Of a stretch of 64,000 nucleotides of DNA, positions 1-64,000 are shown piece after piece. This DNA is from Akkermansia muciniphila. GTDB taxonomy: Bacteria; Verrucomicrobiota; Verrucomicrobiia; Opitutales; Opitutaceae. The stretch lies in NCBI GenBank assembly GCA_945888375.1, contig CAMCZZ010000009.1, forward strand, positions 1 to 64,000, in the 5' to 3' direction. A program made the position numbers and the translations under genes. The notes under the pieces are model-generated. The model saw nothing but the letters and a program-made list of their open reading frames with translations, was not told where the DNA came from and made no database searches. The stretch's first letter is position 1. Every line of letters starts with the position of its first letter.

Positions 1-404
1 CTCTTCGCCCAAGCCGCCTAAAACCAATCCCGAGCGGGCGGGGCGGGGGCCATGCCCCCGCCCCTGCACCCCTCCCCATTTTTAATCTTTAGGTCTTCAA
101 TCCACCTACCAACCCAGACCCTTTTGCTGAACTTGACGGACACAACTCGGGCGCAGTCGAGCCTGCTTCGCGCCCGGTCGGCATCAGCCAAGTTTTCGGC
201 CGGTCCGTTGAGTGCCCCGTTGCGCTGGAGGGCGTGACTGAGCGGGGATTTTTGCGGTTTAGATTTCCGATTCCTGCGGTGAAGTGCGGTATTGATCGCA
301 GCTCAGGCACTCGGCCGGCGGCGGATTGATAAGGTTAGCCAACCTTTTAACTCAACTAAAGTTGCCGGCGCGCCCAGAGCACTCCGCCAAAGGGGCCGCT
401 ATGG
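1..404. other. gene-poor left edge with a perfect GC hairpin
   Basis: The first 21 bases read as the last six codons and a TAA stop of a possible plus-strand gene cut by the window edge, too little to identify. Bases 40-50 and 54-64 form a perfect 11-bp GC inverted repeat around CAT; the nearest T-run (from about 80) is too far away for a standard terminator. The rest, up to the carbonic anhydrase stop at 405, shows no convincing gene, RNA or repeat; the short reading frames there have no recognisable protein features. Confidence 0.4.
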
Positions 405-1217
405 CTAGGGCAAAATAACAACCTGTCCGGTTGAGAGATCGTAGCGTGCCGCGACGACTTTGAGGTGTCCCGCCTCCACCGCAGAAGATAGAATGGGTTT
501 GGATCGGGAAATCTGCCGCGCGACTAGCAATGCCTTGGCGCGTATGGCATTATCAACCATTTCTCCCGGCTTATCAGCCACGGCTTCGACCGCCGGTTCG
601 ATATCTTCCACGATGATAAGGATATGGCCCGGGACCTTCCCGCCGCTCACCGCAGCGGAGACCGCGCCGCATTTGGAGTGCCCCAGCACCATCACTAAAC
701 CGGCGTGGAGATGCTCGACTACATATTCAATACTACCCAGCACATGGTCATCCGCCAAGTTACCGGCATTTCGCAGCACGAAAAGATCACCTAGCCCTTG
801 GTCGAATATGATCTCAGGAGATACGTGAGAATCCGCACAGGTTAAGATAATCGCGAAGGGATGCTGCCCGCCGGCCAGCGCTCCACGACGAGCCTTGGAC
901 TGGCGGGGGTGCTCGGCGTCGCCCGAAATAAACCGTTGATTTCCACTAATGAGGCGCCCCAAGGCCTCGGGCGCCGAAATTGACTCAACGGGCGCAACCG
1001 CTGCCGAAACGTGGGTGGTATCAACCGCGGCGTCCGCAGGGGCAGCTGGCTTTGACTCTGCAGCCGGAACTGCGGCGGGTGCAGCCGGCTCCGCATGGTC
1101 TCCAGTTGAAGCCCGCTCGGATGCTATGACCGGACCTACGAGGCATAAAAAGAAGGCATAGCCAACGACCTGAAGCAGCGGAGAGAATGAAAGGCACGGA
1201 GGGCGGCTCGTAAGCAT
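405..1217 (-). CDS. secreted beta-class carbonic anhydrase
   Basis: Interconverts CO2 and bicarbonate using a catalytic zinc. The 270-residue product starts with a hydrophobic signal segment (about residues 12-33) and an Ala/Pro-rich linker (about 35-80), so the enzyme probably acts in the periplasm. The family zinc-site residues are all visible: Cys127 and Asp129 in CADSH, His180 and Cys183 in GHSKCGA. The fold continues to a normal C-terminus, so it looks active. The beta class often lacks a signal sequence, so the exported, linker-bearing form is slightly unusual. The gene stands alone, with 260 bp of relatively AT-rich DNA separating it from the next gene. Family assignment is secure; the exact cleavage site and start are not. 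Confidence 0.9.
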   Translation of the reverse strand: MLTSRPPCLSFSPLLQVVGYAFFLCLVGPVIASERASTGDHAEPAAPAAVPAAESKPAAPADAAVDTTHVSAAVAPVESISAPEALGRLISGNQRFISGDAEHPRQSKARRGALAGGQHPFAIILTCADSHVSPEIIFDQGLGDLFVLRNAGNLADDHVLGSIEYVVEHLHAGLVMVLGHSKCGAVSAAVSGGKVPGHILIIVEDIEPAVEAVADKPGEMVDNAIRAKALLVARQISRSKPILSSAVEAGHLKVVAARYDLSTGQVVILP

Positions 1218-1480
1218 TTTGTTAAAATGTTATAAACCTCGGCTGATCGCCACGAAACTTTAGCTAAACCCTGAGAAAAAATCGCTCTGTAAATAACAGC
1301 ATTTCTCGCAAGAATAGCTGCAATCAGGCAGGCCTTACAGGCCAACCTGACTGTGTAGCCGCTATGAATGAAAACCAGTCCGAGGCATTTAAGAAAATAC
1401 CTAAACCGGAAAATGCCCGCCTTTGCCTGTGCTAACAGGCCAAGAAAAAATCAGTCCTGGCCGGCGGTATGGAGTAAGGC

Positions 1481-3439
1481 TCAATGAGCCGGAGCATCGT
1501 CGGCACTCGCTTCAGACGGCGCCTGCGCGTCCTGTTGAGCGGTGTCTGCGCCGGCCTCTTCGACGTGACTCTCTTGGGCTGCGGCCGAACCTTCTGAGGC
1601 AGTTTCCGCCTGGGGCGGAGCCTCGGCGGGTGCAGGCTTGGGCGCTTCGGGGAAGTTTTCCGGATCAACATCCGAAGCTTCAATCTCGCGCTTGCGGGCC
1701 TCGACCATCGCAGGGGGGCAAAACAAGGTGCCGTCGACGAACTCGGTGACATAGCCCTCTTTCACCAAATAACGAAGGTCGCCCTTCAACTTTAGCAGCT
1801 TCTCTTGCTCGGCGGCGGGGATGGGCTCGGCAACTACCCCCTCTGCCGGGGCCGGACGCGGGTCCAGGCCGAGGTGTTTCGCCGCAAGTTCACTGCCCTT
1901 GATCATAGGATGCGCCTCGATGAAGGCGATCAAGGCAGCTAGGGAGTCGGAGAAGGTCTGGCCGGGGACTCGGAAGCGACGCTTTACCGCGCAGACATAA
2001 CTGATGCCTTTGGAGCCTTTTTTGAAAATGGTAAAACTTTCCCGACGGAGGCGTCCACGCAGGGCGTTGGCGGTATCCAGAGGGAAACGGCGTTGGTTGG
2101 CCAGTGCGCCCTCTACGGCACGACGGATTTCGCCGGCTTCTGGCATGAGTTCCAGAATCTTTCCGGGGAAGCGCAGCTGCTCCACAGAGCGAACGACACG
2201 ACCGCGGGACTCGTTGAGCAACCACTGCCGGGCATCCTCGAGCGAATCAAAACTTGGCAGAACTGGGGCTGCCGCAGTGGCTTCGACGACCGCTTCCGCG
2301 GCGCTTTCACTCGCGGGAGCAGTCTCCAAGGAAGTGACAGAATCGGGGGCCACGGCAGTCTCCTGTTTCGGTGCACGCACTGGAGCAGGCTTCACCGTGT
2401 AGCGGGTGGTCTTTTTCATTTTCTCCAGCCACTGAGCTACGACCTCGGGATCGCGAACCGTCTCGATTTTGCTCTTAAATGCTTCCAGCGGGATGCGGAT
2501 GTTGGCCGCGTGGTGCTGGGCCAAGATCGAGGCATAGCGATGATAATTGGGCGGAGCGAGCAAGGCCCCGGTGATTGAACAACGGTTGACGACCTGATAA
2601 TTACCCTTGGGCGCCTCGACCTCTACCTCACTGGATTCGAAGAAGTTAGCCAAGTGCTTTTCTAGGACGTGAGCGATCGCGGCATCCTCCGTCTCGAAGG
2701 GGACGCCATCGGGAACAGAAATAAAAAACGGCGCCGGTTTCTGGGCCGAAGAGACGGCGGGGTCACCCTCGTTTAGGGGCGTGCCCGGTTTTGTGCCAGC
2801 CGGGATGCGCTGCACCACGGCCACGAAACGTTCATGTTTTTCCACCACGGACCGTGCGATGTAGAAAAGCTCGAAAGTCCGGCAGGACTTGCGAATAGCC
2901 TCCGCGAGCACCTTGAAGCTGGCGTCCTCAGGATAAAAGGTGACGTTGAAAAAAGGGCTGATGTATGGGCCCGCGGGCTCCCGCGGAGGGCCCCGAAAAT
3001 CGCCACGTGGGCCGCCAGGACCTCCCTCGCGACGAGGACCTCCCGGGCCGCCACTCTGGCCATCTCGGCGCTCAAAACGCGGACGGTCGCCGCCACGAAA
3101 ATTACCCGGGGCGCCATCGCGCCGGAAAGCAGGACGTTCATTGCCGGCGGGAGCGCCCGCTCCACCCAGTGCCGGTGCTTCCCCGGAGGCAGGAGCCGGT
3201 GAGGCGGTGGGACGCTTAAAATCCCCGCGGCGATCTCGAACCACCGGTGCCCCTCCGTCGCGACGCGGCCGATCGTCCCGGCGGTCATCCCGCCTGTCCT
3301 GACGGGGCGAGTCGCCGGCAGCCCCTCCTTTGTCCTGACTCCACGAGGTTCCGAAGCTGAACCCTTGGAGTTGGGTTAAATCAAGCTTGTTGAGCCCGGA
3401 TTTGGATTCGGGCGTTTGCGGGGAGGGCGTCTCATCCAT
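1481..3439 (-). CDS. RG-rich protein of unknown function
   Basis: I do not recognise a named family. The 652-residue product has three parts. Residues 1 to about 165 are disordered and rich in Arg, Gly, Asp and Pro, with many RGG/RGD-like steps. A folded region of about 230 residues begins near PYISPFFNVTFYPED. A second folded region begins around FDSLEDARQWLLNESRGRV and is followed by an Ala/Glu/Pro-rich acidic tail. There is no signal peptide or membrane segment, so it should be cytoplasmic. RGG-type tails are common in RNA-binding proteins, so a nucleic-acid role is possible but is only inference. It is transcribed alone, and its upstream spacer (3440-3813) contains a dispersed repeat. Confidence 0.75.
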   Translation of the reverse strand: MDETPSPQTPESKSGLNKLDLTQLQGFSFGTSWSQDKGGAAGDSPRQDRRDDRRDDRPRRDGGAPVVRDRRGDFKRPTASPAPASGEAPALGGAGAPAGNERPAFRRDGAPGNFRGGDRPRFERRDGQSGGPGGPRREGGPGGPRGDFRGPPREPAGPYISPFFNVTFYPEDASFKVLAEAIRKSCRTFELFYIARSVVEKHERFVAVVQRIPAGTKPGTPLNEGDPAVSSAQKPAPFFISVPDGVPFETEDAAIAHVLEKHLANFFESSEVEVEAPKGNYQVVNRCSITGALLAPPNYHRYASILAQHHAANIRIPLEAFKSKIETVRDPEVVAQWLEKMKKTTRYTVKPAPVRAPKQETAVAPDSVTSLETAPASESAAEAVVEATAAAPVLPSFDSLEDARQWLLNESRGRVVRSVEQLRFPGKILELMPEAGEIRRAVEGALANQRRFPLDTANALRGRLRRESFTIFKKGSKGISYVCAVKRRFRVPGQTFSDSLAALIAFIEAHPMIKGSELAAKHLGLDPRPAPAEGVVAEPIPAAEQEKLLKLKGDLRYLVKEGYVTEFVDGTLFCPPAMVEARKREIEASDVDPENFPEAPKPAPAEAPPQAETASEGSAAAQESHVEEAGADTAQQDAQAPSEASADDAPAH

Positions 3440-3813
3440 GCGAGTTAACGAAAGCGGGCTTGTTGCCAGCGGAGGTGTTTAGGGCGGGAGTGCGGAGTGC
3501 GCAAAAGGCGCACTGCACAACCAGCTTCTCCTAGAAAAATCATCACGCAAGCCGTTTCCCGTGGGGAGGCCGTGGCATTTTCGTTACAACATAAGTGCTT
3601 TGGCAGCCTCGGCAGAGGGGAATGGCGCGTGCTCGGCGGGACTTTCCCAACTGGGATAGTTCAGTTGCCTGGGTCGCGACGAGGCGACTTGGCTACACCT
3701 TCCGGTGGGGCCTTAGTCTCGAAAGACTCTCAGCGTATGCCTTCGCTCGGTCCGCAGCGAAATCTGCTCGCCCCCTCCCCCGCTGCTCGACCGTCCCACG
3801 GAATGATACCGAC
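3440..3813. other. intergenic spacer with hairpin and repeat copy
   Basis: This gene-free stretch lies between the start of the RG-rich gene and the stop of lolD. A short hairpin has 7-bp arms AGTGCGC (3496-3502) and GCGCACT (3508-3514). The right half, about 3661-3800, is a copy of a dispersed repeat described separately. No convincing coding sequence is seen: the open frames here are short, and the aligned conservation is shared with other non-coding sites. Confidence 0.6.
3661..3800 (+). repeat. dispersed intergenic repeat family 2, copy 1
   Basis: This copy aligns by eye with 31981-32120 (plus) and 46661-46835 (minus). The best core is GGGTCGC, then CGAGGC, ACTTGGC and CGGTGGGGCC, in the same order and at nearly the same spacing. 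All three copies keep one phase across the core, giving a shared RWG tripeptide, although the frames are otherwise broken. It could be a decayed mobile element or gene remnant, or a repeat with its own function. Confidence 0.6.
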
Positions 3814-4482
3814 TCAAACGGGATGAAAGCCGCCTTCGCGCAAAAATAGCCGCCGGGCGCAGCGGTTCGCGTGGGCGGCGTTATGCGTCACGAGCACCAA
3901 GGCGCAGCCCGACTCAGCGCAAAGTGCGAGCAAGAGATCGATGACCGCCTCGCCGCTGCCCTCGTCGAGATTGCCCGTAGGTTCGTCGGCCAGGATGAGC
4001 GGCGGCTTATTCATCAAGGCGCGTGCAATCGCCACTCGTTGCCTTTCCCCACCCGAGAGTTTCCCGGGGATATGGCCGGTGCGGTCGGCCAGACCCACCC
4101 GCCCCAGTAGATCGCAGGCCCGGGCTCGCTCAGCGGCTCCGATCGGTCCCTGGAGCCGCGCAGCCAGAAGCACGTTGTCGAGGGCGTCGAGTTCCGGCAC
4201 TAAATAGAACGATTGGAAAACCAGCCCGATCAAACGCCCGCGCCGGGCGGCGGAAAGTGTCGCTTCACCCTCCCACTGCAGCTCGCCTGCATCAGGGGCG
4301 TCGAGCCCGGAGAGTAGATTCAAGAGGGTGGATTTCCCCGAGCCGGATTCGCCGCGGATGGATACACTCTCGCCCGACAACACCGTCAACTCCACGCCAC
4401 GCAGCACCTGCAAGCGCCGCGCGCCGCTGGCGTAGCTCTTGTGCAGGCCCCGGGCTTGGAGAATCGGCGGGCGGTTACTCAC
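3814..4482 (-). CDS. lolD: LolD-like lipoprotein-release ABC ATPase
   Basis: ATPase of the inner-membrane complex that extracts outer-membrane lipoproteins and hands them to LolA. At 222 residues it has the family size, with Walker A GESGSGKS (44-51), signature LSGGE (142-146), Walker B LILADEP (162-168) and the switch His in LVTHN. Its start overlaps the end of the upstream permease gene by 8 bp, which implies translational coupling and supports the pairing. The related MacB-type and FtsE-type ATPases share these motifs; the LolC/E-type partner decides the call. Confidence 0.88.
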   Translation of the reverse strand: MSNRPPILQARGLHKSYASGARRLQVLRGVELTVLSGESVSIRGESGSGKSTLLNLLSGLDAPDAGELQWEGEATLSAARRGRLIGLVFQSFYLVPELDALDNVLLAARLQGPIGAAERARACDLLGRVGLADRTGHIPGKLSGGERQRVAIARALMNKPPLILADEPTGNLDEGSGEAVIDLLLALCAESGCALVLVTHNAAHANRCARRLFLREGGFHPV

Positions 4483-5704
4483 TGCGCAGCGCCTCCACCG
4501 GTTTGAGCTTTGCCGCGCGCCAGGCCGGTAGCAAACCAGCCAACGTCGAGACGATCAGCGCACTCGAAATAATCAGCAGCAGGTCAGTGCGGGAAAGATA
4601 GGCGGGAAGTTGGCTGAATTGATAAAACCGCTCCAACGCCGCCTGGCTGCCTGTTAAACGGGTGAAGCCCGCCACGAGGTCATTTCGAAAGTGCACGACT
4701 GCGAAACCCAGCCCCAGTCCGGCCGCTGTCCCGACGATCCCGATGATGACACCTTGGCAGCAAAAACAGGCCGCCACTTGTCCCGGAGAAGCTCCCAGTG
4801 CGCCCAGCAGGCCGATTTCACGAGTTTTGCGCACCACGGCGATGAGCAGGGATGAGGCGACGGAAAAAGCGGCGACGACGATAATAAAAAGCAGCAGGAA
4901 AAAAATCATGTTCTTCTCGAGCTGGAGCACGAAGAGAAACTCCTGGTTCGCATCCATCCAGGACTTGGCCACCCCATCGACTGGTAGCGCTCGATTGATG
5001 TCTGCAGTCGCACGGTCGGGGTCAATGCCTTCCCCCAGTTTTACATTAACACCGTGGACCGCGCGACCCAGTCCGTAGAGCTCCTGCATGGTGCGCAGAG
5101 TTACGATCACGACACTGCTGTCGAGTTGCTGATGCCCAATTTCGAAAATGCCGCACACCTCAAGTTCGCGGGGGATAAGAATCTCGTCCGTCTTCAGTTT
5201 CTCCAGCAGCAAAGGCGAGTAGACCGAGATCCGGCTGCCCAACCGTGCGCCCAAGGTCATGGCGAGTTGGGCGCTCAAAATCACCCGATCGTCATCGAGC
5301 GCATCGTATTCACCCGCGACGATGAATTGGCGAAGCGGGATGACGCGATCGACCCGGTTGGCATCCACACCTTGAATGGCAGGAAACGCAGGTTTGTTTT
5401 GATACTGCAACATGACCACGCCCTCGGCAAAAGGGGTGGTCGCGAGCACACCGGGGACTTTCTCGATCGCGTCCATCACCGCCCGCGGATCCTGCATCAA
5501 ACCTTCAGACCGCACCTGCACCTCGCCCTGAGTGTTGACGATCATGTTGCGGATCTCCCGTCCGAAGCCGCCCATCACGGATATACAAACGATCAGGAGC
5601 CCGACCCCGAGTGCCACGCCCAGGATCGAGATAAAGGTGAAAAACGGGAAGCGGCGTCCGGTTGGGAAAAGCTGCTTCAGCGCAAGATAGAGAGGCCAGG
5701 GCAT
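4475..5704 (-). CDS. LolC/LolE-family ABC permease
   Basis: Membrane subunit of the lipoprotein-releasing transporter. The chosen ATG at 5704 gives 409 residues beginning MPWPLYLALKQLFP, the usual LolC/E opening; a longer frame from 5761 adds 19 residues of no family character. There is one N-terminal membrane segment (about 21-45), a large periplasmic domain, then three C-terminal FtsX-type membrane segments starting near residue 270. Only one permease gene is paired with lolD, whereas Escherichia coli has both LolC and LolE, so the complex may be a homodimer (LolF-like) or the second permease lies elsewhere. It lies downstream of lysS on the same strand, about 80 bp away. Confidence 0.85.
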   Translation of the reverse strand: MPWPLYLALKQLFPTGRRFPFFTFISILGVALGVGLLIVCISVMGGFGREIRNMIVNTQGEVQVRSEGLMQDPRAVMDAIEKVPGVLATTPFAEGVVMLQYQNKPAFPAIQGVDANRVDRVIPLRQFIVAGEYDALDDDRVILSAQLAMTLGARLGSRISVYSPLLLEKLKTDEILIPRELEVCGIFEIGHQQLDSSVVIVTLRTMQELYGLGRAVHGVNVKLGEGIDPDRATADINRALPVDGVAKSWMDANQEFLFVLQLEKNMIFFLLLFIIVVAAFSVASSLLIAVVRKTREIGLLGALGASPGQVAACFCCQGVIIGIVGTAAGLGLGFAVVHFRNDLVAGFTRLTGSQAALERFYQFSQLPAYLSRTDLLLIISSALIVSTLAGLLPAWRAAKLKPVEALRSE

Positions 5705-5785
5705 TACTAAGCGCAGGGGTTGAGTTGGGTGCTCAAATTTAGAGCCCAAAGGAGGATGCAATCCTGCAAAGAGAACAAAAAACGT

Positions 5786-7327
5786 TCAACTCGCAGCGCC
5801 CCCGCCCGAAGCGGCGGCGTTGCGGAGCTGGGGGAATAGGATGACGTCGCGTATGCTCTCCGCGCCGGTGAGCAGGATACAGAGGCGATCGATACCGATG
5901 CCCATGCCGCCGGCGGGCGGCATGCCGTGCTCGAGGGCGAGCAGAAAGTCATGGTCGATCTTCTGCTGTTCCTCGCCGGCTTGGGCCTCGAACATGGCCC
6001 TCTGCACGTCGGGATCGTTTTGCTCGGAGTATGCCGGTGCCACCTCCATGCCGCCGATAATCAGCTCGAAGACGTCGATTGTGGAGGGGTCGTCGGCCGT
6101 GATTTTCGCCAAGGGACAAAGTTCCTTGGGTAAGTGGGTGACAAAGGTCGGCTGGATCAGTGTCGGCTCGATGAGTTTGCCGAAGATTTCGTTGGTCAGC
6201 TCGAACTCCTCCCACTTCGGATCAGCGTAAAGTCCCAGACCTTGCACCCCGGCTACTTTCTCCTCCTTGGTGCGCTCGAACCAAGCGGCATCGCCTGTCT
6301 TCTCCACGATGAGATTCTTGTATTTCACCTCACGCCATTCGGCCCCGAAGTCGATTTCCTGCCCGCTCGCGGCGTGCTTGATTTTCATTGTGGAACGGCG
6401 CGGGGCGTTCTCGCCCTCTCCATCGGGTTCGGTGGGCTTGACCACGTCACGAACGAGGTGGAGGAGCAGGTCCTTCACCAGCGTCATCATGCCGCGGTAG
6501 TCGCTGTAGGCCTGATAGACCTCAAGCATGGTGAACTCGGGGTTATGACGGCGGGAAACGCCCTCGTTCCGGAAATTACGTCCAATTTCAAAAACGCGGT
6601 CGTAGCCTCCTACCAGCATGCGCTTGAGGTAAAGCTCCAGCGAGATGCGCAACACGAAGTCGGTATTGAGGGCGTTGTGGTGGGTTTGGAAGGGCCGCGC
6701 CGCCGCGCCGCCGGCCACGCTCTGCAATACGGGCGTCTCGACCTCGAGAAATTGTCGGTCTTCCAAAAAACGCCGGACCGCACTTACAATGCGTGCGCGG
6801 GTCATCAGGCGTTGGCGGGACTCGGCGTTGACGATGAGATCGAGGTAACGCTGGCGGTAAATCTGCTCGGCGTCTGTGAGGCCGCTCCACTTTTCAGGCA
6901 GGGGGCGCAAGGCCTTGGAGACGAGCGTGAAGGCATCCACCCGCACCGTGATCTCGCCGGTCTTGGTCATAAAAAGCGTGCCGGTGACACCAAGGATATC
7001 CCCCAGGTCGAGTTGCTTCTTGAAAAAAAGGTAGCGGTCCTCCCCCAGCACATCCTTGCGGAAGTAGAGCTGGAGCTGCCCCTGCTGATCCTGGATTTTT
7101 ACAAAAGAGCTACCGCCCTGCACCCGAAAGGTAACCAAGCGACCGGCCACCGTGACCCCCACTACATTGTCCTGGCCCTCGACGTAGAGGGCTTTGGCGT
7201 CGGCCGAAAAGTGCGTCGGCGTGATGTGGGCGCGGAAGGGATCGAAACCGCCCGCGCGCATTTCATCCAGCTTCCGGCGGCGCACCGCGTGTTGATCGTT
7301 GGAAATGTCGGGGACGGAATCGCTCAT
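5786..7327 (-). CDS. lysS: lysyl-tRNA synthetase, class II
   Basis: Charges tRNA-Lys with lysine in the cytoplasm. The 513-residue protein has the standard bacterial length. An OB-fold anticodon-binding domain occupies roughly residues 50-150. The class II catalytic core follows, with motif 2 around FEIGRNFRNEGVSRRHNPEF and motif 3 around GMGIGIDRL near the C-terminus. The tail after motif 3 is short and Ala/Gly-rich. It is the first gene of a minus-strand run with the Lol permease and ATPase, and is divergent from lipB. Confidence 0.96.
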   Translation of the reverse strand: MSDSVPDISNDQHAVRRRKLDEMRAGGFDPFRAHITPTHFSADAKALYVEGQDNVVGVTVAGRLVTFRVQGGSSFVKIQDQQGQLQLYFRKDVLGEDRYLFFKKQLDLGDILGVTGTLFMTKTGEITVRVDAFTLVSKALRPLPEKWSGLTDAEQIYRQRYLDLIVNAESRQRLMTRARIVSAVRRFLEDRQFLEVETPVLQSVAGGAAARPFQTHHNALNTDFVLRISLELYLKRMLVGGYDRVFEIGRNFRNEGVSRRHNPEFTMLEVYQAYSDYRGMMTLVKDLLLHLVRDVVKPTEPDGEGENAPRRSTMKIKHAASGQEIDFGAEWREVKYKNLIVEKTGDAAWFERTKEEKVAGVQGLGLYADPKWEEFELTNEIFGKLIEPTLIQPTFVTHLPKELCPLAKITADDPSTIDVFELIIGGMEVAPAYSEQNDPDVQRAMFEAQAGEEQQKIDHDFLLALEHGMPPAGGMGIGIDRLCILLTGAESIRDVILFPQLRNAAASGGGAAS

Positions 7328-7435
7328 GAGAAAAGTTCACCTTGGGCTTTGAGTTAGCCGCGAGCAAGCCGACGATTGCAGTGGCGGGAGCAGCGATAAT
7401 GTATCGCATTCTGGACTCATTCTCCCCCACCCCTC

Positions 7436-8140
7436 TTGACCGGCCCAAATCCAGAACTTCCAAACGCTCCCGCCGGCGTATCGCTCGCGTTGGAAAACTG
7501 GGGCCGCACCGACTACGCTGAGGCCCTCGCCCGCCAGACCGCCTTGCAAACCGCCCTTCTGGAGGGTCATAAGCCTGATACCCTGGTTCTGACCGAACAC
7601 GAACCGGTTTTCACTTTAGGCCTGCGTGCCGGCGCCGATCGGCACCTTGTTTGGGATGTTGATACTTTAGCTCGTGAACGGATCGCGCTTCACCCTTCCA
7701 ATCGTGGCGGCGACATCACTTATCATGGCCCGGGCCAACTGGTGGCCTATCCCATAGTAAATCTGGAGCGCCGGCGTGACTTGCATGCGTATATGCGTTT
7801 TCTGGAGGAGGTGTTGATCGCGGTCGTCGCTCGCCACGGTCTGGCGGCCACCCGGCGAGAAGGCCTGACCGGAATCTGGATCGCTAACCGTAAAATCGCC
7901 GCCATCGGCGTATCGGTCCGTCGTTGGGTGACGATGCACGGCGTTGCCTTGAACGTGGCTCCCGATCTGCGGCATTTTGGCGGGATCGTGCCTTGCGGCA
8001 TCGTCGCGGCGGACGGGTCCGTCACCTCCCTCGCGGCAGAGTTAGGGGAAAGTTGCCCCGTATTGGAGCGCGTAGGGCGCGATTTTGCGGAAGAGTTTTC
8101 CAGCCGCTGGCCGTCTTTTCTGACATCGGCTAAAACCTGA
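7436..8140 (+). CDS. lipB: octanoyltransferase (lipoate biosynthesis)
   Basis: Transfers octanoyl from acyl carrier protein to lipoyl domains, the first step of de novo lipoate synthesis. The frame opens with TTG at 7436 and gives 234 residues. Family signatures are clear: RGGDITYHGPGQLVAYPI, then the catalytic Lys in GIWIANRKIAAIG, the HGVALNV stretch, and the acyl-accepting Cys in GGIVPCGI. Its partner lipA lies immediately downstream, giving a complete lipoylation pathway. An alternative nearby start cannot be excluded because no strong ribosome-binding site is visible. Confidence 0.94.
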   Translation: MTGPNPELPNAPAGVSLALENWGRTDYAEALARQTALQTALLEGHKPDTLVLTEHEPVFTLGLRAGADRHLVWDVDTLARERIALHPSNRGGDITYHGPGQLVAYPIVNLERRRDLHAYMRFLEEVLIAVVARHGLAATRREGLTGIWIANRKIAAIGVSVRRWVTMHGVALNVAPDLRHFGGIVPCGIVAADGSVTSLAAELGESCPVLERVGRDFAEEFSSRWPSFLTSAKT

Positions 8141-8167
8141 AAAAATCCGTGCTCCAGCTTGGATTCC

Positions 8168-9097
8168 ATGGTTAATCAGCATCCCTTGAGCACCATGGAT
8201 ACGTCGCGCAAACCCGCTTGGCTACGCGCCAAGCTACCTTCCGGTCCCGGCTACAACGCCGTCCGCCAGCTCGTGGACGAGCACAAACTGCACACCGTCT
8301 GCCAGAGTGCGCAGTGTCCAAACCTCGGCGAGTGCTGGTCGCGCGGCACCGCCACGGTGATGATCTTGGGCAACGTCTGCACCCGCTCCTGTAATTTCTG
8401 CGCGATCCAGACCGGACGCCCGACGGAGTATGACCTGGGCGAACCCGCACGCGTGGCCGAGGCCGTCGCTACAATGAATCTCAAGCATTGCGTGATCACC
8501 TCAGTCGCCCGGGACGAATTAAAAGACGGCGGCGCCGCGGTCTGGGCTGCCACCATCCGCGCCATTCGCCACCGCCTGCCGGACACGGCGATCGAAGTTC
8601 TGACGCCCGACTGGAAGGGCCAGACCGACCTACTGGACGTGGTCCTCGATGCCAAACCGGATATTTTTAACCACAATCTGGAGACCGTAGAGCGCCTACA
8701 GAAACCTGTTAGGGTGCAGGCCCGTTACGACCGCTCCCGCACCATCCTTCGGCACGCCAAAGCCCGTGGTTTTACCACCAAGACGGGCATCATGCTCGGA
8801 CTAGGCGAGGAGGCGCACGAGATCGAGCAGACCCTGCGCGACATCGCCGCCGACCGCACCGACATCCTTACCATCGGCCAATATCTTCAGCCCACTCCCC
8901 AGCACTGGCCCGTCGCCCGCTGGGTGCATCCCGATGAGTTTGCCCGCTGGAAGGATTTTGGCCTGGGGCTTGGGATTGGCGTGATTGAGAGCGGAGCCAT
9001 GGTCCGCTCCAGCTACCACGCGGATGAGCAATCATTGAAATACACCGGTTTCGGCCACCGCAATGATGCCAACGCCTTAGCAAGTTCGGAGAAATAG
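8168..9097 (+). CDS. lipA: lipoyl synthase, radical SAM
   Basis: Inserts two sulfur atoms into octanoyl groups on lipoyl domains using two iron-sulfur clusters. The auxiliary-cluster cysteines sit in CQSAQCPNLGEC and the radical-SAM cluster in CTRSCNFC. The rest matches the family through RSSYHADEQ near the end. The start is uncertain: TTG at 8159, ATG at 8168 or ATG at 8195 are all in frame and differ by at most 12 residues. It follows lipB by less than 30 bp and is probably co-transcribed with it. Confidence 0.96.
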   Translation: MVNQHPLSTMDTSRKPAWLRAKLPSGPGYNAVRQLVDEHKLHTVCQSAQCPNLGECWSRGTATVMILGNVCTRSCNFCAIQTGRPTEYDLGEPARVAEAVATMNLKHCVITSVARDELKDGGAAVWAATIRAIRHRLPDTAIEVLTPDWKGQTDLLDVVLDAKPDIFNHNLETVERLQKPVRVQARYDRSRTILRHAKARGFTTKTGIMLGLGEEAHEIEQTLRDIAADRTDILTIGQYLQPTPQHWPVARWVHPDEFARWKDFGLGLGIGVIESGAMVRSSYHADEQSLKYTGFGHRNDANALASSEK

Positions 9098-9271
9098 TCG
9101 GTTTTACCCAGAATACCGCACTAAACCCAGCGAAGCACAGCCAAAGCTGTTAAATCGTTGGGTCCGTCTCATATCCCGGATTTAGCCGGGAAAGCGCTAG
9201 ATACGGAGGACGCGACGGACGGAGGGACGCAGGTTGCGCCAGACGCCCCCTATTAATCGCGGTAGCCGGAT
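9098..9271. other. spacer with a short inverted repeat
   Basis: This short spacer lies between converging lipA and the chemoreceptor-tail fragment. A 5-bp inverted repeat (CCCGG and CCGGG) lies near 9176-9191 but has no T-run, so it is a poor terminator candidate. No gene or clear repeat copy is recognised. Confidence 0.3.
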
Positions 9272-9544
9272 TTAACTATCGCGGAAGGTCAAAGGCGGCT
9301 CCGCCCCGTCAGTTTTTTTGCGCTTGGTGACAACAGGAGTCGTGTAGTGGATGGTGTTGGCAGGCAGACGCGCTGGAGCCGGCGCCGGAGTCGCCACGGG
9401 GTCGAGGGCTACAGGCGCGGCGACCGTGGGGGCCGGGTGGTTTTGGCTACTCACACCGGAAACTACTGCGACCAAGCGGGAGACCGCCGAGCGAAGCTCG
9501 ATGGATTGGGCGCTTAGTTGTTCGGAGGCGGAAGCGGATTCCAT
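9272..9544 (-). pseudogene. C-terminal remnant of a methyl-accepting chemotaxis protein
   Basis: The 90-residue frame begins with a stretch (ESASASEQLSAQ, then ELRSAVSRLVAVV) that resembles the last helix of chemoreceptor signalling domains, where ESASASEELSAQAEEL-type sequence is typical. An Ala/Pro-rich tail ending FRDS follows. The conserved hairpin tip, membrane segments and ligand domain are missing. Upstream in the same frame a TAG lies three codons before the ATG, and the DNA beyond is taken by the CobW-family gene. I read it as the surviving 3' end of a deleted receptor gene. A small independent gene is possible, since GGAAA lies just upstream of the ATG. Confidence 0.55.
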
Positions 9545-9614
9545 GTCATTTTCCTATCGGCCCTGCCTGCGGCATCTTGAGCTTTGCACCACCGGTTTGC
9601 GCCGATTCTGGCAT

Positions 9615-10841
9615 TCACACCACCAGGCAATGCTCCAAGGCAGCGGCTAGGGCGACTTTGTCCAAGCCCACACCCAGCAGAACGATTTCCTGACGGCGGT
9701 CGCCATGCGGCTCCACCCAGTTTGCCACCACGCTCGGCGGCCGATCTTCCAGGGTCGCCCGCCCCGCCGCGATGCGCGCCGCCCACCACACGCTGAGCGT
9801 CTCCCAGCGCACCACCCCGCCAGCTAGAGACACAAACCCCATTTCGTCAGGCGTTTCCGTGGTCCAGAAAAAGCCCTTGCCCCGCAAGACCCCCGGCAAA
9901 CCACTTGTGAAAAGGGCCCGCAAACGTCCGGAATCAAAGCCCTGCCGCGCCTGGTAAACGAAACTGGTAATGCCATATTTGCTTTCGTGGCGCGAGGGCT
10001 GGAGGCCTGCCTTAGGCCTGAACGCCAGACCGCTTGGTTCCCGGGCCACCCTGTTCAGTTCCCTCACCCACTGCGCCGATCCCAAGGTGGCAGCCGCCTC
10101 AAAGCGAATCCGTCCGGTTAAAAACTCCACCGCCAGCTGCCCGTGTTCAGTGCGCACGATCTCCGCCCTTTCATTCAAGCCCGTGACCAATGCCTCCGCC
10201 CGCCACACGGCTTCGCCCGCCGGATCGGCCCGATCACACTGATTGAGCACCACTACGTCGGCGCATTCGATCTGCTCCAGCATTAACTCAAACACCGGCC
10301 GCTGGCCGCCTCCCTCTTCCCTTGGCTCCCCTGCCCCACCCGCCGTTTCAGCTCGCTCCGCTTCCCTGACCAGCGTCACGACATCAACCACGGTAACTAA
10401 AGCCGCCAGCCGCGCCTTTTCCGCTAAAGAACGACCAAAGGGATTTTTACGCGTGAACAAACCGGCCACCCCCCGCGGATCGGCCACCCCGCTGGTCTCA
10501 ACCCAAATGTGCTCGTAACGCCCGCTCGCCGCCAGTCGCGCGATCGCCTCCCCGAGGTCGTCCGCACCCGAGCAACACACACAGCCGTTACCCAACTCCA
10601 CCACCTCGGCCGCCCCCTCCCCCCCTAACAGTCGCCGATGGGCCGCCTCCGCTCCCACCAATGCCCCGTCAATATTTACCGCCGCCACATCATTTACCAC
10701 CGCAGCCCAACGCGCCCCCCCCGTCTTGCGCCCAGCCGATACCGCCTGACTCAAAATATGACGCAGCAAGGTTGTTTTACCCGCACCAAGAAACCCGCAA
10801 AAAACCGTTACCAGTGGCCGAAAATCGGGGGTGTTTTCCAT
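9615..10841 (-). CDS. CobW/ZNG-family GTP-dependent metal chaperone
   Basis: G3E-family P-loop GTPase thought to deliver metal ions to client proteins. The start chosen at 10841 (MENTPDFRPLV) gives 408 residues; a frame from 10877 adds 12. The P-loop GFLGAGKTT lies near the N-terminus, the metal-binding GCVCC motif of the CobW family follows around residue 90, and the guanine-specificity NQCD lies downstream. A CobW C-terminal domain closes the protein. The gene diverges from a TonB-dependent receptor with about 110 bp between, which suggests shared metal-responsive control. Whether the metal is zinc, cobalt or iron cannot be told from sequence. Confidence 0.88.
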   Translation of the reverse strand: MENTPDFRPLVTVFCGFLGAGKTTLLRHILSQAVSAGRKTGGARWAAVVNDVAAVNIDGALVGAEAAHRRLLGGEGAAEVVELGNGCVCCSGADDLGEAIARLAASGRYEHIWVETSGVADPRGVAGLFTRKNPFGRSLAEKARLAALVTVVDVVTLVREAERAETAGGAGEPREEGGGQRPVFELMLEQIECADVVVLNQCDRADPAGEAVWRAEALVTGLNERAEIVRTEHGQLAVEFLTGRIRFEAAATLGSAQWVRELNRVAREPSGLAFRPKAGLQPSRHESKYGITSFVYQARQGFDSGRLRALFTSGLPGVLRGKGFFWTTETPDEMGFVSLAGGVVRWETLSVWWAARIAAGRATLEDRPPSVVANWVEPHGDRRQEIVLLGVGLDKVALAAALEHCLVV

Positions 10842-10890
10842 GAACCTTCTTGTGTCTTTTTCCACGTTTACGGGCAATAGCGTTAAAAAA

Positions 10891-10947
10891 GAGACTGAGT
10901 CTCATAAACAACTTGACCCTGTCTCTTAGTGATACAGAGTCTCAGTC
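10891..10947. promoter_or_regulatory. palindromic operator candidate between cobW-like and TonB-receptor genes
   Basis: A palindrome GAGACTGAGTCTC lies at 10891-10903. It has the 7-1-7 layout of Fur-type sites, though the bases differ from the classic consensus. A near-inverted copy, GAGTCTCAGTC, lies at 10937-10947. Both sit in the divergent spacer, upstream of each start codon, where a metal-sensing repressor would be expected. Confidence 0.5.
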
Positions 10948-10951
10948 CCAC

Positions 10952-13078
10952 ATGAAACCTTGTCTCATTTCTGGTCGTTTTCCGATTTTTGGCACGCTCG
11001 CTCTAAGTCTGCTCTCCAGCGCGGTGTCCTCCGCCTCCGAATCGAGCACCGAGGCGCCGTTCGTTCTCGACCCAGTAGAAATCCGGTCTCCCCGCGCCGA
11101 CGGCTACAATAACAAGCAATCCTCCGTCGCCACTAGGACCAACACCCCTCTAATCGACACCCCGCAATCCGTGTCCGTGCTATCCCGGGACTTCCTCACC
11201 GACACCGCCGTGACTAACATCGGCGAGGCCACCCGCTACATACCGGGAGTCGGGGTCGCCCAAGGCGAAGGCAACCGCGATGCCGTTGTCCTGCGCGGCA
11301 ACAGTTCCACTGGCGACTACTTCGTCGATGGTCTGCGCGACGACGTTCAATACTATCGCGACTTCTACAACAGCGAGCGACTCGAAGCACTAAAAGGTCC
11401 GGCCGGTATGATTTTTGGCCGCGGCGGCCCCGGCGGCGTGCTCAACCGCGTCACCAAGCAAGCCACCCCCGGCAGCCCGCCGATTTATGAGGTTTCCGCC
11501 CTCGTCGGCTCCTGGGACCAATATCGCACAACCTTCGATTTCAACCCGGCCTTTTCCGCGGACGCCGCCGTGCGCCTGACCGGAGTTTACGAGGACTCCG
11601 GTAGCTATCGCGATGGCGTCCACCTGCAACGGGAGGGCTTGAATCCCACCGCCGGTTTCCGTCTCGGGGAGCGCACCCTGCTCCGTGCCGGCTTCGAATA
11701 CTTTCACGATGAGCGTGTCGCCGACCGCGGCGTGCCTTCCCTCAACGGCAAACCCTTCGAGACCGACGCGAGCACCTTTTTCGGCGACCCCGGCCGCAGC
11801 CCGACCGACACCGATGTCCTCGCCTTCACCGCTTCGCTGGACCACGCCTTCTCCCACGGCGCCACCCTCCGCAACTCCACCCGCTACGCCACCTACGACA
11901 AGTTTTACCAAAACGTTTTTCCCGGCGCCATAAACCCCGCCGGCACCCGGGTCGCCATCTCCGCCTACCACCAAGCCACCGACCGCGAAAACCTGTTTAA
12001 CCAGACCGACTACGTCGTCGATTTCTCCACCGGTCCCGTCGAGCACAAGCTGCTTCTGGGCTTGGAGGTCGGCCGTCAGGAAACCGATAACTTCCGCGCC
12101 ACCGGCTCCTCCACCGCCGTCGGCATGACCTCGCTCGGCAGCGTCTCCTCCGCCAACCCGCGCTACTCCGGCCCGCTCTTTTTCCAGCAGAGCGCCACCG
12201 ACGCCGACAACCATAGCGTGGCCAAGGTCGCCGCCGTTTACGTCCAGGATCAGGTCCAGCTGCTTCCCAAGCTCCAGCTTATCGCCGGCGCCCGCTTCGA
12301 TCATTTCACGGTGGATTTCACCAACCACCGCACCGGTGCCAGCCTCGACACGACCGACGACCTCGTCTCCCCCCGCGCCGGCCTCGTTTACAAACCCGTC
12401 GAACGGGTCTCGCTCTACACCAGCTACACCCTCTCCTACGTGCCCCGCGCCGGCGAGCAGCTCGCCTCCCTCTCCGCCACCAACGCCGCCCTCGAGCCCG
12501 AGCAGTTCGAAAACCTCGAGATCGGCGCGAAGTGGGACTTGACCGAGAAACTGTCTTTCACCGCCGCCGGCTACCAGCTCGACAGCTCCAATCAAGCCAT
12601 CACCAATCCAGCCGCACCCACCACACTCCTGCTTGTGGACGGCCAACAGGTCCGTGGCCTCGAACTAGGCGCCGCCGGACACATCACCAGTCGGTTGACC
12701 CTGACCGTCGGCTACGCCTACCAGGACGGCGAGACCCAATCCGCCAACGGCGCCATCCCCGCCGGCACCCGCATTCAGCAGCTCCCGCGCAACACCTTCT
12801 CGCTCTGGAACCGCTACGATTTCACCTCCGCTTGGGGCGCGGGCCTGGGCGTCATCTATCGTGACGAGCTTTTCGCGGCCGCCGACAACACGGTCACGCT
12901 ACCCGATTTCGTGCGCTACGACGCCGCCCTTTTCTACCGCCTCAACCACCATCTCCAGGCCCAGCTCAACATCGAGAACCTTTTCGACACCGGCTACTAC
13001 GCCACCGCCCACAACAATAACAACATCACCCCCGGCTCGCCTCTCGCCATCCGGCTCGGCATCACTGCTCGTTTCTGA
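10952..13078 (+). CDS. TonB-dependent siderophore-type receptor
   Basis: Outer-membrane receptor importing an iron-siderophore or similar metal chelate, powered by TonB. ATG at 10952 gives 708 residues with a clear signal peptide (about 1-30); an in-frame ATG at 10850 would precede it with unrelated sequence. The plug domain spans roughly residues 55-165, including DTPQSVSVLSRDFL and the RGGPGGVLNR region typical of FhuE/FoxA-like receptors. The 22-strand barrel ends in the terminal Phe (ITARF) expected for outer-membrane insertion. A PepSY membrane protein follows directly, a common pairing in siderophore uptake loci. The substrate cannot be named. Confidence 0.93.
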   Translation: MKPCLISGRFPIFGTLALSLLSSAVSSASESSTEAPFVLDPVEIRSPRADGYNNKQSSVATRTNTPLIDTPQSVSVLSRDFLTDTAVTNIGEATRYIPGVGVAQGEGNRDAVVLRGNSSTGDYFVDGLRDDVQYYRDFYNSERLEALKGPAGMIFGRGGPGGVLNRVTKQATPGSPPIYEVSALVGSWDQYRTTFDFNPAFSADAAVRLTGVYEDSGSYRDGVHLQREGLNPTAGFRLGERTLLRAGFEYFHDERVADRGVPSLNGKPFETDASTFFGDPGRSPTDTDVLAFTASLDHAFSHGATLRNSTRYATYDKFYQNVFPGAINPAGTRVAISAYHQATDRENLFNQTDYVVDFSTGPVEHKLLLGLEVGRQETDNFRATGSSTAVGMTSLGSVSSANPRYSGPLFFQQSATDADNHSVAKVAAVYVQDQVQLLPKLQLIAGARFDHFTVDFTNHRTGASLDTTDDLVSPRAGLVYKPVERVSLYTSYTLSYVPRAGEQLASLSATNAALEPEQFENLEIGAKWDLTEKLSFTAAGYQLDSSNQAITNPAAPTTLLLVDGQQVRGLELGAAGHITSRLTLTVGYAYQDGETQSANGAIPAGTRIQQLPRNTFSLWNRYDFTSAWGAGLGVIYRDELFAAADNTVTLPDFVRYDAALFYRLNHHLQAQLNIENLFDTGYYATAHNNNNITPGSPLAIRLGITARF

Positions 13079-13097
13079 TTGGTTAAGCTCCTCCTCC

Positions 13098-14279
13098 ATG
13101 CCCCTCCGTAAAGTTCTCTTCTGGCTCCATCTCGCCGCCGGCCTTGTCGCCGGAAGTATCATCCTGGTCATGTCCGCCACGGGCGTCGTGCTCGCGTTTG
13201 AACGCGAGATCGTCGCCTGGGCCGAACGCGACGCCCGCCGGGTCGCGCCGCCGCCGGCCGGAAACAATGGCCTCCCACTCGACACCCTCCTCGCCCGGGC
13301 CAGCGCCGCCGCTCCCGCAGGCGCCAAACTCGCCGACCTCACCCTGTCCACCGACCCCACTCTGGCCGTCGCCCTCAACTTTGGTCGCGACCACGGCGTG
13401 TATTATCAAAACCCCTACACCGGCGAGATCCGCCGGCCCGCCTCGACCCGCGTCCGCGATTTCCTGAAAGGCACGGTCGAGCTCCACCGCTACCTGTCCC
13501 AGTCCGGCGACAAGCGCCCCCTCGGCAAGGCCGTCACCGGCGCCTGCAACCTCGCTTTCCTCTTCCTCGCCCTTTCCGGTCTCGTCCTCTGGTGGCCGCG
13601 AGCGTGGAACCTCCGCACCCTGCGCCCCTCGCTGTGGTTAATGCGCGGCGCGAGCGGTCGCGCCCGCGACTGGAACTGGCATAACACCGTCGGCTTCTGG
13701 TCACTGCCCGTCCTGATCGTGCTTGCGGCAAGCGCCGCCGTCATCGGCTATCCATGGGCGAGCAACCTAGTTTTCCGCGCCGTCGGGGAGAAACCCCAGG
13801 CCACTGGCTATATTCTGACCCCGGCCGCCGCGATCACGCCCCCCGCCCCAGAGTCCCCGCGCATCAGTCTCGCCGCCGCGGCTGCCCGCGTGCAAAGCGC
13901 CCACCCGGACTGGACCCGCCTCACCGTGCGCGAAGGCTACGCCCGCAAGCCCGCCGGCGCCACGGGACCAGAGCCCATCACCGCGACCGTCCGCCTGCGC
14001 GAAGGCGGGCCAGATTTCGCGCCGTTGCAACTGGTGCTAAACCCCTACCACGGAGAAATCCTCAGCCGCACCGGCTACGCCGAGCAGAGCCCCGGCCGCA
14101 AGGTGCGCACTTGGCTGCGCTACCTTCACACGGGCGAGGCCCTCGGCTGGCCCGGCCAACTCCTCGCCGGCCTCGCCAGCCTCGGCGCTTGCGTGCTGGT
14201 TTACACCGGCTTCGCGCTAAGCTGGCGGCGCTTCTTCGGGCGGGCCAAAGCGCCCTCCCCCGCTCCCCTCGGTCTTTGA
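13098..14279 (+). CDS. PepSY-associated membrane protein, siderophore-reductase-like
   Basis: The ATG at 13098 gives 393 residues starting MPLRKVLFWLHLAAG, with a membrane helix at about 12-38 that ends in the FEREI of PepSY_TM proteins. Further membrane segments lie near residues 150 (CNLAFLFLALSGLVLWW), 200-220 and 355-380, with a periplasmic PepSY domain between. Such proteins often sit beside TonB siderophore receptors and are thought to act as inner-membrane ferric-siderophore reductases. Conserved His residues in LHRYL, WHNTVG and YLHTGE could bind haem or metal. It starts 20 bp after the receptor stop, so it is very likely co-transcribed. The biochemical role is inferred from context. 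Confidence 0.85.
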   Translation: MPLRKVLFWLHLAAGLVAGSIILVMSATGVVLAFEREIVAWAERDARRVAPPPAGNNGLPLDTLLARASAAAPAGAKLADLTLSTDPTLAVALNFGRDHGVYYQNPYTGEIRRPASTRVRDFLKGTVELHRYLSQSGDKRPLGKAVTGACNLAFLFLALSGLVLWWPRAWNLRTLRPSLWLMRGASGRARDWNWHNTVGFWSLPVLIVLAASAAVIGYPWASNLVFRAVGEKPQATGYILTPAAAITPPAPESPRISLAAAAARVQSAHPDWTRLTVREGYARKPAGATGPEPITATVRLREGGPDFAPLQLVLNPYHGEILSRTGYAEQSPGRKVRTWLRYLHTGEALGWPGQLLAGLASLGACVLVYTGFALSWRRFFGRAKAPSPAPLGL

Positions 14280-14364
14280 CCGATCATCCCTTCTGTTTGC
14301 CTGTCGGCCCTGCCGGCTCGCATTCGATTTGAGCCCGCCGACAGACCACGCCTCGCTCGCGGCG

Positions 14365-15330
14365 ATGTTCACCCCCCGGCCCCTCCTTCCCGTGCGTTTC
14401 GCGTTCACCCTGCTGGCCTTGCTCGGCTTATCGTCCACTCGCGCGGCCAACCCCATCATCACCGACGTCCACACCGCCGACCCCGCCGCGCTCGTCCACG
14501 GCGGCCGGGTCTACCTCTACGCCGGCCAGGACGAGGCGCCCGACAACAAGAGCGACTACCGGATGAACCGCTGGCTCTGCTACTCGTCGGACGACATGGT
14601 CTCGTGGACCCCGCACGGCTCCCCGCTCGCCGCGACCGATTTTAAGTGGGCCAAAGGCTCCGCCTGGGCCAGCCAGGTCGTGGAACACCAGGGTAAGTTC
14701 TACTTCTTCGCCACCGTCGAACACGCCACCGTCAAAGGCATGTCTATCGGGGTCGCGGTGTCGGACTCTCCCACCGGCCCCTTCGTGGACGCCCGCGGCT
14801 CCGCGCTCGTGACGAACGACATGACCACCGACGTGAAAATCTGGTGGGACGACATCGACCCCACCGTCTTCATCGACGACGACAGCCAGGCCTACCTATA
14901 CTGGGGCAACACCAAGTGCCGCTGGGCCAAGCTCACCCCCGACCTGCTCCACCTCGACGGCCCCATCCACACGGTCGAGGAGTTCAAGCGTTTCACCGAG
15001 GCCCCGTGGCTGCACAAACGCAAAGGCATTTACTACCTCACCTACTCCACCGACTTCCCCGAGAAGACCACCTACGCCACTTCCGATTCGCCCACCGGCC
15101 CCTGGAAATTGCACGGCATCATCAACGAAATCGCCGGCAATTGTAACACCAACCACCACGCCATCATCACCTTCAAGGGCCGCGACTACTTCATCTACCA
15201 CAACGGCGCCATCCAACCCCACGGCGGCAGCTACCGCCGCTCGGTTTGCATAGATTACCTTCACTACAATCCAGACGGCTCGATCCAGCGCGTGGTGATG
15301 ACCTCGGAAGGCGTATCGGCCGTTCGTTAG
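14365..15330 (+). CDS. secreted glycoside hydrolase family 43 protein
   Basis: Probable arabinofuranosidase or xylosidase acting on plant-type polysaccharides outside the cytoplasm. ATG at 14365 gives 321 residues with a signal peptide ending near STRAA; TTG at 14329 is an in-frame longer option. The five-bladed propeller family's three acidic residues are placed as expected: Asp39 in TADPAAL, an Asp in DIDPTVFIDDD, and Glu in TEAPWLHK. It ends with the Tyr/His-rich blade (YFIYHNG). It follows the PepSY gene by 85 bp but is functionally unrelated. The substrate cannot be predicted. Confidence 0.88.
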   Translation: MFTPRPLLPVRFAFTLLALLGLSSTRAANPIITDVHTADPAALVHGGRVYLYAGQDEAPDNKSDYRMNRWLCYSSDDMVSWTPHGSPLAATDFKWAKGSAWASQVVEHQGKFYFFATVEHATVKGMSIGVAVSDSPTGPFVDARGSALVTNDMTTDVKIWWDDIDPTVFIDDDSQAYLYWGNTKCRWAKLTPDLLHLDGPIHTVEEFKRFTEAPWLHKRKGIYYLTYSTDFPEKTTYATSDSPTGPWKLHGIINEIAGNCNTNHHAIITFKGRDYFIYHNGAIQPHGGSYRRSVCIDYLHYNPDGSIQRVVMTSEGVSAVR

Positions 15331-15548
15331 GAGCCTCTGGCTGGTATCTGTTCTTAACTTTTTCGTGACGTTGGTTTAACTAAGTTTTCAGTCTTGTAAC
15401 ATATTAACCCTGCGAGACCTTGCGTGGTTTGAAAGTTACCTCGCAAAATGAAGTGATGTTCAGCCAGCTACTAAAAAAAGGCAGAAGGTTTCTCACTAAA
15501 TTCCGGGTCGTAGAAATCAACTCCATCACCTTCATCTTGGTATGGGAC

Positions 15549-17489
15549 ATGCCGGTGGTGCCAGCTGGGCAATGGCACTGGGGCCTTTTAAATCTAAAGA
15601 AGAAACGTCCTAAGGCTGGACCTGATGCCAAAGCACTTTCCCCGCAAGAATTGGAAGCCTTTGGAGAACACGCGCCCCACCTCAGTTTTCGCGGATTAAT
15701 TCTTTGGAGTCTGGGGTTTGCATGCCTCGGGTATTTCCTCGCGGCCGGTTATATTCATCAACGCCTCGAAGCCCGTTACCCGAAAATCGAACTCTCCTAC
15801 CTCGACATCGCCCTGCCCACCCGGTGGTCCGGGCTGAATCAAAAACGCGGGGTCGCGTTGATCGCCCAAGGTCGGGAGCTCTTGACCTCCGAGAAGGTCG
15901 CTGACGGCTTCTCCCTTTTGCGGCAGGGTTTGGCGCGGACCCCGGAAGATTTTTCCGCCCGTTTGCTGGTTGCCCGCATTTACACCGGCATCCGTATGAT
16001 GCCTCAGGCGATCAAGTTGCTTCGCGACGGTTTTGTCTTTGGCTACCCCGGTCGCCCCTACTTGGGGACAATGCTTGGGTTGCTGTCGGCTACGGATCAG
16101 TCCGAAGTAGCCCTCGAGTGCGTCAAAACTGCGCGAACTCTTTTTGCCGCTTTGCCGGAGAGCGAACGCCCCCCAGGCGATCAACGGTTTCTGGATGAAA
16201 GTCTGGCCGACGTGCTCAAAGCCGCGGGCCGCGACGAGGAGGCAGAACACCACGTTACCTCGGCCTTTGCCGCCGATGATATCTTCCGGTTAAAATTCCT
16301 CACCCAACTCTACCTTAACAGTGCTCCGCGCGAATCCGCCCGGCTCGCGGAAACATGGGCCGCGCTGCAACCTGAAAACCCCGAGCCACTCTGCGTATTG
16401 GTCGTATCCCTGCGCGAAGCCCAAGACCTGAAGGCCATGGACGCTGCTCTGGATCGCCTCTCCCGGTTAAACCCCGCCCGTCCCGATGCCTTGCTCTACC
16501 GAGTGGTGCAAGACCACCTCGTCGGCCGCCGCGAAGCCGCCCGCGCCTCGCTGGAACGCCTCTTTTTCCGCCACGGAGGCACGCTCGACTTTTATAAAGT
16601 CGTGTGCACGTCCCTCCTCGGCACCGGATATCTTGAAGGCTTTGACCTCGTCGAAGCGGATTTGCGCGAGCGTGGGTTATCCCTTCATCCCGTTCTTTGG
16701 GCTCGGGTAAAAGCCGCCGCCGAGCGCTCCGATTGGCCGGGCCTGCTCCGCCAGATCGACCAACTCCGCGCCGCGCCCGGACCCAAGTTGGTCCGCGATG
16801 AGAACTCCTACCTCGAGACCATGCACCGACTGGCCAACGCCTGTCTGGACGGCGGCTCCGGCACCCAGCGCTCCCTTGTGGAGATCATCGGGGACAACCC
16901 CGGCGCGCTGCCCTTGTATAAACTCGTGCTGAATGCCCTGCTCGAAGCCGGCCAGCCCCAAACTGCCCGCCAAATTCTCGTGCTGGCCGAGGGGCCCTTT
17001 CCTGACTCCCGCTCGTTGCGCGATTTCCGCGTCCGTATCGACACCGCCCTGGCCGCCTCCGCGACCAGCGCCCCGCTCCTGGCCAGCACGTCTTCCAGCG
17101 TAGGCACTTGGGCGGACTTTCAGACCCGCTTCCAAGAACGACTCGCTACCGCTCCCGCCGAAGCACTCGCCCTCTTCTCGGAAGTGCGGCGCGCGCAACC
17201 CGATTGGCTGGAGGAACATCGTTCCGAACTCGAGGCCCTCGAGCTGCCCCTTCGCGCCCGTGGCGATGACCCTCTGCTCTTGCAACTCCTCGTCCGCGCC
17301 GTCCTGAGTCGAGATAGCCGCGCCCCCGGCACGCTCCTTCCTCTCGCCCGCGAAATCCACCCGTCTTCCCCGGCCAATGCCCGCCTGATCTTGAAGGAAA
17401 CCCTGCGCCTCCACCCCGAAAACGAGGATGCTCTCGCCCTTCAACGTTTGTGGGAGCCCGCCACCGCCACCCCACCCAACCAACCCTGA
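15549..17489 (+). CDS. membrane-anchored TPR-like protein of unknown function
   Basis: The ATG at 15549 gives 646 residues; the open frame extends back to a TTG at 15420, and no start has a good ribosome-binding site, so the N-terminus is open. After a Lys-rich cytoplasmic stretch there is one membrane helix (LILWSLGFACLGYFLAAGYI). The rest is alpha-helical with repeated A-x-x-L-x-x-A spacing typical of tetratricopeptide repeats, for example around LLRQGLARTPEDFSARLLVAR. Such proteins usually scaffold envelope complexes. No catalytic motif is visible and the neighbours give no hint of a partner. Confidence 0.75.
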   Translation: MPVVPAGQWHWGLLNLKKKRPKAGPDAKALSPQELEAFGEHAPHLSFRGLILWSLGFACLGYFLAAGYIHQRLEARYPKIELSYLDIALPTRWSGLNQKRGVALIAQGRELLTSEKVADGFSLLRQGLARTPEDFSARLLVARIYTGIRMMPQAIKLLRDGFVFGYPGRPYLGTMLGLLSATDQSEVALECVKTARTLFAALPESERPPGDQRFLDESLADVLKAAGRDEEAEHHVTSAFAADDIFRLKFLTQLYLNSAPRESARLAETWAALQPENPEPLCVLVVSLREAQDLKAMDAALDRLSRLNPARPDALLYRVVQDHLVGRREAARASLERLFFRHGGTLDFYKVVCTSLLGTGYLEGFDLVEADLRERGLSLHPVLWARVKAAAERSDWPGLLRQIDQLRAAPGPKLVRDENSYLETMHRLANACLDGGSGTQRSLVEIIGDNPGALPLYKLVLNALLEAGQPQTARQILVLAEGPFPDSRSLRDFRVRIDTALAASATSAPLLASTSSSVGTWADFQTRFQERLATAPAEALALFSEVRRAQPDWLEEHRSELEALELPLRARGDDPLLLQLLVRAVLSRDSRAPGTLLPLAREIHPSSPANARLILKETLRLHPENEDALALQRLWEPATATPPNQP

Positions 17490-17673
17490 CTCATACCCTT
17501 CGCCCAGTTGTGACAGCTTGGCGCTGAACCCCCGGTCTGTCTGCCCCCGCGCCTAAGCTATTATAATTTAATATTAGCGGAACTCTTACGGCAGAGGGTG
17601 TTCCCAAAACTATATCGCCAACCCCCTGTCTTAGGCACAAAACCTTCATTAACCTCGGAACCACCTCGCCACC
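17490..17673 (+). promoter_or_regulatory. upstream region of sigma-factor gene with TATAAT box
   Basis: The spacer contains TATAAT at 17562-17567 in an unusually AT-rich patch, about 107 bp before the sigma-factor ATG. The hexamer 17 bp upstream is a poor match to TTGACA. It is a plausible -10 element, but the promoter is unproven. Confidence 0.35.
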
Positions 17674-18870
17674 ATGACCACTCTGTCTCATCCCGACCAC
17701 ACCCCGAGTGCCTCAGCCCTGCCGGCCCCCGCGCCCGACGCCGCGCCCTCCTTTCTCGAACCCATCCGCGCCGCCGCTGCCCCCGCCGAAACCCCGGAGC
17801 GTAACAACCTCCAGCTTTATCTTCAGGAAATCGGCAAAACCCCTCTCCTGACCATCGAGGAGGAGATCACCCTCGCGAATCGCATCATGAAGGGCGACAA
17901 AGCCGCCCGCGACCACATGATCAGCGCCAACTTGCGCCTCGTGGTGAAGATCGCGATGGATTACAAAGATTTCGGCCTGCCCCTGCTCGACCTGATCAGC
18001 GAGGGCAACATCGGCCTGATTAAGGCCGTCGAGCGCTTTGACCCCACCAAGGGCGGTAAACTCTCCACCTACGCCGCCTGGTGGATCAAGCAGTCCATCA
18101 AGCGCGCCCTCGCCAACCAGTCGAAGACGATCCGTCTGCCTGTCCACCTGGTGGATAAGATCTCCAAGATGCGCAAAACCGCCTTGGCCCTCGCCGAGGA
18201 GTTTGGGCGCGAACCCACCGACGAGGAGATCGCCATCGAGCTCCAAGTGCCCACCAGCAAGGTCGCCCACCTCAAATCCGTGAGCGTCCGCCCGGCGTCC
18301 CTCGATGCCCCCATCGGTGAAGACAGCGATTCCATCACCTTCGGCGAACTGGTCGGCGATGAAAACGCCCCCACGCCCTTCGAGCAACTCCACGTCAACA
18401 GCCAGACCGCCGCCCTCAACGCCCTCGTCGCCACCCTCGACCCCCGCGAAGCCGAGATCATCCGCTATCGCTTCGGCCTCGACGGCCGCGACGAACTTAC
18501 ACTCGAGGAAGTCGGCGCTAAGTTCCGCGTCACCCGCGAACGCGTTCGCCAGCTCCAGAACCTCGCCCTCTCCAAAATGCGCAAAGCTCTGTCCAAACGG
18601 GAGGAGCAACGCTCCACCGAGGAGATCGAACTTGAAGAGAAACAGCGCGCCCGCGAGGAAGTCATCCGTGAGTTCATCGCCACCCGTTCGCCCGCGGAGA
18701 TTGCCCCCGCTCTGGTCGTAAAGCCCCTCCCTGCCATCACGACCGAGGCCCCGCGCCGGGCCCCGAAGGTTACGGCCAAACGCCCTGCCAAACCGGTCGC
18801 TACCAACGCCTCGCCCTTCGCCCCCAAAGCCACCGGCACACTCGGGGCCAAACTCTACGGCAAACGCTGA
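17674..18870 (+). CDS. RNA polymerase sigma-70 family factor (RpoD/SigA-like)
   Basis: Directs RNA polymerase to promoters. The 398-residue protein has an Ala/Pro-rich leader (1-42), region 1.2 (NLQLYLQEIG, about 45-54), region 2 with region 2.4 motif YAAWWIKQSIKRA (133-145), region 3, and region 4.2 helix-turn-helix (LTLEEVGAKFRVTRERVRQL). It lacks the acidic region 1.1 of typical primary sigma factors and carries a Lys/Ala/Pro-rich basic tail of about 90 residues. It could be the housekeeping sigma or a group 2 relative; sequence alone does not decide. A terminator follows at 18894. Confidence 0.92.
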   Translation: MTTLSHPDHTPSASALPAPAPDAAPSFLEPIRAAAAPAETPERNNLQLYLQEIGKTPLLTIEEEITLANRIMKGDKAARDHMISANLRLVVKIAMDYKDFGLPLLDLISEGNIGLIKAVERFDPTKGGKLSTYAAWWIKQSIKRALANQSKTIRLPVHLVDKISKMRKTALALAEEFGREPTDEEIAIELQVPTSKVAHLKSVSVRPASLDAPIGEDSDSITFGELVGDENAPTPFEQLHVNSQTAALNALVATLDPREAEIIRYRFGLDGRDELTLEEVGAKFRVTRERVRQLQNLALSKMRKALSKREEQRSTEEIELEEKQRAREEVIREFIATRSPAEIAPALVVKPLPAITTEAPRRAPKVTAKRPAKPVATNASPFAPKATGTLGAKLYGKR

Positions 18871-18893
18871 TTCCTCCCACCGTCTGCCTGCGC

Positions 18894-18925
18894 CGCCCGC
18901 CTTCCTCACGGGGCGGGCGTCTTTA
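18894..18925 (+). terminator. rho-independent terminator of the sigma-factor gene
   Basis: An 8-bp GC stem, CGCCCGCC (18894-18901) with GGCGGGCG (18912-18919), has a 10-nt loop and is followed by a short T-rich tail. It lies 24 bp after the sigma-factor stop. Confidence 0.65.
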
Positions 18926-18995
18926 CGTCGTGATGGGACGCGAGCAACTCCACGTTCGCGGTTCCGCTGGGGAAAAGCAGCAAGGGCTACTACGC

Positions 18996-19028
18996 AAAAA
19001 GTCCGGCCAGGGGGCACCCCGGCCGGAC
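18996..19028 (-). terminator. rho-independent terminator of the gap-pgk-tpiA operon
   Basis: A perfect 8-bp stem, GTCCGGCC (19001-19008) and GGCCGGAC (19021-19028), is flanked on the minus-strand 3' side by five T residues. It lies about 28 bp beyond the tpiA stop codon. Confidence 0.8.
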
Positions 19029-19056
19029 TTGAAACCGCTGAACGGAGTCGGCGGAC

Positions 19057-19827
19057 CTACTTCACGGCGGCGGCAGCCTTGACGAGTTCAACGAAGCTGC
19101 GGGCTTCGAGGCTGGCGCCGCCGATGAGGCCGCCATCGATATCCTTTTGCGCCAGCAGTTCAGGCGCGTTGGCCGGCTTCATCGAGCCGCCGTAGAGGAT
19201 GCGCACCTTCTGGGCGGTAGCGTCCCCGAAGAGCTTGACCAAAAGGCTGCGGATAAACGCGTGCACTTCCTGCGCCTGCTCGGTGGTGGCGACTTTGCCG
19301 GTGCCGATGGCCCAGACCGGCTCGTAGGCGATGACCACGCTCGTCGCGAGGTCCTTGGATACGCCTTCCAGGCCGGCCTCGAGCTGGGTCTGGACGACCT
19401 TGAGCGTGCTGCCGCCCTCCCGCTCCGCGAGGGTCTCGCCCACGCAGAGGATGGGGCGCAATTGGGCCTTCAGCGCGGCGATCACCTTTTGGTTAATAAA
19501 GGCATCGGTCTCGGCGAAGTAGCTGCGGCGCTCACTGTGGCCGAGGATAACGTGGCTCACGAAGAGGGAGCGCAGCATACCGGCGGAGATCTCGCCAGTG
19601 TAGGCCCCGGAGGGCTCGGGGTGGAGGTTCTGCGCGCCGAGTTTGAGGGTGGAACCCTCGAGTTTCTGGGCGGCGCTTTCCAGGCCGGTGAAGGGCGGGC
19701 AAACCACGACGTCGACGTCGTTCTGTTTGCCGATCTCCGTGACGAGGTCGGCCACGAGGGCCACGCCATCAGCGGCGGTTTTGTTCATCTTCCAATTTCC
19801 GGCGATGAGTTTTTTGCGAAGGGACAT
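19057..19827 (-). CDS. tpiA: triosephosphate isomerase
   Basis: Interconverts dihydroxyacetone phosphate and glyceraldehyde 3-phosphate in glycolysis. At 256 residues it has the family length. Catalytic residues are present: Asn and Lys in AGNWKMNK (substrate binding), His in LGHSERR, Glu in AYEPVWAIGTG, and the phosphate-binding LYGGSMKPAN near the end. It is the last gene of the gap-pgk-tpiA operon and is followed by a strong terminator at 18996-19028. A 113-bp spacer with a palindromic element separates it from pgk. Confidence 0.97.
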   Translation of the reverse strand: MSLRKKLIAGNWKMNKTAADGVALVADLVTEIGKQNDVDVVVCPPFTGLESAAQKLEGSTLKLGAQNLHPEPSGAYTGEISAGMLRSLFVSHVILGHSERRSYFAETDAFINQKVIAALKAQLRPILCVGETLAEREGGSTLKVVQTQLEAGLEGVSKDLATSVVIAYEPVWAIGTGKVATTEQAQEVHAFIRSLLVKLFGDATAQKVRILYGGSMKPANAPELLAQKDIDGGLIGGASLEARSFVELVKAAAAVK

Positions 19828-19841
19828 GGGATTAAAAATTG

Positions 19842-19932
19842 AAGCGCTAAGATGCGGAGGCGCAAAGATCAGAGAAGAGGAAACGAAGCGATCTCCGTGC
19901 CTGAACTTAGCGTCTTTGCGCCTTTGCGCTTA
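19842..19932. repeat. palindromic intergenic element in pgk-tpiA spacer
   Basis: The spacer is almost filled by an imperfect inverted repeat. The left arm contains AAGCGCTAAGA and GGCGCAAAGA. The right arm contains TTAGCGTCTTTGCGCC and TTTGCGCTT, their near-complements in shuffled order. In the operon mRNA it would form a hairpin between the two genes. It resembles REP/MITE-like intergenic repeats; mobility is not shown. Confidence 0.65.
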
Positions 19933-19940
19933 ATGATTTT

Positions 19941-21185
19941 TCAGGATTCGAGGAACACGACGCCTGGAAGGGCCTTGCCTTCGAGGAATTCGAGGGAGGC
20001 GCCGCCGCCGGTGGAGCAGTGGGTGACTTTCTTGGCCACGCCGAATTTCTTGGCCGCAGTGGCAGTATCGCCACCGCCAACCACCGTCGTGGCGCCGGCA
20101 GCAGTGGCCTCGGCGATGGCCTCGGCCATAGCCTTGGAGGCACCGGCAAAGATTTCGAACTCGAACACGCCAGGAGGGCCGTTCCAGACAATGGTCTTGG
20201 AAGCGAGGATGGCCTGGCGGTAGAGCGCGATACTCTTCGGGCCGGCATCGAAACCCTCCCAACCATCGGGAATCCCGGTGGCCAGCTCGGCGGACTGGGT
20301 CTGGGCATCGGGGCCGAACTTGTCACCGCACACGAAATCAACAGGGAAGATCAACTCCACGCCCTTGGCCTTAGCCTTAGCCTCGAGCTCGGCGACGATC
20401 TCGGCACCGGCCTTGTCGTAGAGCGAGGAACCGATCTGCATGCCGCGGTTAACCTTATGGAAGGTGTAGGCCATGCCGCCGCCGATGATCACCTTGTTGG
20501 CTTTATCAAGCAGATTGTTAATGAGGGGAATCTTGTCCGCGATCTTGGCGCCGCCGAGGATGGCTAGGAGGGGCCGATCCGGGTGGTCGAGGACCTTGGC
20601 AAAGGCCTTTAACTCGGCCTCCATGAGGAATCCGGCGGCCTTCTCGGCGAGGGTAACCCCCACCATGGAGGAGTGGGCCCGGTGAGCGGTGCCAAAGGCG
20701 TCGTTCACAAAGACATCGCCCAGCTTGGTCAAGGAGGCGCGAAAAGCGGCGACGGCGACAGGATCGGCCTTTTTAGAGGTGCCGTCCTCGAGCTTCACCT
20801 TGCCCTCTTCCTCGATGTGGAAGCGGAGATTCTCGAGCAGCACGACGGTGCCGGGCGCGAGCGTGGCGCAAGCTGCCTCGACGGAGGCGCCGACGCAGTC
20901 GTCCAGGAACTTAACCGGGCGTCCAAGGAGCTTTTCCAGCTCGGTGGCCACGAGTTGCAACGAAAACTTGGCGATTCGCTGGCCATCCGGACGGCCGAGG
21001 TGCGACATCAGCACCACGGAGGCACCCTGTTCGAGGGCGTATTGGATGGTGGGCAGCGCGGCGGCGATGCGCGCGGTGTTGGTGATGGCGCCGGTCACCT
21101 TATCCTGGGGGACATTGAAATCGACGCGCATGAGGACGCGTTTGCCGCCAAGGGCGAGGTCACGAATGGATTTGAAGTTGGGCAT
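19941..21185 (-). CDS. pgk: phosphoglycerate kinase
   Basis: Transfers phosphate from 1,3-bisphosphoglycerate to ADP. The 414-residue protein has the family length. The N-terminal signature ([14 protein letters not shown]) and SHLGRPDG are followed by the hinge and the C-terminal nucleotide domain with [13 protein letters not shown] and [14 protein letters not shown]. It is the middle gene of the gap-pgk-tpiA operon. Both of its flanking spacers contain palindromic elements. Confidence 0.97.
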
Positions 21186-21216
21186 GGAGGGAATGCGTGA
21201 AGGGCTAAAACAAAGA

Positions 21217-21280
21217 GCCCACGGAAGACACGGAAAACACGGAATTCTGGCTTCCGTATTCTTCCGTTTCTTCCGTGGGC
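21217..21280. repeat. palindromic intergenic element in gap-pgk spacer
   Basis: A long inverted repeat has perfect outer arms GCCCACGGAAGA (21217-21228) and TCTTCCGTGGGC (21269-21280) and further pairing inside through repeated ACGGAA/TTCCGT units. It lies between pgk and gap and differs in sequence from the element in the next spacer. It would form a stable stem in the operon transcript. Confidence 0.75.
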
Positions 21281-21299
21281 AACACGGTATTAAGCAGGC

Positions 21300-22370
<1,071 letters not shown>

Positions 22371-22468
22371 TTATTGCTTTGTGGGAGACCGTGCCTGACA
22401 GGCGCGGAAAGGGAAAAAAAAGAGTGGGCAATGCTATAAAGCAAGGGTTTTGGCGAAGCGGGGTTGGG

Positions 22469-24922
22469 TCAGGCTGCAACCCAGAGGCCACAGCCCAGCG
22501 CTGTGACCAGGAGATCGGCCGTGACCGGGCGGGCGCCGGCAAGTCGTCCAGGCGCTATAAAGCGATCCTGATCAGCTACTTGCTTCCAGGGCAACTCGGC
22601 GAGGTTGCCGATTGGCAGGAGCACATCGGCCTGGGTGGGATTAAGGGCGAAGAGCAGACGGGTGCCGCCCTGGCTAAGGTCGGCGTTGTAAACGACGGCA
22701 GAGGCGATTGAGCCCTCGGCCCAGATAAAATGGAAAAAGCCCTCCGTGGCGCGCGAGAAATGCCGGAGCAAGCGGCCGGTCTCGGACAGGCGAAAAGCGA
22801 TCCAGTCCGCGAAATAGGCGTGGGTGCCCGGAAAACGCTGGATGCGATGATAATCGAGGGCGTTGAGATCGCCGCGCAGATAAGTGTTGTTCACCCCGTG
22901 CTTGGATTTCAGGAAATCCTGCCCGGCGGACAGCATCGGGATACCGATAGAGCAAAAAAGCGTTGCGACCATCAGGTGGGTGCGGGCGCGGTCATTCACG
23001 GTGGGCAGGTGGCCGTCGTGGTTGGCGTTCTCGGTGATCACATCAAGCCAGCAGCGATCATCGTGGGACTCGGAGTAGTTGACCGTCTGGGCGGGCCATT
23101 TGGCATAATACCAAGGCGAGCCTTTCAGAAAATACTCGAAAGTGCCGCGGGAGCCCGCCCCGCGCACGTGATCGCGCAGGAAGTTACGGTATCCGTCGTT
23201 CCAAGACGCCCAGCCGGTGTCGCGAAGCTCGCCCGCCGCATGGCCGCGAAAGCTCCATGGCTCGGCGATGAGGATGACATCGGACTTGGCGCGCTTCAGC
23301 GCGGCCTCGACGTCTTTTAACACCGGCACGCCGACCAGATCCGCGAGATCGAAGCGGAAACCATCCACTCCGTAGGCATCGAGCCAGTGCAGGCAGCTGT
23401 CGATGATCAGGCGCTTCGCCATTGCGGCCGAAGCCCGCAGGTCGTTTCCGCAGCCGCTCCAGTTCGACAGGCGGCCGGAGGCGTCCTGCTCAAAGTAGTA
23501 GAGCCGATCGAGAAGCATCAGATGGGCGGGCTCGCCGACGTGATTATAAACGACATCCACGATCACCGCGATGCCCCGGGCGTGGAAGGCCCGAACCAGC
23601 TCCTGCAGCTCGCGCACGCCGGATGCCGCCTCGGGCCGGGTAGAGTAGGCGCTGGCTGGAGCGAAGAAATTCGCCGTCATGTAGCCCCAGTGGTAATCGG
23701 CGGGAGCAAGGTTATCGAACTCCTGCAGGGGTTGCAGCTCCACGCAATTCACGCCGAGTCGGGCCAGGTAGAAATCTTCGCGCTCCACCCACTCGCGCAG
23801 GGCGGAGAAGCCGCGCCGCCCGGTCTCGCCAGCCGCCACTGGGGCACGAGCGGCGAGATCCCGCACATGTGCCTCGCAAATGACCAGATCGTGCCAGGCA
23901 GGAGTGCGAAAGGCATCGGGCTCGCGGGCGACAGAGCCGATGCGGGCATGGTCGAGCACGATGCCCGGACCATCGCGGCAGACTGCGGCCAGGGCGTAGG
24001 GATCAAGAATCCGACGGGCGGGATCGAAAGCCCCGAAGACATCGCGCGGCCCATCCAAGTGATACCAGTAAAACCAACCATGCAGATCGCCCTCCAGTGT
24101 CACCTCCCAGACCCCCGCGGCGCCGTCCGCATCCTCCCGCTTGGTCAGGGCGTAACGATGAGGGCGATCCTGTTCCTCTAAAGTCGCAAAGAGGGCCAGC
24201 TCGACGGTGCGGGCGCGTGGAACGAAAAGCCGGAACACCGTGCCTGCTGGCGTCAACCGGGCCCCGAGCGGGAGGTCGGTCCCGAGTTCATAGAAGAACC
24301 GGGCGGGCTGCAGCGGCACTTGATCCCCTTCATGGCCTTCGGCCCAGCGAACGGTGAGGCTAGTTGATAAATCGGCCGGCGCGGTCAACTCGAAGGCGAA
24401 AAGGTGGCAACCGGTGCGGTCCGGATCCACGAGCCGATTGAGGTTTCCGCCATCATCCAGCTCGACCCCGGGCGCACCCCACGGCACCGGCAACCACTGA
24501 TGGGTGCCCGTAACGAATTTAAAGCGCCGGCCGGAAGCCAGCAGAGGACCGGAAGGGCCGGACCAGGCGTAAACTTCCCGGCCCGCGAGCATACGCGGCT
24601 GCAGCGCCCACTTCGCCATGTTCGCACCGCGCCACTCATTGAAATCACCCGCCACATGGACCCCGGCGGCCGTAAAGTCACAATCAGGGTAGTCCGCCGG
24701 ATCGAGCACGAACTCGACCACGCCATCGTCAGGGAAATGATAACCGCTACGCAGGGCAAAGCCCTCGGTGGCGAGCCGCTCCAGCCGGCGCATGCGGAGA
24801 CGCCCGCCCGAGATCACAAACATCGGCACACTGCGGCCACGCCAGTCGTGGCGCAGCTCGATCACGCCCCGGGTCGGAGACTCGAGCGTGGCGGAGACGA
24901 GAGCGTTGGCGCGGGCGGTCAT
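22469..24922 (-). CDS. GH13 alpha-glucan debranching enzyme, pullulanase/isoamylase-like
   Basis: Probably cleaves alpha-1,6 branches in glycogen or starch-like glucans. ATG at 24922 gives 817 residues; a frame from 24961 adds 13. There is no signal peptide, so it should be cytoplasmic. N-terminal carbohydrate-binding-like modules (two FNEW/FRLF-type beta domains) precede the catalytic barrel. The GH13 motifs follow in order: DVVYNHVGE, DGFRFDLADL with the nucleophile Asp, IAEPWSF with the acid/base Glu, and NYSESHDD. Pullulanase and GlgX-type enzymes share this layout; exact specificity is open. It follows prfB by about 65 bp and precedes the glycolytic operon. Confidence 0.87.
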   Translation of the reverse strand: MTARANALVSATLESPTRGVIELRHDWRGRSVPMFVISGGRLRMRRLERLATEGFALRSGYHFPDDGVVEFVLDPADYPDCDFTAAGVHVAGDFNEWRGANMAKWALQPRMLAGREVYAWSGPSGPLLASGRRFKFVTGTHQWLPVPWGAPGVELDDGGNLNRLVDPDRTGCHLFAFELTAPADLSTSLTVRWAEGHEGDQVPLQPARFFYELGTDLPLGARLTPAGTVFRLFVPRARTVELALFATLEEQDRPHRYALTKREDADGAAGVWEVTLEGDLHGWFYWYHLDGPRDVFGAFDPARRILDPYALAAVCRDGPGIVLDHARIGSVAREPDAFRTPAWHDLVICEAHVRDLAARAPVAAGETGRRGFSALREWVEREDFYLARLGVNCVELQPLQEFDNLAPADYHWGYMTANFFAPASAYSTRPEAASGVRELQELVRAFHARGIAVIVDVVYNHVGEPAHLMLLDRLYYFEQDASGRLSNWSGCGNDLRASAAMAKRLIIDSCLHWLDAYGVDGFRFDLADLVGVPVLKDVEAALKRAKSDVILIAEPWSFRGHAAGELRDTGWASWNDGYRNFLRDHVRGAGSRGTFEYFLKGSPWYYAKWPAQTVNYSESHDDRCWLDVITENANHDGHLPTVNDRARTHLMVATLFCSIGIPMLSAGQDFLKSKHGVNNTYLRGDLNALDYHRIQRFPGTHAYFADWIAFRLSETGRLLRHFSRATEGFFHFIWAEGSIASAVVYNADLSQGGTRLLFALNPTQADVLLPIGNLAELPWKQVADQDRFIAPGRLAGARPVTADLLVTALGCGLWVAA

Positions 24923-24988
24923 GACGTGGCTGAAGCATTTCCGGCGCCGGTCTGCGCACAAGATTGAAGCCCGGCAATCTGCGAGCGG

Positions 24989-26131
24989 CTATTCGTCCAT
25001 CTGGATATCCTTGTTGCGATGCCGCGGGCAGCCGGCGCGCAACCACGCCGTGATAAAACGATCGAGGTCGCCATCCATCACTCCCTGCGTGTCGGAGGTG
25101 GCGATACCCGTGCGGAGATCCTTCACCATCTGATAAGGCTGGAGCACGTAACTGCGGATTTGAGCTCCCCATCCGATCTCGCCTTTTTCTCCGTAGAAAC
25201 GGTCCATCTCGGCACGCTGCTCGTCCTGCTTTTTCTCGTAAAGACGAGCCTTCAAAATGCCCCACGCAGAGGCTTTGTTTTTGAGCTGCGAGCGCTCGTT
25301 TTGGCAGACCACGACAATACCGCTTGGCAAGTGCGTGATGCGCACGGCCGAGTCGGTGGTATTGACGCCCTGACCGCCCTTGCCCGAGGACCGGTATACG
25401 TCGATGCGCACCTCGGTCTCGGGGATGTCCATCTTGATCTCGTCCGTGACTTCCGCGACCACATCGACCGCGCAAAAAGAAGTGTGGCGGCGGGCGTTGG
25501 AGTCGAAGGGGGAGATTCGCACCAAACGGTGCACACCGCGCTCCGCCTTGCAGTAACCGTAGGCATTCTCGCCCTTGATCAGCAGGGTGGCCTTGCTGAT
25601 GCCGGCGGTATCACCCGGCTGCACATCCATCAGCTCGGTCTCGTAGCCGCGACGCTCGGCCCAACGGCTATACATACGAAACATCATGTCGGCCCAATCG
25701 TTGGATTCAGTGCCGCCGGCACCGGCCTGGATGGAGAAGATGGCGTTGTTGCGATCGAACTGGCCGGTCAGGAACGCACCAATCTCGAGCCCGTCGAGCT
25801 CGATCATCATCGCACCGGCCTGAGTGGTCAGCTCGGCCCCGAACTCCGCCTGCTCGTCGGCCGAGCCGGCGTCGATGAGCTCTTTCAAAGCATCCAGATC
25901 GTCGATGCGTTTCCGGAAAGCGGCGACGGGGAGCACGGCCCGCTTCAACCCGTTGACCTTGCCGATGTGGCGCTGAGCACGTTCGTTATTATCCCAAAAG
26001 GAGGCCGCGCCCATCTGCGCCTCCAGCGCCTCAATCTCGCGTAGCTTTTGCTCGCCATCCAGAAACTTCCACAGGTGCGTGGCTCGTTTCTTGATGTTGT
26101 CGATCTGGTCGAAGGTCTCGGGCGCGATCAT
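24989..26131 (-). CDS. prfB: peptide chain release factor 2
   Basis: Recognises UGA/UAA stop codons and releases the finished peptide. ATG at 26131 gives 380 residues; an upstream ATG at 26179 sits on the T-run of a terminator and is unlikely. The GGQ catalytic motif (SSGKGGQGVN) and the RF2-type SPF recognition tripeptide (ISPFDSNARR) are both present. The usual in-frame TGA of the programmed +1 frameshift near codon 25 is absent: the frame runs straight through KFLDGEQ. Confidence 0.95.
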   Translation of the reverse strand: MIAPETFDQIDNIKKRATHLWKFLDGEQKLREIEALEAQMGAASFWDNNERAQRHIGKVNGLKRAVLPVAAFRKRIDDLDALKELIDAGSADEQAEFGAELTTQAGAMMIELDGLEIGAFLTGQFDRNNAIFSIQAGAGGTESNDWADMMFRMYSRWAERRGYETELMDVQPGDTAGISKATLLIKGENAYGYCKAERGVHRLVRISPFDSNARRHTSFCAVDVVAEVTDEIKMDIPETEVRIDVYRSSGKGGQGVNTTDSAVRITHLPSGIVVVCQNERSQLKNKASAWGILKARLYEKKQDEQRAEMDRFYGEKGEIGWGAQIRSYVLQPYQMVKDLRTGIATSDTQGVMDGDLDRFITAWLRAGCPRHRNKDIQMDE

Positions 26132-26180
26132 GGAAAGAATAAACCCAGAGATGTGTCCGGCCACGGCCCCGCTTCGCAAA

Positions 26181-26210
26181 CAAAAAGCCCGCCCTCACCC
26201 GGGATGGGGC
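26181..26210 (-). terminator. probable terminator after the hybrid kinase
   Basis: A GC-rich imperfect stem (GCCC plus CCC against GGG plus GGGC) is followed on the minus strand by five T residues. It lies directly after the response-regulator stop and before the prfB start at 26131. Confidence 0.55.
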
Positions 26211-26214
26211 CGGT

Positions 26215-27000
26215 TCAGCTGCGAATGTAGCGCTGCAGCATCTCGGCGAGCAGCGAGGTCTGGACCGGTTTGGCGAGGTAATCATCCATACCGGCGGCAA
26301 TGCAATGCTCGCGGTCGCCAATCACGGCGTTGGCCGTCATGGCAATGATGGGCACGCGCGGATCGAGCACCCCATCGGCCCCGGCCCGGATCGCGGCGGT
26401 CGCCTCATAGCCGTCCATCTCCGGCATCTGGCAGTCCATCAGAACGACATCATAACGTTCGCGGGCGAGGTGGGCGATGGCATCGGCGCCATTGACCGCC
26501 AGATCGACCCGCGAATAGCCCAGCCGGGCGAGAAGGGCCTTGGCGACGCGCTGGTTGACTAGGTTGTCCTCCACTAGAAGCACGCGGGCCGTTTTGTCTT
26601 CCGCAGGCGCGCCAAACTCGGGGGGCGCCTCTTTGCTGGGTAAAAGCGCAAATGGAGTGGTTCCGACCAGACCCGATGTTTCGGTGCGGCGGGATGTTTT
26701 GACCCCGGCTCCGCCTCGGGGGCACGTGAGCGCGACCCGCAAGTGATCGGCATGGACCGGTCGCGCCACTACCTCGAAATCATCATCAAACCCAGCGCGC
26801 GAAAAGCACTCCAGCAAGACCACGCTCAAACCGCTGCCCGGGCGACGCACCGCCTCGCGCAGAATGGCCTCCGCCGCGCGATCCGCGAGCCTAGCGTCCA
26901 CAATCAAGACCCCTTCCCACGCCGCTTCGGCAGGCCAATCAGGGCGCACGCCCTCCGGCTCGCGCCAGCAGCTCGGGATCGCACCCCACGCCGACAGCAA
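26215..27000 (-). CDS. receiver-domain part of a frameshifted hybrid kinase
   Basis: This 261-residue frame has no convincing start of its own (it opens on TTG inside a domain). Its first part ([16 protein letters not shown]) is the missing continuation of the pseudo-receiver linker that begins at the end of the kinase frame 26904-28742. It then carries a complete phospho-receiver domain: acidic pair in LLVEDN, phosphoryl Asp in VVLMDCQMPEMDG, Thr in IAMTAN, and Lys in YLAKP. I therefore treat the two frames as one hybrid histidine kinase interrupted by a single-base shift near 27000. A sequencing error is also possible. Confidence 0.8.
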   Translation of the reverse strand: MLSAWGAIPSCWREPEGVRPDWPAEAAWEGVLIVDARLADRAAEAILREAVRRPGSGLSVVLLECFSRAGFDDDFEVVARPVHADHLRVALTCPRGGAGVKTSRRTETSGLVGTTPFALLPSKEAPPEFGAPAEDKTARVLLVEDNLVNQRVAKALLARLGYSRVDLAVNGADAIAHLARERYDVVLMDCQMPEMDGYEATAAIRAGADGVLDPRVPIIAMTANAVIGDREHCIAAGMDDYLAKPVQTSLLAEMLQRYIRS

Positions 27001-28742
27001 GTGCGAAAGCGAGCGCGCATCGCGCGGTTGCCCTCGATCACGCGCACGCGGCGCCCTTTGAGCGCCGGTTCCAGCGCCATTCGCGCGAGCGCACGCAGCC
27101 GGGCGGTGAACTCGAATGTCGTGCCCGGGCGGCCATCCGCTGTCACCAAGCGGATATCGCCGCCCATTAGCAGGACGAGCTGCCGGGAAATCGCCAAGCC
27201 GAGGCCGGTGCCCCCGTATTTGCGGGTGGTGGAGCTATCGAGCTGGTTAAAGGGCATGTAGAGCGCCTGCAGTCGCCCTGTAGGTATGCCGATGCCGGAG
27301 TCGCTTACTTCAAAACGGAGGAGCTCATCACGGTCGCCCTCGCGAGGAGCGCGCACCCGCAATACCACCTCGCCACGATCGGTGAACTTCACCGCATTAC
27401 CCACCAAGTTAACCAAAATCTGCTTGAGCCGGCCAACGTCACCCAGCACCCGGGCCGGCACCATCGGTTCCACCACCAACACAAGCTCGATGCCCTTCTC
27501 CTCAGCTCGCAAAGCCAGCACATCGAAGGTCTCCTCCAACAACTGGCGCAAATCAAAGTCGTTCATGGCCAGCTCCACCCGGCCGGCCTCGATCTTGGAA
27601 AAATCTAGGATGTCGTCGATCAACTGGAGCAGGGACGCTCCGCTGGCCCGGACGACTTCGGCGTAGCTGCGCTGCTTATCAGTCAGCGGCGAATCAAGCA
27701 GGAGATATGTCATCCCGATCACGCCGTTCATGGGCGTGCGGATCTCATGGCTCATGGTGGCGAGGAATACGCTCTTGGCCCGGCTCGCCGCCTCGGCCTG
27801 CTCGACGAGTTCACTCTGGCGGCGGATGGCCGCCTCTAGGCTGAGATTACTCGCCTCCGCCTCGTGCTTCGAACGCAGCAGCTCCTCTTCCACCCATTTG
27901 CGCGAGGTCACTTCGCGCGAGATCGCCACATACCGGCGCGGCCCGCCGGCGGTATTGACCGCCCTGGCCACGGAGAGCTCGAACCAGCGCGTGACTCCCT
28001 TCAAAACCAGTTGATACAGCCGCAATTCAGAACGGCCGTTTTCCTCCGCTTCCTCGATGGCCGATTCAACCAACCCGGCGATCGCAGCCGGCAATTTCTC
28101 CCGGATGGTGGAGCCGATTAACTCCGCGGCAGGGCAAATGAGATCGTCCTGGTTGTGCGCATGGATGGAGAGGTAGCGCCCGTGCTCATCGACTTCAAAA
28201 AGGATATCCGGCACCGCCTGCAAAATCGATTCCATGCGGTCGCTTGCGCGGCGCACCTCGTTGGCGTGGTCATGCGACTCGGTCACATCCATGATGTGCC
28301 CGTGCCAGATCACGGAGCCATCTGCTTCACGCTCGGGATTGGAGTGCCCGAACAACCAGCGGACGGTGCCATCCTCAAAGCGCACCCGATACTCCAAACG
28401 CAGGGCCGTGAGTTTGCGCCCGGAAGCCGCTACCGCAGCCTCCACCCGGGCACGATCTTCCGGATGCAGGATACTTGAGATGATAGAGGCATCTTTCCGC
28501 ACAGATTCGGGGCTGACCCGGTAGATGGTGCGGATACCCTCGCTGGCATAAGGAAAACTCACGCGGCCATCCGGCCGCATCCGATACTGGAAAATCATGC
28601 CCGGGATGAGATTGGCAATCTGGCTGGAAGCACCCCGAAGTGGCCCGGGCAGGAAAAAACCGTTGCCCGCGGAACGCAGCGCAAGTTTTTGCCACCACCG
28701 GTTTAGGACCGAGAACATGGCTCCATCCAGCCAAGACACCAT
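26904..28742 (-). CDS. hybrid sensor histidine kinase, PAS-PAS-HisKA-HATPase part
   Basis: Sensor kinase that autophosphorylates on His and signals to receiver domains. The 612-residue frame has two PAS domains (about residues 45-160 and 175-290), a linker helix, the phospho-acceptor box [14 protein letters not shown], then the HATPase domain with [20 protein letters not shown] and [10 protein letters not shown]. There is no obvious membrane helix, so sensing is probably cytoplasmic. After [17 protein letters not shown] the reading turns to Arg/Cys-rich nonsense while the true continuation lies in another frame (26215-27000). The stimulus is unknown. Confidence 0.88.
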
Positions 28743-28889
28743 CAGTTTTCAAGGTTCTGCTGTTAGTTACTCAATAATACAGCCGGAATCCAGTCCCTAC
28801 CCCCCGTCGTGCCCGCCGCCTGTCATCGTTACCGGGTTGTCACGGCCACGACTCGGGGCACCATGCGCTACACTCTCCCCCTTCATACC

Positions 28890-30536
28890 ATGCGCATCGG
28901 CCTAGCCCAGCTCAACCCCACCGTCGGTGACCTGACGGGCAACCTGCGAAGACTCCTGGCAGCTTACCACGAACTCACGGCCGCCGGTGCCGAGTTCATC
29001 CTGACCCCGGAACTCGCCATATGTGGCTACCCCCCGCGTGACCTGCTCCTTCGCCCGCGTTTCCTACACGACGTGGAAAATGCCACCACCGAACTCGCCG
29101 CCGCCACCGGCGCCGTGCCGCTGCTCGTCGGCACCGTCCTGACCAACCCCTGGGCCACCGGCCGCCGCGCTTTCAATGCCGCCGCCTTCTGCCACCACGG
29201 CCGGGTGCAGCAAGTCGCCAAAAAATGCCTACTGCCGAGTTACGATGTGTTCGACGAGGACCGCTACTTTGAACCCGGTCACGCCCCCAGCATCATCGTG
29301 CACGCCGGCCTGCGCATTGGCGTGACCATCTGCGAGGACATATGGGCGAACGCCGCCCCAGGCGACTACCGGTTGCACGCGTCCGATCCCGTCGCTCGCC
29401 TGCGCGACGAGGGCATAGACCTGCTGGTAAATCTGTCCGCCAGCCCTTGGTATGCCGGTAAATCCACCCTGCGCGAAAACCTCGTGCGCGAGACCGCCCG
29501 CACCGTCGCCGCCCCGGTTGTTTACTGCAACGCAGTCGGCGGAAACGATGAACTGGTCTTCGACGGGCGCTCTCTCGTGACCAGCGCTTCCGGTGAAATC
29601 ACCGCCCGCCTCCCTGCTTTTACCGAGAACCTCCGGGTCATCGACGTTCCCTCCGAGCCCGTGGCGGCCAGCACTCTGACCGCCTCTCCGGCCGCCCCGC
29701 TCGCCGACCTCCACGCCGCGCTCGTGCTTGGTCTGCGCGACTACGCCGGAAAGAGCGGCTTCAGCCGCGCTCTCGTAGCCCTCTCCGGCGGCATCGATTC
29801 GGCGCTGGTCGCCGAACTGGCCGTCGCCGCCCTCGGCGCGGAAAATGTAATCGGCATCTCCTTGCCCTCCCGCATCTCCAGCGAACACTCGAAAGACGAC
29901 GCCCGCGCCCTGGCCGCGAACCTCGGCATACGCTTTGAAACCATCCCTATCGGCGCCGCCGTCGCCGCCACCGAGGCCTCCCTCGGCCCACTCTTCGCCG
30001 GCCGCGCACCCGATGTGACCGAGGAAAACCTCCAGGCCCGCGTCCGTGGCGTGCTCATGATGGCCCTTTCGAATAAATTCGGCGCCCTCCTTCTCACCAC
30101 GGGCAACAAGAGTGAGGTCGCCGTCGGCTATTGCACCCTCTACGGCGATATGTGCGGAGGTCTCGCGGTGATAAGCGACGTCTTTAAAACCGACGTTTAC
30201 GCCCTGTGTCGCTGGATCAACCGGGAGCGAGAGATCATCCCCCGCAATACGATCGAAAAGCCTCCCAGCGCCGAGCTACGCCCCGGGCAGGTTGATCAAG
30301 ACAGTCTGCCTCCTTACGATGTGCTCGATGCCCTCCTCGCCGGTTATATCGAAGAGGGGCTCGGCCGGTCCGAGTTAATCGCTCGCGGTTTCCCCGAAGC
30401 CTTGGTTCGCGAAATCTGCCGTAAGGTCGACCTGAACGAATATAAACGTAAACAAGCCGCTCCCGGCCTCAAGACCACTCCCCTCGCCTTCGGCGTCGGC
30501 CGCCGCATCCCCATCGTGCAAAAATATGTCGGCTGA
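28890..30536 (+). CDS. nadE: glutamine-dependent NAD+ synthase
   Basis: Final step of NAD synthesis: amidates deamido-NAD with ammonia released from glutamine. ATG at 28890 gives 548 residues starting [15 protein letters not shown]; upstream in-frame ATGs add unrelated sequence. The N-terminal nitrilase-type glutaminase has the Glu-Lys-Cys triad (Glu41, Lys112, Cys148). The C-terminal synthetase has the P-loop SGGIDS (about 299-304). It diverges from the hybrid kinase across a 147-bp spacer and precedes hemL. Confidence 0.96.
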
Positions 30537-30640
30537 TGTTGGCGTCCATGGATTCCGTCGTCTGGTTCCGGTCATCTTTTTTCTCCCGGCTTCTTAACTT
30601 TAGCTGCCCTCTATCCGCAGGTTAAATCCCCATCCCTGAC

Positions 30641-31930
30641 ATGTCCAGTTCTGCACCCGTCTCCTCCGAGCTCTTCGCCCGCGCCCAGCGTCTGATTCCT
30701 GGCGGCGTGAACTCACCCGTCCGCGCGTTCCGCTCGGTCGGCGGCGCGCCCTTTTTCACCCGCTCCGCGCGCGGCGCCACCCTCACCACCGCCGACGGCC
30801 GCGAATTGATCGACTTTGTCTGCACCTGGGGACCAGCCATCCACGGACACAACCACCCCGCCATCAAAGCTGCCATCGCCGCCGCCCTTGAGGAAGGCAC
30901 CTCCTTCGGCACGCCCAATCCCCGCGAGGTCGAAATGGCCGAGTTGATCGTATCGTTCTTTCCCTCGATTCAAAAAGTCCGGATGTGCTCCAGCGGCACC
31001 GAAGCCACCATGTCGGCCATCCGCCTCGCGCGCGGTTTCACCGGAAGGGACAAGATTATCAAATTCGCCGGCTGCTACCACGGACACTCCGACGCCCTGC
31101 TCGTTTCGGCCGGCTCCGGCGCGCTTACCCACGGCCACCCCGATAGCGCGGGCGTGCCCGCCGCCTTCGCCCGCGAGACCGTGGTGCTGCCTTTCAACGA
31201 CCCTGTCGCCCTCGATGCCGCCTTTGCGGCCAATCCAGGCCAGATCGCCGCCGTGATCCTCGAACCCTACATCGGGAACGTCGGCTTCATCCCGGCCGCT
31301 CCGGGCTATCTGAAGCACGTTCGCGCCACCACCGCACGCGAGGGCGCCGTGCTGATTTTTGATGAAGTCATGACCGGCTTTCGTCTCGCCCGTGGCGGCG
31401 TGCAGGAGTTGGAAGGCATCGTCCCTGATCTCACCTGCCTCGGCAAAATCATCGGGGGCGGTCTGCCCGTCGGCGCCTTCGGTGGACGCGCCGAGATCAT
31501 GGATAAACTGGCTCCGCTCGGACCGGTTTACCAAGCCGGCACCCTTTCGGGCAACCCGCTCGCGCTGGCCGCCGGCATCGCCCAACTCCGCCTGCTCGAC
31601 GAATTGCAGCCCTACGCCCGACTCGACGCCCTTGGCCGCCAGCTCTGCGCCGCTGCGGCCAATGCCGCCCGCGTGAAGGGCCTACCTCTGCAAACCCCGC
31701 AAAAGGGCTCAATGTTCAGCCTGTTCTTCAACGAAAATCCGGTCGTGGACATGGCCACCGCACTGGCCTCGGATGCCAAGCTCTTCGGACGTTTTTTCCA
31801 CGCCTGCCTCGATGGCGGCGTCTACCTGCCGCCCAGCGCCTACGAAGCCTGGTTCCTCAGCACCGCCCACGAGGGCGACGCTATCGACCGCGCTTGCGAG
31901 GTGGTGGCGAAGGCTATTCATGCACTGTAA
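30641..31930 (+). CDS. hemL: glutamate-1-semialdehyde 2,1-aminomutase
   Basis: Makes 5-aminolevulinate for haem by the C5 pathway, using PLP. The 429-residue protein has the family length. Key residues: the PLP-phosphate site SSGTEA (118-123), Asp241 in FDEVMTGFR that contacts PLP, and the Schiff-base Lys269 in [13 protein letters not shown]. The N-terminal [19 protein letters not shown] is the family opening. It lies 105 bp after nadE; a copy of the dispersed family 2 repeat follows its stop. Confidence 0.96.
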
Positions 31931-32244
31931 CGGCATGGGCGAGTATAGTCCCTTGAATCTGATCTCATCAGGGGCCATGCAGTTGCCCGGGGTTCATCGA
32001 GGCTAACAGGCCGCGCCTTTCGGTGGGGCCCTCGCTCGAAAAACTCTTCGAGTATTGGTCGCCCTGAGGGCTCACCCTCTGCCTGCGGCGTAGGTCTGCG
32101 CCCTCTCCGCTTCGCTCCGTTCTTTACTCGTTCAACACCGAAATACGGTCGCCATTCCACCGCGCTGCTCCGCCGTTTAACTTCATGTTCCGGGCTCAGC
32201 CGACCTTGTTGGCGCCGCGTGCGGCTGGCGCTCGCTTTACCCGA
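31931..32244. other. gene-free convergent spacer
   Basis: Non-coding stretch between the converging hemL and solute-binding-protein genes. About 31981-32120 is a copy of dispersed repeat family 2, described separately. The remainder has no recognisable gene, terminator or RNA. Confidence 0.55.
31981..32120 (+). repeat. dispersed intergenic repeat family 2, copy 2
   Basis: Shares CAGTTGCC, CGAGGC, CTTTCGGTGGGGCC and CTCGAAA-ACTCT blocks with 3661-3800 in the same order, and TGCCTGCGGC and GGTCTGCGCC blocks with the minus-strand copy at 46661-46835. It is more diverged than the other two copies. Direct alignment is needed to set its exact ends. Confidence 0.55.
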
Positions 32245-33870
32245 TCAACGTCCCGCGCGCGCCAACTCGACAGCCTGCTGATACTGGGCACGGAAACGCC
32301 CGCCGAGCTCCCGGGCTAGGCGCAGTTCGGCCGCCTTGTCCTTGGCCCGCAAGGCCTGCTTGATCGACCCCGATGCGGTGGCGTAGTCCACCGCCGAAAT
32401 GTCACGCAAGGCCGCGCTCGCTTCTGGTGGACTGCCCGCAACCGCCACCTCCCGCCACGCGGCAACGAGTTCGGGATGAGCGTCGAGACACATGACGCGC
32501 ATGATAAACCGCAGCTCTGCAAACAGCCCCGCCGTCCACTCGGGCCGATAAACCAACGGCTCGGCAATGGCGTAAGGCGCCTCCAGCGGATCGCTCCGCA
32601 GCTCCGCCTCCCCTGTCTCGCCGTAGGCATCGCGCCGCACCGGCAGACGCCGCAGGGCGTAGCGCGACGGACCGCCAGCCGTCCCCGGTTTTTGATTCCA
32701 GAGCCGCTGCCCTTCCCTCGACATCACAAACTCGATAAAATCCCGCGCCGGTCCCGGGCTAGGCGCGCCCTTCAGCAAACCTATGGGGTCAACCGAAAAA
32801 ACCGTGCCGCCCGGCGGCGAGACATAGGCCACCCGATCACTGCCCGCCCGGCGCGCGAGCGCCTCGACCTGCTGACGACCGTAGAAATCGATACACATGC
32901 CCGCCGCGCAGTTCCCGGCGGCGACGTCGACCGGAACCTTTTGCGCACTGTCGGTGAAGTAGCGGGCATTGGCCGAAATGGCCTGCAATAACCGCAAGCC
33001 CTCCGCCCAGCCCTCTGCGACCGCAGCCGTCTCGGCCGCCCGCCGGGTCTCTTCATTCGCAAAACGCGCAGTCGCCACCCGGGAGCGGACAACCTCGTGA
33101 ATCTTCTCCTGGAGCACGTTTTCAAAGGCTTTGTTCATCGAGCCACTCTTGGTCGGATCCGCTAGGGCGATCTGACCGAGGTAGCGTGGATCACGCAGAT
33201 CGGCCCAGCGCACCGGAGCAGGCAAGCCGAGGCGCGCGAGCGCGTCGCGATTGTAAACAATGCCAAACGAACTGAGCACCGTGCCGGTCCAGCGCCCCTG
33301 CGAATCCCGGAAATCGTCGCCAGCGTGCTTGAGCGGAACCACCGCCTCATCCATCCAGTCCGGCTTGGCCTCATCCTCGCGATAAAGCGGAACCAGTCGT
33401 CCCGCCCTGGCCTGCGATATAAAATCATAGGCGCCCCCGCCAAAAAATACGTCGATACCGCAACCGGAGGGAGATTCGAGGAAGGCCGCGCGGGCCGCCT
33501 TGGCCTCCTCCGGCGCATCCTTGGCCAAGCGGCCGTCGGCAAAAGCCGTCTGCACCGTCGCGCTCCACGGCCGGACCAGTTGACGGGTCCAATAGTTCTG
33601 GAAGGAGGCGACGTATTCGCCTTCCAAATAACGCGTGATCTCGCTCGTGCCGCCGATCAGGCGCCAATCCAGCGCGACCGAGCGGCCGGTGCGGCGGTGG
33701 TAGGCTTCACGAAAGGCGTTTTCGAACTCGAAGCGTATGGCCTCGTTGTGCGGGGAAATGATGACGACGGTATCGTCAGCCCGGCCGGCGAACTCCGCCT
33801 TGGGGCGCAACGCGAAGGGCAAGGCCAGGACAAAGGCCAGCAAGAGGAGGAGACCGGTGTTCTTGCTCAT
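32245..33870 (-). CDS. ABC transporter extracellular solute-binding protein
   Basis: Periplasmic binding protein delivering a ligand to an ABC importer. The 541-residue product has a signal segment (LLLLLAFVLALPFAL) and then the two-lobe fold of the iron/thiamine/polyamine-type cluster, including VVIISPHNEAIRFEFENAF, FFGGGAYDF and FGIVYNRDALARLGLPAPV. It is longer than usual, because about 150 residues follow the standard fold. It lies 27 bp after the ATPase gene on the same strand. Ligand unknown; a ferric-ion or similar substrate is possible by family. Confidence 0.85.
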   Translation of the reverse strand: MSKNTGLLLLLAFVLALPFALRPKAEFAGRADDTVVIISPHNEAIRFEFENAFREAYHRRTGRSVALDWRLIGGTSEITRYLEGEYVASFQNYWTRQLVRPWSATVQTAFADGRLAKDAPEEAKAARAAFLESPSGCGIDVFFGGGAYDFISQARAGRLVPLYREDEAKPDWMDEAVVPLKHAGDDFRDSQGRWTGTVLSSFGIVYNRDALARLGLPAPVRWADLRDPRYLGQIALADPTKSGSMNKAFENVLQEKIHEVVRSRVATARFANEETRRAAETAAVAEGWAEGLRLLQAISANARYFTDSAQKVPVDVAAGNCAAGMCIDFYGRQQVEALARRAGSDRVAYVSPPGGTVFSVDPIGLLKGAPSPGPARDFIEFVMSREGQRLWNQKPGTAGGPSRYALRRLPVRRDAYGETGEAELRSDPLEAPYAIAEPLVYRPEWTAGLFAELRFIMRVMCLDAHPELVAAWREVAVAGSPPEASAALRDISAVDYATASGSIKQALRAKDKAAELRLARELGGRFRAQYQQAVELARAGR

Positions 33871-33897
33871 CTCGGGCGAGGGGTGGCGCGGGACAGC

Positions 33898-34980
33898 TCA
33901 GCGTTCCAACACCACTACGTCACGCGCCGCAACCACCGCGTGCAGATCACTGCTGGAAGCCGTCGAAATTTCACGAGGGTTCAACTCATAGACCTTTAGC
34001 GAACGCGCAGCGCCACCAACCGTGGTCAGGAATGCGTATTGGGCGACCTCTCCCAGGTAGATCGCCTCGCCGATACGCCCGCGCACGCTGTTCACCGCAT
34101 CACCTTGCTCGCGCAGGGTCCAGCACTCGGGCCGGATCGACACCGCCACGGCCGCGCCCGCCGCCGGGTTGGAGGCGGCATCACCCAGCACCCCGACAAA
34201 GCGCCCGATCGGGGTATCTACCTCCGCCTCGCGACCGCGCCGGGCAACAAGCACTCCCTCAATAAAATCCGTCTCACCGATAAAATGCGCGACCGTCTTG
34301 CAAACCGGGCGGCCGTAAACCTCGCGCGGCGAACCGACTTGGAGGATGTGGCCGCCGTCGAGGATGGCCATGCGGTCGGCGATGGAGAGCGCCTCCTTTT
34401 GGTCATGCGTCACATAGACAGTCGTCAGTTTGAACTCCTTGCACACCCGGCGGATCTCGGTGCGCATTTCCAGCCGGAGTTTGGCGTCGAGATTGCTCAA
34501 CGGTTCGTCGAGCAAGAGGCAGCGCGGGCGGATGACCAGGGCCCGTGCCAGCGCCACGCGTTGCTGCTGGCCGCCGGAGAGTTGATTGGGTTTGCGCTCG
34601 GCGTATGTCTCCATGCGCACTGAGGCGAGCGCCTCGCGCACCCGCTGCGCGATCTCGGCTTTGGCCACCTTGCGCTCCACCAGACCGAAAGCGACGTTCT
34701 CCGCCACGGTCAGGTGGGGCCAGAGCGCGTAACTCTGGAACATCATCCCGGTATTGCGCTTATGAGGCTCCAGTCGCGTCACATCCTCGTCGCCAAAACG
34801 GATCGAGCCGGCCTCGGGGATATAAAACCCCGCAATGCTCCTGAGCAGGGTGGTTTTGCCGCAACCACTGGGGCCTAGAAGAAAAAACAACTCCCCCGCC
34901 TCGATGACGAGATCGAGGCCATGCAGCGCGGTCGTGGAGCCGAAACGTTTGGTCAGCTGCGAAATCTGGATCGAAATCAT
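33898..34980 (-). CDS. ABC transporter ATPase, PotA/FbpC type
   Basis: Energises an importer. The 360-residue protein has Walker [10 protein letters not shown] (about 36-44), Q-loop in [12 protein letters not shown], signature LSGGQQQR, Walker B CLLLDEP, the switch His in YVTHDQ, and a C-terminal TOBE domain from about residue 280, the layout of ferric-iron, polyamine and sugar ATPases. Its upstream neighbour hpt diverges and its downstream neighbour is the binding protein, so no permease gene is adjacent on either side. Confidence 0.9.
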
Positions 34981-35141
34981 GCGGAGGGAGCGGCTTGGGC
35001 CTTCAGCAAGCGCTTCACCGTTGCTGAGTCAAAGCGTTTGCTGGAGGAACACCGTCCGTAGCGAGGACGTCACGCCACCGTCACCACGCCGGGCCTTGCC
35101 CCGGACCCGCGCGCCCCTCAACTTGCCGGGACTCCCGCACC

Positions 35142-35726
35142 ATGCCGCCCTCCATCGCGAAATCCGTCCCGTCCAATCATGCCGCGCTCGAGTCGGTCCT
35201 CGTCTCCGAGGCCGACATCAAAAAGCGCCTTAAAAAACTCGGGGCCGAGATCATGGAGCTCTATGGCGAGGAAGAGATCACGGTCATCGCGGTGATTAAT
35301 GGCGCCATTCTCTTCACCGCCGACCTGCTCCGTCACATCGACAACCCCATCCGTCTGGATTGCATCCGTATCTCCAGCTACCGAAACGAGACGCGGTCCA
35401 CCGATAAACCCCAAGTGCTGGGCAACCTCTCCCTCGATCTTTCGAACCGCCACGTGCTCCTGATCGATGACATTCTCGACACCGGTAAAACCCTTTCGCT
35501 CATCGTCTCGATGATCCAAAAGCTCCACCCCGCCAGCGTGCGCACATGTGTGCTGCTGGACAAACGCGGCCGTCGCGAGGTCGAGTTCGAGGCCGACTTC
35601 GTGGGCTTCCAAATCCCGGACAAATTTGTCGTCGGCTACGGCCTAGATTTCGCCGAACGCTACCGCAACCTGCCCTGCATCGGCGTGCTCAAACCCCATC
35701 TCCAAAACCCACCCGAGTGGGCCTGA
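35142..35726 (+). CDS. hpt: hypoxanthine phosphoribosyltransferase
   Basis: Salvages hypoxanthine/guanine to nucleotides using PRPP. The 194-residue protein has the PRPP-binding loop [14 protein letters not shown], an early substrate loop ([13 protein letters not shown]), and a C-terminal Asp/Tyr-rich stretch ([19 protein letters not shown]) that is diagnostic of HPRT. It stands alone, diverging from the ABC ATPase gene; downstream there is a 350-bp gene-free stretch. Confidence 0.95.
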
Positions 35727-36076
35727 GGCAGGCTCTGGCCGTGGTGGAGGCGGCCGGTCCGACCGCTCCCGGCTGCCGGCTTCTCGATCGCTGCCGGCGT
35801 TCATCACGCTTATTCAGATGGACACGGCCTGCTCGGATCTACCCCTTAAACTCGGCCACCGCGCTATTCGTGGATCGTCTGGAGCATTCTGTAGGCCGGC
35901 AGTTCGGAGCGTCACCCGCTGGCCAGCACAACTTCCAAGTGCAGGCCGGGGATTCGGCCCCGACCTGAAGGCTTTTCTACTTACACGACACGCAGCCGGG
36001 ATGATCGCGGTATCCCGGATCAAAATCCGTGTTGAAATTCTGCAAACCAACCTTCGAGTGTCACGGGCCGTGAAGA
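35727..36076. other. gene-free convergent spacer
   Basis: Non-coding stretch between converging hpt and glgB. About 35861-36040 is a copy of dispersed repeat family 1. Inside it is a hairpin with 7-bp arms CCGGGAT (35996-36002) and ATCCCGG (36012-36018), without a T-run. No gene or RNA is recognised. Confidence 0.55.
35861..36040 (+). repeat. dispersed intergenic repeat family 1, copy 1
   Basis: Aligns by eye with the minus strand of 61441-61573. Shared blocks in order are CGTCT, CTGT-GGCCG-CAG, GCGTCAC-CG, CCAGCAC and GTGCAGG-CGGGG, over more than 90 bp. Copy 1 keeps an open frame reading VGRQ and FQVQAG; copy 2 has a 2-bp gap that breaks it, so it may be a gene relic or mobile-element remnant. 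Confidence 0.55.
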
Positions 36077-38305
<2,229 letters not shown>

Positions 38306-38431
38306 GGCGGGCGGGACGGGGCTTGGAGGTTTGCGACTAAGAAGCAAGGAGACCGTAGCCGCTGCCGTGCCCGGCGCGAGAGCGGAAGCGGGCGGCGGGG
38401 AAATTCGCGCCCGCCACCGCCCGGGTTGGGA

Positions 38432-41206
38432 TCAACCGGTGTTTTTCAAGCCGCCGGAGATGCCGTTGATCGTCAGTTCAACCACCCGCCGGGTCGCTTG
38501 CTCGGTCTCGGCATCGAGCCCGCCGCTGCGCAGGCGGCGCAGCATCTCCACCTGAAGGTAATTCAGCGGATCGATGTAGGGGTTGCGCAATTCGACCGAC
38601 TTTAACAGCACGGGCTCGCGCGCCAGCAATCGACGCTGGCCGGTGATGGCGAGGATGGCCGCCTCGGCCCGGGCGAATTCCGCCTCCAGAATGCCGAGCA
38701 TGCGGGCGCGGAGCTTGGGGTCCTCCACCAGCGAGGCATAGAGCCGGGCGATACCCATGTCAGCCTTCCGCATGGTCAGCTGGGCGTTGTCGATGAGGGT
38801 CTCGAAAAACGGCCACTCGGCGTGCATTTCACGCAAAAGATCCCGGCCCGAACGGCCACGTTTCAAAAGGGGCTCGAGCGCCGAGCCCAAGCCATACCAA
38901 CCAGGGAAGTTAAACCGGCTCTGCATCCAGGAGAAAACCCACGGTATCGCTCGCAGGTCGGCCACGCTCTGGGTGGCGCGGCGGAAAGTCGGGCGCGAGC
39001 CGAGCTTGAGGTTACTGATCTCGTCGATGGGTGTGGCCTGCTTCCAGAAAGCGATAAAATCGGGTTCATCATGCACGAGTTTTTTGTAGGCGGCAAAGCC
39101 GGCCGCGCTCATGCGTTCCATCGCCTCCTGCCACTCCGCTTTTATCGTCGCAGGCTGCTCGGCCGCCTGAATACCCAACATGACACCATAAGTCATCTGC
39201 TCCAAAATGCGATGGGCCAGCTCAGGGTCGTGGTAGCGGGTCGAAAGCACCTCGCCCTGCTCGGTCACGCGGATACCGCCGTCACGGAGCGCCACGGGCT
39301 GGGCCAGGATGGCCTTGGCCGCCGGGCCGCCGCCGCGTGCGATCGAGCCGCCGCGCCCATGAAAAAGAGTCACCCGCACTCCCTGTTCCTGGCAAACCCG
39401 GGCGATAGCCGCCTGTGCCTTGTAAAGCGCCCAGTTGGCGGTGAGGTAACCGCAATCCTTGTTGGAATCGGAGTATCCCAGCATCACGTGCTGGTGCCCG
39501 GCTTGGGTGGCGAGGATGGGCGCGTAAGCCGGGTGAGTGAACAACTCGGCCAGCACACGAGGGGCGTTGTCCAGATCCTCCAGCGTCTCGAAGAGGGGCG
39601 CGATCGGCAACTCCACGCCACTCAATCGCATAAGCAAAGCCACCTCCAGCAAATCGGAGACATCCGTCGTCATGCTGATGATATAGATGCCCAGACAATC
39701 CGGCCCGAGCAGACCGCGCGCCCGACCCGCCAAGATGAGCGGTTCCATCACGTGCCGGGTGGCGGCGGAACAGGCGGCCAACTCGCCGACCGCGATATCC
39801 TTGGCCCCAGGCAGACGGGCCGCGAGAACTTCACGACGTTGAGCCTCGGGCCAGCGGGGGTAATCGGGACGGCCCAGCAGCTCCGCCACCGCCGCTTCAT
39901 GGGGTCCGGAATGCTGGCGCAGATCCAGACGCGCCGTGTGCAAACCAAAAACATCCAGCCGCGCCAGGCTGTCGCTTAACTCGCCTCCGGCCAGGATAGC
40001 CCCGCGTCCAGCGGAGAGGCTCTGGCCGAGCACGCCAAGGATTTCCCGAACATCCTCGGTGCGGAGCATGGGTTCCTCGAGGGCGGACTCCGGAAGCGAA
40101 ACCACGCCGGGGACACGCCGCATGGCGGTTTCCAGACGCTCATGCAGTCCGGCCAGGACCAACCGGTAAGGCTCGTGCGGATAACGCTTGGCGAGCAACT
40201 CCACCCGCTTGGAAAGGTGCCGGTTTTCGCGCAGCAACTTCCGCATCTCGGTTGTAATGGTTTCACGCCGGTCAGAGACCGTAAGGCTACGGCCCAGTTC
40301 ACGCACGTCAGAGGCGAGCTTTCGCATGGCGAGGAGCCGGTGCAGCTCCAGCACCTCCTGAGTAACGGCGGCCGTGACATTAGGATTACCATCCCGATCG
40401 CCTCCGATCCAGGAGCCAAAGGTCAGCCAACCGGTCGGGGCGCTTACACCTGGATAATGCCTGGCAAGCGCCACCCTAAGGTCGTCCTGCAAGCGGGGCA
40501 GGGCCTCGTAGAGGGTGCTGTCAAAATACCACAAACCCGTCTTGGCCTCATCGGTGACGAGTGGCCGCTCGACCCGGCTACGATCGGTCAGCCAGAGAGA
40601 AGCAATCTCGCGCTCCACCGCAGCCGGATCCCCCAGTTGGCCGGGAACCTGCCCCACGTCGCGCTGGAGCAAATGAGCCAGCCGGCGCAGCTTGGTGAGT
40701 AAAGTGCGGCGTTTCGACTCCGTGGGATGCGCCGTAAAGACCAACTCGATGCGCATGCGGTCAACCAGCGCCTGCATCGACTCCGGCGGGGTGCCGCGCG
40801 TTTTTAACTCGGCCACCGCGGATTCGATTGATTCGCGCAGGGGAGGCACGGCCGCCTCCGCCCGCGCTACGGCTGCCCGGCGACGCCGCAGCAGTAGAAT
40901 GCGGAAGTTTTCCTCGGCCAGATTAACCAACTCGAAATAAAGAGTGAAGGCCATCGCCTGGCTGAACGCTTCCGCCGGCGTCAGGGCCTTGACTGCCTCG
41001 GTCAGCGCCATGCCCGCGTCGGTATCACCAGAGCGGGCTGCTTTGGCCAGTCGGCGCAATTGCTCCACCCGGACCAGGGTCTCCGGGCCCTCGAGCCGGG
41101 TGATCACCCGGCCAAGTGCGGAGCCCAGCGCGCGCACTTCGGCACGCAGACTGGAGATTTCTTTTAACGCGGTAGAAGAGGCGGTGGATGCGGCTTTGCG
41201 AGCCAT
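38432..41206 (-). CDS. ppc: phosphoenolpyruvate carboxylase
   Basis: Carboxylates PEP to oxaloacetate to refill the TCA cycle. ATG at 41206 gives 924 residues, close to the usual 880-970; the open frame continues about 100 residues upstream into DNA used by divergent lptD, so that extension is rejected. Catalytic landmarks: FTAHPTESKRRTLL (His), GSWIGGDRDGNPNVT, GYSDSNKDCGY and FHGRGGSIARGGGP. The C-terminus ends KNTG, as normal. Linked on the same strand to glgB. Confidence 0.95.
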   Translation of the reverse strand: MARKAASTASSTALKEISSLRAEVRALGSALGRVITRLEGPETLVRVEQLRRLAKAARSGDTDAGMALTEAVKALTPAEAFSQAMAFTLYFELVNLAEENFRILLLRRRRAAVARAEAAVPPLRESIESAVAELKTRGTPPESMQALVDRMRIELVFTAHPTESKRRTLLTKLRRLAHLLQRDVGQVPGQLGDPAAVEREIASLWLTDRSRVERPLVTDEAKTGLWYFDSTLYEALPRLQDDLRVALARHYPGVSAPTGWLTFGSWIGGDRDGNPNVTAAVTQEVLELHRLLAMRKLASDVRELGRSLTVSDRRETITTEMRKLLRENRHLSKRVELLAKRYPHEPYRLVLAGLHERLETAMRRVPGVVSLPESALEEPMLRTEDVREILGVLGQSLSAGRGAILAGGELSDSLARLDVFGLHTARLDLRQHSGPHEAAVAELLGRPDYPRWPEAQRREVLAARLPGAKDIAVGELAACSAATRHVMEPLILAGRARGLLGPDCLGIYIISMTTDVSDLLEVALLMRLSGVELPIAPLFETLEDLDNAPRVLAELFTHPAYAPILATQAGHQHVMLGYSDSNKDCGYLTANWALYKAQAAIARVCQEQGVRVTLFHGRGGSIARGGGPAAKAILAQPVALRDGGIRVTEQGEVLSTRYHDPELAHRILEQMTYGVMLGIQAAEQPATIKAEWQEAMERMSAAGFAAYKKLVHDEPDFIAFWKQATPIDEISNLKLGSRPTFRRATQSVADLRAIPWVFSWMQSRFNFPGWYGLGSALEPLLKRGRSGRDLLREMHAEWPFFETLIDNAQLTMRKADMGIARLYASLVEDPKLRARMLGILEAEFARAEAAILAITGQRRLLAREPVLLKSVELRNPYIDPLNYLQVEMLRRLRSGGLDAETEQATRRVVELTINGISGGLKNTG

Positions 41207-41357
41207 GATGTTGTAGAGGTGAGGCGGGAGGCGCGCGGAACTTGGCCCGCCCCGCGAAACGCTGGAAGCGAAAAGTGGGCCAAAACGCGACCGGGGGGGC
41301 GCCACCTGCATAACAGGGGCTTGCCTGCCTCCTGCGACACGTTTTGTTTGCTCCCTT

Positions 41358-43493
41358 GTGACCCTCCGCTTCGCCCCTCTTGTCGCCGTTCTGTCGCTCG
41401 CCTTCTCCCGCCTCGTCGCAGCCGAGCCTTCCATCCTGCCGCAACTCACCGCCAAAAGCACCCGGATCACCGAACAGGAATCCATCTTTAGCGGCGAGGC
41501 ACGGCTCGCGCACAAAGATGTCGTGCTCTACGCCGATGAAGTCGTTTACCGGAACCAGGACCGGATCGCCGTCGCACGCGGCAACGTTATTTTCATTCGC
41601 GGAGCCCAACGCTTGGTGACCGAGGAAATCACCTACCACCTCGATGACCAGACTTTCAGCGTGGGGCGGTTCCGTGTCGGCGAAGGCACCCTTTTCGCCT
41701 CGGGATCCCGCGCCGAGGGCACCCCGAAAAATCTCGCGGTGAACGACGCCTCCGTCACCTACGGCGAGCCCGATCCGCTCAGCCCGACCATCCGCGCCAG
41801 GACCTTCCGCTACACCGAGGCGGAAAACCCGGCCGATTCCCTGGCCCGCGTCGAGAGTCCCCGCTTGGGCGTAGGCACGACCAACATCCTGCCCTTGCCC
41901 ACCTTTTCGGAAACACCGCAAGACCCCACGCTCGCCGGGGTAGAGGCCCGCGCCGGTTTGAGCGGAAACCTCGGCGGCGAACTTAGCCTAAGCGCCACCA
42001 CCAGCATCACCCCTGCCCTGCGACTGGGCGGCGATGTCGGGCTGTTCACCAAACGCGGCGCCCTGCTCGGACCTGTGGGCGACTACAATACCCTCAACCC
42101 CGAAGGCCTCGGTGCCAAAGGCCGCTTCCGCACCGGCTTCATCCAAGATCAGGGCAAACCCGGCACCGACATCCGCGGCTACGCCATCCGTAACGAGCGC
42201 GGCTACATCGAGTGGCAACACTACCAACCGCTCGCCCCGGGCCTAGACCTCGCCGGACAACTTTACTACTGGTCCGACTCCTACGTCACCCGCGACTTCC
42301 GCTCGGAAGATTTCACTGAACTGCAAACACCCGACACCTGGTTCGAAGCCACCAAGGCCGGAGACAACTTCGTCGTCTCCCTGTTCACCCGCGTCCGCGT
42401 GAATGACTACGCTCTCGTTCAAGAGCGTCTGCCGGAACTGCGTTTCGACGGGCTGCCGGTGGAGATCGGCGCCGGCATCTACCATCGCATCAATGCCGGG
42501 GTCGCTATCCTGAAAGAAGACGACCCCGTGACCGACCTCACTACCCGCAGCCAGCGCGCCGACCTTTACTACGGAGCCTACCGCCCCTTCTCCCCCCGTG
42601 AATGGTTCTCTATCACACCCCTGATCGGCGGGCGCGTCACCCACTACCAGCGCACCAACCCCGGCTATCAGGACGGCCAATACACCCGTGCCCTTGGCGA
42701 GGCAGGCTTCGACGCCAAACTCTTCGAAACCAGCGCCACTTGGGATTACAAAAACCAACGTTGGGCCATCGACGGCCTTCGCCACATTGCCACCCCGACC
42801 GTCGCCTACCGCCTGAGCCCCTCCGCCGACATCGGGCGCGGCGCCATCCCTCGCATCGACGACGATTCGTTTAACACCTACCTCCGTCCGCTCGGCCTCG
42901 CCGACCGGCGCGATATCGACCAGCTGCCCGCGTTAAACACCTTCCGGCTCGGTCTGGCCAATACCCTCCAAACCCGCGACCAGACCCATGGCTCGCGCGA
43001 CCTTGCCCGCCTCGACTTCGCCCTCGATCAATACGCCGACGCCGAGGCCGCCTCCACAGACAAACACCGTCGTGACCGGACCGATGTCCACACCTTTGCC
43101 GCTCTCCAGCCGGCCCGCTGGCTGCGGTTCGACCTCTACCAGCGCCAGACCGTGCAGACCGGCACTATGCAGGAACTGAATACCGGCCTGACCCTGCAAG
43201 ACGCGACTGTCTGGAGCTTCCGCCTCGGCACCCACTTCCTCAACGACACCATCACCGAGCGGGAGATTCAGGAATACACCGCCGCCTACGGCCTGCGCCT
43301 GAGCGAGATTTACTCGATTCTCGCCCGCGTGCGCTTCGATTCGCGCACCGAGACGTTCACCGAACAAGCCCTGACGCTCAGCCAGCGCCTCTCCCGTTTC
43401 TGGACGCTCAACTACCAGCTCACCGCCTACGATGGTCCCCGCCGAGAAGATGACTTCGGTTTCGCCATCAGTATCGAGAGCGCAGGGTTTTAA
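41358..43493 (+). CDS. lptD: LPS-assembly outer-membrane protein, LptD/OstA family
   Basis: Inserts lipopolysaccharide into the outer leaflet of the outer membrane. The GTG start at 41358 gives 711 residues with a signal peptide (about 1-22). Residues 30-140 form an OstA/LptA-like jelly-roll domain (FSGEARLAHKDVVLYADEV). The remainder is beta-barrel: alternating Tyr/Arg/Asp-rich strands ending in Phe (IESAGF). It is near the family length. The disulfide-forming Cys pairs of enteric LptD are not evident, as in many distant homologues. Diverges from ppc. Confidence 0.85.
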   Translation: MTLRFAPLVAVLSLAFSRLVAAEPSILPQLTAKSTRITEQESIFSGEARLAHKDVVLYADEVVYRNQDRIAVARGNVIFIRGAQRLVTEEITYHLDDQTFSVGRFRVGEGTLFASGSRAEGTPKNLAVNDASVTYGEPDPLSPTIRARTFRYTEAENPADSLARVESPRLGVGTTNILPLPTFSETPQDPTLAGVEARAGLSGNLGGELSLSATTSITPALRLGGDVGLFTKRGALLGPVGDYNTLNPEGLGAKGRFRTGFIQDQGKPGTDIRGYAIRNERGYIEWQHYQPLAPGLDLAGQLYYWSDSYVTRDFRSEDFTELQTPDTWFEATKAGDNFVVSLFTRVRVNDYALVQERLPELRFDGLPVEIGAGIYHRINAGVAILKEDDPVTDLTTRSQRADLYYGAYRPFSPREWFSITPLIGGRVTHYQRTNPGYQDGQYTRALGEAGFDAKLFETSATWDYKNQRWAIDGLRHIATPTVAYRLSPSADIGRGAIPRIDDDSFNTYLRPLGLADRRDIDQLPALNTFRLGLANTLQTRDQTHGSRDLARLDFALDQYADAEAASTDKHRRDRTDVHTFAALQPARWLRFDLYQRQTVQTGTMQELNTGLTLQDATVWSFRLGTHFLNDTITEREIQEYTAAYGLRLSEIYSILARVRFDSRTETFTEQALTLSQRLSRFWTLNYQLTAYDGPRREDDFGFAISIESAGF

Positions 43494-43517
43494 CCCGCCC
43501 GCCCGGGTCCACCTCGC

Positions 43518-44696
43518 GTGAGCGTAGCCCATAACCAGCTCCGCGTTGCTCGCGAGCTCTGGAAGCGCCTCCACCCCCTGGACCGCGGCGTGCCCGCACG
43601 CTTGCAAGCCCTGCTGGCCGACCGCCGGTTCGGATCCCGCGACCGCCGTCTCTACCGCGAGTTACTCTTCACCGCCCTGCGCCACGCCCGGCCGCTGGCC
43701 GCGCTCGCCGGACTCGAGGAACTCGCTTGGGCCGCCCGGCTGGCCACCGCCTGCGCCGACTCGCGCGAAACCGAGGCCTTCCGCGCCGCCTTCGCCCCCG
43801 CCGCTCCCCCCGCCCCACCCCATCCACTCGACCTCGTGCCGGCCTGGTTTTCCAACGAGGCAGACGCCGGCGCCCCCGCCCCCGCAGTGGCCGCCGCCCT
43901 GCTCGCCCGCGCCCCCGTTTGGGTCCGCCTAGATCCCGCCCACTCTGACGAGGCCCACGCTGAATGGGACGCACGCGGCTGGACCTCCCAGCCCCACCCC
44001 GTCCTGACCTCCGCCCGCCGCCTGCCACCAGAAACCGGCGTCACCGCCTGCTCCTCGTATCTGAACGGAAGATACGAGGTCCAAGACCTCGGTTCCCAGG
44101 CCCTTCTCGCCGCCCTCGACCTCCCCGCCCGCAGCCCCGGTCCGCGTTGGCTCGACGCCTGCGCGGGCGCCGGCGGCAAAACCCTTCAACTCGCCGCCTT
44201 GCTCGGGCCGGCCGCCCGCATTGATGCCGCCGATGTGCGCACCTCCGCTCTCGTCGAGTTACGAGCGCGGGCCGCCCGTGCCGGCCTAGCCAGCCGCATC
44301 CGAACCCTCCCCCGCGCCAACACCGGCGAACTCTACGATGGCGTGTTGGTGGACGCCCCCTGCTCAGGCAGCGGCACTTGGCGCCGCGCCCCGCACCTCA
44401 TGGCCTGCACCGGAGAAGCCGAACTAGCCGCCGCCGCCCGCCTCCAATCGTTGATTTTAGCCGAATCAGCCCCGCATGTCCGCCCGGGCGGCCTGCTCGT
44501 CTATGCAACTTGTTCCATTGCCCGCCTAGAAAACGAGAGTGTCGCCGCCGCCTTTATCGCCACCCACGGCGACCGGTTCCTAGCCGAACCCTCCGCCCTC
44601 GATCTGGGTTTCCCCCGTCTCCCCCACGGCTTGGCCATCACCCCCGGACACTGGGATAATGACGGTTTTTACCTGGCCGTTTTCCGGCGCCGCTGA
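43518..44696 (+). CDS. RsmB/Nop2-family rRNA m5C methyltransferase
   Basis: SAM-dependent RNA cytosine-5 methyltransferase. GTG at 43518 gives 392 residues. An N-terminal NusB-like helical region (about 1-120) is followed by a Rossmann fold with the SAM motif DACAGAGGKTLQ, motif IV DAPCSGSGTWRR and motif VI YATCSI, each with its conserved Cys. The target is likely 16S rRNA by family, but the exact position cannot be assigned. Begins 24 bp after lptD and leads into the scpA group. Confidence 0.88.
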   Translation: MSVAHNQLRVARELWKRLHPLDRGVPARLQALLADRRFGSRDRRLYRELLFTALRHARPLAALAGLEELAWAARLATACADSRETEAFRAAFAPAAPPAPPHPLDLVPAWFSNEADAGAPAPAVAAALLARAPVWVRLDPAHSDEAHAEWDARGWTSQPHPVLTSARRLPPETGVTACSSYLNGRYEVQDLGSQALLAALDLPARSPGPRWLDACAGAGGKTLQLAALLGPAARIDAADVRTSALVELRARAARAGLASRIRTLPRANTGELYDGVLVDAPCSGSGTWRRAPHLMACTGEAELAAAARLQSLILAESAPHVRPGGLLVYATCSIARLENESVAAAFIATHGDRFLAEPSALDLGFPRLPHGLAITPGHWDNDGFYLAVFRRR

Positions 44697-44750
44697 CGCA
44701 CGTTTCCCCTTGCCGGAGCCGCGCCGCCACCAAGCATCCGACCCCGCACC

Positions 44751-45605
44751 GTGATTCCCGACGCCGATCTCCGCATCAAGCTGCCTGTCTTTGAGGGCCC
44801 CCTCGACCTGCTGCTTTTCCTCATTCGGAAAAACGAGCTGGATATCTACGACATCCCCATCGCGACCGTCACCCGACAATATATTGAGGTGCTACGCTCG
44901 ATGCGCGAACTCGACCTCGACGTGGCCGGCGAGTTCTTCGTCATGGCCGCCTCGCTGATGGAGATAAAAAGCCGCATGCTCCTGCCGCGCGGCCAGGCTG
45001 CGGTGGACGCCAGTGCCGACGAGGATCCCCTCGATCCGCGCTGGGAACTGGTGCACCAACTGCTCCAATATAAAAAATTCAAGGAGGCGGCCGCGAAACT
45101 GGATGAACTCGCCGCCTTCCAGCGCGATCTGCTCCCCCGCCAAGTGCTCGAGGTGGCCGTGACCGAAAACGAGCGCCCGCTCAAACCCGTTGACCGAATC
45201 GAACTGTGGAACGCGTTCAACCTCGTCCTGCGCCGCCTCGCCGAAAAACTCGTCGTCGGCGAAATCAAGGGCGAGGAGGTCACCGTCTCCGATAAAATGG
45301 AGGAGTTGCTCCACTTCATCCAGACACGCCGCGCGTTCCTCTTCACCGAGCTTTTCGACGGCCGCCCCGTAACCGTGCGCGTGCTCGTCGCGACCTTCAT
45401 CGCCGTTCTCGAGCTCACCCGTTTGCGTAAACTTCGCGTTCGCCAAGACGAGGCTTACGCCGACATCCGGGTCGAGGCGGTCGACGACCCCTCCGAATTA
45501 CCCGGCCTGCTCGCCCCCACCGAACCCGAAACCGCCCCGATTGCCCCCGCCGCCCTTGAGATGCCGCTTGAAACGCCAAAGGAAGAAAGCACCGTGAACC
45601 TGTGA
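44751..45605 (+). CDS. scpA: segregation and condensation protein A
   Basis: Kleisin that joins the heads of SMC in the bacterial condensin. GTG at 44751 gives 284 residues. The N-terminal FEGPLDLLLFLIRKNELDIYDIPIA is the family signature, the middle includes VAGEFFVMAASLMEIKSRMLLP, and the C-terminal winged helix spans about 165-240, followed by an acidic Pro-rich tail. The partner scpB is not adjacent; instead a 91-residue unknown overlaps its stop. Confidence 0.95.
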   Translation: MIPDADLRIKLPVFEGPLDLLLFLIRKNELDIYDIPIATVTRQYIEVLRSMRELDLDVAGEFFVMAASLMEIKSRMLLPRGQAAVDASADEDPLDPRWELVHQLLQYKKFKEAAAKLDELAAFQRDLLPRQVLEVAVTENERPLKPVDRIELWNAFNLVLRRLAEKLVVGEIKGEEVTVSDKMEELLHFIQTRRAFLFTELFDGRPVTVRVLVATFIAVLELTRLRKLRVRQDEAYADIRVEAVDDPSELPGLLAPTEPETAPIAPAALEMPLETPKEESTVNL

Positions 45606-45877
45606 GCAAACGCCCTCGCCCAGTTCCCGCCAAACCCACCCAGCCGGCCGCCCGCCCCGCTGGCTTGCTCGGGGTAGGTCTGGACAACACCGATGGCCAC
45701 AAACGCGTCACCACCGGCGAACACTTCGTGCTGGTCGGCGGCTCGGCCGAGACCCACGAACGCATGACCGAAACCACCGTAAAGACCTTCGAAGAATTGA
45801 AGCGGCGCGATAAACAACTCCAATCTGTGGACCCCCGCGAACTCGCCGAAATCATCCACAAGTCCACCCCGCGCTGA
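45602..45877 (+). CDS. small protein of unknown function coupled to scpA
   Basis: 91 residues; not recognised. Its GTG start overlaps the scpA TGA, so translation is probably coupled and it is likely a genuine gene. The N-terminus is basic and Pro-rich; the rest (FVLVGGSAETHERMTETTVKT, then a charged helix) looks folded. No signal peptide or membrane segment. Position suggests a link to ScpA or chromosome dynamics, but that is inference from overlap only. Confidence 0.65.
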   Translation: MSKRPRPVPAKPTQPAARPAGLLGVGLDNTDGHKRVTTGEHFVLVGGSAETHERMTETTVKTFEELKRRDKQLQSVDPRELAEIIHKSTPR

Positions 45878-45920
45878 GCACTTTTAAAAAACTACCTTTT
45901 TCCCGACCTACCCTTTCACC

Positions 45921-46313
45921 ATGAGCGACACCCCCGGTTCCATTCCTGCCCCCGAAGCCCCCAAGCCCCGCCTCAGCCTCACGCCCAAGGCCCCCGCCCC
46001 CGCCCCGGCCCCCGAAGCTCCCGCCGCCGCCGAGCCAAGTGCCGTCACGCCCCCGCCGCCCTCGCTCCAAGCCTCGAGCTCCGCCACCCCGGCCTCGCTT
46101 CTAGCCGCCCCTAAAACCGGCGCGACCCGCCCCTCCCTGAAACTCTCCGGCACACCGCACCCCTCCATCGAAAACCCGACTGACGCCAAGTTTGAGACGC
46201 CAATCGCCGACCGCTCCGGCGACGCCCCGTCCCTCGTCGTGGTTACGCTTTCCGGCCTCGCCGCCGCTGCCGCTCTCACTTTTGCCGCTCTCCTTTATTT
46301 CAAAAATCAATAA
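45921..46313 (+). CDS. Pro/Ala-rich tail-anchored membrane protein
   Basis: 130 residues; not recognised. The first 85 or so are disordered, rich in Pro, Ala, Ser and Thr. A single membrane helix near the C-terminus (VVVTLSGLAAAAALTFAALLYF) is followed by a two-three residue basic tail, so it is probably tail-anchored with the disordered part in the cytoplasm. It lies in the same direction between the scpA-linked small gene and trxA, 9 bp before trxA. Confidence 0.6.
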   Translation: MSDTPGSIPAPEAPKPRLSLTPKAPAPAPAPEAPAAAEPSAVTPPPPSLQASSSATPASLLAAPKTGATRPSLKLSGTPHPSIENPTDAKFETPIADRSGDAPSLVVVTLSGLAAAAALTFAALLYFKNQ

Positions 46314-46322
46314 ACTCACCTT

Positions 46323-46646
46323 ATGTCCGACACCCTCGCCCACTTCGACGAAACCTCCTTCAAAACCGCCATCTCGGGCCCGGTGCCCGTGTTGGTTGAC
46401 TTCTGGGCCCCCTGGTGCGGCCCCTGCAAAGCCATCGCTCCCATCCTAGCCGAGCTCGCCACGGAGCTCGAAGGCAAGCTGACCATCGGTAAGGTCAACG
46501 TGGACGACCACGGCAGCCTCGCCGAGGCCTACTCTGTCCGCGCCATCCCGACCATGCTGGTTTTCAAGGGCGGCCAACTCGTCGATACCCTCGTCGGCAT
46601 GCAGTCGAAGGATAGCCTCAAGGCAAAGCTGCTCGCCCACCTCTAA
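46323..46646 (+). CDS. trxA: thioredoxin
   Basis: General cytoplasmic disulfide reductase. The 107-residue protein has the redox site WCGPC in DFWAPWCGPCKAIAP, the cis-Pro in RAIPTMLVFKGG, and normal length. There is no signal peptide. It is the last gene of the scpA group and is followed by a strong plus-strand terminator at 46876-46903. Confidence 0.96.
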   Translation: MSDTLAHFDETSFKTAISGPVPVLVDFWAPWCGPCKAIAPILAELATELEGKLTIGKVNVDDHGSLAEAYSVRAIPTMLVFKGGQLVDTLVGMQSKDSLKAKLLAHL

Positions 46647-46660
46647 GCCGAGATAAAACA

Positions 46661-46835
46661 GTTGGACAGCGGAGCAGGGGAGCAAAGGGGCGTGCCGATT
46701 TCGGCGCAGACCAAGCCAAAGACGGAGCCGTAGGCGGTGGGTGTGCCCGCAAGGCGAAGCCTAACCGGAGGCCATTTCTTACCGAGAGCCCCATCGAATG
46801 GTGCCGCCAAGTGGCCTCGAAGCGACCCGGACAAC
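46661..46835 (-). repeat. dispersed intergenic repeat family 2, copy 3
   Basis: Read on the minus strand, blocks GTTG-C-GGGTCGC, TCGAGGC, ACTTGGC, CACC and TGGGGC match copy 1 at 3661-3800 over about 50 bp with no gaps; GCCTACGGC and GGTCTGCGCC blocks match copy 2. The copy lies between converging trxA and trpF, before the trxA terminator. It would therefore be transcribed within the trxA 3' end. Confidence 0.6.
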
Positions 46836-46875
46836 GAAATGATCACGGCTGAGCAGAAGCGCTTCGCCCTTTCCC

Positions 46876-46903
46876 GCCCGACCTTTCCCGGTCGGGCTTT
46901 TTT
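46876..46903 (+). terminator. rho-independent terminator of the trxA group
   Basis: Perfect 8-bp stem GCCCGACC (46876-46883) with GGTCGGGC (46890-46897), a 6-nt loop and six following T residues. It lies close to the trpF stop and may also influence minus-strand transcripts. Confidence 0.9.
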
Positions 46904-46918
46904 ATGCCCTCCTCTAGG

Positions 46919-47569
46919 CTACCGCGCCTCGATCAGTCGCGCCGCCAAGGCCCGTAAGCGCTCCACGGACTTCACCCCCGGCGCGCTCTCCACACCGCTG
47001 TTGACGTCGATGCAAGCCGCGCCGCTCTGAATCAACGCATCCCGCACATTATCTGGCCCCAGCCCGCCAGCAAGAATCCAGCGCTTTCCCGGAAACGAGC
47101 CCGCCAATCGCGCGAACCCGCCCCAATCCCCTGTCCGGCCCGACCCACCAAATCCCTCGGCATGATAGGTATCCACCAAAAAAGTCTCCGCCAAGGGCAG
47201 CCATCCTTCCGGAAAAATCCCGCCCGGCGGCAACTTGGGCGCCAACCAGAGCCGGTCCGGTCCCACCAGCGACGACCACTCTGCGACGCGCGTGACTTCC
47301 AGGTCGTGCCGCGCATGGATTTGGAAATACGCAAACCCGGCCGCCGCCACTTCGGTCAAACGGGCCACCGTGGGCTCGACCAGCACCGCCACCCTCCGCA
47401 GCCCCGCCGGCCACCCCGCCGCTCCCGCCACATAGTCGGCGAGCGCAAGATAACGCGGGGACTTTTCATACAGGATAAACCCCAGAAAATCCGCCCCTAA
47501 CTCCGCCGCCAACCGCGCATCCTCGCCCCGGCGCAACCCGCAAACCTTCCACTGGATACCAACGGTCAT
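46919..47569 (-). CDS. trpF: phosphoribosylanthranilate isomerase
   Basis: Third step of tryptophan synthesis. ATG at 47569 gives 216 residues, the usual length; the longer frame to 47725 runs into the DegT gene and is rejected. Conserved features: WKVCGLRR with the catalytic Cys, ELGADFLGFI, an Asp in LVDTYHAEGFGGSGRTG, AGGLGPDNV and DVNSGVE. Located 14 bp after the DegT-type aminotransferase on the same strand, probably co-transcribed. Confidence 0.93.
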   Translation of the reverse strand: MTVGIQWKVCGLRRGEDARLAAELGADFLGFILYEKSPRYLALADYVAGAAGWPAGLRRVAVLVEPTVARLTEVAAAGFAYFQIHARHDLEVTRVAEWSSLVGPDRLWLAPKLPPGGIFPEGWLPLAETFLVDTYHAEGFGGSGRTGDWGGFARLAGSFPGKRWILAGGLGPDNVRDALIQSGAACIDVNSGVESAPGVKSVERLRALAARLIEAR

Positions 47570-47583
47570 ATAGAACGTTGGTA

Positions 47584-48681
47584 TTAGAACGCGTTCACCG
47601 ACGCGATGACGTGGTCCACTTGCGCCTCCGTGAGTTCGGGGAAAATCGGCAGACTCACGCAGGTGGCGCAGGCCCGCTCCGCGATCGGTAGTGAACCCTC
47701 CGCCTGCCCTAAATCCTGATAACAAGCCTGCCGGTGCAAGGGCACAGGATAGATCAGATCGCTGCCGATATCTTTGCTCGCCAGATGTTCACGCAAGGCA
47801 TCACGGCGCGGATGCAAAACCGTGAACTGGTGCCAGACACTCTGGCCCTCCGGCCCCGCTCCCGCCGGCACCTGTAAATCCGCCAACCGCAGCCCCGCGC
47901 GATAGCGCTCCGCGATCTCGCGACGACGCGCCGTCCAACCCGCCAGCAAAGGCAGCTTCACCCCAAGGAGAGCCCCCTGAAAACCATCCATGCGGAAATT
48001 AAAGCCTACATGATCATGGTAATAACGCCGACCCGACCCATGCACTCGCAGCAATTTAGCCTTGGCGAAAAGAACGTCGGACCTGGAAACCAGCGCCCCG
48101 CCCTCCCCGCAGCCACCGAGATTTTTGGTCGGATAAAAACTGAAGGTTCCGACGTCCCCCGTCAGGCCTACCGGCGTCTCCATATAGGCCGCCCCGACCG
48201 CCTGCGCACAGTCCTCGACCACAAAAAGTCCATGCTTGCGGGCGATCGCCATGATCGCATCGAGCTTCGCCGGTCGGCCAAACAAATGCACCGCCACAAT
48301 ACCTTTAGTGCGTGGGGTAATGGCCGCCTCGATCTTAGCCGGATCCAGGTTAAAAGTATCCTTCTCGATATCGACAAAGACCGGCTTGGCGCCGACATAA
48401 CTAATACCCCAAACCGTCGAAATAAACGTAAAGGGCGGCGCGATCACCTCATCCCCCGGCCCCCATCCCGCCAGCGCGGCGGCCAAATGCAAAGGCGAGG
48501 TGCCACTATTTAACCCCAAGACCTGAGGATAACCTAGCGTGCGGGCGAAAGCCGCCTCGAAATCCTCCACATCCTTCCCGAGACAAAACCGCGTCGCATC
48601 GTAAGTCGCGGTCAACGCCGCGAGCGCCTGCTCTCGGATCGCCCGGTGCTGGAGAGAAAGATCAAGGAAGGGAACTTTCAT
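47584..48681 (-). CDS. DegT/DnrJ/EryC1/StrS-family sugar aminotransferase
   Basis: PLP-dependent aminotransferase acting on nucleotide-activated keto-sugars, as in polysaccharide or LPS synthesis. ATG at 48681 gives 365 residues starting MKVPFLDLS, a typical opening; a frame to 48825 adds 48 unrelated residues. PLP Lys is in FSFYPTKNLGGCGEGG, with LNSGTSPLHLA and VVEDCAQAVGA upstream. No sugar-biosynthesis partner lies nearby, so the substrate is unknown. Followed closely by trpF. Confidence 0.9.
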   Translation of the reverse strand: MKVPFLDLSLQHRAIREQALAALTATYDATRFCLGKDVEDFEAAFARTLGYPQVLGLNSGTSPLHLAAALAGWGPGDEVIAPPFTFISTVWGISYVGAKPVFVDIEKDTFNLDPAKIEAAITPRTKGIVAVHLFGRPAKLDAIMAIARKHGLFVVEDCAQAVGAAYMETPVGLTGDVGTFSFYPTKNLGGCGEGGALVSRSDVLFAKAKLLRVHGSGRRYYHDHVGFNFRMDGFQGALLGVKLPLLAGWTARRREIAERYRAGLRLADLQVPAGAGPEGQSVWHQFTVLHPRRDALREHLASKDIGSDLIYPVPLHRQACYQDLGQAEGSLPIAERACATCVSLPIFPELTEAQVDHVIASVNAF

Positions 48682-48769
48682 AACGTAAAGAAGCCCATCC
48701 AAACGCCCCTTTGCGGCGGCGGCAAAGCCGTATTTCCATGAGCATGGGGAAAACGCGCGGCTAAACGCC

Positions 48770-49711
48770 TCACACCGTGCGCTCCGCCGCCCAACGCTCG
48801 GCTTGCTTGGCGGCATAGTCCGCAAAAACCGATTTCAGCCGACGCGTGATCGTGTGCGGACCGGTCTTGTATAGATGCCCGTCAATGGCTCCGACCGGCT
48901 GCAAATCCTTGGTCGTGGACATTAAAAAGGCTTCCTCCATCCCCCGCAAAGCTTCCGGCCGGAGCGGCGCCTCTTTGATCGGCACCCCCGCTCTAGCTGC
49001 GATCTCCGCCAATAAAAAGCCGCGTGTCACCCCTGCCAGAATCCCCGCCGATAAAGGAGGGGTGAGCACCCCCCCCTCCTGCACAAACCCGAGATTACAT
49101 ACCGCAGCTTCGGTAATCTCGCCCGCTTGATTCAAGATAACCGCCTCATCCGCCCCCCGAAGCTTGGCCTCGCGCAAGCAAAGCAAATTATTAAGATAAT
49201 TACCCGTCTTCCAGGCCGGATTAAGGGTTTCCGCTGGATTGCGTCGCAAGTTTTTAGCCACCGCCAAAGTCTGCCCTTGTTCCAACTGCACTTCCGTGAG
49301 TTTGGGACAGGGCTGCACCAAAATAACAAAGTGAACGGCATCCGCCAAGGCCGGATCCAGCCCGATCGCGCCCTCGCCACGAGCTAGTTGCAGACGAATA
49401 TACAGTTCATCTCCATACCCCGTAACCTTCCGGTAAGCCCCAGCCGTGCGCCGGATTTCCGCCAAAATCGTCGCCGCAGCCGGCAGCGGCGGAAAATACA
49501 AGGCAGCCGCCGATCGCTCCAGTCGCGCCCAATGCTCCTCCCACGCAAAAAGGACCTTCCCATACGTGCGCCAGACTTCATAAATTGCGTCACCGTAAAG
49601 AAATCCACGATTCAAAGGCGGGATCGAGGCCTCGGCGGCGGAATGTAAACGGCCATCGGTATTGGCCTGAATAAAAGGCGTGGGCAGCATGATAAAAGGA
49701 GACAATGACAA
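48770..49711 (-). CDS. class IV (branched-chain/D-amino-acid type) aminotransferase
   Basis: Fold-type IV PLP enzyme. 313 residues; ATG at 49711 is preferred because GGAG lies about 12 bp upstream, but ATG at 49690 is possible. The N-terminal block IPPLNRGFLYGDAIYEVWRT is typical, and the PLP Lys lies in WKTGNYLNNLLCLREA, which favours branched-chain or D-alanine-type aminotransferases over aminodeoxychorismate lyase. The C-terminal EAFLMSTTKDLQPV block fits. Precise substrate is open. Confidence 0.87.
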   Translation of the reverse strand: MSLSPFIMLPTPFIQANTDGRLHSAAEASIPPLNRGFLYGDAIYEVWRTYGKVLFAWEEHWARLERSAAALYFPPLPAAATILAEIRRTAGAYRKVTGYGDELYIRLQLARGEGAIGLDPALADAVHFVILVQPCPKLTEVQLEQGQTLAVAKNLRRNPAETLNPAWKTGNYLNNLLCLREAKLRGADEAVILNQAGEITEAAVCNLGFVQEGGVLTPPLSAGILAGVTRGFLLAEIAARAGVPIKEAPLRPEALRGMEEAFLMSTTKDLQPVGAIDGHLYKTGPHTITRRLKSVFADYAAKQAERWAAERTV

Positions 49712-49751
49712 TTGCTAAACTCCCCCGGCTGGGCTTCTAGGCCAAACAAAA

Positions 49752-49774
49752 AAGCCCCCGAAGACCGGGGGCTT
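49752..49774 (-). terminator. rho-independent terminator of the H-NS-like gene
   Basis: Perfect stem AAGCCCCC/GGGGGCTT with a 7-nt loop and a run of T residues on the minus strand. It lies about 27 bp after the stop codon at 49801. A shorter T-run on the other side could make it weakly bidirectional. Confidence 0.88.
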
Positions 49775-49800
49775 TGCAAAGGGAAAGGGAAACTGCTGGC

Positions 49801-50277
49801 TTAGAGGGCCGGAGCCTCAACCACCGGCGCCGCCTCAACCGCCGAGGCCGCGGGAGCGGCCTTGGCGCGGGATTTCACCAAACCAAGGGCTTTCTTCACA
49901 TTTTGCACGCTGGGTGCGGAAATGCCGAGGGCCTTGGCGATTTCCTCGCCAGTCTTGCCCTGCTCGGAGAGCAGTTTCACCTGAGCGCGGGTCTCATCGG
50001 TGATCTTGGCGCGCTTGCCTACCTTGACTGCTTTAGTTACAGCGGCCTTGGGGGCCTTGGCGGCTGTAGCCTTGGCACCACGGCCAGCCTTGGCCTTGAG
50101 CTTGCCACCGTTTTTGGCAGCATCTTTTAAGGCAGCGATAAAGTCTTCCAGGGAAGCAAAACCGAAATCAGCCGGCAATTTGGCCAGCGCGGCAGCACGC
50201 TCGGCAGAGATTTTGGACTCCAGTTGCTGGAGATCGGCTTTAGCTTTTTGTAGTTTGGCGAGTTGGTCGTTGAACAT
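49801..50277 (-). CDS. H-NS-like protein with C-terminal helix-turn-helix
   Basis: Probable nucleoid-associated or DNA-binding protein. ATG at 50277 gives 158 residues (a start at 50301 adds 8). An N-terminal coiled coil (MFNDQLAKLQKAKADLQQLE, continuing to about 35) should oligomerise. A Lys/Ala-rich linker of histone-H1 style follows (about 62-95), then a helix-turn-helix (GKTGEEIAKALGISAPSVQN) and an Ala/Pro-rich tail. The order coiled coil, basic linker, DNA-binding domain recalls H-NS but the C-terminal domain is not the H-NS type. Its strong terminator and long AT-rich upstream spacer suggest an independently regulated, possibly abundant protein. Confidence 0.78.
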   Translation of the reverse strand: MFNDQLAKLQKAKADLQQLESKISAERAAALAKLPADFGFASLEDFIAALKDAAKNGGKLKAKAGRGAKATAAKAPKAAVTKAVKVGKRAKITDETRAQVKLLSEQGKTGEEIAKALGISAPSVQNVKKALGLVKSRAKAAPAASAVEAAPVVEAPAL

Positions 50278-50699
50278 TGCGACGTCACCAAAATGCCACA
50301 TAGAGGCTATATCAAGTAGAAAATCTATAGTAACAGTGATTTTTTAATACTTCGCCATCACCGCAACACAGCCGTCCCGGCTAGAGTCGCACTATCACGC
50401 TGGCTCACCGGCCAGGCCTGGTAAATCAAGTGGGGAAAACCAAGTCTATTTCCTGACATAAATACCTGTCTTAAAAGATTTAATTGGGATGATTGTTACC
50501 TGTAAAGCCGGCTTAAATTCAACCGGTAGATAGGCCCTACCGCGTTACCCCCCCCCCTTCCTTCGAAGCCCCGGAAAAAGCCCGTCAAAACTCCATAGAG
50601 GCCACCACCCCTTCGGTAAAAGCCCCCCCAAAAAAACAGTTACCCGTTAAATCGGTTCGGGATCGCTGCGACCGGCAGGCAAAAATGCGGCTGGAGCAA

Positions 50700-50737
50700 A
50701 GAGCCCGATTCTCTCTCGGAACGGGGCTCTTATCTTT
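50700..50737 (+). terminator. terminator-like hairpin within the gene-free stretch
   Basis: Stem AGAGCCC (50700-50706) and GGGCTCT (50724-50730), with additional inner pairing, is followed by a T-rich tail. No plus-strand gene ends here, so it may end a small RNA from upstream. Confidence 0.5.
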
Positions 50738-50776
50738 GATGAACAAGCAGCCGAATCTGTTAGACTAGGCTTTAGG

Positions 50777-50897
50777 GAACCGTGTTTAAATAACGGATGC
50801 CCCCGAGAGGCAAACCATGCTCGGATCAGGTAAAAAAGGTAGATATAGCCCAGAGGGTCATGCCGCCTCCACCGGTTCGGGCGAGCCGGTTTTTCTT
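50777..50897 (+). ncRNA. candidate small RNA or structured leader
   Basis: Bounded by a possible promoter (TTGATG at 50736-50741, a 19-bp spacer and TAGACT at 50761-50766) and the terminator at 50871-50897. It can form hairpins CCGT/ACGG (50790-50806), TGCC/GGCA (50798-50811), and a longer stem pairing GAGGC (50806-50810) and CATG with CATG and GCCTC around 50860. The apical loop is purine-rich (AGGTAAAAAAGGTAG). No known RNA family is recognised. Both ends are inferred. Confidence 0.4.
50871..50897 (+). terminator. rho-independent terminator within the gene-free stretch
   Basis: Eight-bp stem ACCGGTTC (50871-50878) with GAGCCGGT (50883-50890), one G-T pair, GGGC loop, and a T-rich tail TTTTCTTT. 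It is oriented for plus-strand transcripts, about 160 bp upstream of the next gene, where it could end a small RNA or act as an attenuator. Confidence 0.7.
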
Positions 50898-51061
50898 TCC
50901 AAACTACGCCTTTTTAGTTCCCGGTCACACCCTTGTTTAGACCACAGCACCTCACCCCTTGCGGAAAGCCGTTTTTATTTAAAGGATACGTAAAAGTTTG
51001 TCGTGGTCTCCACTAATACCGCGCCTTGCTCATTTCTTTTTGAGAAGCTAATTTTAAACGA

Positions 51062-52126
51062 ATGCCACTTATACCCCTCGAGGACAACTTTAACGACGTT
51101 ATCGCCAAAGCCCAGCGCGGCTACGGTATCTCAGACGCCGACCTCGTGGCCCGCGCCGAAGTCTCACTCGAGGATTTCGCCGCCGTGAAATCCGGAATCC
51201 CGCTCCTGCCCGTCGTGCGACGGCTAGCCCGCCACCTTAAACTCTCACCCGACGCACTCGTCGTTCTCGCCAAGAAAGAGGCTTACCCGCGGCCCCCCAT
51301 CTTTCCCCGAGGGTTTGCCATGTTCAACACCCCCGACGAAGACATCACCGTAAACAACTACCTCGTCTGGGACCCCAAAACCCGCGAAGCCGCCGCCGTT
51401 GATACCGGCACGAATATCACCGACCTGCTCGACGTCGTGAAAAGCCAGCAACTCCGCGTCGTCGCCGTCCTTCTCACCCATACCCATAGCGACCACCGCG
51501 CCGCCCTCCCCGCGCTGCTCGCCGCGACCGGCGCCCAAGCCTGGAGCCATGAACGCGAGCCGCTCGATACTCCCGGAGCGCGCACTTTTGCCGATAACGC
51601 ATACTTTCACCTGGGCAACATCGCCATCAAGACCTTGCCCACCCCCGGTCACTCACCCGGCCAAACTACGTTTTACGTGCAAGGTCTCAGCTGGCCCCTC
51701 GCCCTCTGCGGCGACTCCCTCTTCTCCGCATCCGTTGGCGGCAGCCCCACCCGGTTTGCTGAACAAATAAAAAACAGCCGCGCCCGCATCTTCAGCCTGC
51801 CCAAAGACACCGTGATCGGCCCGGGCCACGGCCCCCTCACCACCCTCGCCCACGAACGGCGCTATAATCCGTTCTTCGCCCCCGATCGGCTCGCTTCCCC
51901 CGCTGGCAAAGGCACAACCGCCGCCCCCGCCAGTGCAAGCGCCCAAGCCGAAGCGGATGCCACTGCCGCCCCCGCCCGCGCCGTGGACCTCCCCAAACGC
52001 CCCCGTGCCGGTAAAGCCGGACGCCCTGATAACAAAGGCACCCCACCTGCCAAACCATCCAAATCCGCAAAACCCGGACGGGACGGCGCCCGGGCGTTTA
52101 AATCCCGGCGCAATCGCTCTGCCTAA
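51062..52126 (+). CDS. fusion of XRE-like HTH and metallo-beta-lactamase hydrolase
   Basis: 354 residues. The first 75 or so look like a Cro/C1-type helix-turn-helix (SDADLVARAEVSLEDFAAVKSG). A glyoxalase-II-like metallo-beta-lactamase domain follows at about 85-275, with the zinc motif THTHSDH, later His in TPGHSPGQTTF, Asp in CGDSLF and a final His in GPGHGPLTT. The last 75 residues are disordered, Ala/Pro then Lys/Arg-rich. Probably a hydrolase of a thioester or similar substrate; why it carries a DNA-binding-type N-terminus and basic tail is unknown. It lies just downstream of the candidate small RNA stretch. Confidence 0.82.
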   Translation: MPLIPLEDNFNDVIAKAQRGYGISDADLVARAEVSLEDFAAVKSGIPLLPVVRRLARHLKLSPDALVVLAKKEAYPRPPIFPRGFAMFNTPDEDITVNNYLVWDPKTREAAAVDTGTNITDLLDVVKSQQLRVVAVLLTHTHSDHRAALPALLAATGAQAWSHEREPLDTPGARTFADNAYFHLGNIAIKTLPTPGHSPGQTTFYVQGLSWPLALCGDSLFSASVGGSPTRFAEQIKNSRARIFSLPKDTVIGPGHGPLTTLAHERRYNPFFAPDRLASPAGKGTTAAPASASAQAEADATAAPARAVDLPKRPRAGKAGRPDNKGTPPAKPSKSAKPGRDGARAFKSRRNRSA

Positions 52127-52153
52127 ACCACCCCCAAAAACCTCTCGCCCAAG

Positions 52154-53701
52154 ATGCAGTTCTCCATCCGCCGCCAGACGGTCATGATCCTCGGTCTAGC
52201 CGCGAGCCTGACGCTCGCGCTCATCGTGATCGCCACCGACGAAGACCTGCGCGAACGCCTAGGCACCACTTACTGGGTCATCGGCCTAGCCCTCATCGGC
52301 GCCATCCTGCTCGTCCTTGCCGGCTACGTCTTCGACCAAACACTCGTCCAACGCCTGAAGGAAATCAACCAACAGGCCGCCGATGCCCGCCCACCCGCCG
52401 ACAAAGCCAATCCCGAAAATGACTTCGACGATCCCGACGAAATCATCGGCTTAGCCCGGAAAATCGAACAAATGGCGCGAAACCTCCAAAAAACCGAGGC
52501 CAGTTACCGCGCTATCGTAGAAGACCAATCCGACCTTATCTGCCGATATAAAAACGACGGCCGCCTCACTTTTGTGAACGGCGCCTACGCCCAGTTTCTG
52601 GATCGCAAACGCTCCGAGCTGATCGGCCAGGTTTGGCCCGTGATCGCGACCCGCCTGGCCCCCTGGCTTGAACTGGACACCTGGCCCGAGGCCTCCTCGT
52701 TCGAGACCCAACTCACCGGCCCCGACGGCCAAAGAAGGATCATTCACTGGACACATCGCGCCATCATGGACCGCGAGGGGCAACTTTTCGAATACCAGGC
52801 CGTCGGCCACGACATCTCCGCCCGTAAAGAATCCGAATCCGCCCTGCGTGACGCCAAGGAAGCCGCCGAGTCCGCCGACCTCGCCAAGAGCGAATTCCTC
52901 GCCATCGTCAGCCATGAGATCCGCACCCCGATCAACGGAGTGATCGGCTTCTCCCGCCTGCTGCGCGGCACCCCGCTCACCCCGGAACAAGTCGGCTACA
53001 CAGAGACCATCCAGCGCTGCGGGCAAAATCTCGAAATCCTCGTCTCCGATATCCTCGACCTGTCCCGTATCGAGGCCGGTCGCCTGGAATTGGACCCCTC
53101 CCCGTTCTCTCTGCGCGAGTGCCTGGATAATGTCGTCACGCTGTTAAACGAGCCCGCCCGCAAAGCCGGGCTTGCCCTCATCGCGGAGATTTCCCCTCTC
53201 ATGCCCCCCTTGCTGAAGGGTGATCAAAACCGGCTTCGCCAGATCCTGACCAACCTCGTAGGCAACGCCGTTAAGTTCACCGAAAAGGGCAGCGTGACCA
53301 TCCGCCTTTCGGGTGCTTTTACCCCCGAAGCAGAAACCGGCGCCGATGGCCTCGTGCCCTACGTTTTAACCGGTGAAGTGATCGACACCGGCATCGGCAT
53401 CGAGCCCGCCTTGATGCCGCGCCTCTTCCGCGCCTTCAGCCAGTTGGACACTTCCTCAACCCGCCGGCACGGCGGCACCGGACTCGGCCTAGTCATCTCG
53501 AAACGCCTGTGCGAACTCATGCAAGGCGACATCGCGGTGGAGAGTGCTCCCGGCCTGGGCTCCACCTTCCGTTTCCGCGTAAGCATGCGCAGTTCCCACG
53601 ATAGCTCCCTCCTCGCCTTTTCCCGCCTCCAGGAGGTTGCCACCCGCACCCCCTCGCGCACTTACCCCCCCCTGCTCCCCCAGTCCCCGACCGCCGTCTA
53701 A
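52154..53701 (+). CDS. membrane sensor histidine kinase with PAS domain
   Basis: 515 residues. Two membrane helices at the N-terminus (about 10-25 and 38-60) flank a very short periplasmic loop. A coiled linker and a PAS domain (about 115-230; DLICRYKNDGRLTFVN) follow, then the phospho-acceptor box SHEIRTPINGVIGFSRL and HATPase domain with [19 protein letters not shown] and GGTGLGLVIS. No attached receiver. No response regulator lies next to it, so the partner is unknown. Starts 27 bp after the HTH-hydrolase gene. Confidence 0.92.
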   Translation: MQFSIRRQTVMILGLAASLTLALIVIATDEDLRERLGTTYWVIGLALIGAILLVLAGYVFDQTLVQRLKEINQQAADARPPADKANPENDFDDPDEIIGLARKIEQMARNLQKTEASYRAIVEDQSDLICRYKNDGRLTFVNGAYAQFLDRKRSELIGQVWPVIATRLAPWLELDTWPEASSFETQLTGPDGQRRIIHWTHRAIMDREGQLFEYQAVGHDISARKESESALRDAKEAAESADLAKSEFLAIVSHEIRTPINGVIGFSRLLRGTPLTPEQVGYTETIQRCGQNLEILVSDILDLSRIEAGRLELDPSPFSLRECLDNVVTLLNEPARKAGLALIAEISPLMPPLLKGDQNRLRQILTNLVGNAVKFTEKGSVTIRLSGAFTPEAETGADGLVPYVLTGEVIDTGIGIEPALMPRLFRAFSQLDTSSTRRHGGTGLGLVISKRLCELMQGDIAVESAPGLGSTFRFRVSMRSSHDSSLLAFSRLQEVATRTPSRTYPPLLPQSPTAV

Positions 53702-53804
53702 ACCCGCGCCCCCGCCCTCGCCACTCCAGCGGTTTGCCAAAATGTAACTCCGGACTTGCACCGCCTCGTGCGCTTAAACACGTTTTCCCTTCCGTCAGTG
53801 TGAC

Positions 53805-53878
53805 GGCGCGATCGCCAAGTGGTAAGGCCGAGCTCTGCAAAAGCTCTACCGCCGGTTCGATTCCGGCTCGCGCCTCCA
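53805..53878 (+). tRNA. tRNA-Cys (GCA anticodon)
   Basis: A complete cloverleaf: 7-bp acceptor GGCGCGA/TCGCGCC, D arm CGCCAAGTGGTAAGGC, anticodon loop CTGCAAA giving GCA between GAGCT/AGCTC, and T arm CCGGTTCGATTCCGG. The discriminator is T and CCA is encoded at 53876-53878. No other tRNA gene is seen in the window. Confidence 0.97.
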
Positions 53879-54081
53879 ATTTCCCTGCCGCCCCGGCGCA
53901 GCGCCCAAACCGCCCCCACCCTGCAGCGGGGGCTTGCGCCAGACGCCCGTCCGCCTTTCAGCACCCCTTGCCGCCAACGCGGCACTGCCGTTAAAACCAA
54001 CTACGGACCGGGTTTTACATTGAAGGCAGCATCGTAACATCCCTTCGTCACTTCCAGTTTCACTCTCTACACCTCCGGACC

Positions 54082-54777
54082 ATGATACTCGCCGCGCCTC
54101 TGCTCGCTTCCGTCAACGTCATCCAGGTCTTCACCACCACTGACCTCGTAGGCCAGGCGATCACCGTCGGCTTGGGCATCTTCAGCATCATCGCGTGGAC
54201 GGTTATGTTCGGCAAATTCTCCGAGCTAAAACGTCTCCGCCAACTCAATCTGGCCTTTGAACAACGCCTGCGCGACGAACGCACCTTGCTCGATCTGCCC
54301 GAGTCCTTTCGCACCCGTCGCTCGATCCCCTACGCCGACGTCTATGCCGACGCCGTCGAGGCCTATTGGCGCGCCGCCTCCATTCTTAAAGAAAAGGGCA
54401 TCGACTCGGGCCGCGCCCGCCTCGAGCACGCCGAGAACGGCATCCAGCGCGCCATCGCCCGCCAGACTCTGCGCTACGAGAGCAGCATGATCTTCCTCGC
54501 CTCCATCGTCTCCGGAGCCCCTTTTCTCGGCCTCTTTGGCACCGTCTGGGGCGTGATGGAAGTCTTCACCGCCGTCTCGATGCAGGCCTCCGCCAACCTC
54601 CAGACCCTCGCCCCCGGCGTCTCCGCCGCCCTTATGACTACCATCGCTGGCCTGGTCGTCGCCATCCCCTCGGTCTTCGGTTACAACGCCCTCCTCACCA
54701 AGACCCGCCAGCTCACCACCGAGCTCGAGAATTATTCCTCGGCCCTCGCCGACCGCCTGGAACTCGAGTCGAAATAA
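54082..54777 (+). CDS. MotA/TolQ/ExbB proton-channel protein
   Basis: Inner-membrane proton-channel subunit that powers TonB or Tol. 231 residues. An N-terminal membrane helix (ITVGLGIFSIIAWTVMFGKF), then a cytoplasmic helical region, then the two family helices around SMIFLASIVSGAPFLGLFGT and GVSAALMTTIAGLVVAIPSV. The G-x-x-GLFGTVWGV motif is diagnostic. First of a three-gene cluster with an ExbD/TolR protein and a TonB/TolA-type protein. TolQ and ExbB cannot be told apart with confidence. Confidence 0.93.
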   Translation: MILAAPLLASVNVIQVFTTTDLVGQAITVGLGIFSIIAWTVMFGKFSELKRLRQLNLAFEQRLRDERTLLDLPESFRTRRSIPYADVYADAVEAYWRAASILKEKGIDSGRARLEHAENGIQRAIARQTLRYESSMIFLASIVSGAPFLGLFGTVWGVMEVFTAVSMQASANLQTLAPGVSAALMTTIAGLVVAIPSVFGYNALLTKTRQLTTELENYSSALADRLELESK

Positions 54778-54820
54778 GCCCGCCCCCCGCCCCGCCGCAT
54801 CAGCCAAACGGATACGCCCC

Positions 54821-55270
54821 ATGGCCCGCACCTTCCGCCGTCACCGCCAGATGCACGCGCTCTCCGAGCTAAACGTGACCAACCTGCTCGACCTGGCCTT
54901 CGTCCTTCTGATCATTTTCATGATCGCCACCCCCTTGATCAACCAGGAGCAGACCCTGCCGGTAAACCTGCCCGTGGAATCGATGAGCCCCCAGACCCCG
55001 CCCGATCGCGACACGAAGTTCATCGCCGTCACGATCAAGCTCGACGGCACCTACCTGATCGAGCCCGACACGCGCCACCCCGTGACCGAACGCGAGCTGG
55101 CCGGCCGCCTCGCCAGCCTCGCCGCCACTTCCGCCGGAGGCAAAAACCAGCCGGTCATCCGCATCCGCGCCGACGCCCAAGTGCCCTATCAACGCGTGAT
55201 CACGCTGATGGATAATCTTAAAAAAGCCGGCCTCGGCCGCGTGAGTTTCGACACCCAGGTGCAAACCTGA
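54821..55270 (+). CDS. ExbD/TolR family protein
   Basis: Partner of the ExbB/TolQ channel. 149 residues: a basic N-terminus, one membrane helix (LLDLAFVLLIIFMIATPL) containing the family's essential Asp in NLLDLAF, and a periplasmic domain ending in VITLMDNLKKAGLGRVSFDTQ. Normal length. Lies 43 bp after its partner and is followed by the tonB-like gene. Confidence 0.93.
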   Translation: MARTFRRHRQMHALSELNVTNLLDLAFVLLIIFMIATPLINQEQTLPVNLPVESMSPQTPPDRDTKFIAVTIKLDGTYLIEPDTRHPVTERELAGRLASLAATSAGGKNQPVIRIRADAQVPYQRVITLMDNLKKAGLGRVSFDTQVQT

Positions 55271-55279
55271 ATTTCCGCG

Positions 55280-55292
55280 CCCCCCCCCCCCC
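55280..55292 (+). repeat. 13-C homopolymer tract upstream of the tonB-like gene
   Basis: Thirteen consecutive C residues end 7 bp before the ATG at 55300, where a ribosome-binding site would normally lie. Such tracts slip during replication and could change expression. Sequencing or assembly could also miscount its length. Confidence 0.7.
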
Positions 55293-55299
55293 GACCGCC

Positions 55300-56298
55300 A
55301 TGTCGACTCTCGCCACACCGGTCCCCCACGGCCCGAGCAGCGCCGCCGACCCCGCCGAGGGCCGCCGCTACGGCGGGGCTTTGCAAGTCTCCGCCATTCT
55401 CCATCTGGTGCTGCTCGGCCTCGTCATACTATTGACCATGGCGGTCCGTAAAACTGACGCGGATAAACCCGCCGTGTTCGAACTCGTCGCCGGTCAGGGG
55501 GATGATTTTCTGGCTCTAGACGCCCCCTCCGGCAGCGAGGCCGGACGGGCCGCCGAGGGCGAAATCGAGTTTACCTCCCCCGAACCCGTGCCGGTCTGGA
55601 CTCCGCCCGCTCCCAGCCCCGCCGAGCCCGAACCCGTCGCCCCCACCCCGGTCACTCCCGTCGAGGCCGTCGCTCCCCCTGCGCCGGTCCCTCCCGCCCC
55701 CGTCGCCCCGCCCGTCCCCAATTTCACCAAAGCGATCAAACAGACCATACGCGCCGAGGAGAAAAAGGCTGATAAACAGATCCAAAAACAACGCGCCGAG
55801 GAGAAAAAAGCCGCCGCCGAGGCCGCCAAACGCACCAGCTTCGAACAGTTTCAGAAACAAAATGCGGCCAAAACCTCCGGCGCCAAAAGCCCCTCCGCCA
55901 CCGGGGCTGGCGCGGCCGCTTCACCTGGAAAAAGGATTGATATCAACAGCCTGAAACGAGGCGTGAGCGGGGGCACCGGCGCCGGTTCCACCGGGGCAGG
56001 CGGCACCGCCCTCTCCCGCGCCGAGGCCAATGCGATGGACGCCTATTTCGCCCTGCTGATGCAGCGCTTGCGCGAGAACCACGAAAAGCCCGCCGGCCTG
56101 AGCGACCTGCTCAACGCCCAAGTCTCCTTCACCATGGCCGCCAACGGCACCCTGTCAGGCGTGCGCATCGTAGCCAGCTCGGGCAACGCAGAGTTCGACC
56201 AATCCGTGCTGGAAGCCTTTCAACGGGTCAAAATGCCGGCTCGCCCGGACAAGAAAACCGAAGGCTACCGGATCACCTTCCGCATCAAGGAGGCGTGA
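55300..56298 (+). CDS. TonB/TolA-type energy-transducing protein
   Basis: Couples the proton channel to outer-membrane receptors. 332 residues: a membrane helix (about 30-50; SAILHLVLLGLVILLTM), a long Pro/Glu/Val-rich periplasmic spacer, a Lys/Ala/Glu-rich helical stretch like TolA domain II (EEKKADKQIQKQ), a Gly-rich linker, and a C-terminal TonB-like domain (VSFTMAANGTLSGVRIVASSGN, then AFQRVKMPARP). It therefore shows mixed TonB and TolA features. Its last 14 bp overlap the converging gene 56285-56680. Confidence 0.87.
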   Translation: MSTLATPVPHGPSSAADPAEGRRYGGALQVSAILHLVLLGLVILLTMAVRKTDADKPAVFELVAGQGDDFLALDAPSGSEAGRAAEGEIEFTSPEPVPVWTPPAPSPAEPEPVAPTPVTPVEAVAPPAPVPPAPVAPPVPNFTKAIKQTIRAEEKKADKQIQKQRAEEKKAAAEAAKRTSFEQFQKQNAAKTSGAKSPSATGAGAAASPGKRIDINSLKRGVSGGTGAGSTGAGGTALSRAEANAMDAYFALLMQRLRENHEKPAGLSDLLNAQVSFTMAANGTLSGVRIVASSGNAEFDQSVLEAFQRVKMPARPDKKTEGYRITFRIKEA

Positions 56299-56680
56299 TC
56301 GGCCGGCCGGCCGCCGCCGCCCGCCCGTATGCCCGAGCGGCCCCTGCCGAGGAAGGCGGCAGCGGCTGGTCCAGACGCGCAGGATTGAGACTGCAACGGA
56401 GAAGGAGCTGCTCGTTTTCCCGGTCCAGATGCAGGATTTGCAAGGATTTCTCCCGCGCCCGCTCCAGCAATTCTCCGCCCCTCTCACCAGTCACCTTGGT
56501 GCGGGCCTTTAAATCCGCCACACTGGCCTCGAAACGTGAAGCCAGCGCCTGCTTGCGCTCCCGCCAGGCCGCGTCTGGCGCTCTGCGCTCCAGTTTTAAA
56601 ATGCGATTTTCCTCCAGCGCGAGCGCATGCAGCTCTTCACAAAGCACAAGATGACGGGTGAGCAATTCGGGGAGACTCAT
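56285..56680 (-). CDS. coiled-coil protein of unknown function
   Basis: 131 residues; not recognised. The sequence is almost entirely helical and charged (ELLTRHLVLCEELHALALEE, then DLKARTKVTGERGGELLERA), with a Pro/Ala-rich tail. It faintly resembles FlgN-type or regulator-type coiled coils but no flagellar gene lies near, so I do not assign that. The stop region overlaps the tonB-like gene by 14 bp in convergent orientation. A real gene is likely because of its length and codon usage. Confidence 0.55.
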   Translation of the reverse strand: MSLPELLTRHLVLCEELHALALEENRILKLERRAPDAAWRERKQALASRFEASVADLKARTKVTGERGGELLERAREKSLQILHLDRENEQLLLRCSLNPARLDQPLPPSSAGAARAYGRAAAAGRPITPP

Positions 56681-56805
56681 GCGCGAATAATCAGAGTTCA
56701 GTAGCGTCGGCCGTCTGTTGAAGGAAACTTATTCAATCGTTAAAACCGCGAAACACCGGGGCCGCCTGCCGCCTGATTCCAAGTCAGTAGCAGCCCCGAC
56801 CCGCA

Positions 56806-58155
56806 TCAAAGCACCGGGGCGGGCACCGGCCCCGGCGGCACAACCGCAGTGCCCGGCACCTCCGGGTCACCGGCCGCGGGGGCGACGGGGGCAGAAATCG
56901 CCGGCGGCGGCCCCAATTCCCCCATGTCCACCTGCGAACGCTTAAACCAACCCAGCTGTTCGGAACGCCAAGCCGCCATCCGCACGACATCCACCAAGGC
57001 CGGAGCGGGCTTGGCTCCCGCGAATTTAGCAATCTCCTCATAGGCCGCGAGCGCCGCGGCGTGCTGGTTTAGCCGCTCTTCACAAAGTCCCACATGATAA
57101 AGAATTGGCAGGCGCCACTCGGGCGCGGGATCGAGGGCGGCCAGAGCGCGAAACAACAACAGCGCGCCCGTAAAATCGTTACGGGTATAGAATTGGTTGG
57201 CCAGCTGGTTGCCCGTCCGGCGCTGCCAAGCCAGCCAGGCCGGAGCGTTGGGCGTATTCCGCTGATGCTCATGCTTGAGCAAGTCGAGGGTGACTTGCAG
57301 CGACTCCTCCTCGCGGCCGAGCTTGGAAAGCAAAGTCGCCAGCAAGAACCTCGCCTCAGGGTTTTGCTCCGCGACGGGTTCCTGCTCGATAAAGGTCCGC
57401 AACGCGGTGACCGCCGCCAAATCTTCGCCCGCCAATAGGCGCGCATGCGCCACCTTGAAACGCGCCCGCGCCCGGTCCGCCGGAGCCAGATCGAGCATAT
57501 TCAAGCGACTGTAAAATTTGATCGCATTGGCGTAGTCGCCAGTCGAGAGATGCGTTTCCGCGATCTCAAACTGCGCCGACCTGACCGTGCGGCGATAATG
57601 CACCCCTTCCGCCTCAGGCATGCGCAGGGTGGCGTTTAGAACGGAATAAAAACGCGCAATCGCGAGCTTTGGCGACCCCAGCTCACGGTAGGTCCGGCCT
57701 ACCTCCAGCAGAGCCGAGGGCGTCTCGATAAAACCCGGATGATTGCGAAGCAACAGCTCGTAAGTCGCGGCCGCCTTCACCCCTTCGCCGGATTTTCGCA
57801 GCGTCCGCGCTAGGCCGAGTAAAGCCGTGGCGAGTTGAACCGGATCCTCGGTCGTCGTAGCCACCGAGTTATACGCCAAAAGCGCGGATTCTAGGTCACC
57901 CGCGGCTAGCCTGCGCTCGCCCAGACGCAACAAACTGGCCTGCTCGTCATCGGCCGCTTTGGCCGTGCCCTCAGCGCCCGCCTGGCCCGGAGCCACCGGG
58001 ACTTCGGAGTGCGACGCCTCCAGCTTCCCTTCCGCCTTCACCGCAGGCTCCCCCGGCGCCTGCACCGCGTCCCCTGCCTCTTTGCCTGCCACCTGCAACG
58101 GAAGCACGGCCAGAGAAAGCAGAACAAAACAGGAAAACGAAGGACGGGAGTTCAT
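56806..58155 (-). CDS. secreted tetratricopeptide-repeat protein
   Basis: 449 residues with a signal peptide (SCFVLLSLAVLPLQVAG). The body carries several TPR-like pairs, for example LLRLGERRLAAGDLESALLAYN and the repeated FKVAHARLLAGEDLAAVTAL-type helices, and the tail is Pro-rich. Periplasmic TPR proteins of the YbgF/CpoB type act with Tol systems, and a Tol/TonB cluster is close by; the link is inference. Its start overlaps the stop of the upstream Pro-rich gene by 4 bp. Confidence 0.8.
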   Translation of the reverse strand: MNSRPSFSCFVLLSLAVLPLQVAGKEAGDAVQAPGEPAVKAEGKLEASHSEVPVAPGQAGAEGTAKAADDEQASLLRLGERRLAAGDLESALLAYNSVATTTEDPVQLATALLGLARTLRKSGEGVKAAATYELLLRNHPGFIETPSALLEVGRTYRELGSPKLAIARFYSVLNATLRMPEAEGVHYRRTVRSAQFEIAETHLSTGDYANAIKFYSRLNMLDLAPADRARARFKVAHARLLAGEDLAAVTALRTFIEQEPVAEQNPEARFLLATLLSKLGREEESLQVTLDLLKHEHQRNTPNAPAWLAWQRRTGNQLANQFYTRNDFTGALLLFRALAALDPAPEWRLPILYHVGLCEERLNQHAAALAAYEEIAKFAGAKPAPALVDVVRMAAWRSEQLGWFKRSQVDMGELGPPPAISAPVAPAAGDPEVPGTAVVPPGPVPAPVL

Positions 58156-58571
58156 TTTAGCTCGTAGGTAGCCCGGCTGGGAAGCGCCGGCGGCGGGAGG
58201 AAATACGGGAGCAACTGCTCCACCTTCACCCCCCCGGGCGGCGCAAAGGAATCGGGCAGTAACTCGGCCTCACCGGCCAAGCTGTCAACTGGCAGGGACT
58301 CAGCCCGCACCCGTTGCGGGATAGGCTCCGGTTCAGGTGGAGGGTTTGAGGGTTCGGGTAAAGCCGGAGGCTCCGGCACGACCGCAGCCGGCTGGGTCTC
58401 CATCACCGGTTCCGGCGGAGGGGGGGGAGGTGGCGCGATCGGCCTCGGCCGCGCAAAACGCAAAGGCACCGGCCCTTGAGAGAGCAAGTAGGGCATGGAG
58501 GCAGCCGGCAGCGCAGCCGCGTGATTAGCGGCCAATACAGCGGAGAGGATGCAGGCAGCCGCCCCCGTCAT
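58152..58571 (-). CDS. secreted Pro-rich protein coupled to the TPR gene
   Basis: The ATG at 58571 gives 139 residues with a signal peptide (MTGAAACILSAVLAANHAAA); a frame from 58631 adds 20 residues. After the signal it is Pro/Glu-rich with a run of seven Pro, then a short ordered end (VKVEQLLPYFLPPP). No family recognised. The stop overlaps the TPR gene start as an ATGA junction, so the two should be translated together. It diverges from mutS. Confidence 0.65.
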   Translation of the reverse strand: MTGAAACILSAVLAANHAAALPAASMPYLLSQGPVPLRFARPRPIAPPPPPPPEPVMETQPAAVVPEPPALPEPSNPPPEPEPIPQRVRAESLPVDSLAGEAELLPDSFAPPGGVKVEQLLPYFLPPPALPSRATYELK

Positions 58572-58814
58572 CTTTCGGTGGGAAAAAGACGGAGCAGCTG
58601 GGCTGCGCGCAGACGTGCAGGGTGCGGACATGGGAGGGTGGTGCGGTGAGAGTGTTCACGGTGCCATCCTGATAGTGGGTTCCGCCCCAGTAATCGACAC
58701 CCTCCCCTCCGGACTTGAGCATAAATCATCGTTTTGGATATCCCGGATAACTTGATCCGTTTCTTGCACCGGCCCGCGCTTTTTGCGGCCATTGAGTCCG
58801 TCCCTCCCCGCGCC

Positions 58815-61376
58815 ATGTCCGACTCCCCGTCCGCCCCCAAGCTTACCCCGATGCTCCAGCAATACTTCGAGGTGAGGCATGGCCTGCCCAAGGACACCTT
58901 GCTGCTTTTCCGGCTGGGCGATTTTTACGAACTCTTCTTCGACGACGCCATCGAGGCCTCCCGCCTCCTCGGCCTCACCCTGACCAAACGCGGCGACCAC
59001 CCCATGGCCGGCCTGCCCTTCCATGCCGCCGACGGCTATGTAAACAAGCTCCTCGCCGCCGGACGCAAGGTCGCCATCTGCGACCAAGCCGAGCCCGCCG
59101 TGGCCGGTAAACTCGTGCGCCGCGCCCTCACCCGCATCCTCTCGCCCGGCACCACCCTCGACGCGAAACAACTGGACGCCTCGCGCAACCACTACCTCGC
59201 CGCCCTCCACCTCGATCGGACCGGTCTGCACGCCGCCTGGCTGGATCTCTCCACCGGGGACTTCCGCCTCGCCTCCGAGCTTCACCCCGAGGACCTGCTG
59301 CCCGTTTTGACCTCCCTCGACCCGCGCGAAATCATCCTCCCGGAAGGTCAACTGGACAAATGGCGCGCTGCCCCCCACGAGCAAACCGGCCTCCACGCCC
59401 TCGCTGCCTTCGCCTCCGGACGCGCCCTCACCGAGTTGCCGTCCTTCCAATTCGAGCCCGCCACCGGCCTGCGCGCCGTGCTCTCGACCCTCGGCGTGCT
59501 CAACTTGGAGGGCTTCGGTATTCCGCAGGACCACGCCGCCCTCGGCCCCGCTGGCGCCCTCGTGCTCTACGTGACGGAAAACCTCTGCGCCAAACCGGAA
59601 AACCTCCACCGTCTCCAACTCCACCGCAGCGCCGCCACCCTGCTGCTCGATCCCGCCACCCTGCGTAATCTGGAGATTTTCACCTCCACCCGCGGCGAAC
59701 GCAACGGATCACTCCTGTCGGCCATCAACCGCACCCACACCGCCCCCGGCGCCCGCCTGCTCGAAACCTGGCTCGCCGCTCCGCCGCAGGACCTCGCCGA
59801 GATCCGCCGCCGCTCCAACGCCGTCGGCGCCCTGCTCGCCTCCCCCGGCCCGCTTGCCGAGCTACGCCATGCCCTCACCCAGGTCCGCGACATCCCCCGC
59901 ATCCTCGGTCGTCTGCAAAACCGCCTGCGCAACCCCCGCGAACTCGGCGGCATCCGCGACACCCTGCGGCAGCTGCCCCGGCTGCGTTCCGCCTTGGCGT
60001 CTTTCTCCGCCCCCCTCAGCCCCTTCGCCGCCGAACTTAGAGACTTCACGGCTTTGCGCTTAACTTTAGACAATGCCCTTGCCGATGAGCTCCCCGCCGA
60101 TGTCGCCGACGGCAACCTCATCCGCCCTGGCCACGACGCCGAGCTCGACCGCCTCCACACCCTGAAGACGGGCAATCGCGCCTGGCTCTCCGAACTCGAG
60201 GCCGCCGAGCAGGCCCGCACCGGCATCCGCAGCCTTAAAGTAAAATTCACCAATAACTTCGGTTACTACATCGAAATCACCAAAGCCAACCTTCACCTCG
60301 TCCCCGCCGACTACCTGCGCCGCCAGACCACCGTGAACGGCGAGCGCTATGTCACCGATTCCCTGCGGCAAAAAGAGAAGGAAATTCTCTCCGCCGACGA
60401 CCTCGCCCTCGCCCGCGAGCACGAACTCTTCGCCACGCTCGTCGCCGCCGTGCTGGACGAGTCCATCCCCCTCACCCGGACCGCCCAGGCCCTCGCCGAG
60501 CTCGATGTCCTCGCCGGCTGGGCCGAGCTCGCCCGCGAGTGGGATTACTGCCAGCCCGGGTTCAGCGACGACGCCGTCCTGGAAATCACCGCCGGTCGCC
60601 ATCCCGTCGTCGAGCAGATGCTCCGCGATCCCTCCCGTCCCGCCGGCTCGCAAGCCTTTGTCCCCAACGACACCCGCCTCTCCGCCAGAGCCGAGCAACT
60701 GGCCTTGCTCACCGGCCCCAACATGGCCGGCAAATCGACCTACATCCGCCAAATCGCCCTCATCGCCTTGATGGCCCACGTCGGCAGCTGGGTCCCCGCC
60801 ACCACCTGCCGCCTCGGCCTGATCGACCGCATTTTCTCGCGCGTCGGCGCCAGCGACGACCTCGCCCGTGGCAATTCGACCTTCATGGTCGAGATGAACG
60901 AGACCGCCAATATCCTCAACCACGCCACCGAACGCTCGCTGATCATCCTCGACGAGATCGGCCGCGGCACCTCGACCTACGACGGCCTTTCCATCGCCTG
61001 GGCCGTCGTCGAACACCTTCACGCCGATCCCGAAAACGGCCCGCGCACGCTTTTCGCCACGCATTACCAAGAGTTGACCCAGCTGGAAAAACACCTTCCC
61101 CGCCTGCGGAACTACTCGGTGGCGGTGAAAGAATGGAATGATGACATCGTCTTCCTGCGCCGCGTCGTGCCCGGCCCCGCCGAACGCAGTTTCGGCATCC
61201 AGGTCGCCCGCCTCGCCGGCCTGCCTCCGACCGTGATCGAGCGCGCCCGCGCCATCCTTGCCAAACTCGAAGGCGACGAGACATCCGTCGAACTGCCGGC
61301 CGCCCCGAGCGCCAAGCCGAGGAAGAAACTCACCGTCGCCCCCACCGCCGATACCGACCAGCTCGAGTTGCTCTAG
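58815..61376 (+). CDS. mutS: DNA mismatch repair protein MutS
   Basis: Recognises mismatches and recruits MutL. ATG at 58815 gives 853 residues, the family length; an upstream frame from 58734 adds 27 unrelated residues. The mismatch-binding Phe-x-Glu lies in LGDFYELFF. Domains continue through the lever and clamp to the ATPase with Walker A TGPNMAGKST, Walker B IILDEIGRGTSTYDG, and the signature around ATHYQELTQLE. The C-terminal tail is short. Diverges from the Pro-rich/TPR operon. Confidence 0.97.
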   Translation: MSDSPSAPKLTPMLQQYFEVRHGLPKDTLLLFRLGDFYELFFDDAIEASRLLGLTLTKRGDHPMAGLPFHAADGYVNKLLAAGRKVAICDQAEPAVAGKLVRRALTRILSPGTTLDAKQLDASRNHYLAALHLDRTGLHAAWLDLSTGDFRLASELHPEDLLPVLTSLDPREIILPEGQLDKWRAAPHEQTGLHALAAFASGRALTELPSFQFEPATGLRAVLSTLGVLNLEGFGIPQDHAALGPAGALVLYVTENLCAKPENLHRLQLHRSAATLLLDPATLRNLEIFTSTRGERNGSLLSAINRTHTAPGARLLETWLAAPPQDLAEIRRRSNAVGALLASPGPLAELRHALTQVRDIPRILGRLQNRLRNPRELGGIRDTLRQLPRLRSALASFSAPLSPFAAELRDFTALRLTLDNALADELPADVADGNLIRPGHDAELDRLHTLKTGNRAWLSELEAAEQARTGIRSLKVKFTNNFGYYIEITKANLHLVPADYLRRQTTVNGERYVTDSLRQKEKEILSADDLALAREHELFATLVAAVLDESIPLTRTAQALAELDVLAGWAELAREWDYCQPGFSDDAVLEITAGRHPVVEQMLRDPSRPAGSQAFVPNDTRLSARAEQLALLTGPNMAGKSTYIRQIALIALMAHVGSWVPATTCRLGLIDRIFSRVGASDDLARGNSTFMVEMNETANILNHATERSLIILDEIGRGTSTYDGLSIAWAVVEHLHADPENGPRTLFATHYQELTQLEKHLPRLRNYSVAVKEWNDDIVFLRRVVPGPAERSFGIQVARLAGLPPTVIERARAILAKLEGDETSVELPAAPSAKPRKKLTVAPTADTDQLELL

Positions 61377-61440
61377 GGTGTGGCTGGTAACTTATACCCA
61401 CCCCTAAAACCATGCAGACTTTAACGCCCAGAAATCGCAA

Positions 61441-61573
61441 TTGAACACAGATGCCGAACTCAACCGGGATCGGTTTTGGGGAAACCCCGCCCTGCACCTG
61501 AAAGTGCTGGTCACGAGTGACGCGACAAGCTGACGGCCAACAGGCAGCGTGAGACGACCCGCGATTACCGCAG
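61441..61573 (-). repeat. dispersed intergenic repeat family 1, copy 2
   Basis: The minus strand aligns with 35861-36040 as described there, including CGTCT, CTGTTGGCCG, GCGTCAC, CCAGCAC and GTGCAGG blocks. A 2-bp gap near the centre breaks the frame kept by copy 1. Its site, like that of copy 1, is a spacer between converging genes. Confidence 0.55.
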
Positions 61574-61606
61574 TATCCGGGGCAACAGCTGCGGGTAAAA
61601 ATTAAC

Positions 61607-61641
61607 AAAAAAAGCCCCGCCACGCAGTGCGCGGGCGGGGC
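61607..61641 (-). terminator. rho-independent terminator of tig
   Basis: Stem GCCCCGCC (61614-61621) and GGCGGGGC (61634-61641), with seven or more T residues on the minus-strand 3' side. Located about 40 bp after the tig stop at 61683. Confidence 0.9.
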
Positions 61642-61682
61642 CAGAACGAAGCGAACGCTAAGCTAGCTTTATCCAACGCTCC

Positions 61683-63011
61683 TCAGGCGGAAGGCGCGGA
61701 GGCGGCCTCGGTCACCACGGCTTTGCCGACCACGAGGTCGAGAGCCTTGTCGAACACGATGCTCTGCTGCACCGCACGGAGGCGGTCGCGATCATTGGTG
61801 AGGTCCTTGACCAGCTTTTCCGGCTTCACTCCGGTCTGCATGGATTGGCGATAGAGGAACGCATCGATATCCGAAGCCTCAACCGCGAGTTTCTGATCCT
61901 CTGCGATACGGGAGAGGATGAGCTGGGTCTTTACGCGGCCGATGGCAGCCTGGCGGGCGCCGGCGATGAGCTGGTCTTTATCCTTTTCGAACTGCTCCAC
62001 CGGCACGCCACGGCGCTGGTTTTCCTGCACGAACTGGCGCAGCACGGTCTGCGTTTCCTGCTCGATCAAGCTCTCGGGCACAGGGAAATCAACCTGCGCT
62101 AGAAGCGTGTCGATCACCTGGCGGCGTTTACCGGCCAGGTTCTCATGGTCCTTGCGGGCCTTCAAATTATTGCGGACCTTGGCCTGCAGCCCGGCGAGGT
62201 CGTCGACCTGATTGGCCTTGAAAAACTCCTCGTTCAACTCCGGCAAGGCGCGTTCGCGAATCTCGAGCACCTCGACCGCATAGATCGCCGTCTTTTCAGC
62301 CAGGGCGGGAGCCCCCGCGAAGCCGGCCGGGAAAGTCACGGAGACATCCTTCTTCTGCCCGGCTGAGAGTCCGGACAACTGCTTGCCGAGACCGGGGATC
62401 AAGCCCTCGTTCTCGCCTTCGACCTCTTCCCAAGTCTGGGGAACTTTGCCGTAGATCTGCTTGTCCGGGACCAAGGCCAGAACGGGTTGCCCGTCAACAC
62501 TGCCCTCATAGGACAGCTTCACGTAATCGCCCTTGGCGGCGGCACGTTCCACGACCTTAAAATCAGCCCGCTCACTGCGCAGGGCGTTTACGCCCGCCTC
62601 GACCTCGGCCTCGGTGGGGTCAACCGGGGCGACGGTCACCGCGATGCCGTCCAGGGAGGGCAGCGTAAAAGCGGGGCGGATATCCACAGTGATGACGATG
62701 GAAGCGAACTTGTCGGGGGCGATGTCGCCCTCCTGGACATTCGTGACCTGTATCACGTCGAGCTTTGATTCCTTGATGCCGTCGCGGTAGGCCTTGCCCA
62801 CGACCTTTTGCTTAAACTCGTCGGTCACGGCCTTGCCATACTGCTTTAAGATCATGCTCGCCGGAGCCTTGCCCGGACGGAAACCGGGGATGCGCGCCTG
62901 GCGGGAAACCTCGCCGATCACCGACTTATACTCGGTGGCGACTTCGTTCGCATCAAAGCTCACGGTGAGGTTTTTACGGGTGGGGGAAACGTCTTGGATT
63001 TGGATGTTCAC
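61683..63011 (-). CDS. tig: trigger factor chaperone
   Basis: Ribosome-bound chaperone that helps nascent chains fold. 442 residues. The ribosome-docking signature lies in ARIPGFRPGKAP near residue 45. The PPIase (FKBP-like) domain is around GDYVKLSYEGSVDG to FPAGFAGAPALAEK, and the C-terminal arms are helical (about 250-430). It ends in an Ala/Ser tail. It is followed by a strong terminator; upstream it diverges from tsaB. Confidence 0.95.
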   Translation of the reverse strand: MNIQIQDVSPTRKNLTVSFDANEVATEYKSVIGEVSRQARIPGFRPGKAPASMILKQYGKAVTDEFKQKVVGKAYRDGIKESKLDVIQVTNVQEGDIAPDKFASIVITVDIRPAFTLPSLDGIAVTVAPVDPTEAEVEAGVNALRSERADFKVVERAAAKGDYVKLSYEGSVDGQPVLALVPDKQIYGKVPQTWEEVEGENEGLIPGLGKQLSGLSAGQKKDVSVTFPAGFAGAPALAEKTAIYAVEVLEIRERALPELNEEFFKANQVDDLAGLQAKVRNNLKARKDHENLAGKRRQVIDTLLAQVDFPVPESLIEQETQTVLRQFVQENQRRGVPVEQFEKDKDQLIAGARQAAIGRVKTQLILSRIAEDQKLAVEASDIDAFLYRQSMQTGVKPEKLVKDLTNDRDRLRAVQQSIVFDKALDLVVGKAVVTEAASAPSA

Positions 63012-63140
63012 AGGCTAAATTACAGAGGGTTTTACGGAGAGAATCTGGCAACCTACTCACCCCCGTAAAAGCCGGTCAATGCCCGATTCTCACGCTTGCC
63101 CGGAAGGCTCGCGCCTCGCTTGCTGCAATGCTTCCCGCTC

Positions 63141-63809
63141 GTGCCCAGCCTTCGCCAACTCCTCGCCCTGCATCCCGTGCTTCTCGCGCTGGACACCAGC
63201 TCCACCCGTATCGAGGTGGCGCTTTGGCTGGGGCCATCGGCCGAACCCGCCTTTCTGGTCACGGTCGAAGGCGAGGCGTCGGGCGCGCTCCCGTCCGCCC
63301 TCAGCCAGGTGCTCGCCTCGGCCGGTCGCGGGGTCCGCGATCTGGATGCCGCCGTCTTCTGCGCCGGACCAGGCTCCCTACTCGGCATCCGCCTGGCCGC
63401 GGCGACTCTCCGCGCTTGGCGGGCAGCACGGCCGGAACTGGCGCTCTATTCTTACCTCAGTCTGCCGCCCCTCGCCGTCGCACACCCCGCTTTCACCATC
63501 GTCGCTGATGCGCGCCGTGATACCTGGCACGCCGTGCAACCCGGCGCGGCCCACATCGTAACCCGGCTCGCCACCACCGAACTCGCCCGCCGCCCGCCGC
63601 TCGCCACACCCGCTCACTTCCGCCGCTGGTCCGAGTTGCCGGCCGGCCAAACCGTCACGGAATTGCCTTGGTGCCCCGCCAAGCTGCTCGCCGCCGCGCC
63701 CGACGAAGACTTTTTTACGACCGCCGCCGAGCCGGAGGCTTTTCAACATGAGTCCCCCAGCTACGCCGCCTGGACTCCACAGGTCCACCGCTCCGCGCCC
63801 GCGCCATGA
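63141..63809 (+). CDS. tsaB: tRNA threonylcarbamoyladenosine protein TsaB
   Basis: Non-catalytic partner of TsaD in t6A37 tRNA modification. GTG at 63141 gives 222 residues; the open frame goes back to TTG at 63096. The ASKHA-fold opening [15 protein letters not shown] and the motif [20 protein letters not shown] are diagnostic. The C-terminal half is less conserved, as usual. Its stop overlaps the alr start as ATGA, so the two are co-translated. Confidence 0.87.
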
Positions 63810-64000
63810 GTCCCCCATCCGGCTTACCCCTGCGCTGTTGGGCGGAAATCGATCTCGCCGCCCTCGAACGCAATCTCCGCCTCATCCGCGCCGCCCTGCC
63901 CGCCCACATCCGCTACGTCGCCGTGGTAAAGGCGGATGCCTACGGCCATGGTCTGCCCCAAGTCGCCGCCCGCCTCATGCACGCCGGGGCGGATCTGTTC
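63806..64000 (+). CDS. alr: alanine racemase, N-terminal part (cut by window end)
   Basis: Interconverts L- and D-alanine for peptidoglycan. ATG at 63806 begins inside the tsaB stop codon overlap. Only 65 codons are present before the window ends. The opening [15 protein letters not shown] and the PLP-lysine motif [10 protein letters not shown] are both diagnostic of the family. The remainder lies beyond position 64000. Confidence 0.92.

Follow-up and report, generated by a model that had tools for sequence, protein, structure and literature searches.

A decayed family of probable IS1380-ended miniature transposons in an Opitutaceae genome

The window analyzed here, the whole 64,000-nucleotide stretch at the start of contig CAMCZZ010000009.1, contains three related repeat copies that lie between genes or at their 3′ ends. 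Copy 1 lies between two minus-strand genes, and the neighbors of copy 2 and of copy 3 converge, as a preliminary description of this DNA had stated for two of the three. That description was right about the existence of the three stretches but drew them too short, and their limits were extended by use of the ends found in the family alignment. The features are as follows.

3646..3817, plus strand: copy 1, short form, 172 bp including both target copies, placed by family alignment and end search
3646..3650, plus strand: left target copy of copy 1, CCCAA, a decayed CTNAG
3651..3667, plus strand: left terminal inverted repeat of copy 1, consensus end matched at 15 of 20 scored positions
3796..3812, plus strand: right terminal inverted repeat of copy 1
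3813..3817, plus strand: right target copy of copy 1, CTCAA, in which TCA at 3814-3816 is the TGA stop of the minus-strand gene 3814-4482
3814..4482, minus strand: host gene that ends in copy 1, an ABC-transporter ATPase, LolD/YbbA-like, with scores under the cut-offs of those models
31964..32199, plus strand: copy 2, long form, 236 bp including its targets CTCAT...CTCAG
31969..31985, plus strand: left terminal inverted repeat of copy 2
32178..32194, plus strand: right terminal inverted repeat of copy 2
46643..46853, minus strand: copy 3, 211 bp including both target copies
46849-46853 and 46643-46647, read on the minus strand: target copies of copy 3, CTCAG and CTTAG, respectively
46832..46848, minus strand: left terminal inverted repeat of copy 3
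46648..46664, minus strand: right terminal inverted repeat of copy 3
46644..46646, plus strand: TAA stop of the thioredoxin gene, inside a target copy of copy 3
46323..46646, plus strand: host gene that ends in copy 3, thioredoxin (TIGR01068, 116.8 bits; cut-off, 96.8)

Copies 1 and 3 thus sit exactly on stop codons. Copy 2 lies off any stop codon, and its spacer is bounded by a hemL-type gene (30641-31930, plus strand) and a solute-binding-protein gene (32245-33870, minus strand). Beside copy 1, a 652-amino-acid open frame (1481-3439, minus strand) has no Pfam or NCBIfam match at an E value of 0.001.

Pairwise local alignment of the three stretches gave scores of 47, 47, and 50, against maxima of 28, 29, and 32 among 500 dinucleotide-preserving shuffles per pair, so that every pair scored above all of its shuffles. 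The alignment shows the gap-free core reported for copies 1 and 3, and shared descent would account for the RWG reading phase common to the core copies. The genome that carries the window (G000; Opitutaceae, Verrucomicrobiota; 3.22 Mb in 39 contigs) listed 46, 43, and 27 matches to copies 1, 2, and 3, respectively, with a best non-self match of E = 3.2e-24 for copy 1 and matches down to E = 4.8e-34 for copy 3. After 15 of these 116 match rows were dropped as weak or as lying within a copy already covered, the other 101 merged into at least 54 places. Alignment of 46 of the 54 yielded a single consensus with unrelated flanks, to which copy 2 matches at E = 1.9e-54 (80%). The likeness is therefore better than that of shuffled sequence, and further copies are present throughout the genome.

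The consensus has inverted ends, CCGGGATCATNCAGTTG...CAACTGNATGATCCCGG, each bordered by a 5-bp target, CTNAG, inside which the terminal inverted repeat spans 17 bp. In the own genome this end pattern matched 74 times, versus 2 times for a reversed-pattern control. The repeat has two forms, long (∼237 bp) and short (∼173 bp), both counted with two target copies; the short form lacks consensus positions 95 to 157, and the repeat holds no transposase gene. The 34 well-ended copies of the own genome measure 101 to 237 bp and average 78.1% identity to the nearer consensus. Relatives hold near-identical young copies of ∼173 and ∼237 bp, with a mean nearest-neighbor identity of 95.5% among the 10 young copies of one relative, G013. 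Variants occur in another relative, G012, where three copies (L138, L160, and L168) have the right end ...GTATCGGTGT... instead of the usual ...GGCTNAG and where the middle of a further copy (L248:1498-2406) is replaced by an array of ∼270-bp noncoding tandem units.

The consensus query matched 11 of the 15 genomes of the genus (the own genome included) and none of the 23 sampled genomes outside it, and the body of the element also occurs in one or more other genera of the family (L292, 78% over 172 bp). A search of viral_contigs gave no matches. Named records that hold the core are Opitutaceae or Verrucomicrobiota bins and one bin labeled Akkermansia muciniphila. The bin deposited under that name (MiE-14oct19-92; L190, L191, L198, L200, L201, and L205) groups with this Opitutaceae genus, and its label looks wrong. 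Six of the 18 pattern matches in named genomes were compared, of which five matched; one of the 18, the "Acidobacteria" record L194, was set aside as a chance match with no further similarity. Among 252 Opitutaceae genomes, 44 carry the end pattern itself with no more than one mismatch, and they represent 14 of the 49 genera; one control match is among those listed. This family-wide signature is usable for finding more elements. Several elements of other genera that have the pattern differ in their middles. Other Opitutaceae genera hold several families of miniature inverted-repeat transposable elements (MITEs) with the same ends, mostly equal CTNAG copies, and different middles (L279, L280, L281, L283, L286, L289, L295, and L297), one of which lies inside a longer element (L280).

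Target duplication was examined in 116 copies, 54 from the own genome and 62 from relatives and one further own-genome set. In 70 of them each end matched at no fewer than 14 of the 20 positions scored, which did not include the middle base of CTNAG; the other 46, truncated or too worn, were left out. The two ends share this middle base in 52 of the 70 copies (base frequencies predict 32%) and in 23 of the 27 copies whose CTNAG is intact on both sides; it is unequal in 18 of the 70, including window copy 3 (CTCAG/CTTAG). The joined flanks of 16 copies, and then those of the three window copies, were searched against the 15 genus genomes for sites without the element. The site of copy 3 is empty in G011, where a single CTTAG stands in its place (84% over 605 bp), and also in G014 and G007, with the pentamers GTTAA and ATCAG. 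For copy 1, G014 (CTTAG) and G011 (CTTAC) have empty sites at ∼75%. Four further sites of the family are empty as well: C5:142214 in G014 (single CTTAG), C14:72695 in G011 (CTCAG), G006 (TTCAG), and G014 (CTCAG), C9:67794 in G011 (single CTGAG), and C3:164815 in G007 (single CTCAG). Copy 2 gave no clean empty junction in the 15 genus genomes, its flanks matching separately in G011 and G014. An IS5/IS427-like duplication of 3 bp (TNA) was considered and rejected, since elements of the IS1380 family with these ends show the 5-bp CTNAG as the duplicated unit.

Insertion sequences of the IS1380 family have ends that start with CC and make a 4- to 5-bp duplication. Outside the genus, a 1,438-bp element (L278) carries the ends of the repeat on both sides and encodes a 469-amino-acid IS1380-family protein (NF033539, 226.6 bits with a cut-off of 180; PF13701, 117.9 bits), relatives of which occur at E ≤ 1e-20 in 42 of 252 genomes and 19 of 49 genera of the family. 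L300, L301, L302, L329, L330, and L304 measure ∼1.5 kb and have these ends, with CTNAG equal on the two sides; the pentamers are unequal at L278, L299, L307, and L309, so that 6 of the 10 compared are equal. CCGG ends are found on the Opitutaceae insertion sequences, and variant ends run in parallel between the two kinds of element: the MITE L130 and the element L308 both have CCGTAACGATGCAG, and the MITEs L127, L183, L184, and L187 have ACTCATGCAG-type ends in common with elements of G077. The MITE and the insertion sequences are alike over ∼22 terminal bases and little more, and for this reason the MITE is not a plain internal deletion of any insertion sequence found.

None of the 15 genomes of the genus yielded an intact partner insertion sequence. 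The sole transposase find in the own genome is a relic (45% identity over ∼107 residues) with two in-frame stops, and matches to PF13340 and PF01609, each in 7 of the 15 genomes, led to no element with matching ends. No transposase relatives at E = 1e-20 were found in G012 or G013, despite the young copies there; these drafts may have lost the partner insertion sequence. Several candidates were rejected. Twenty single-ended pattern regions in the genus lack a partner end, and a 1.5-kb pair (L139) and the 0.9-kb pair at L248 enclose, respectively, a host gene that appears exonuclease-like from its sequence and the noncoding tandem array. L227 and L231 show loose likeness only. They belong to a different insertion sequence of ∼2 kb, with a DDE_Tnp_1 match, ends CCCGA(C/G)TTCCGCA, and apparent 4-bp CTAA/TTAA duplications.

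The same ends, the CTNAG duplication, and the presence of an IS1380 transposase elsewhere in the family together lead us to regard the repeat as a nonautonomous mini-transposon (MITE) family. We put at roughly 93% the probability that the three stretches are worn copies of a decayed IS1380-ended MITE family that was moved by an IS1380-type transposase and whose copies in the own genome are now fossil. The number of copies, the inverted ends, the duplicated target, the empty sites, and the same-ended insertion sequences all agree with the earlier suggestion of a genome-wide family of decayed elements. Counted against the MITE reading are the unequal middle bases in 18 of 70 copies, the empty sites that depart from CTNAG (GTTAA, ATCAG, and CTTAC), the lack of an intact partner in the genus, and the ∼22 terminal bases that are nearly all the MITE has in common with the insertion sequences. 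A palindromic, dispersed, and extragenic repeat could also be of the REP/BIME type, spread by a RAYT (Y1) transposase. HUH-type insertion of that kind is not known to make a target duplication, whereas the present repeat has both a duplicated target and empty sites with a single pentamer, and the insertion sequences that share its ends encode a DDE transposase; we give this origin practically no chance.

On one strand, the CTNAG target contains a TGA or a TAA, and many copies sit on stop codons. An inward TRA is present in 50 copies, and in 38 of these it is the exact end of an open frame of at least 100 codons, compared with 32 of 153 control CTRAG sites, and 37 of the 70 well-ended copies lie on a called stop, compared with 31 of 106 nongenic CTNAG sites (P = 0.0025). 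These counts carry caller errors because the gene ends came not from annotation but from our own small codon-usage caller, by which the copies on a stop number 37 with the flanks called apart and 35 with the flanks joined. The neighbors of the 70 copies are convergent in 38 cases, tandem in 22, and divergent in 3, with a contig edge in 7. Taken at face value, the excess would suit transposition machinery that actively seeks stop codons or gene 3′ ends, beyond mere survival there. Under a stricter control, however, restricted to CTNAG sites that lie no more than 150 bp from a gene 3′ end and away from starts, the copies divide into 35 on a stop and 18 elsewhere and the control sites into 31 and 15 (odds ratio, 0.94; P = 1.0), and only two of nine insertion sequences checked end on a stop that closes a frame of at least 100 codons (L302, 429 codons; L329, 120 codons). 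Active seeking is accordingly improbable in our judgment. Since the excess disappears against CTNAG sites at gene 3′ ends, the target sequence and selection are enough: roughly one in two well-ended copies is on a stop because CTNAG contains TGA or TAA and its duplication rebuilds the stop. Copies lie inside genes at 7 of 70 sites, versus 168 of 273 control CTNAG sites, and we infer that selection has caused this distribution.

The young short form makes a single long hairpin with imperfect pairing (−93.2 kcal/mol; z = −8.9), and the long form folds at −107.3 kcal/mol (z = −5.1). Such folds, together with the position of the copies at gene 3′ ends as counted above, are what would be expected of a selected bidirectional 3′-end hairpin, a terminator or transcript stabilizer at converging gene ends. 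The changes in the arms speak otherwise. In the own genome, one-sided changes number 131, against 9 in which both sides changed to the same base, and arm agreement is 11.88 of 17 within copies versus 11.47 of 17 between copies, with 47 of 2,000 shuffles as good; it is chiefly this one-sided change, such as decay would produce, that counts against a maintained RNA structure. The arms in relatives show 34 alike changes versus 51 one-sided ones, with an agreement of 15.31 of 17 within copies versus 13.29 between copies and none of 2,000 shuffles reaching this level, a pattern that would follow if a single transposase had to accept both ends when the element jumped. An Rfam scan of the window at gathering scores found one tRNA alone and no repeat family, the element is absent from the same gene ends in relatives, and the 3′-end position follows from the target sequence and selection. 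A maintained hairpin function is thus very improbable, and the unnamed functional repeat that the preliminary description had offered as its other option gives way to decay. A few copies may since have been put to use.

In the MITE reading, the mobile unit is the whole stretch between and including the two inverted ends, and it inserts into CTNAG and duplicates these 5 bp. The copies were most likely moved in trans, to judge from the shared ends and target, by an IS1380-family transposase from same-ended insertion sequences, which would cut and paste the MITE. An insertion into a stop codon would regenerate the stop from CTNAG, as TGA or TAA on one strand, and would be harmless for that reason. 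Insertions within genes would be purged by selection, so that the survivors are those on stop codons or in spacers. The transposase appears to have been lost from the own genome except for the broken relic, and the copies there are now drifting apart. It is also conceivable, if unlikely, that an IS1380-type lineage settled on the palindromic, stop-holding CTNAG and that gene ends, where the duplication restores the stop, became a renewable safe harbor in which the MITE supplies a ready-made 3′ hairpin, with such sites favored at insertion itself as well as by later selection. What had been an unexplained spacer repeat becomes a dated transposon fossil with known ends, a known target, and a probable partner. 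It also provides a clear case in which a duplicated target rebuilds the stop that was landed on, making insertion at a gene end nearly harmless.

Searches of open-licence papers, a scope that leaves subscription journals and ISfinder aside, showed nothing on this family, on IS1380-related MITEs, or on stop-rebuilding duplications. In trees of piggyBac transposases, as presented in part of one study (PMC10813416), IS1380 transposases serve as the outgroup. The repeat resembles piggyBac in its fixed short target and is unlike it in that the target is TTAA in animals and CTNAG here. The repeat is also close to the IS1380 insertion sequences of the Opitutaceae, which have the same terminal sequence and make the same CTNAG duplication, but the repeat is without a transposase and its middle is unrelated. 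A 5-bp duplication is also listed for IS1247 of the IS1380 family in Table 2 of PMC3281130. Prokaryotic MITEs, as described in three papers (PMC4133298, PMC10969869, and PMC2229807), are short and noncoding, with inverted repeats, a duplicated target, many hairpin-forming copies, and the ends of insertion sequences. All of these defining features are found in the repeat, as they are in the Correia elements, RUP, QMITEs, and TIMEs. It is unlike the prokaryotic MITEs that the reviews emphasize, AT-rich elements with TA targets, in being GC-rich and in having a 5-bp CTNAG target and IS1380 ends. The kind is known and the family is new; this is not a new kind of system.
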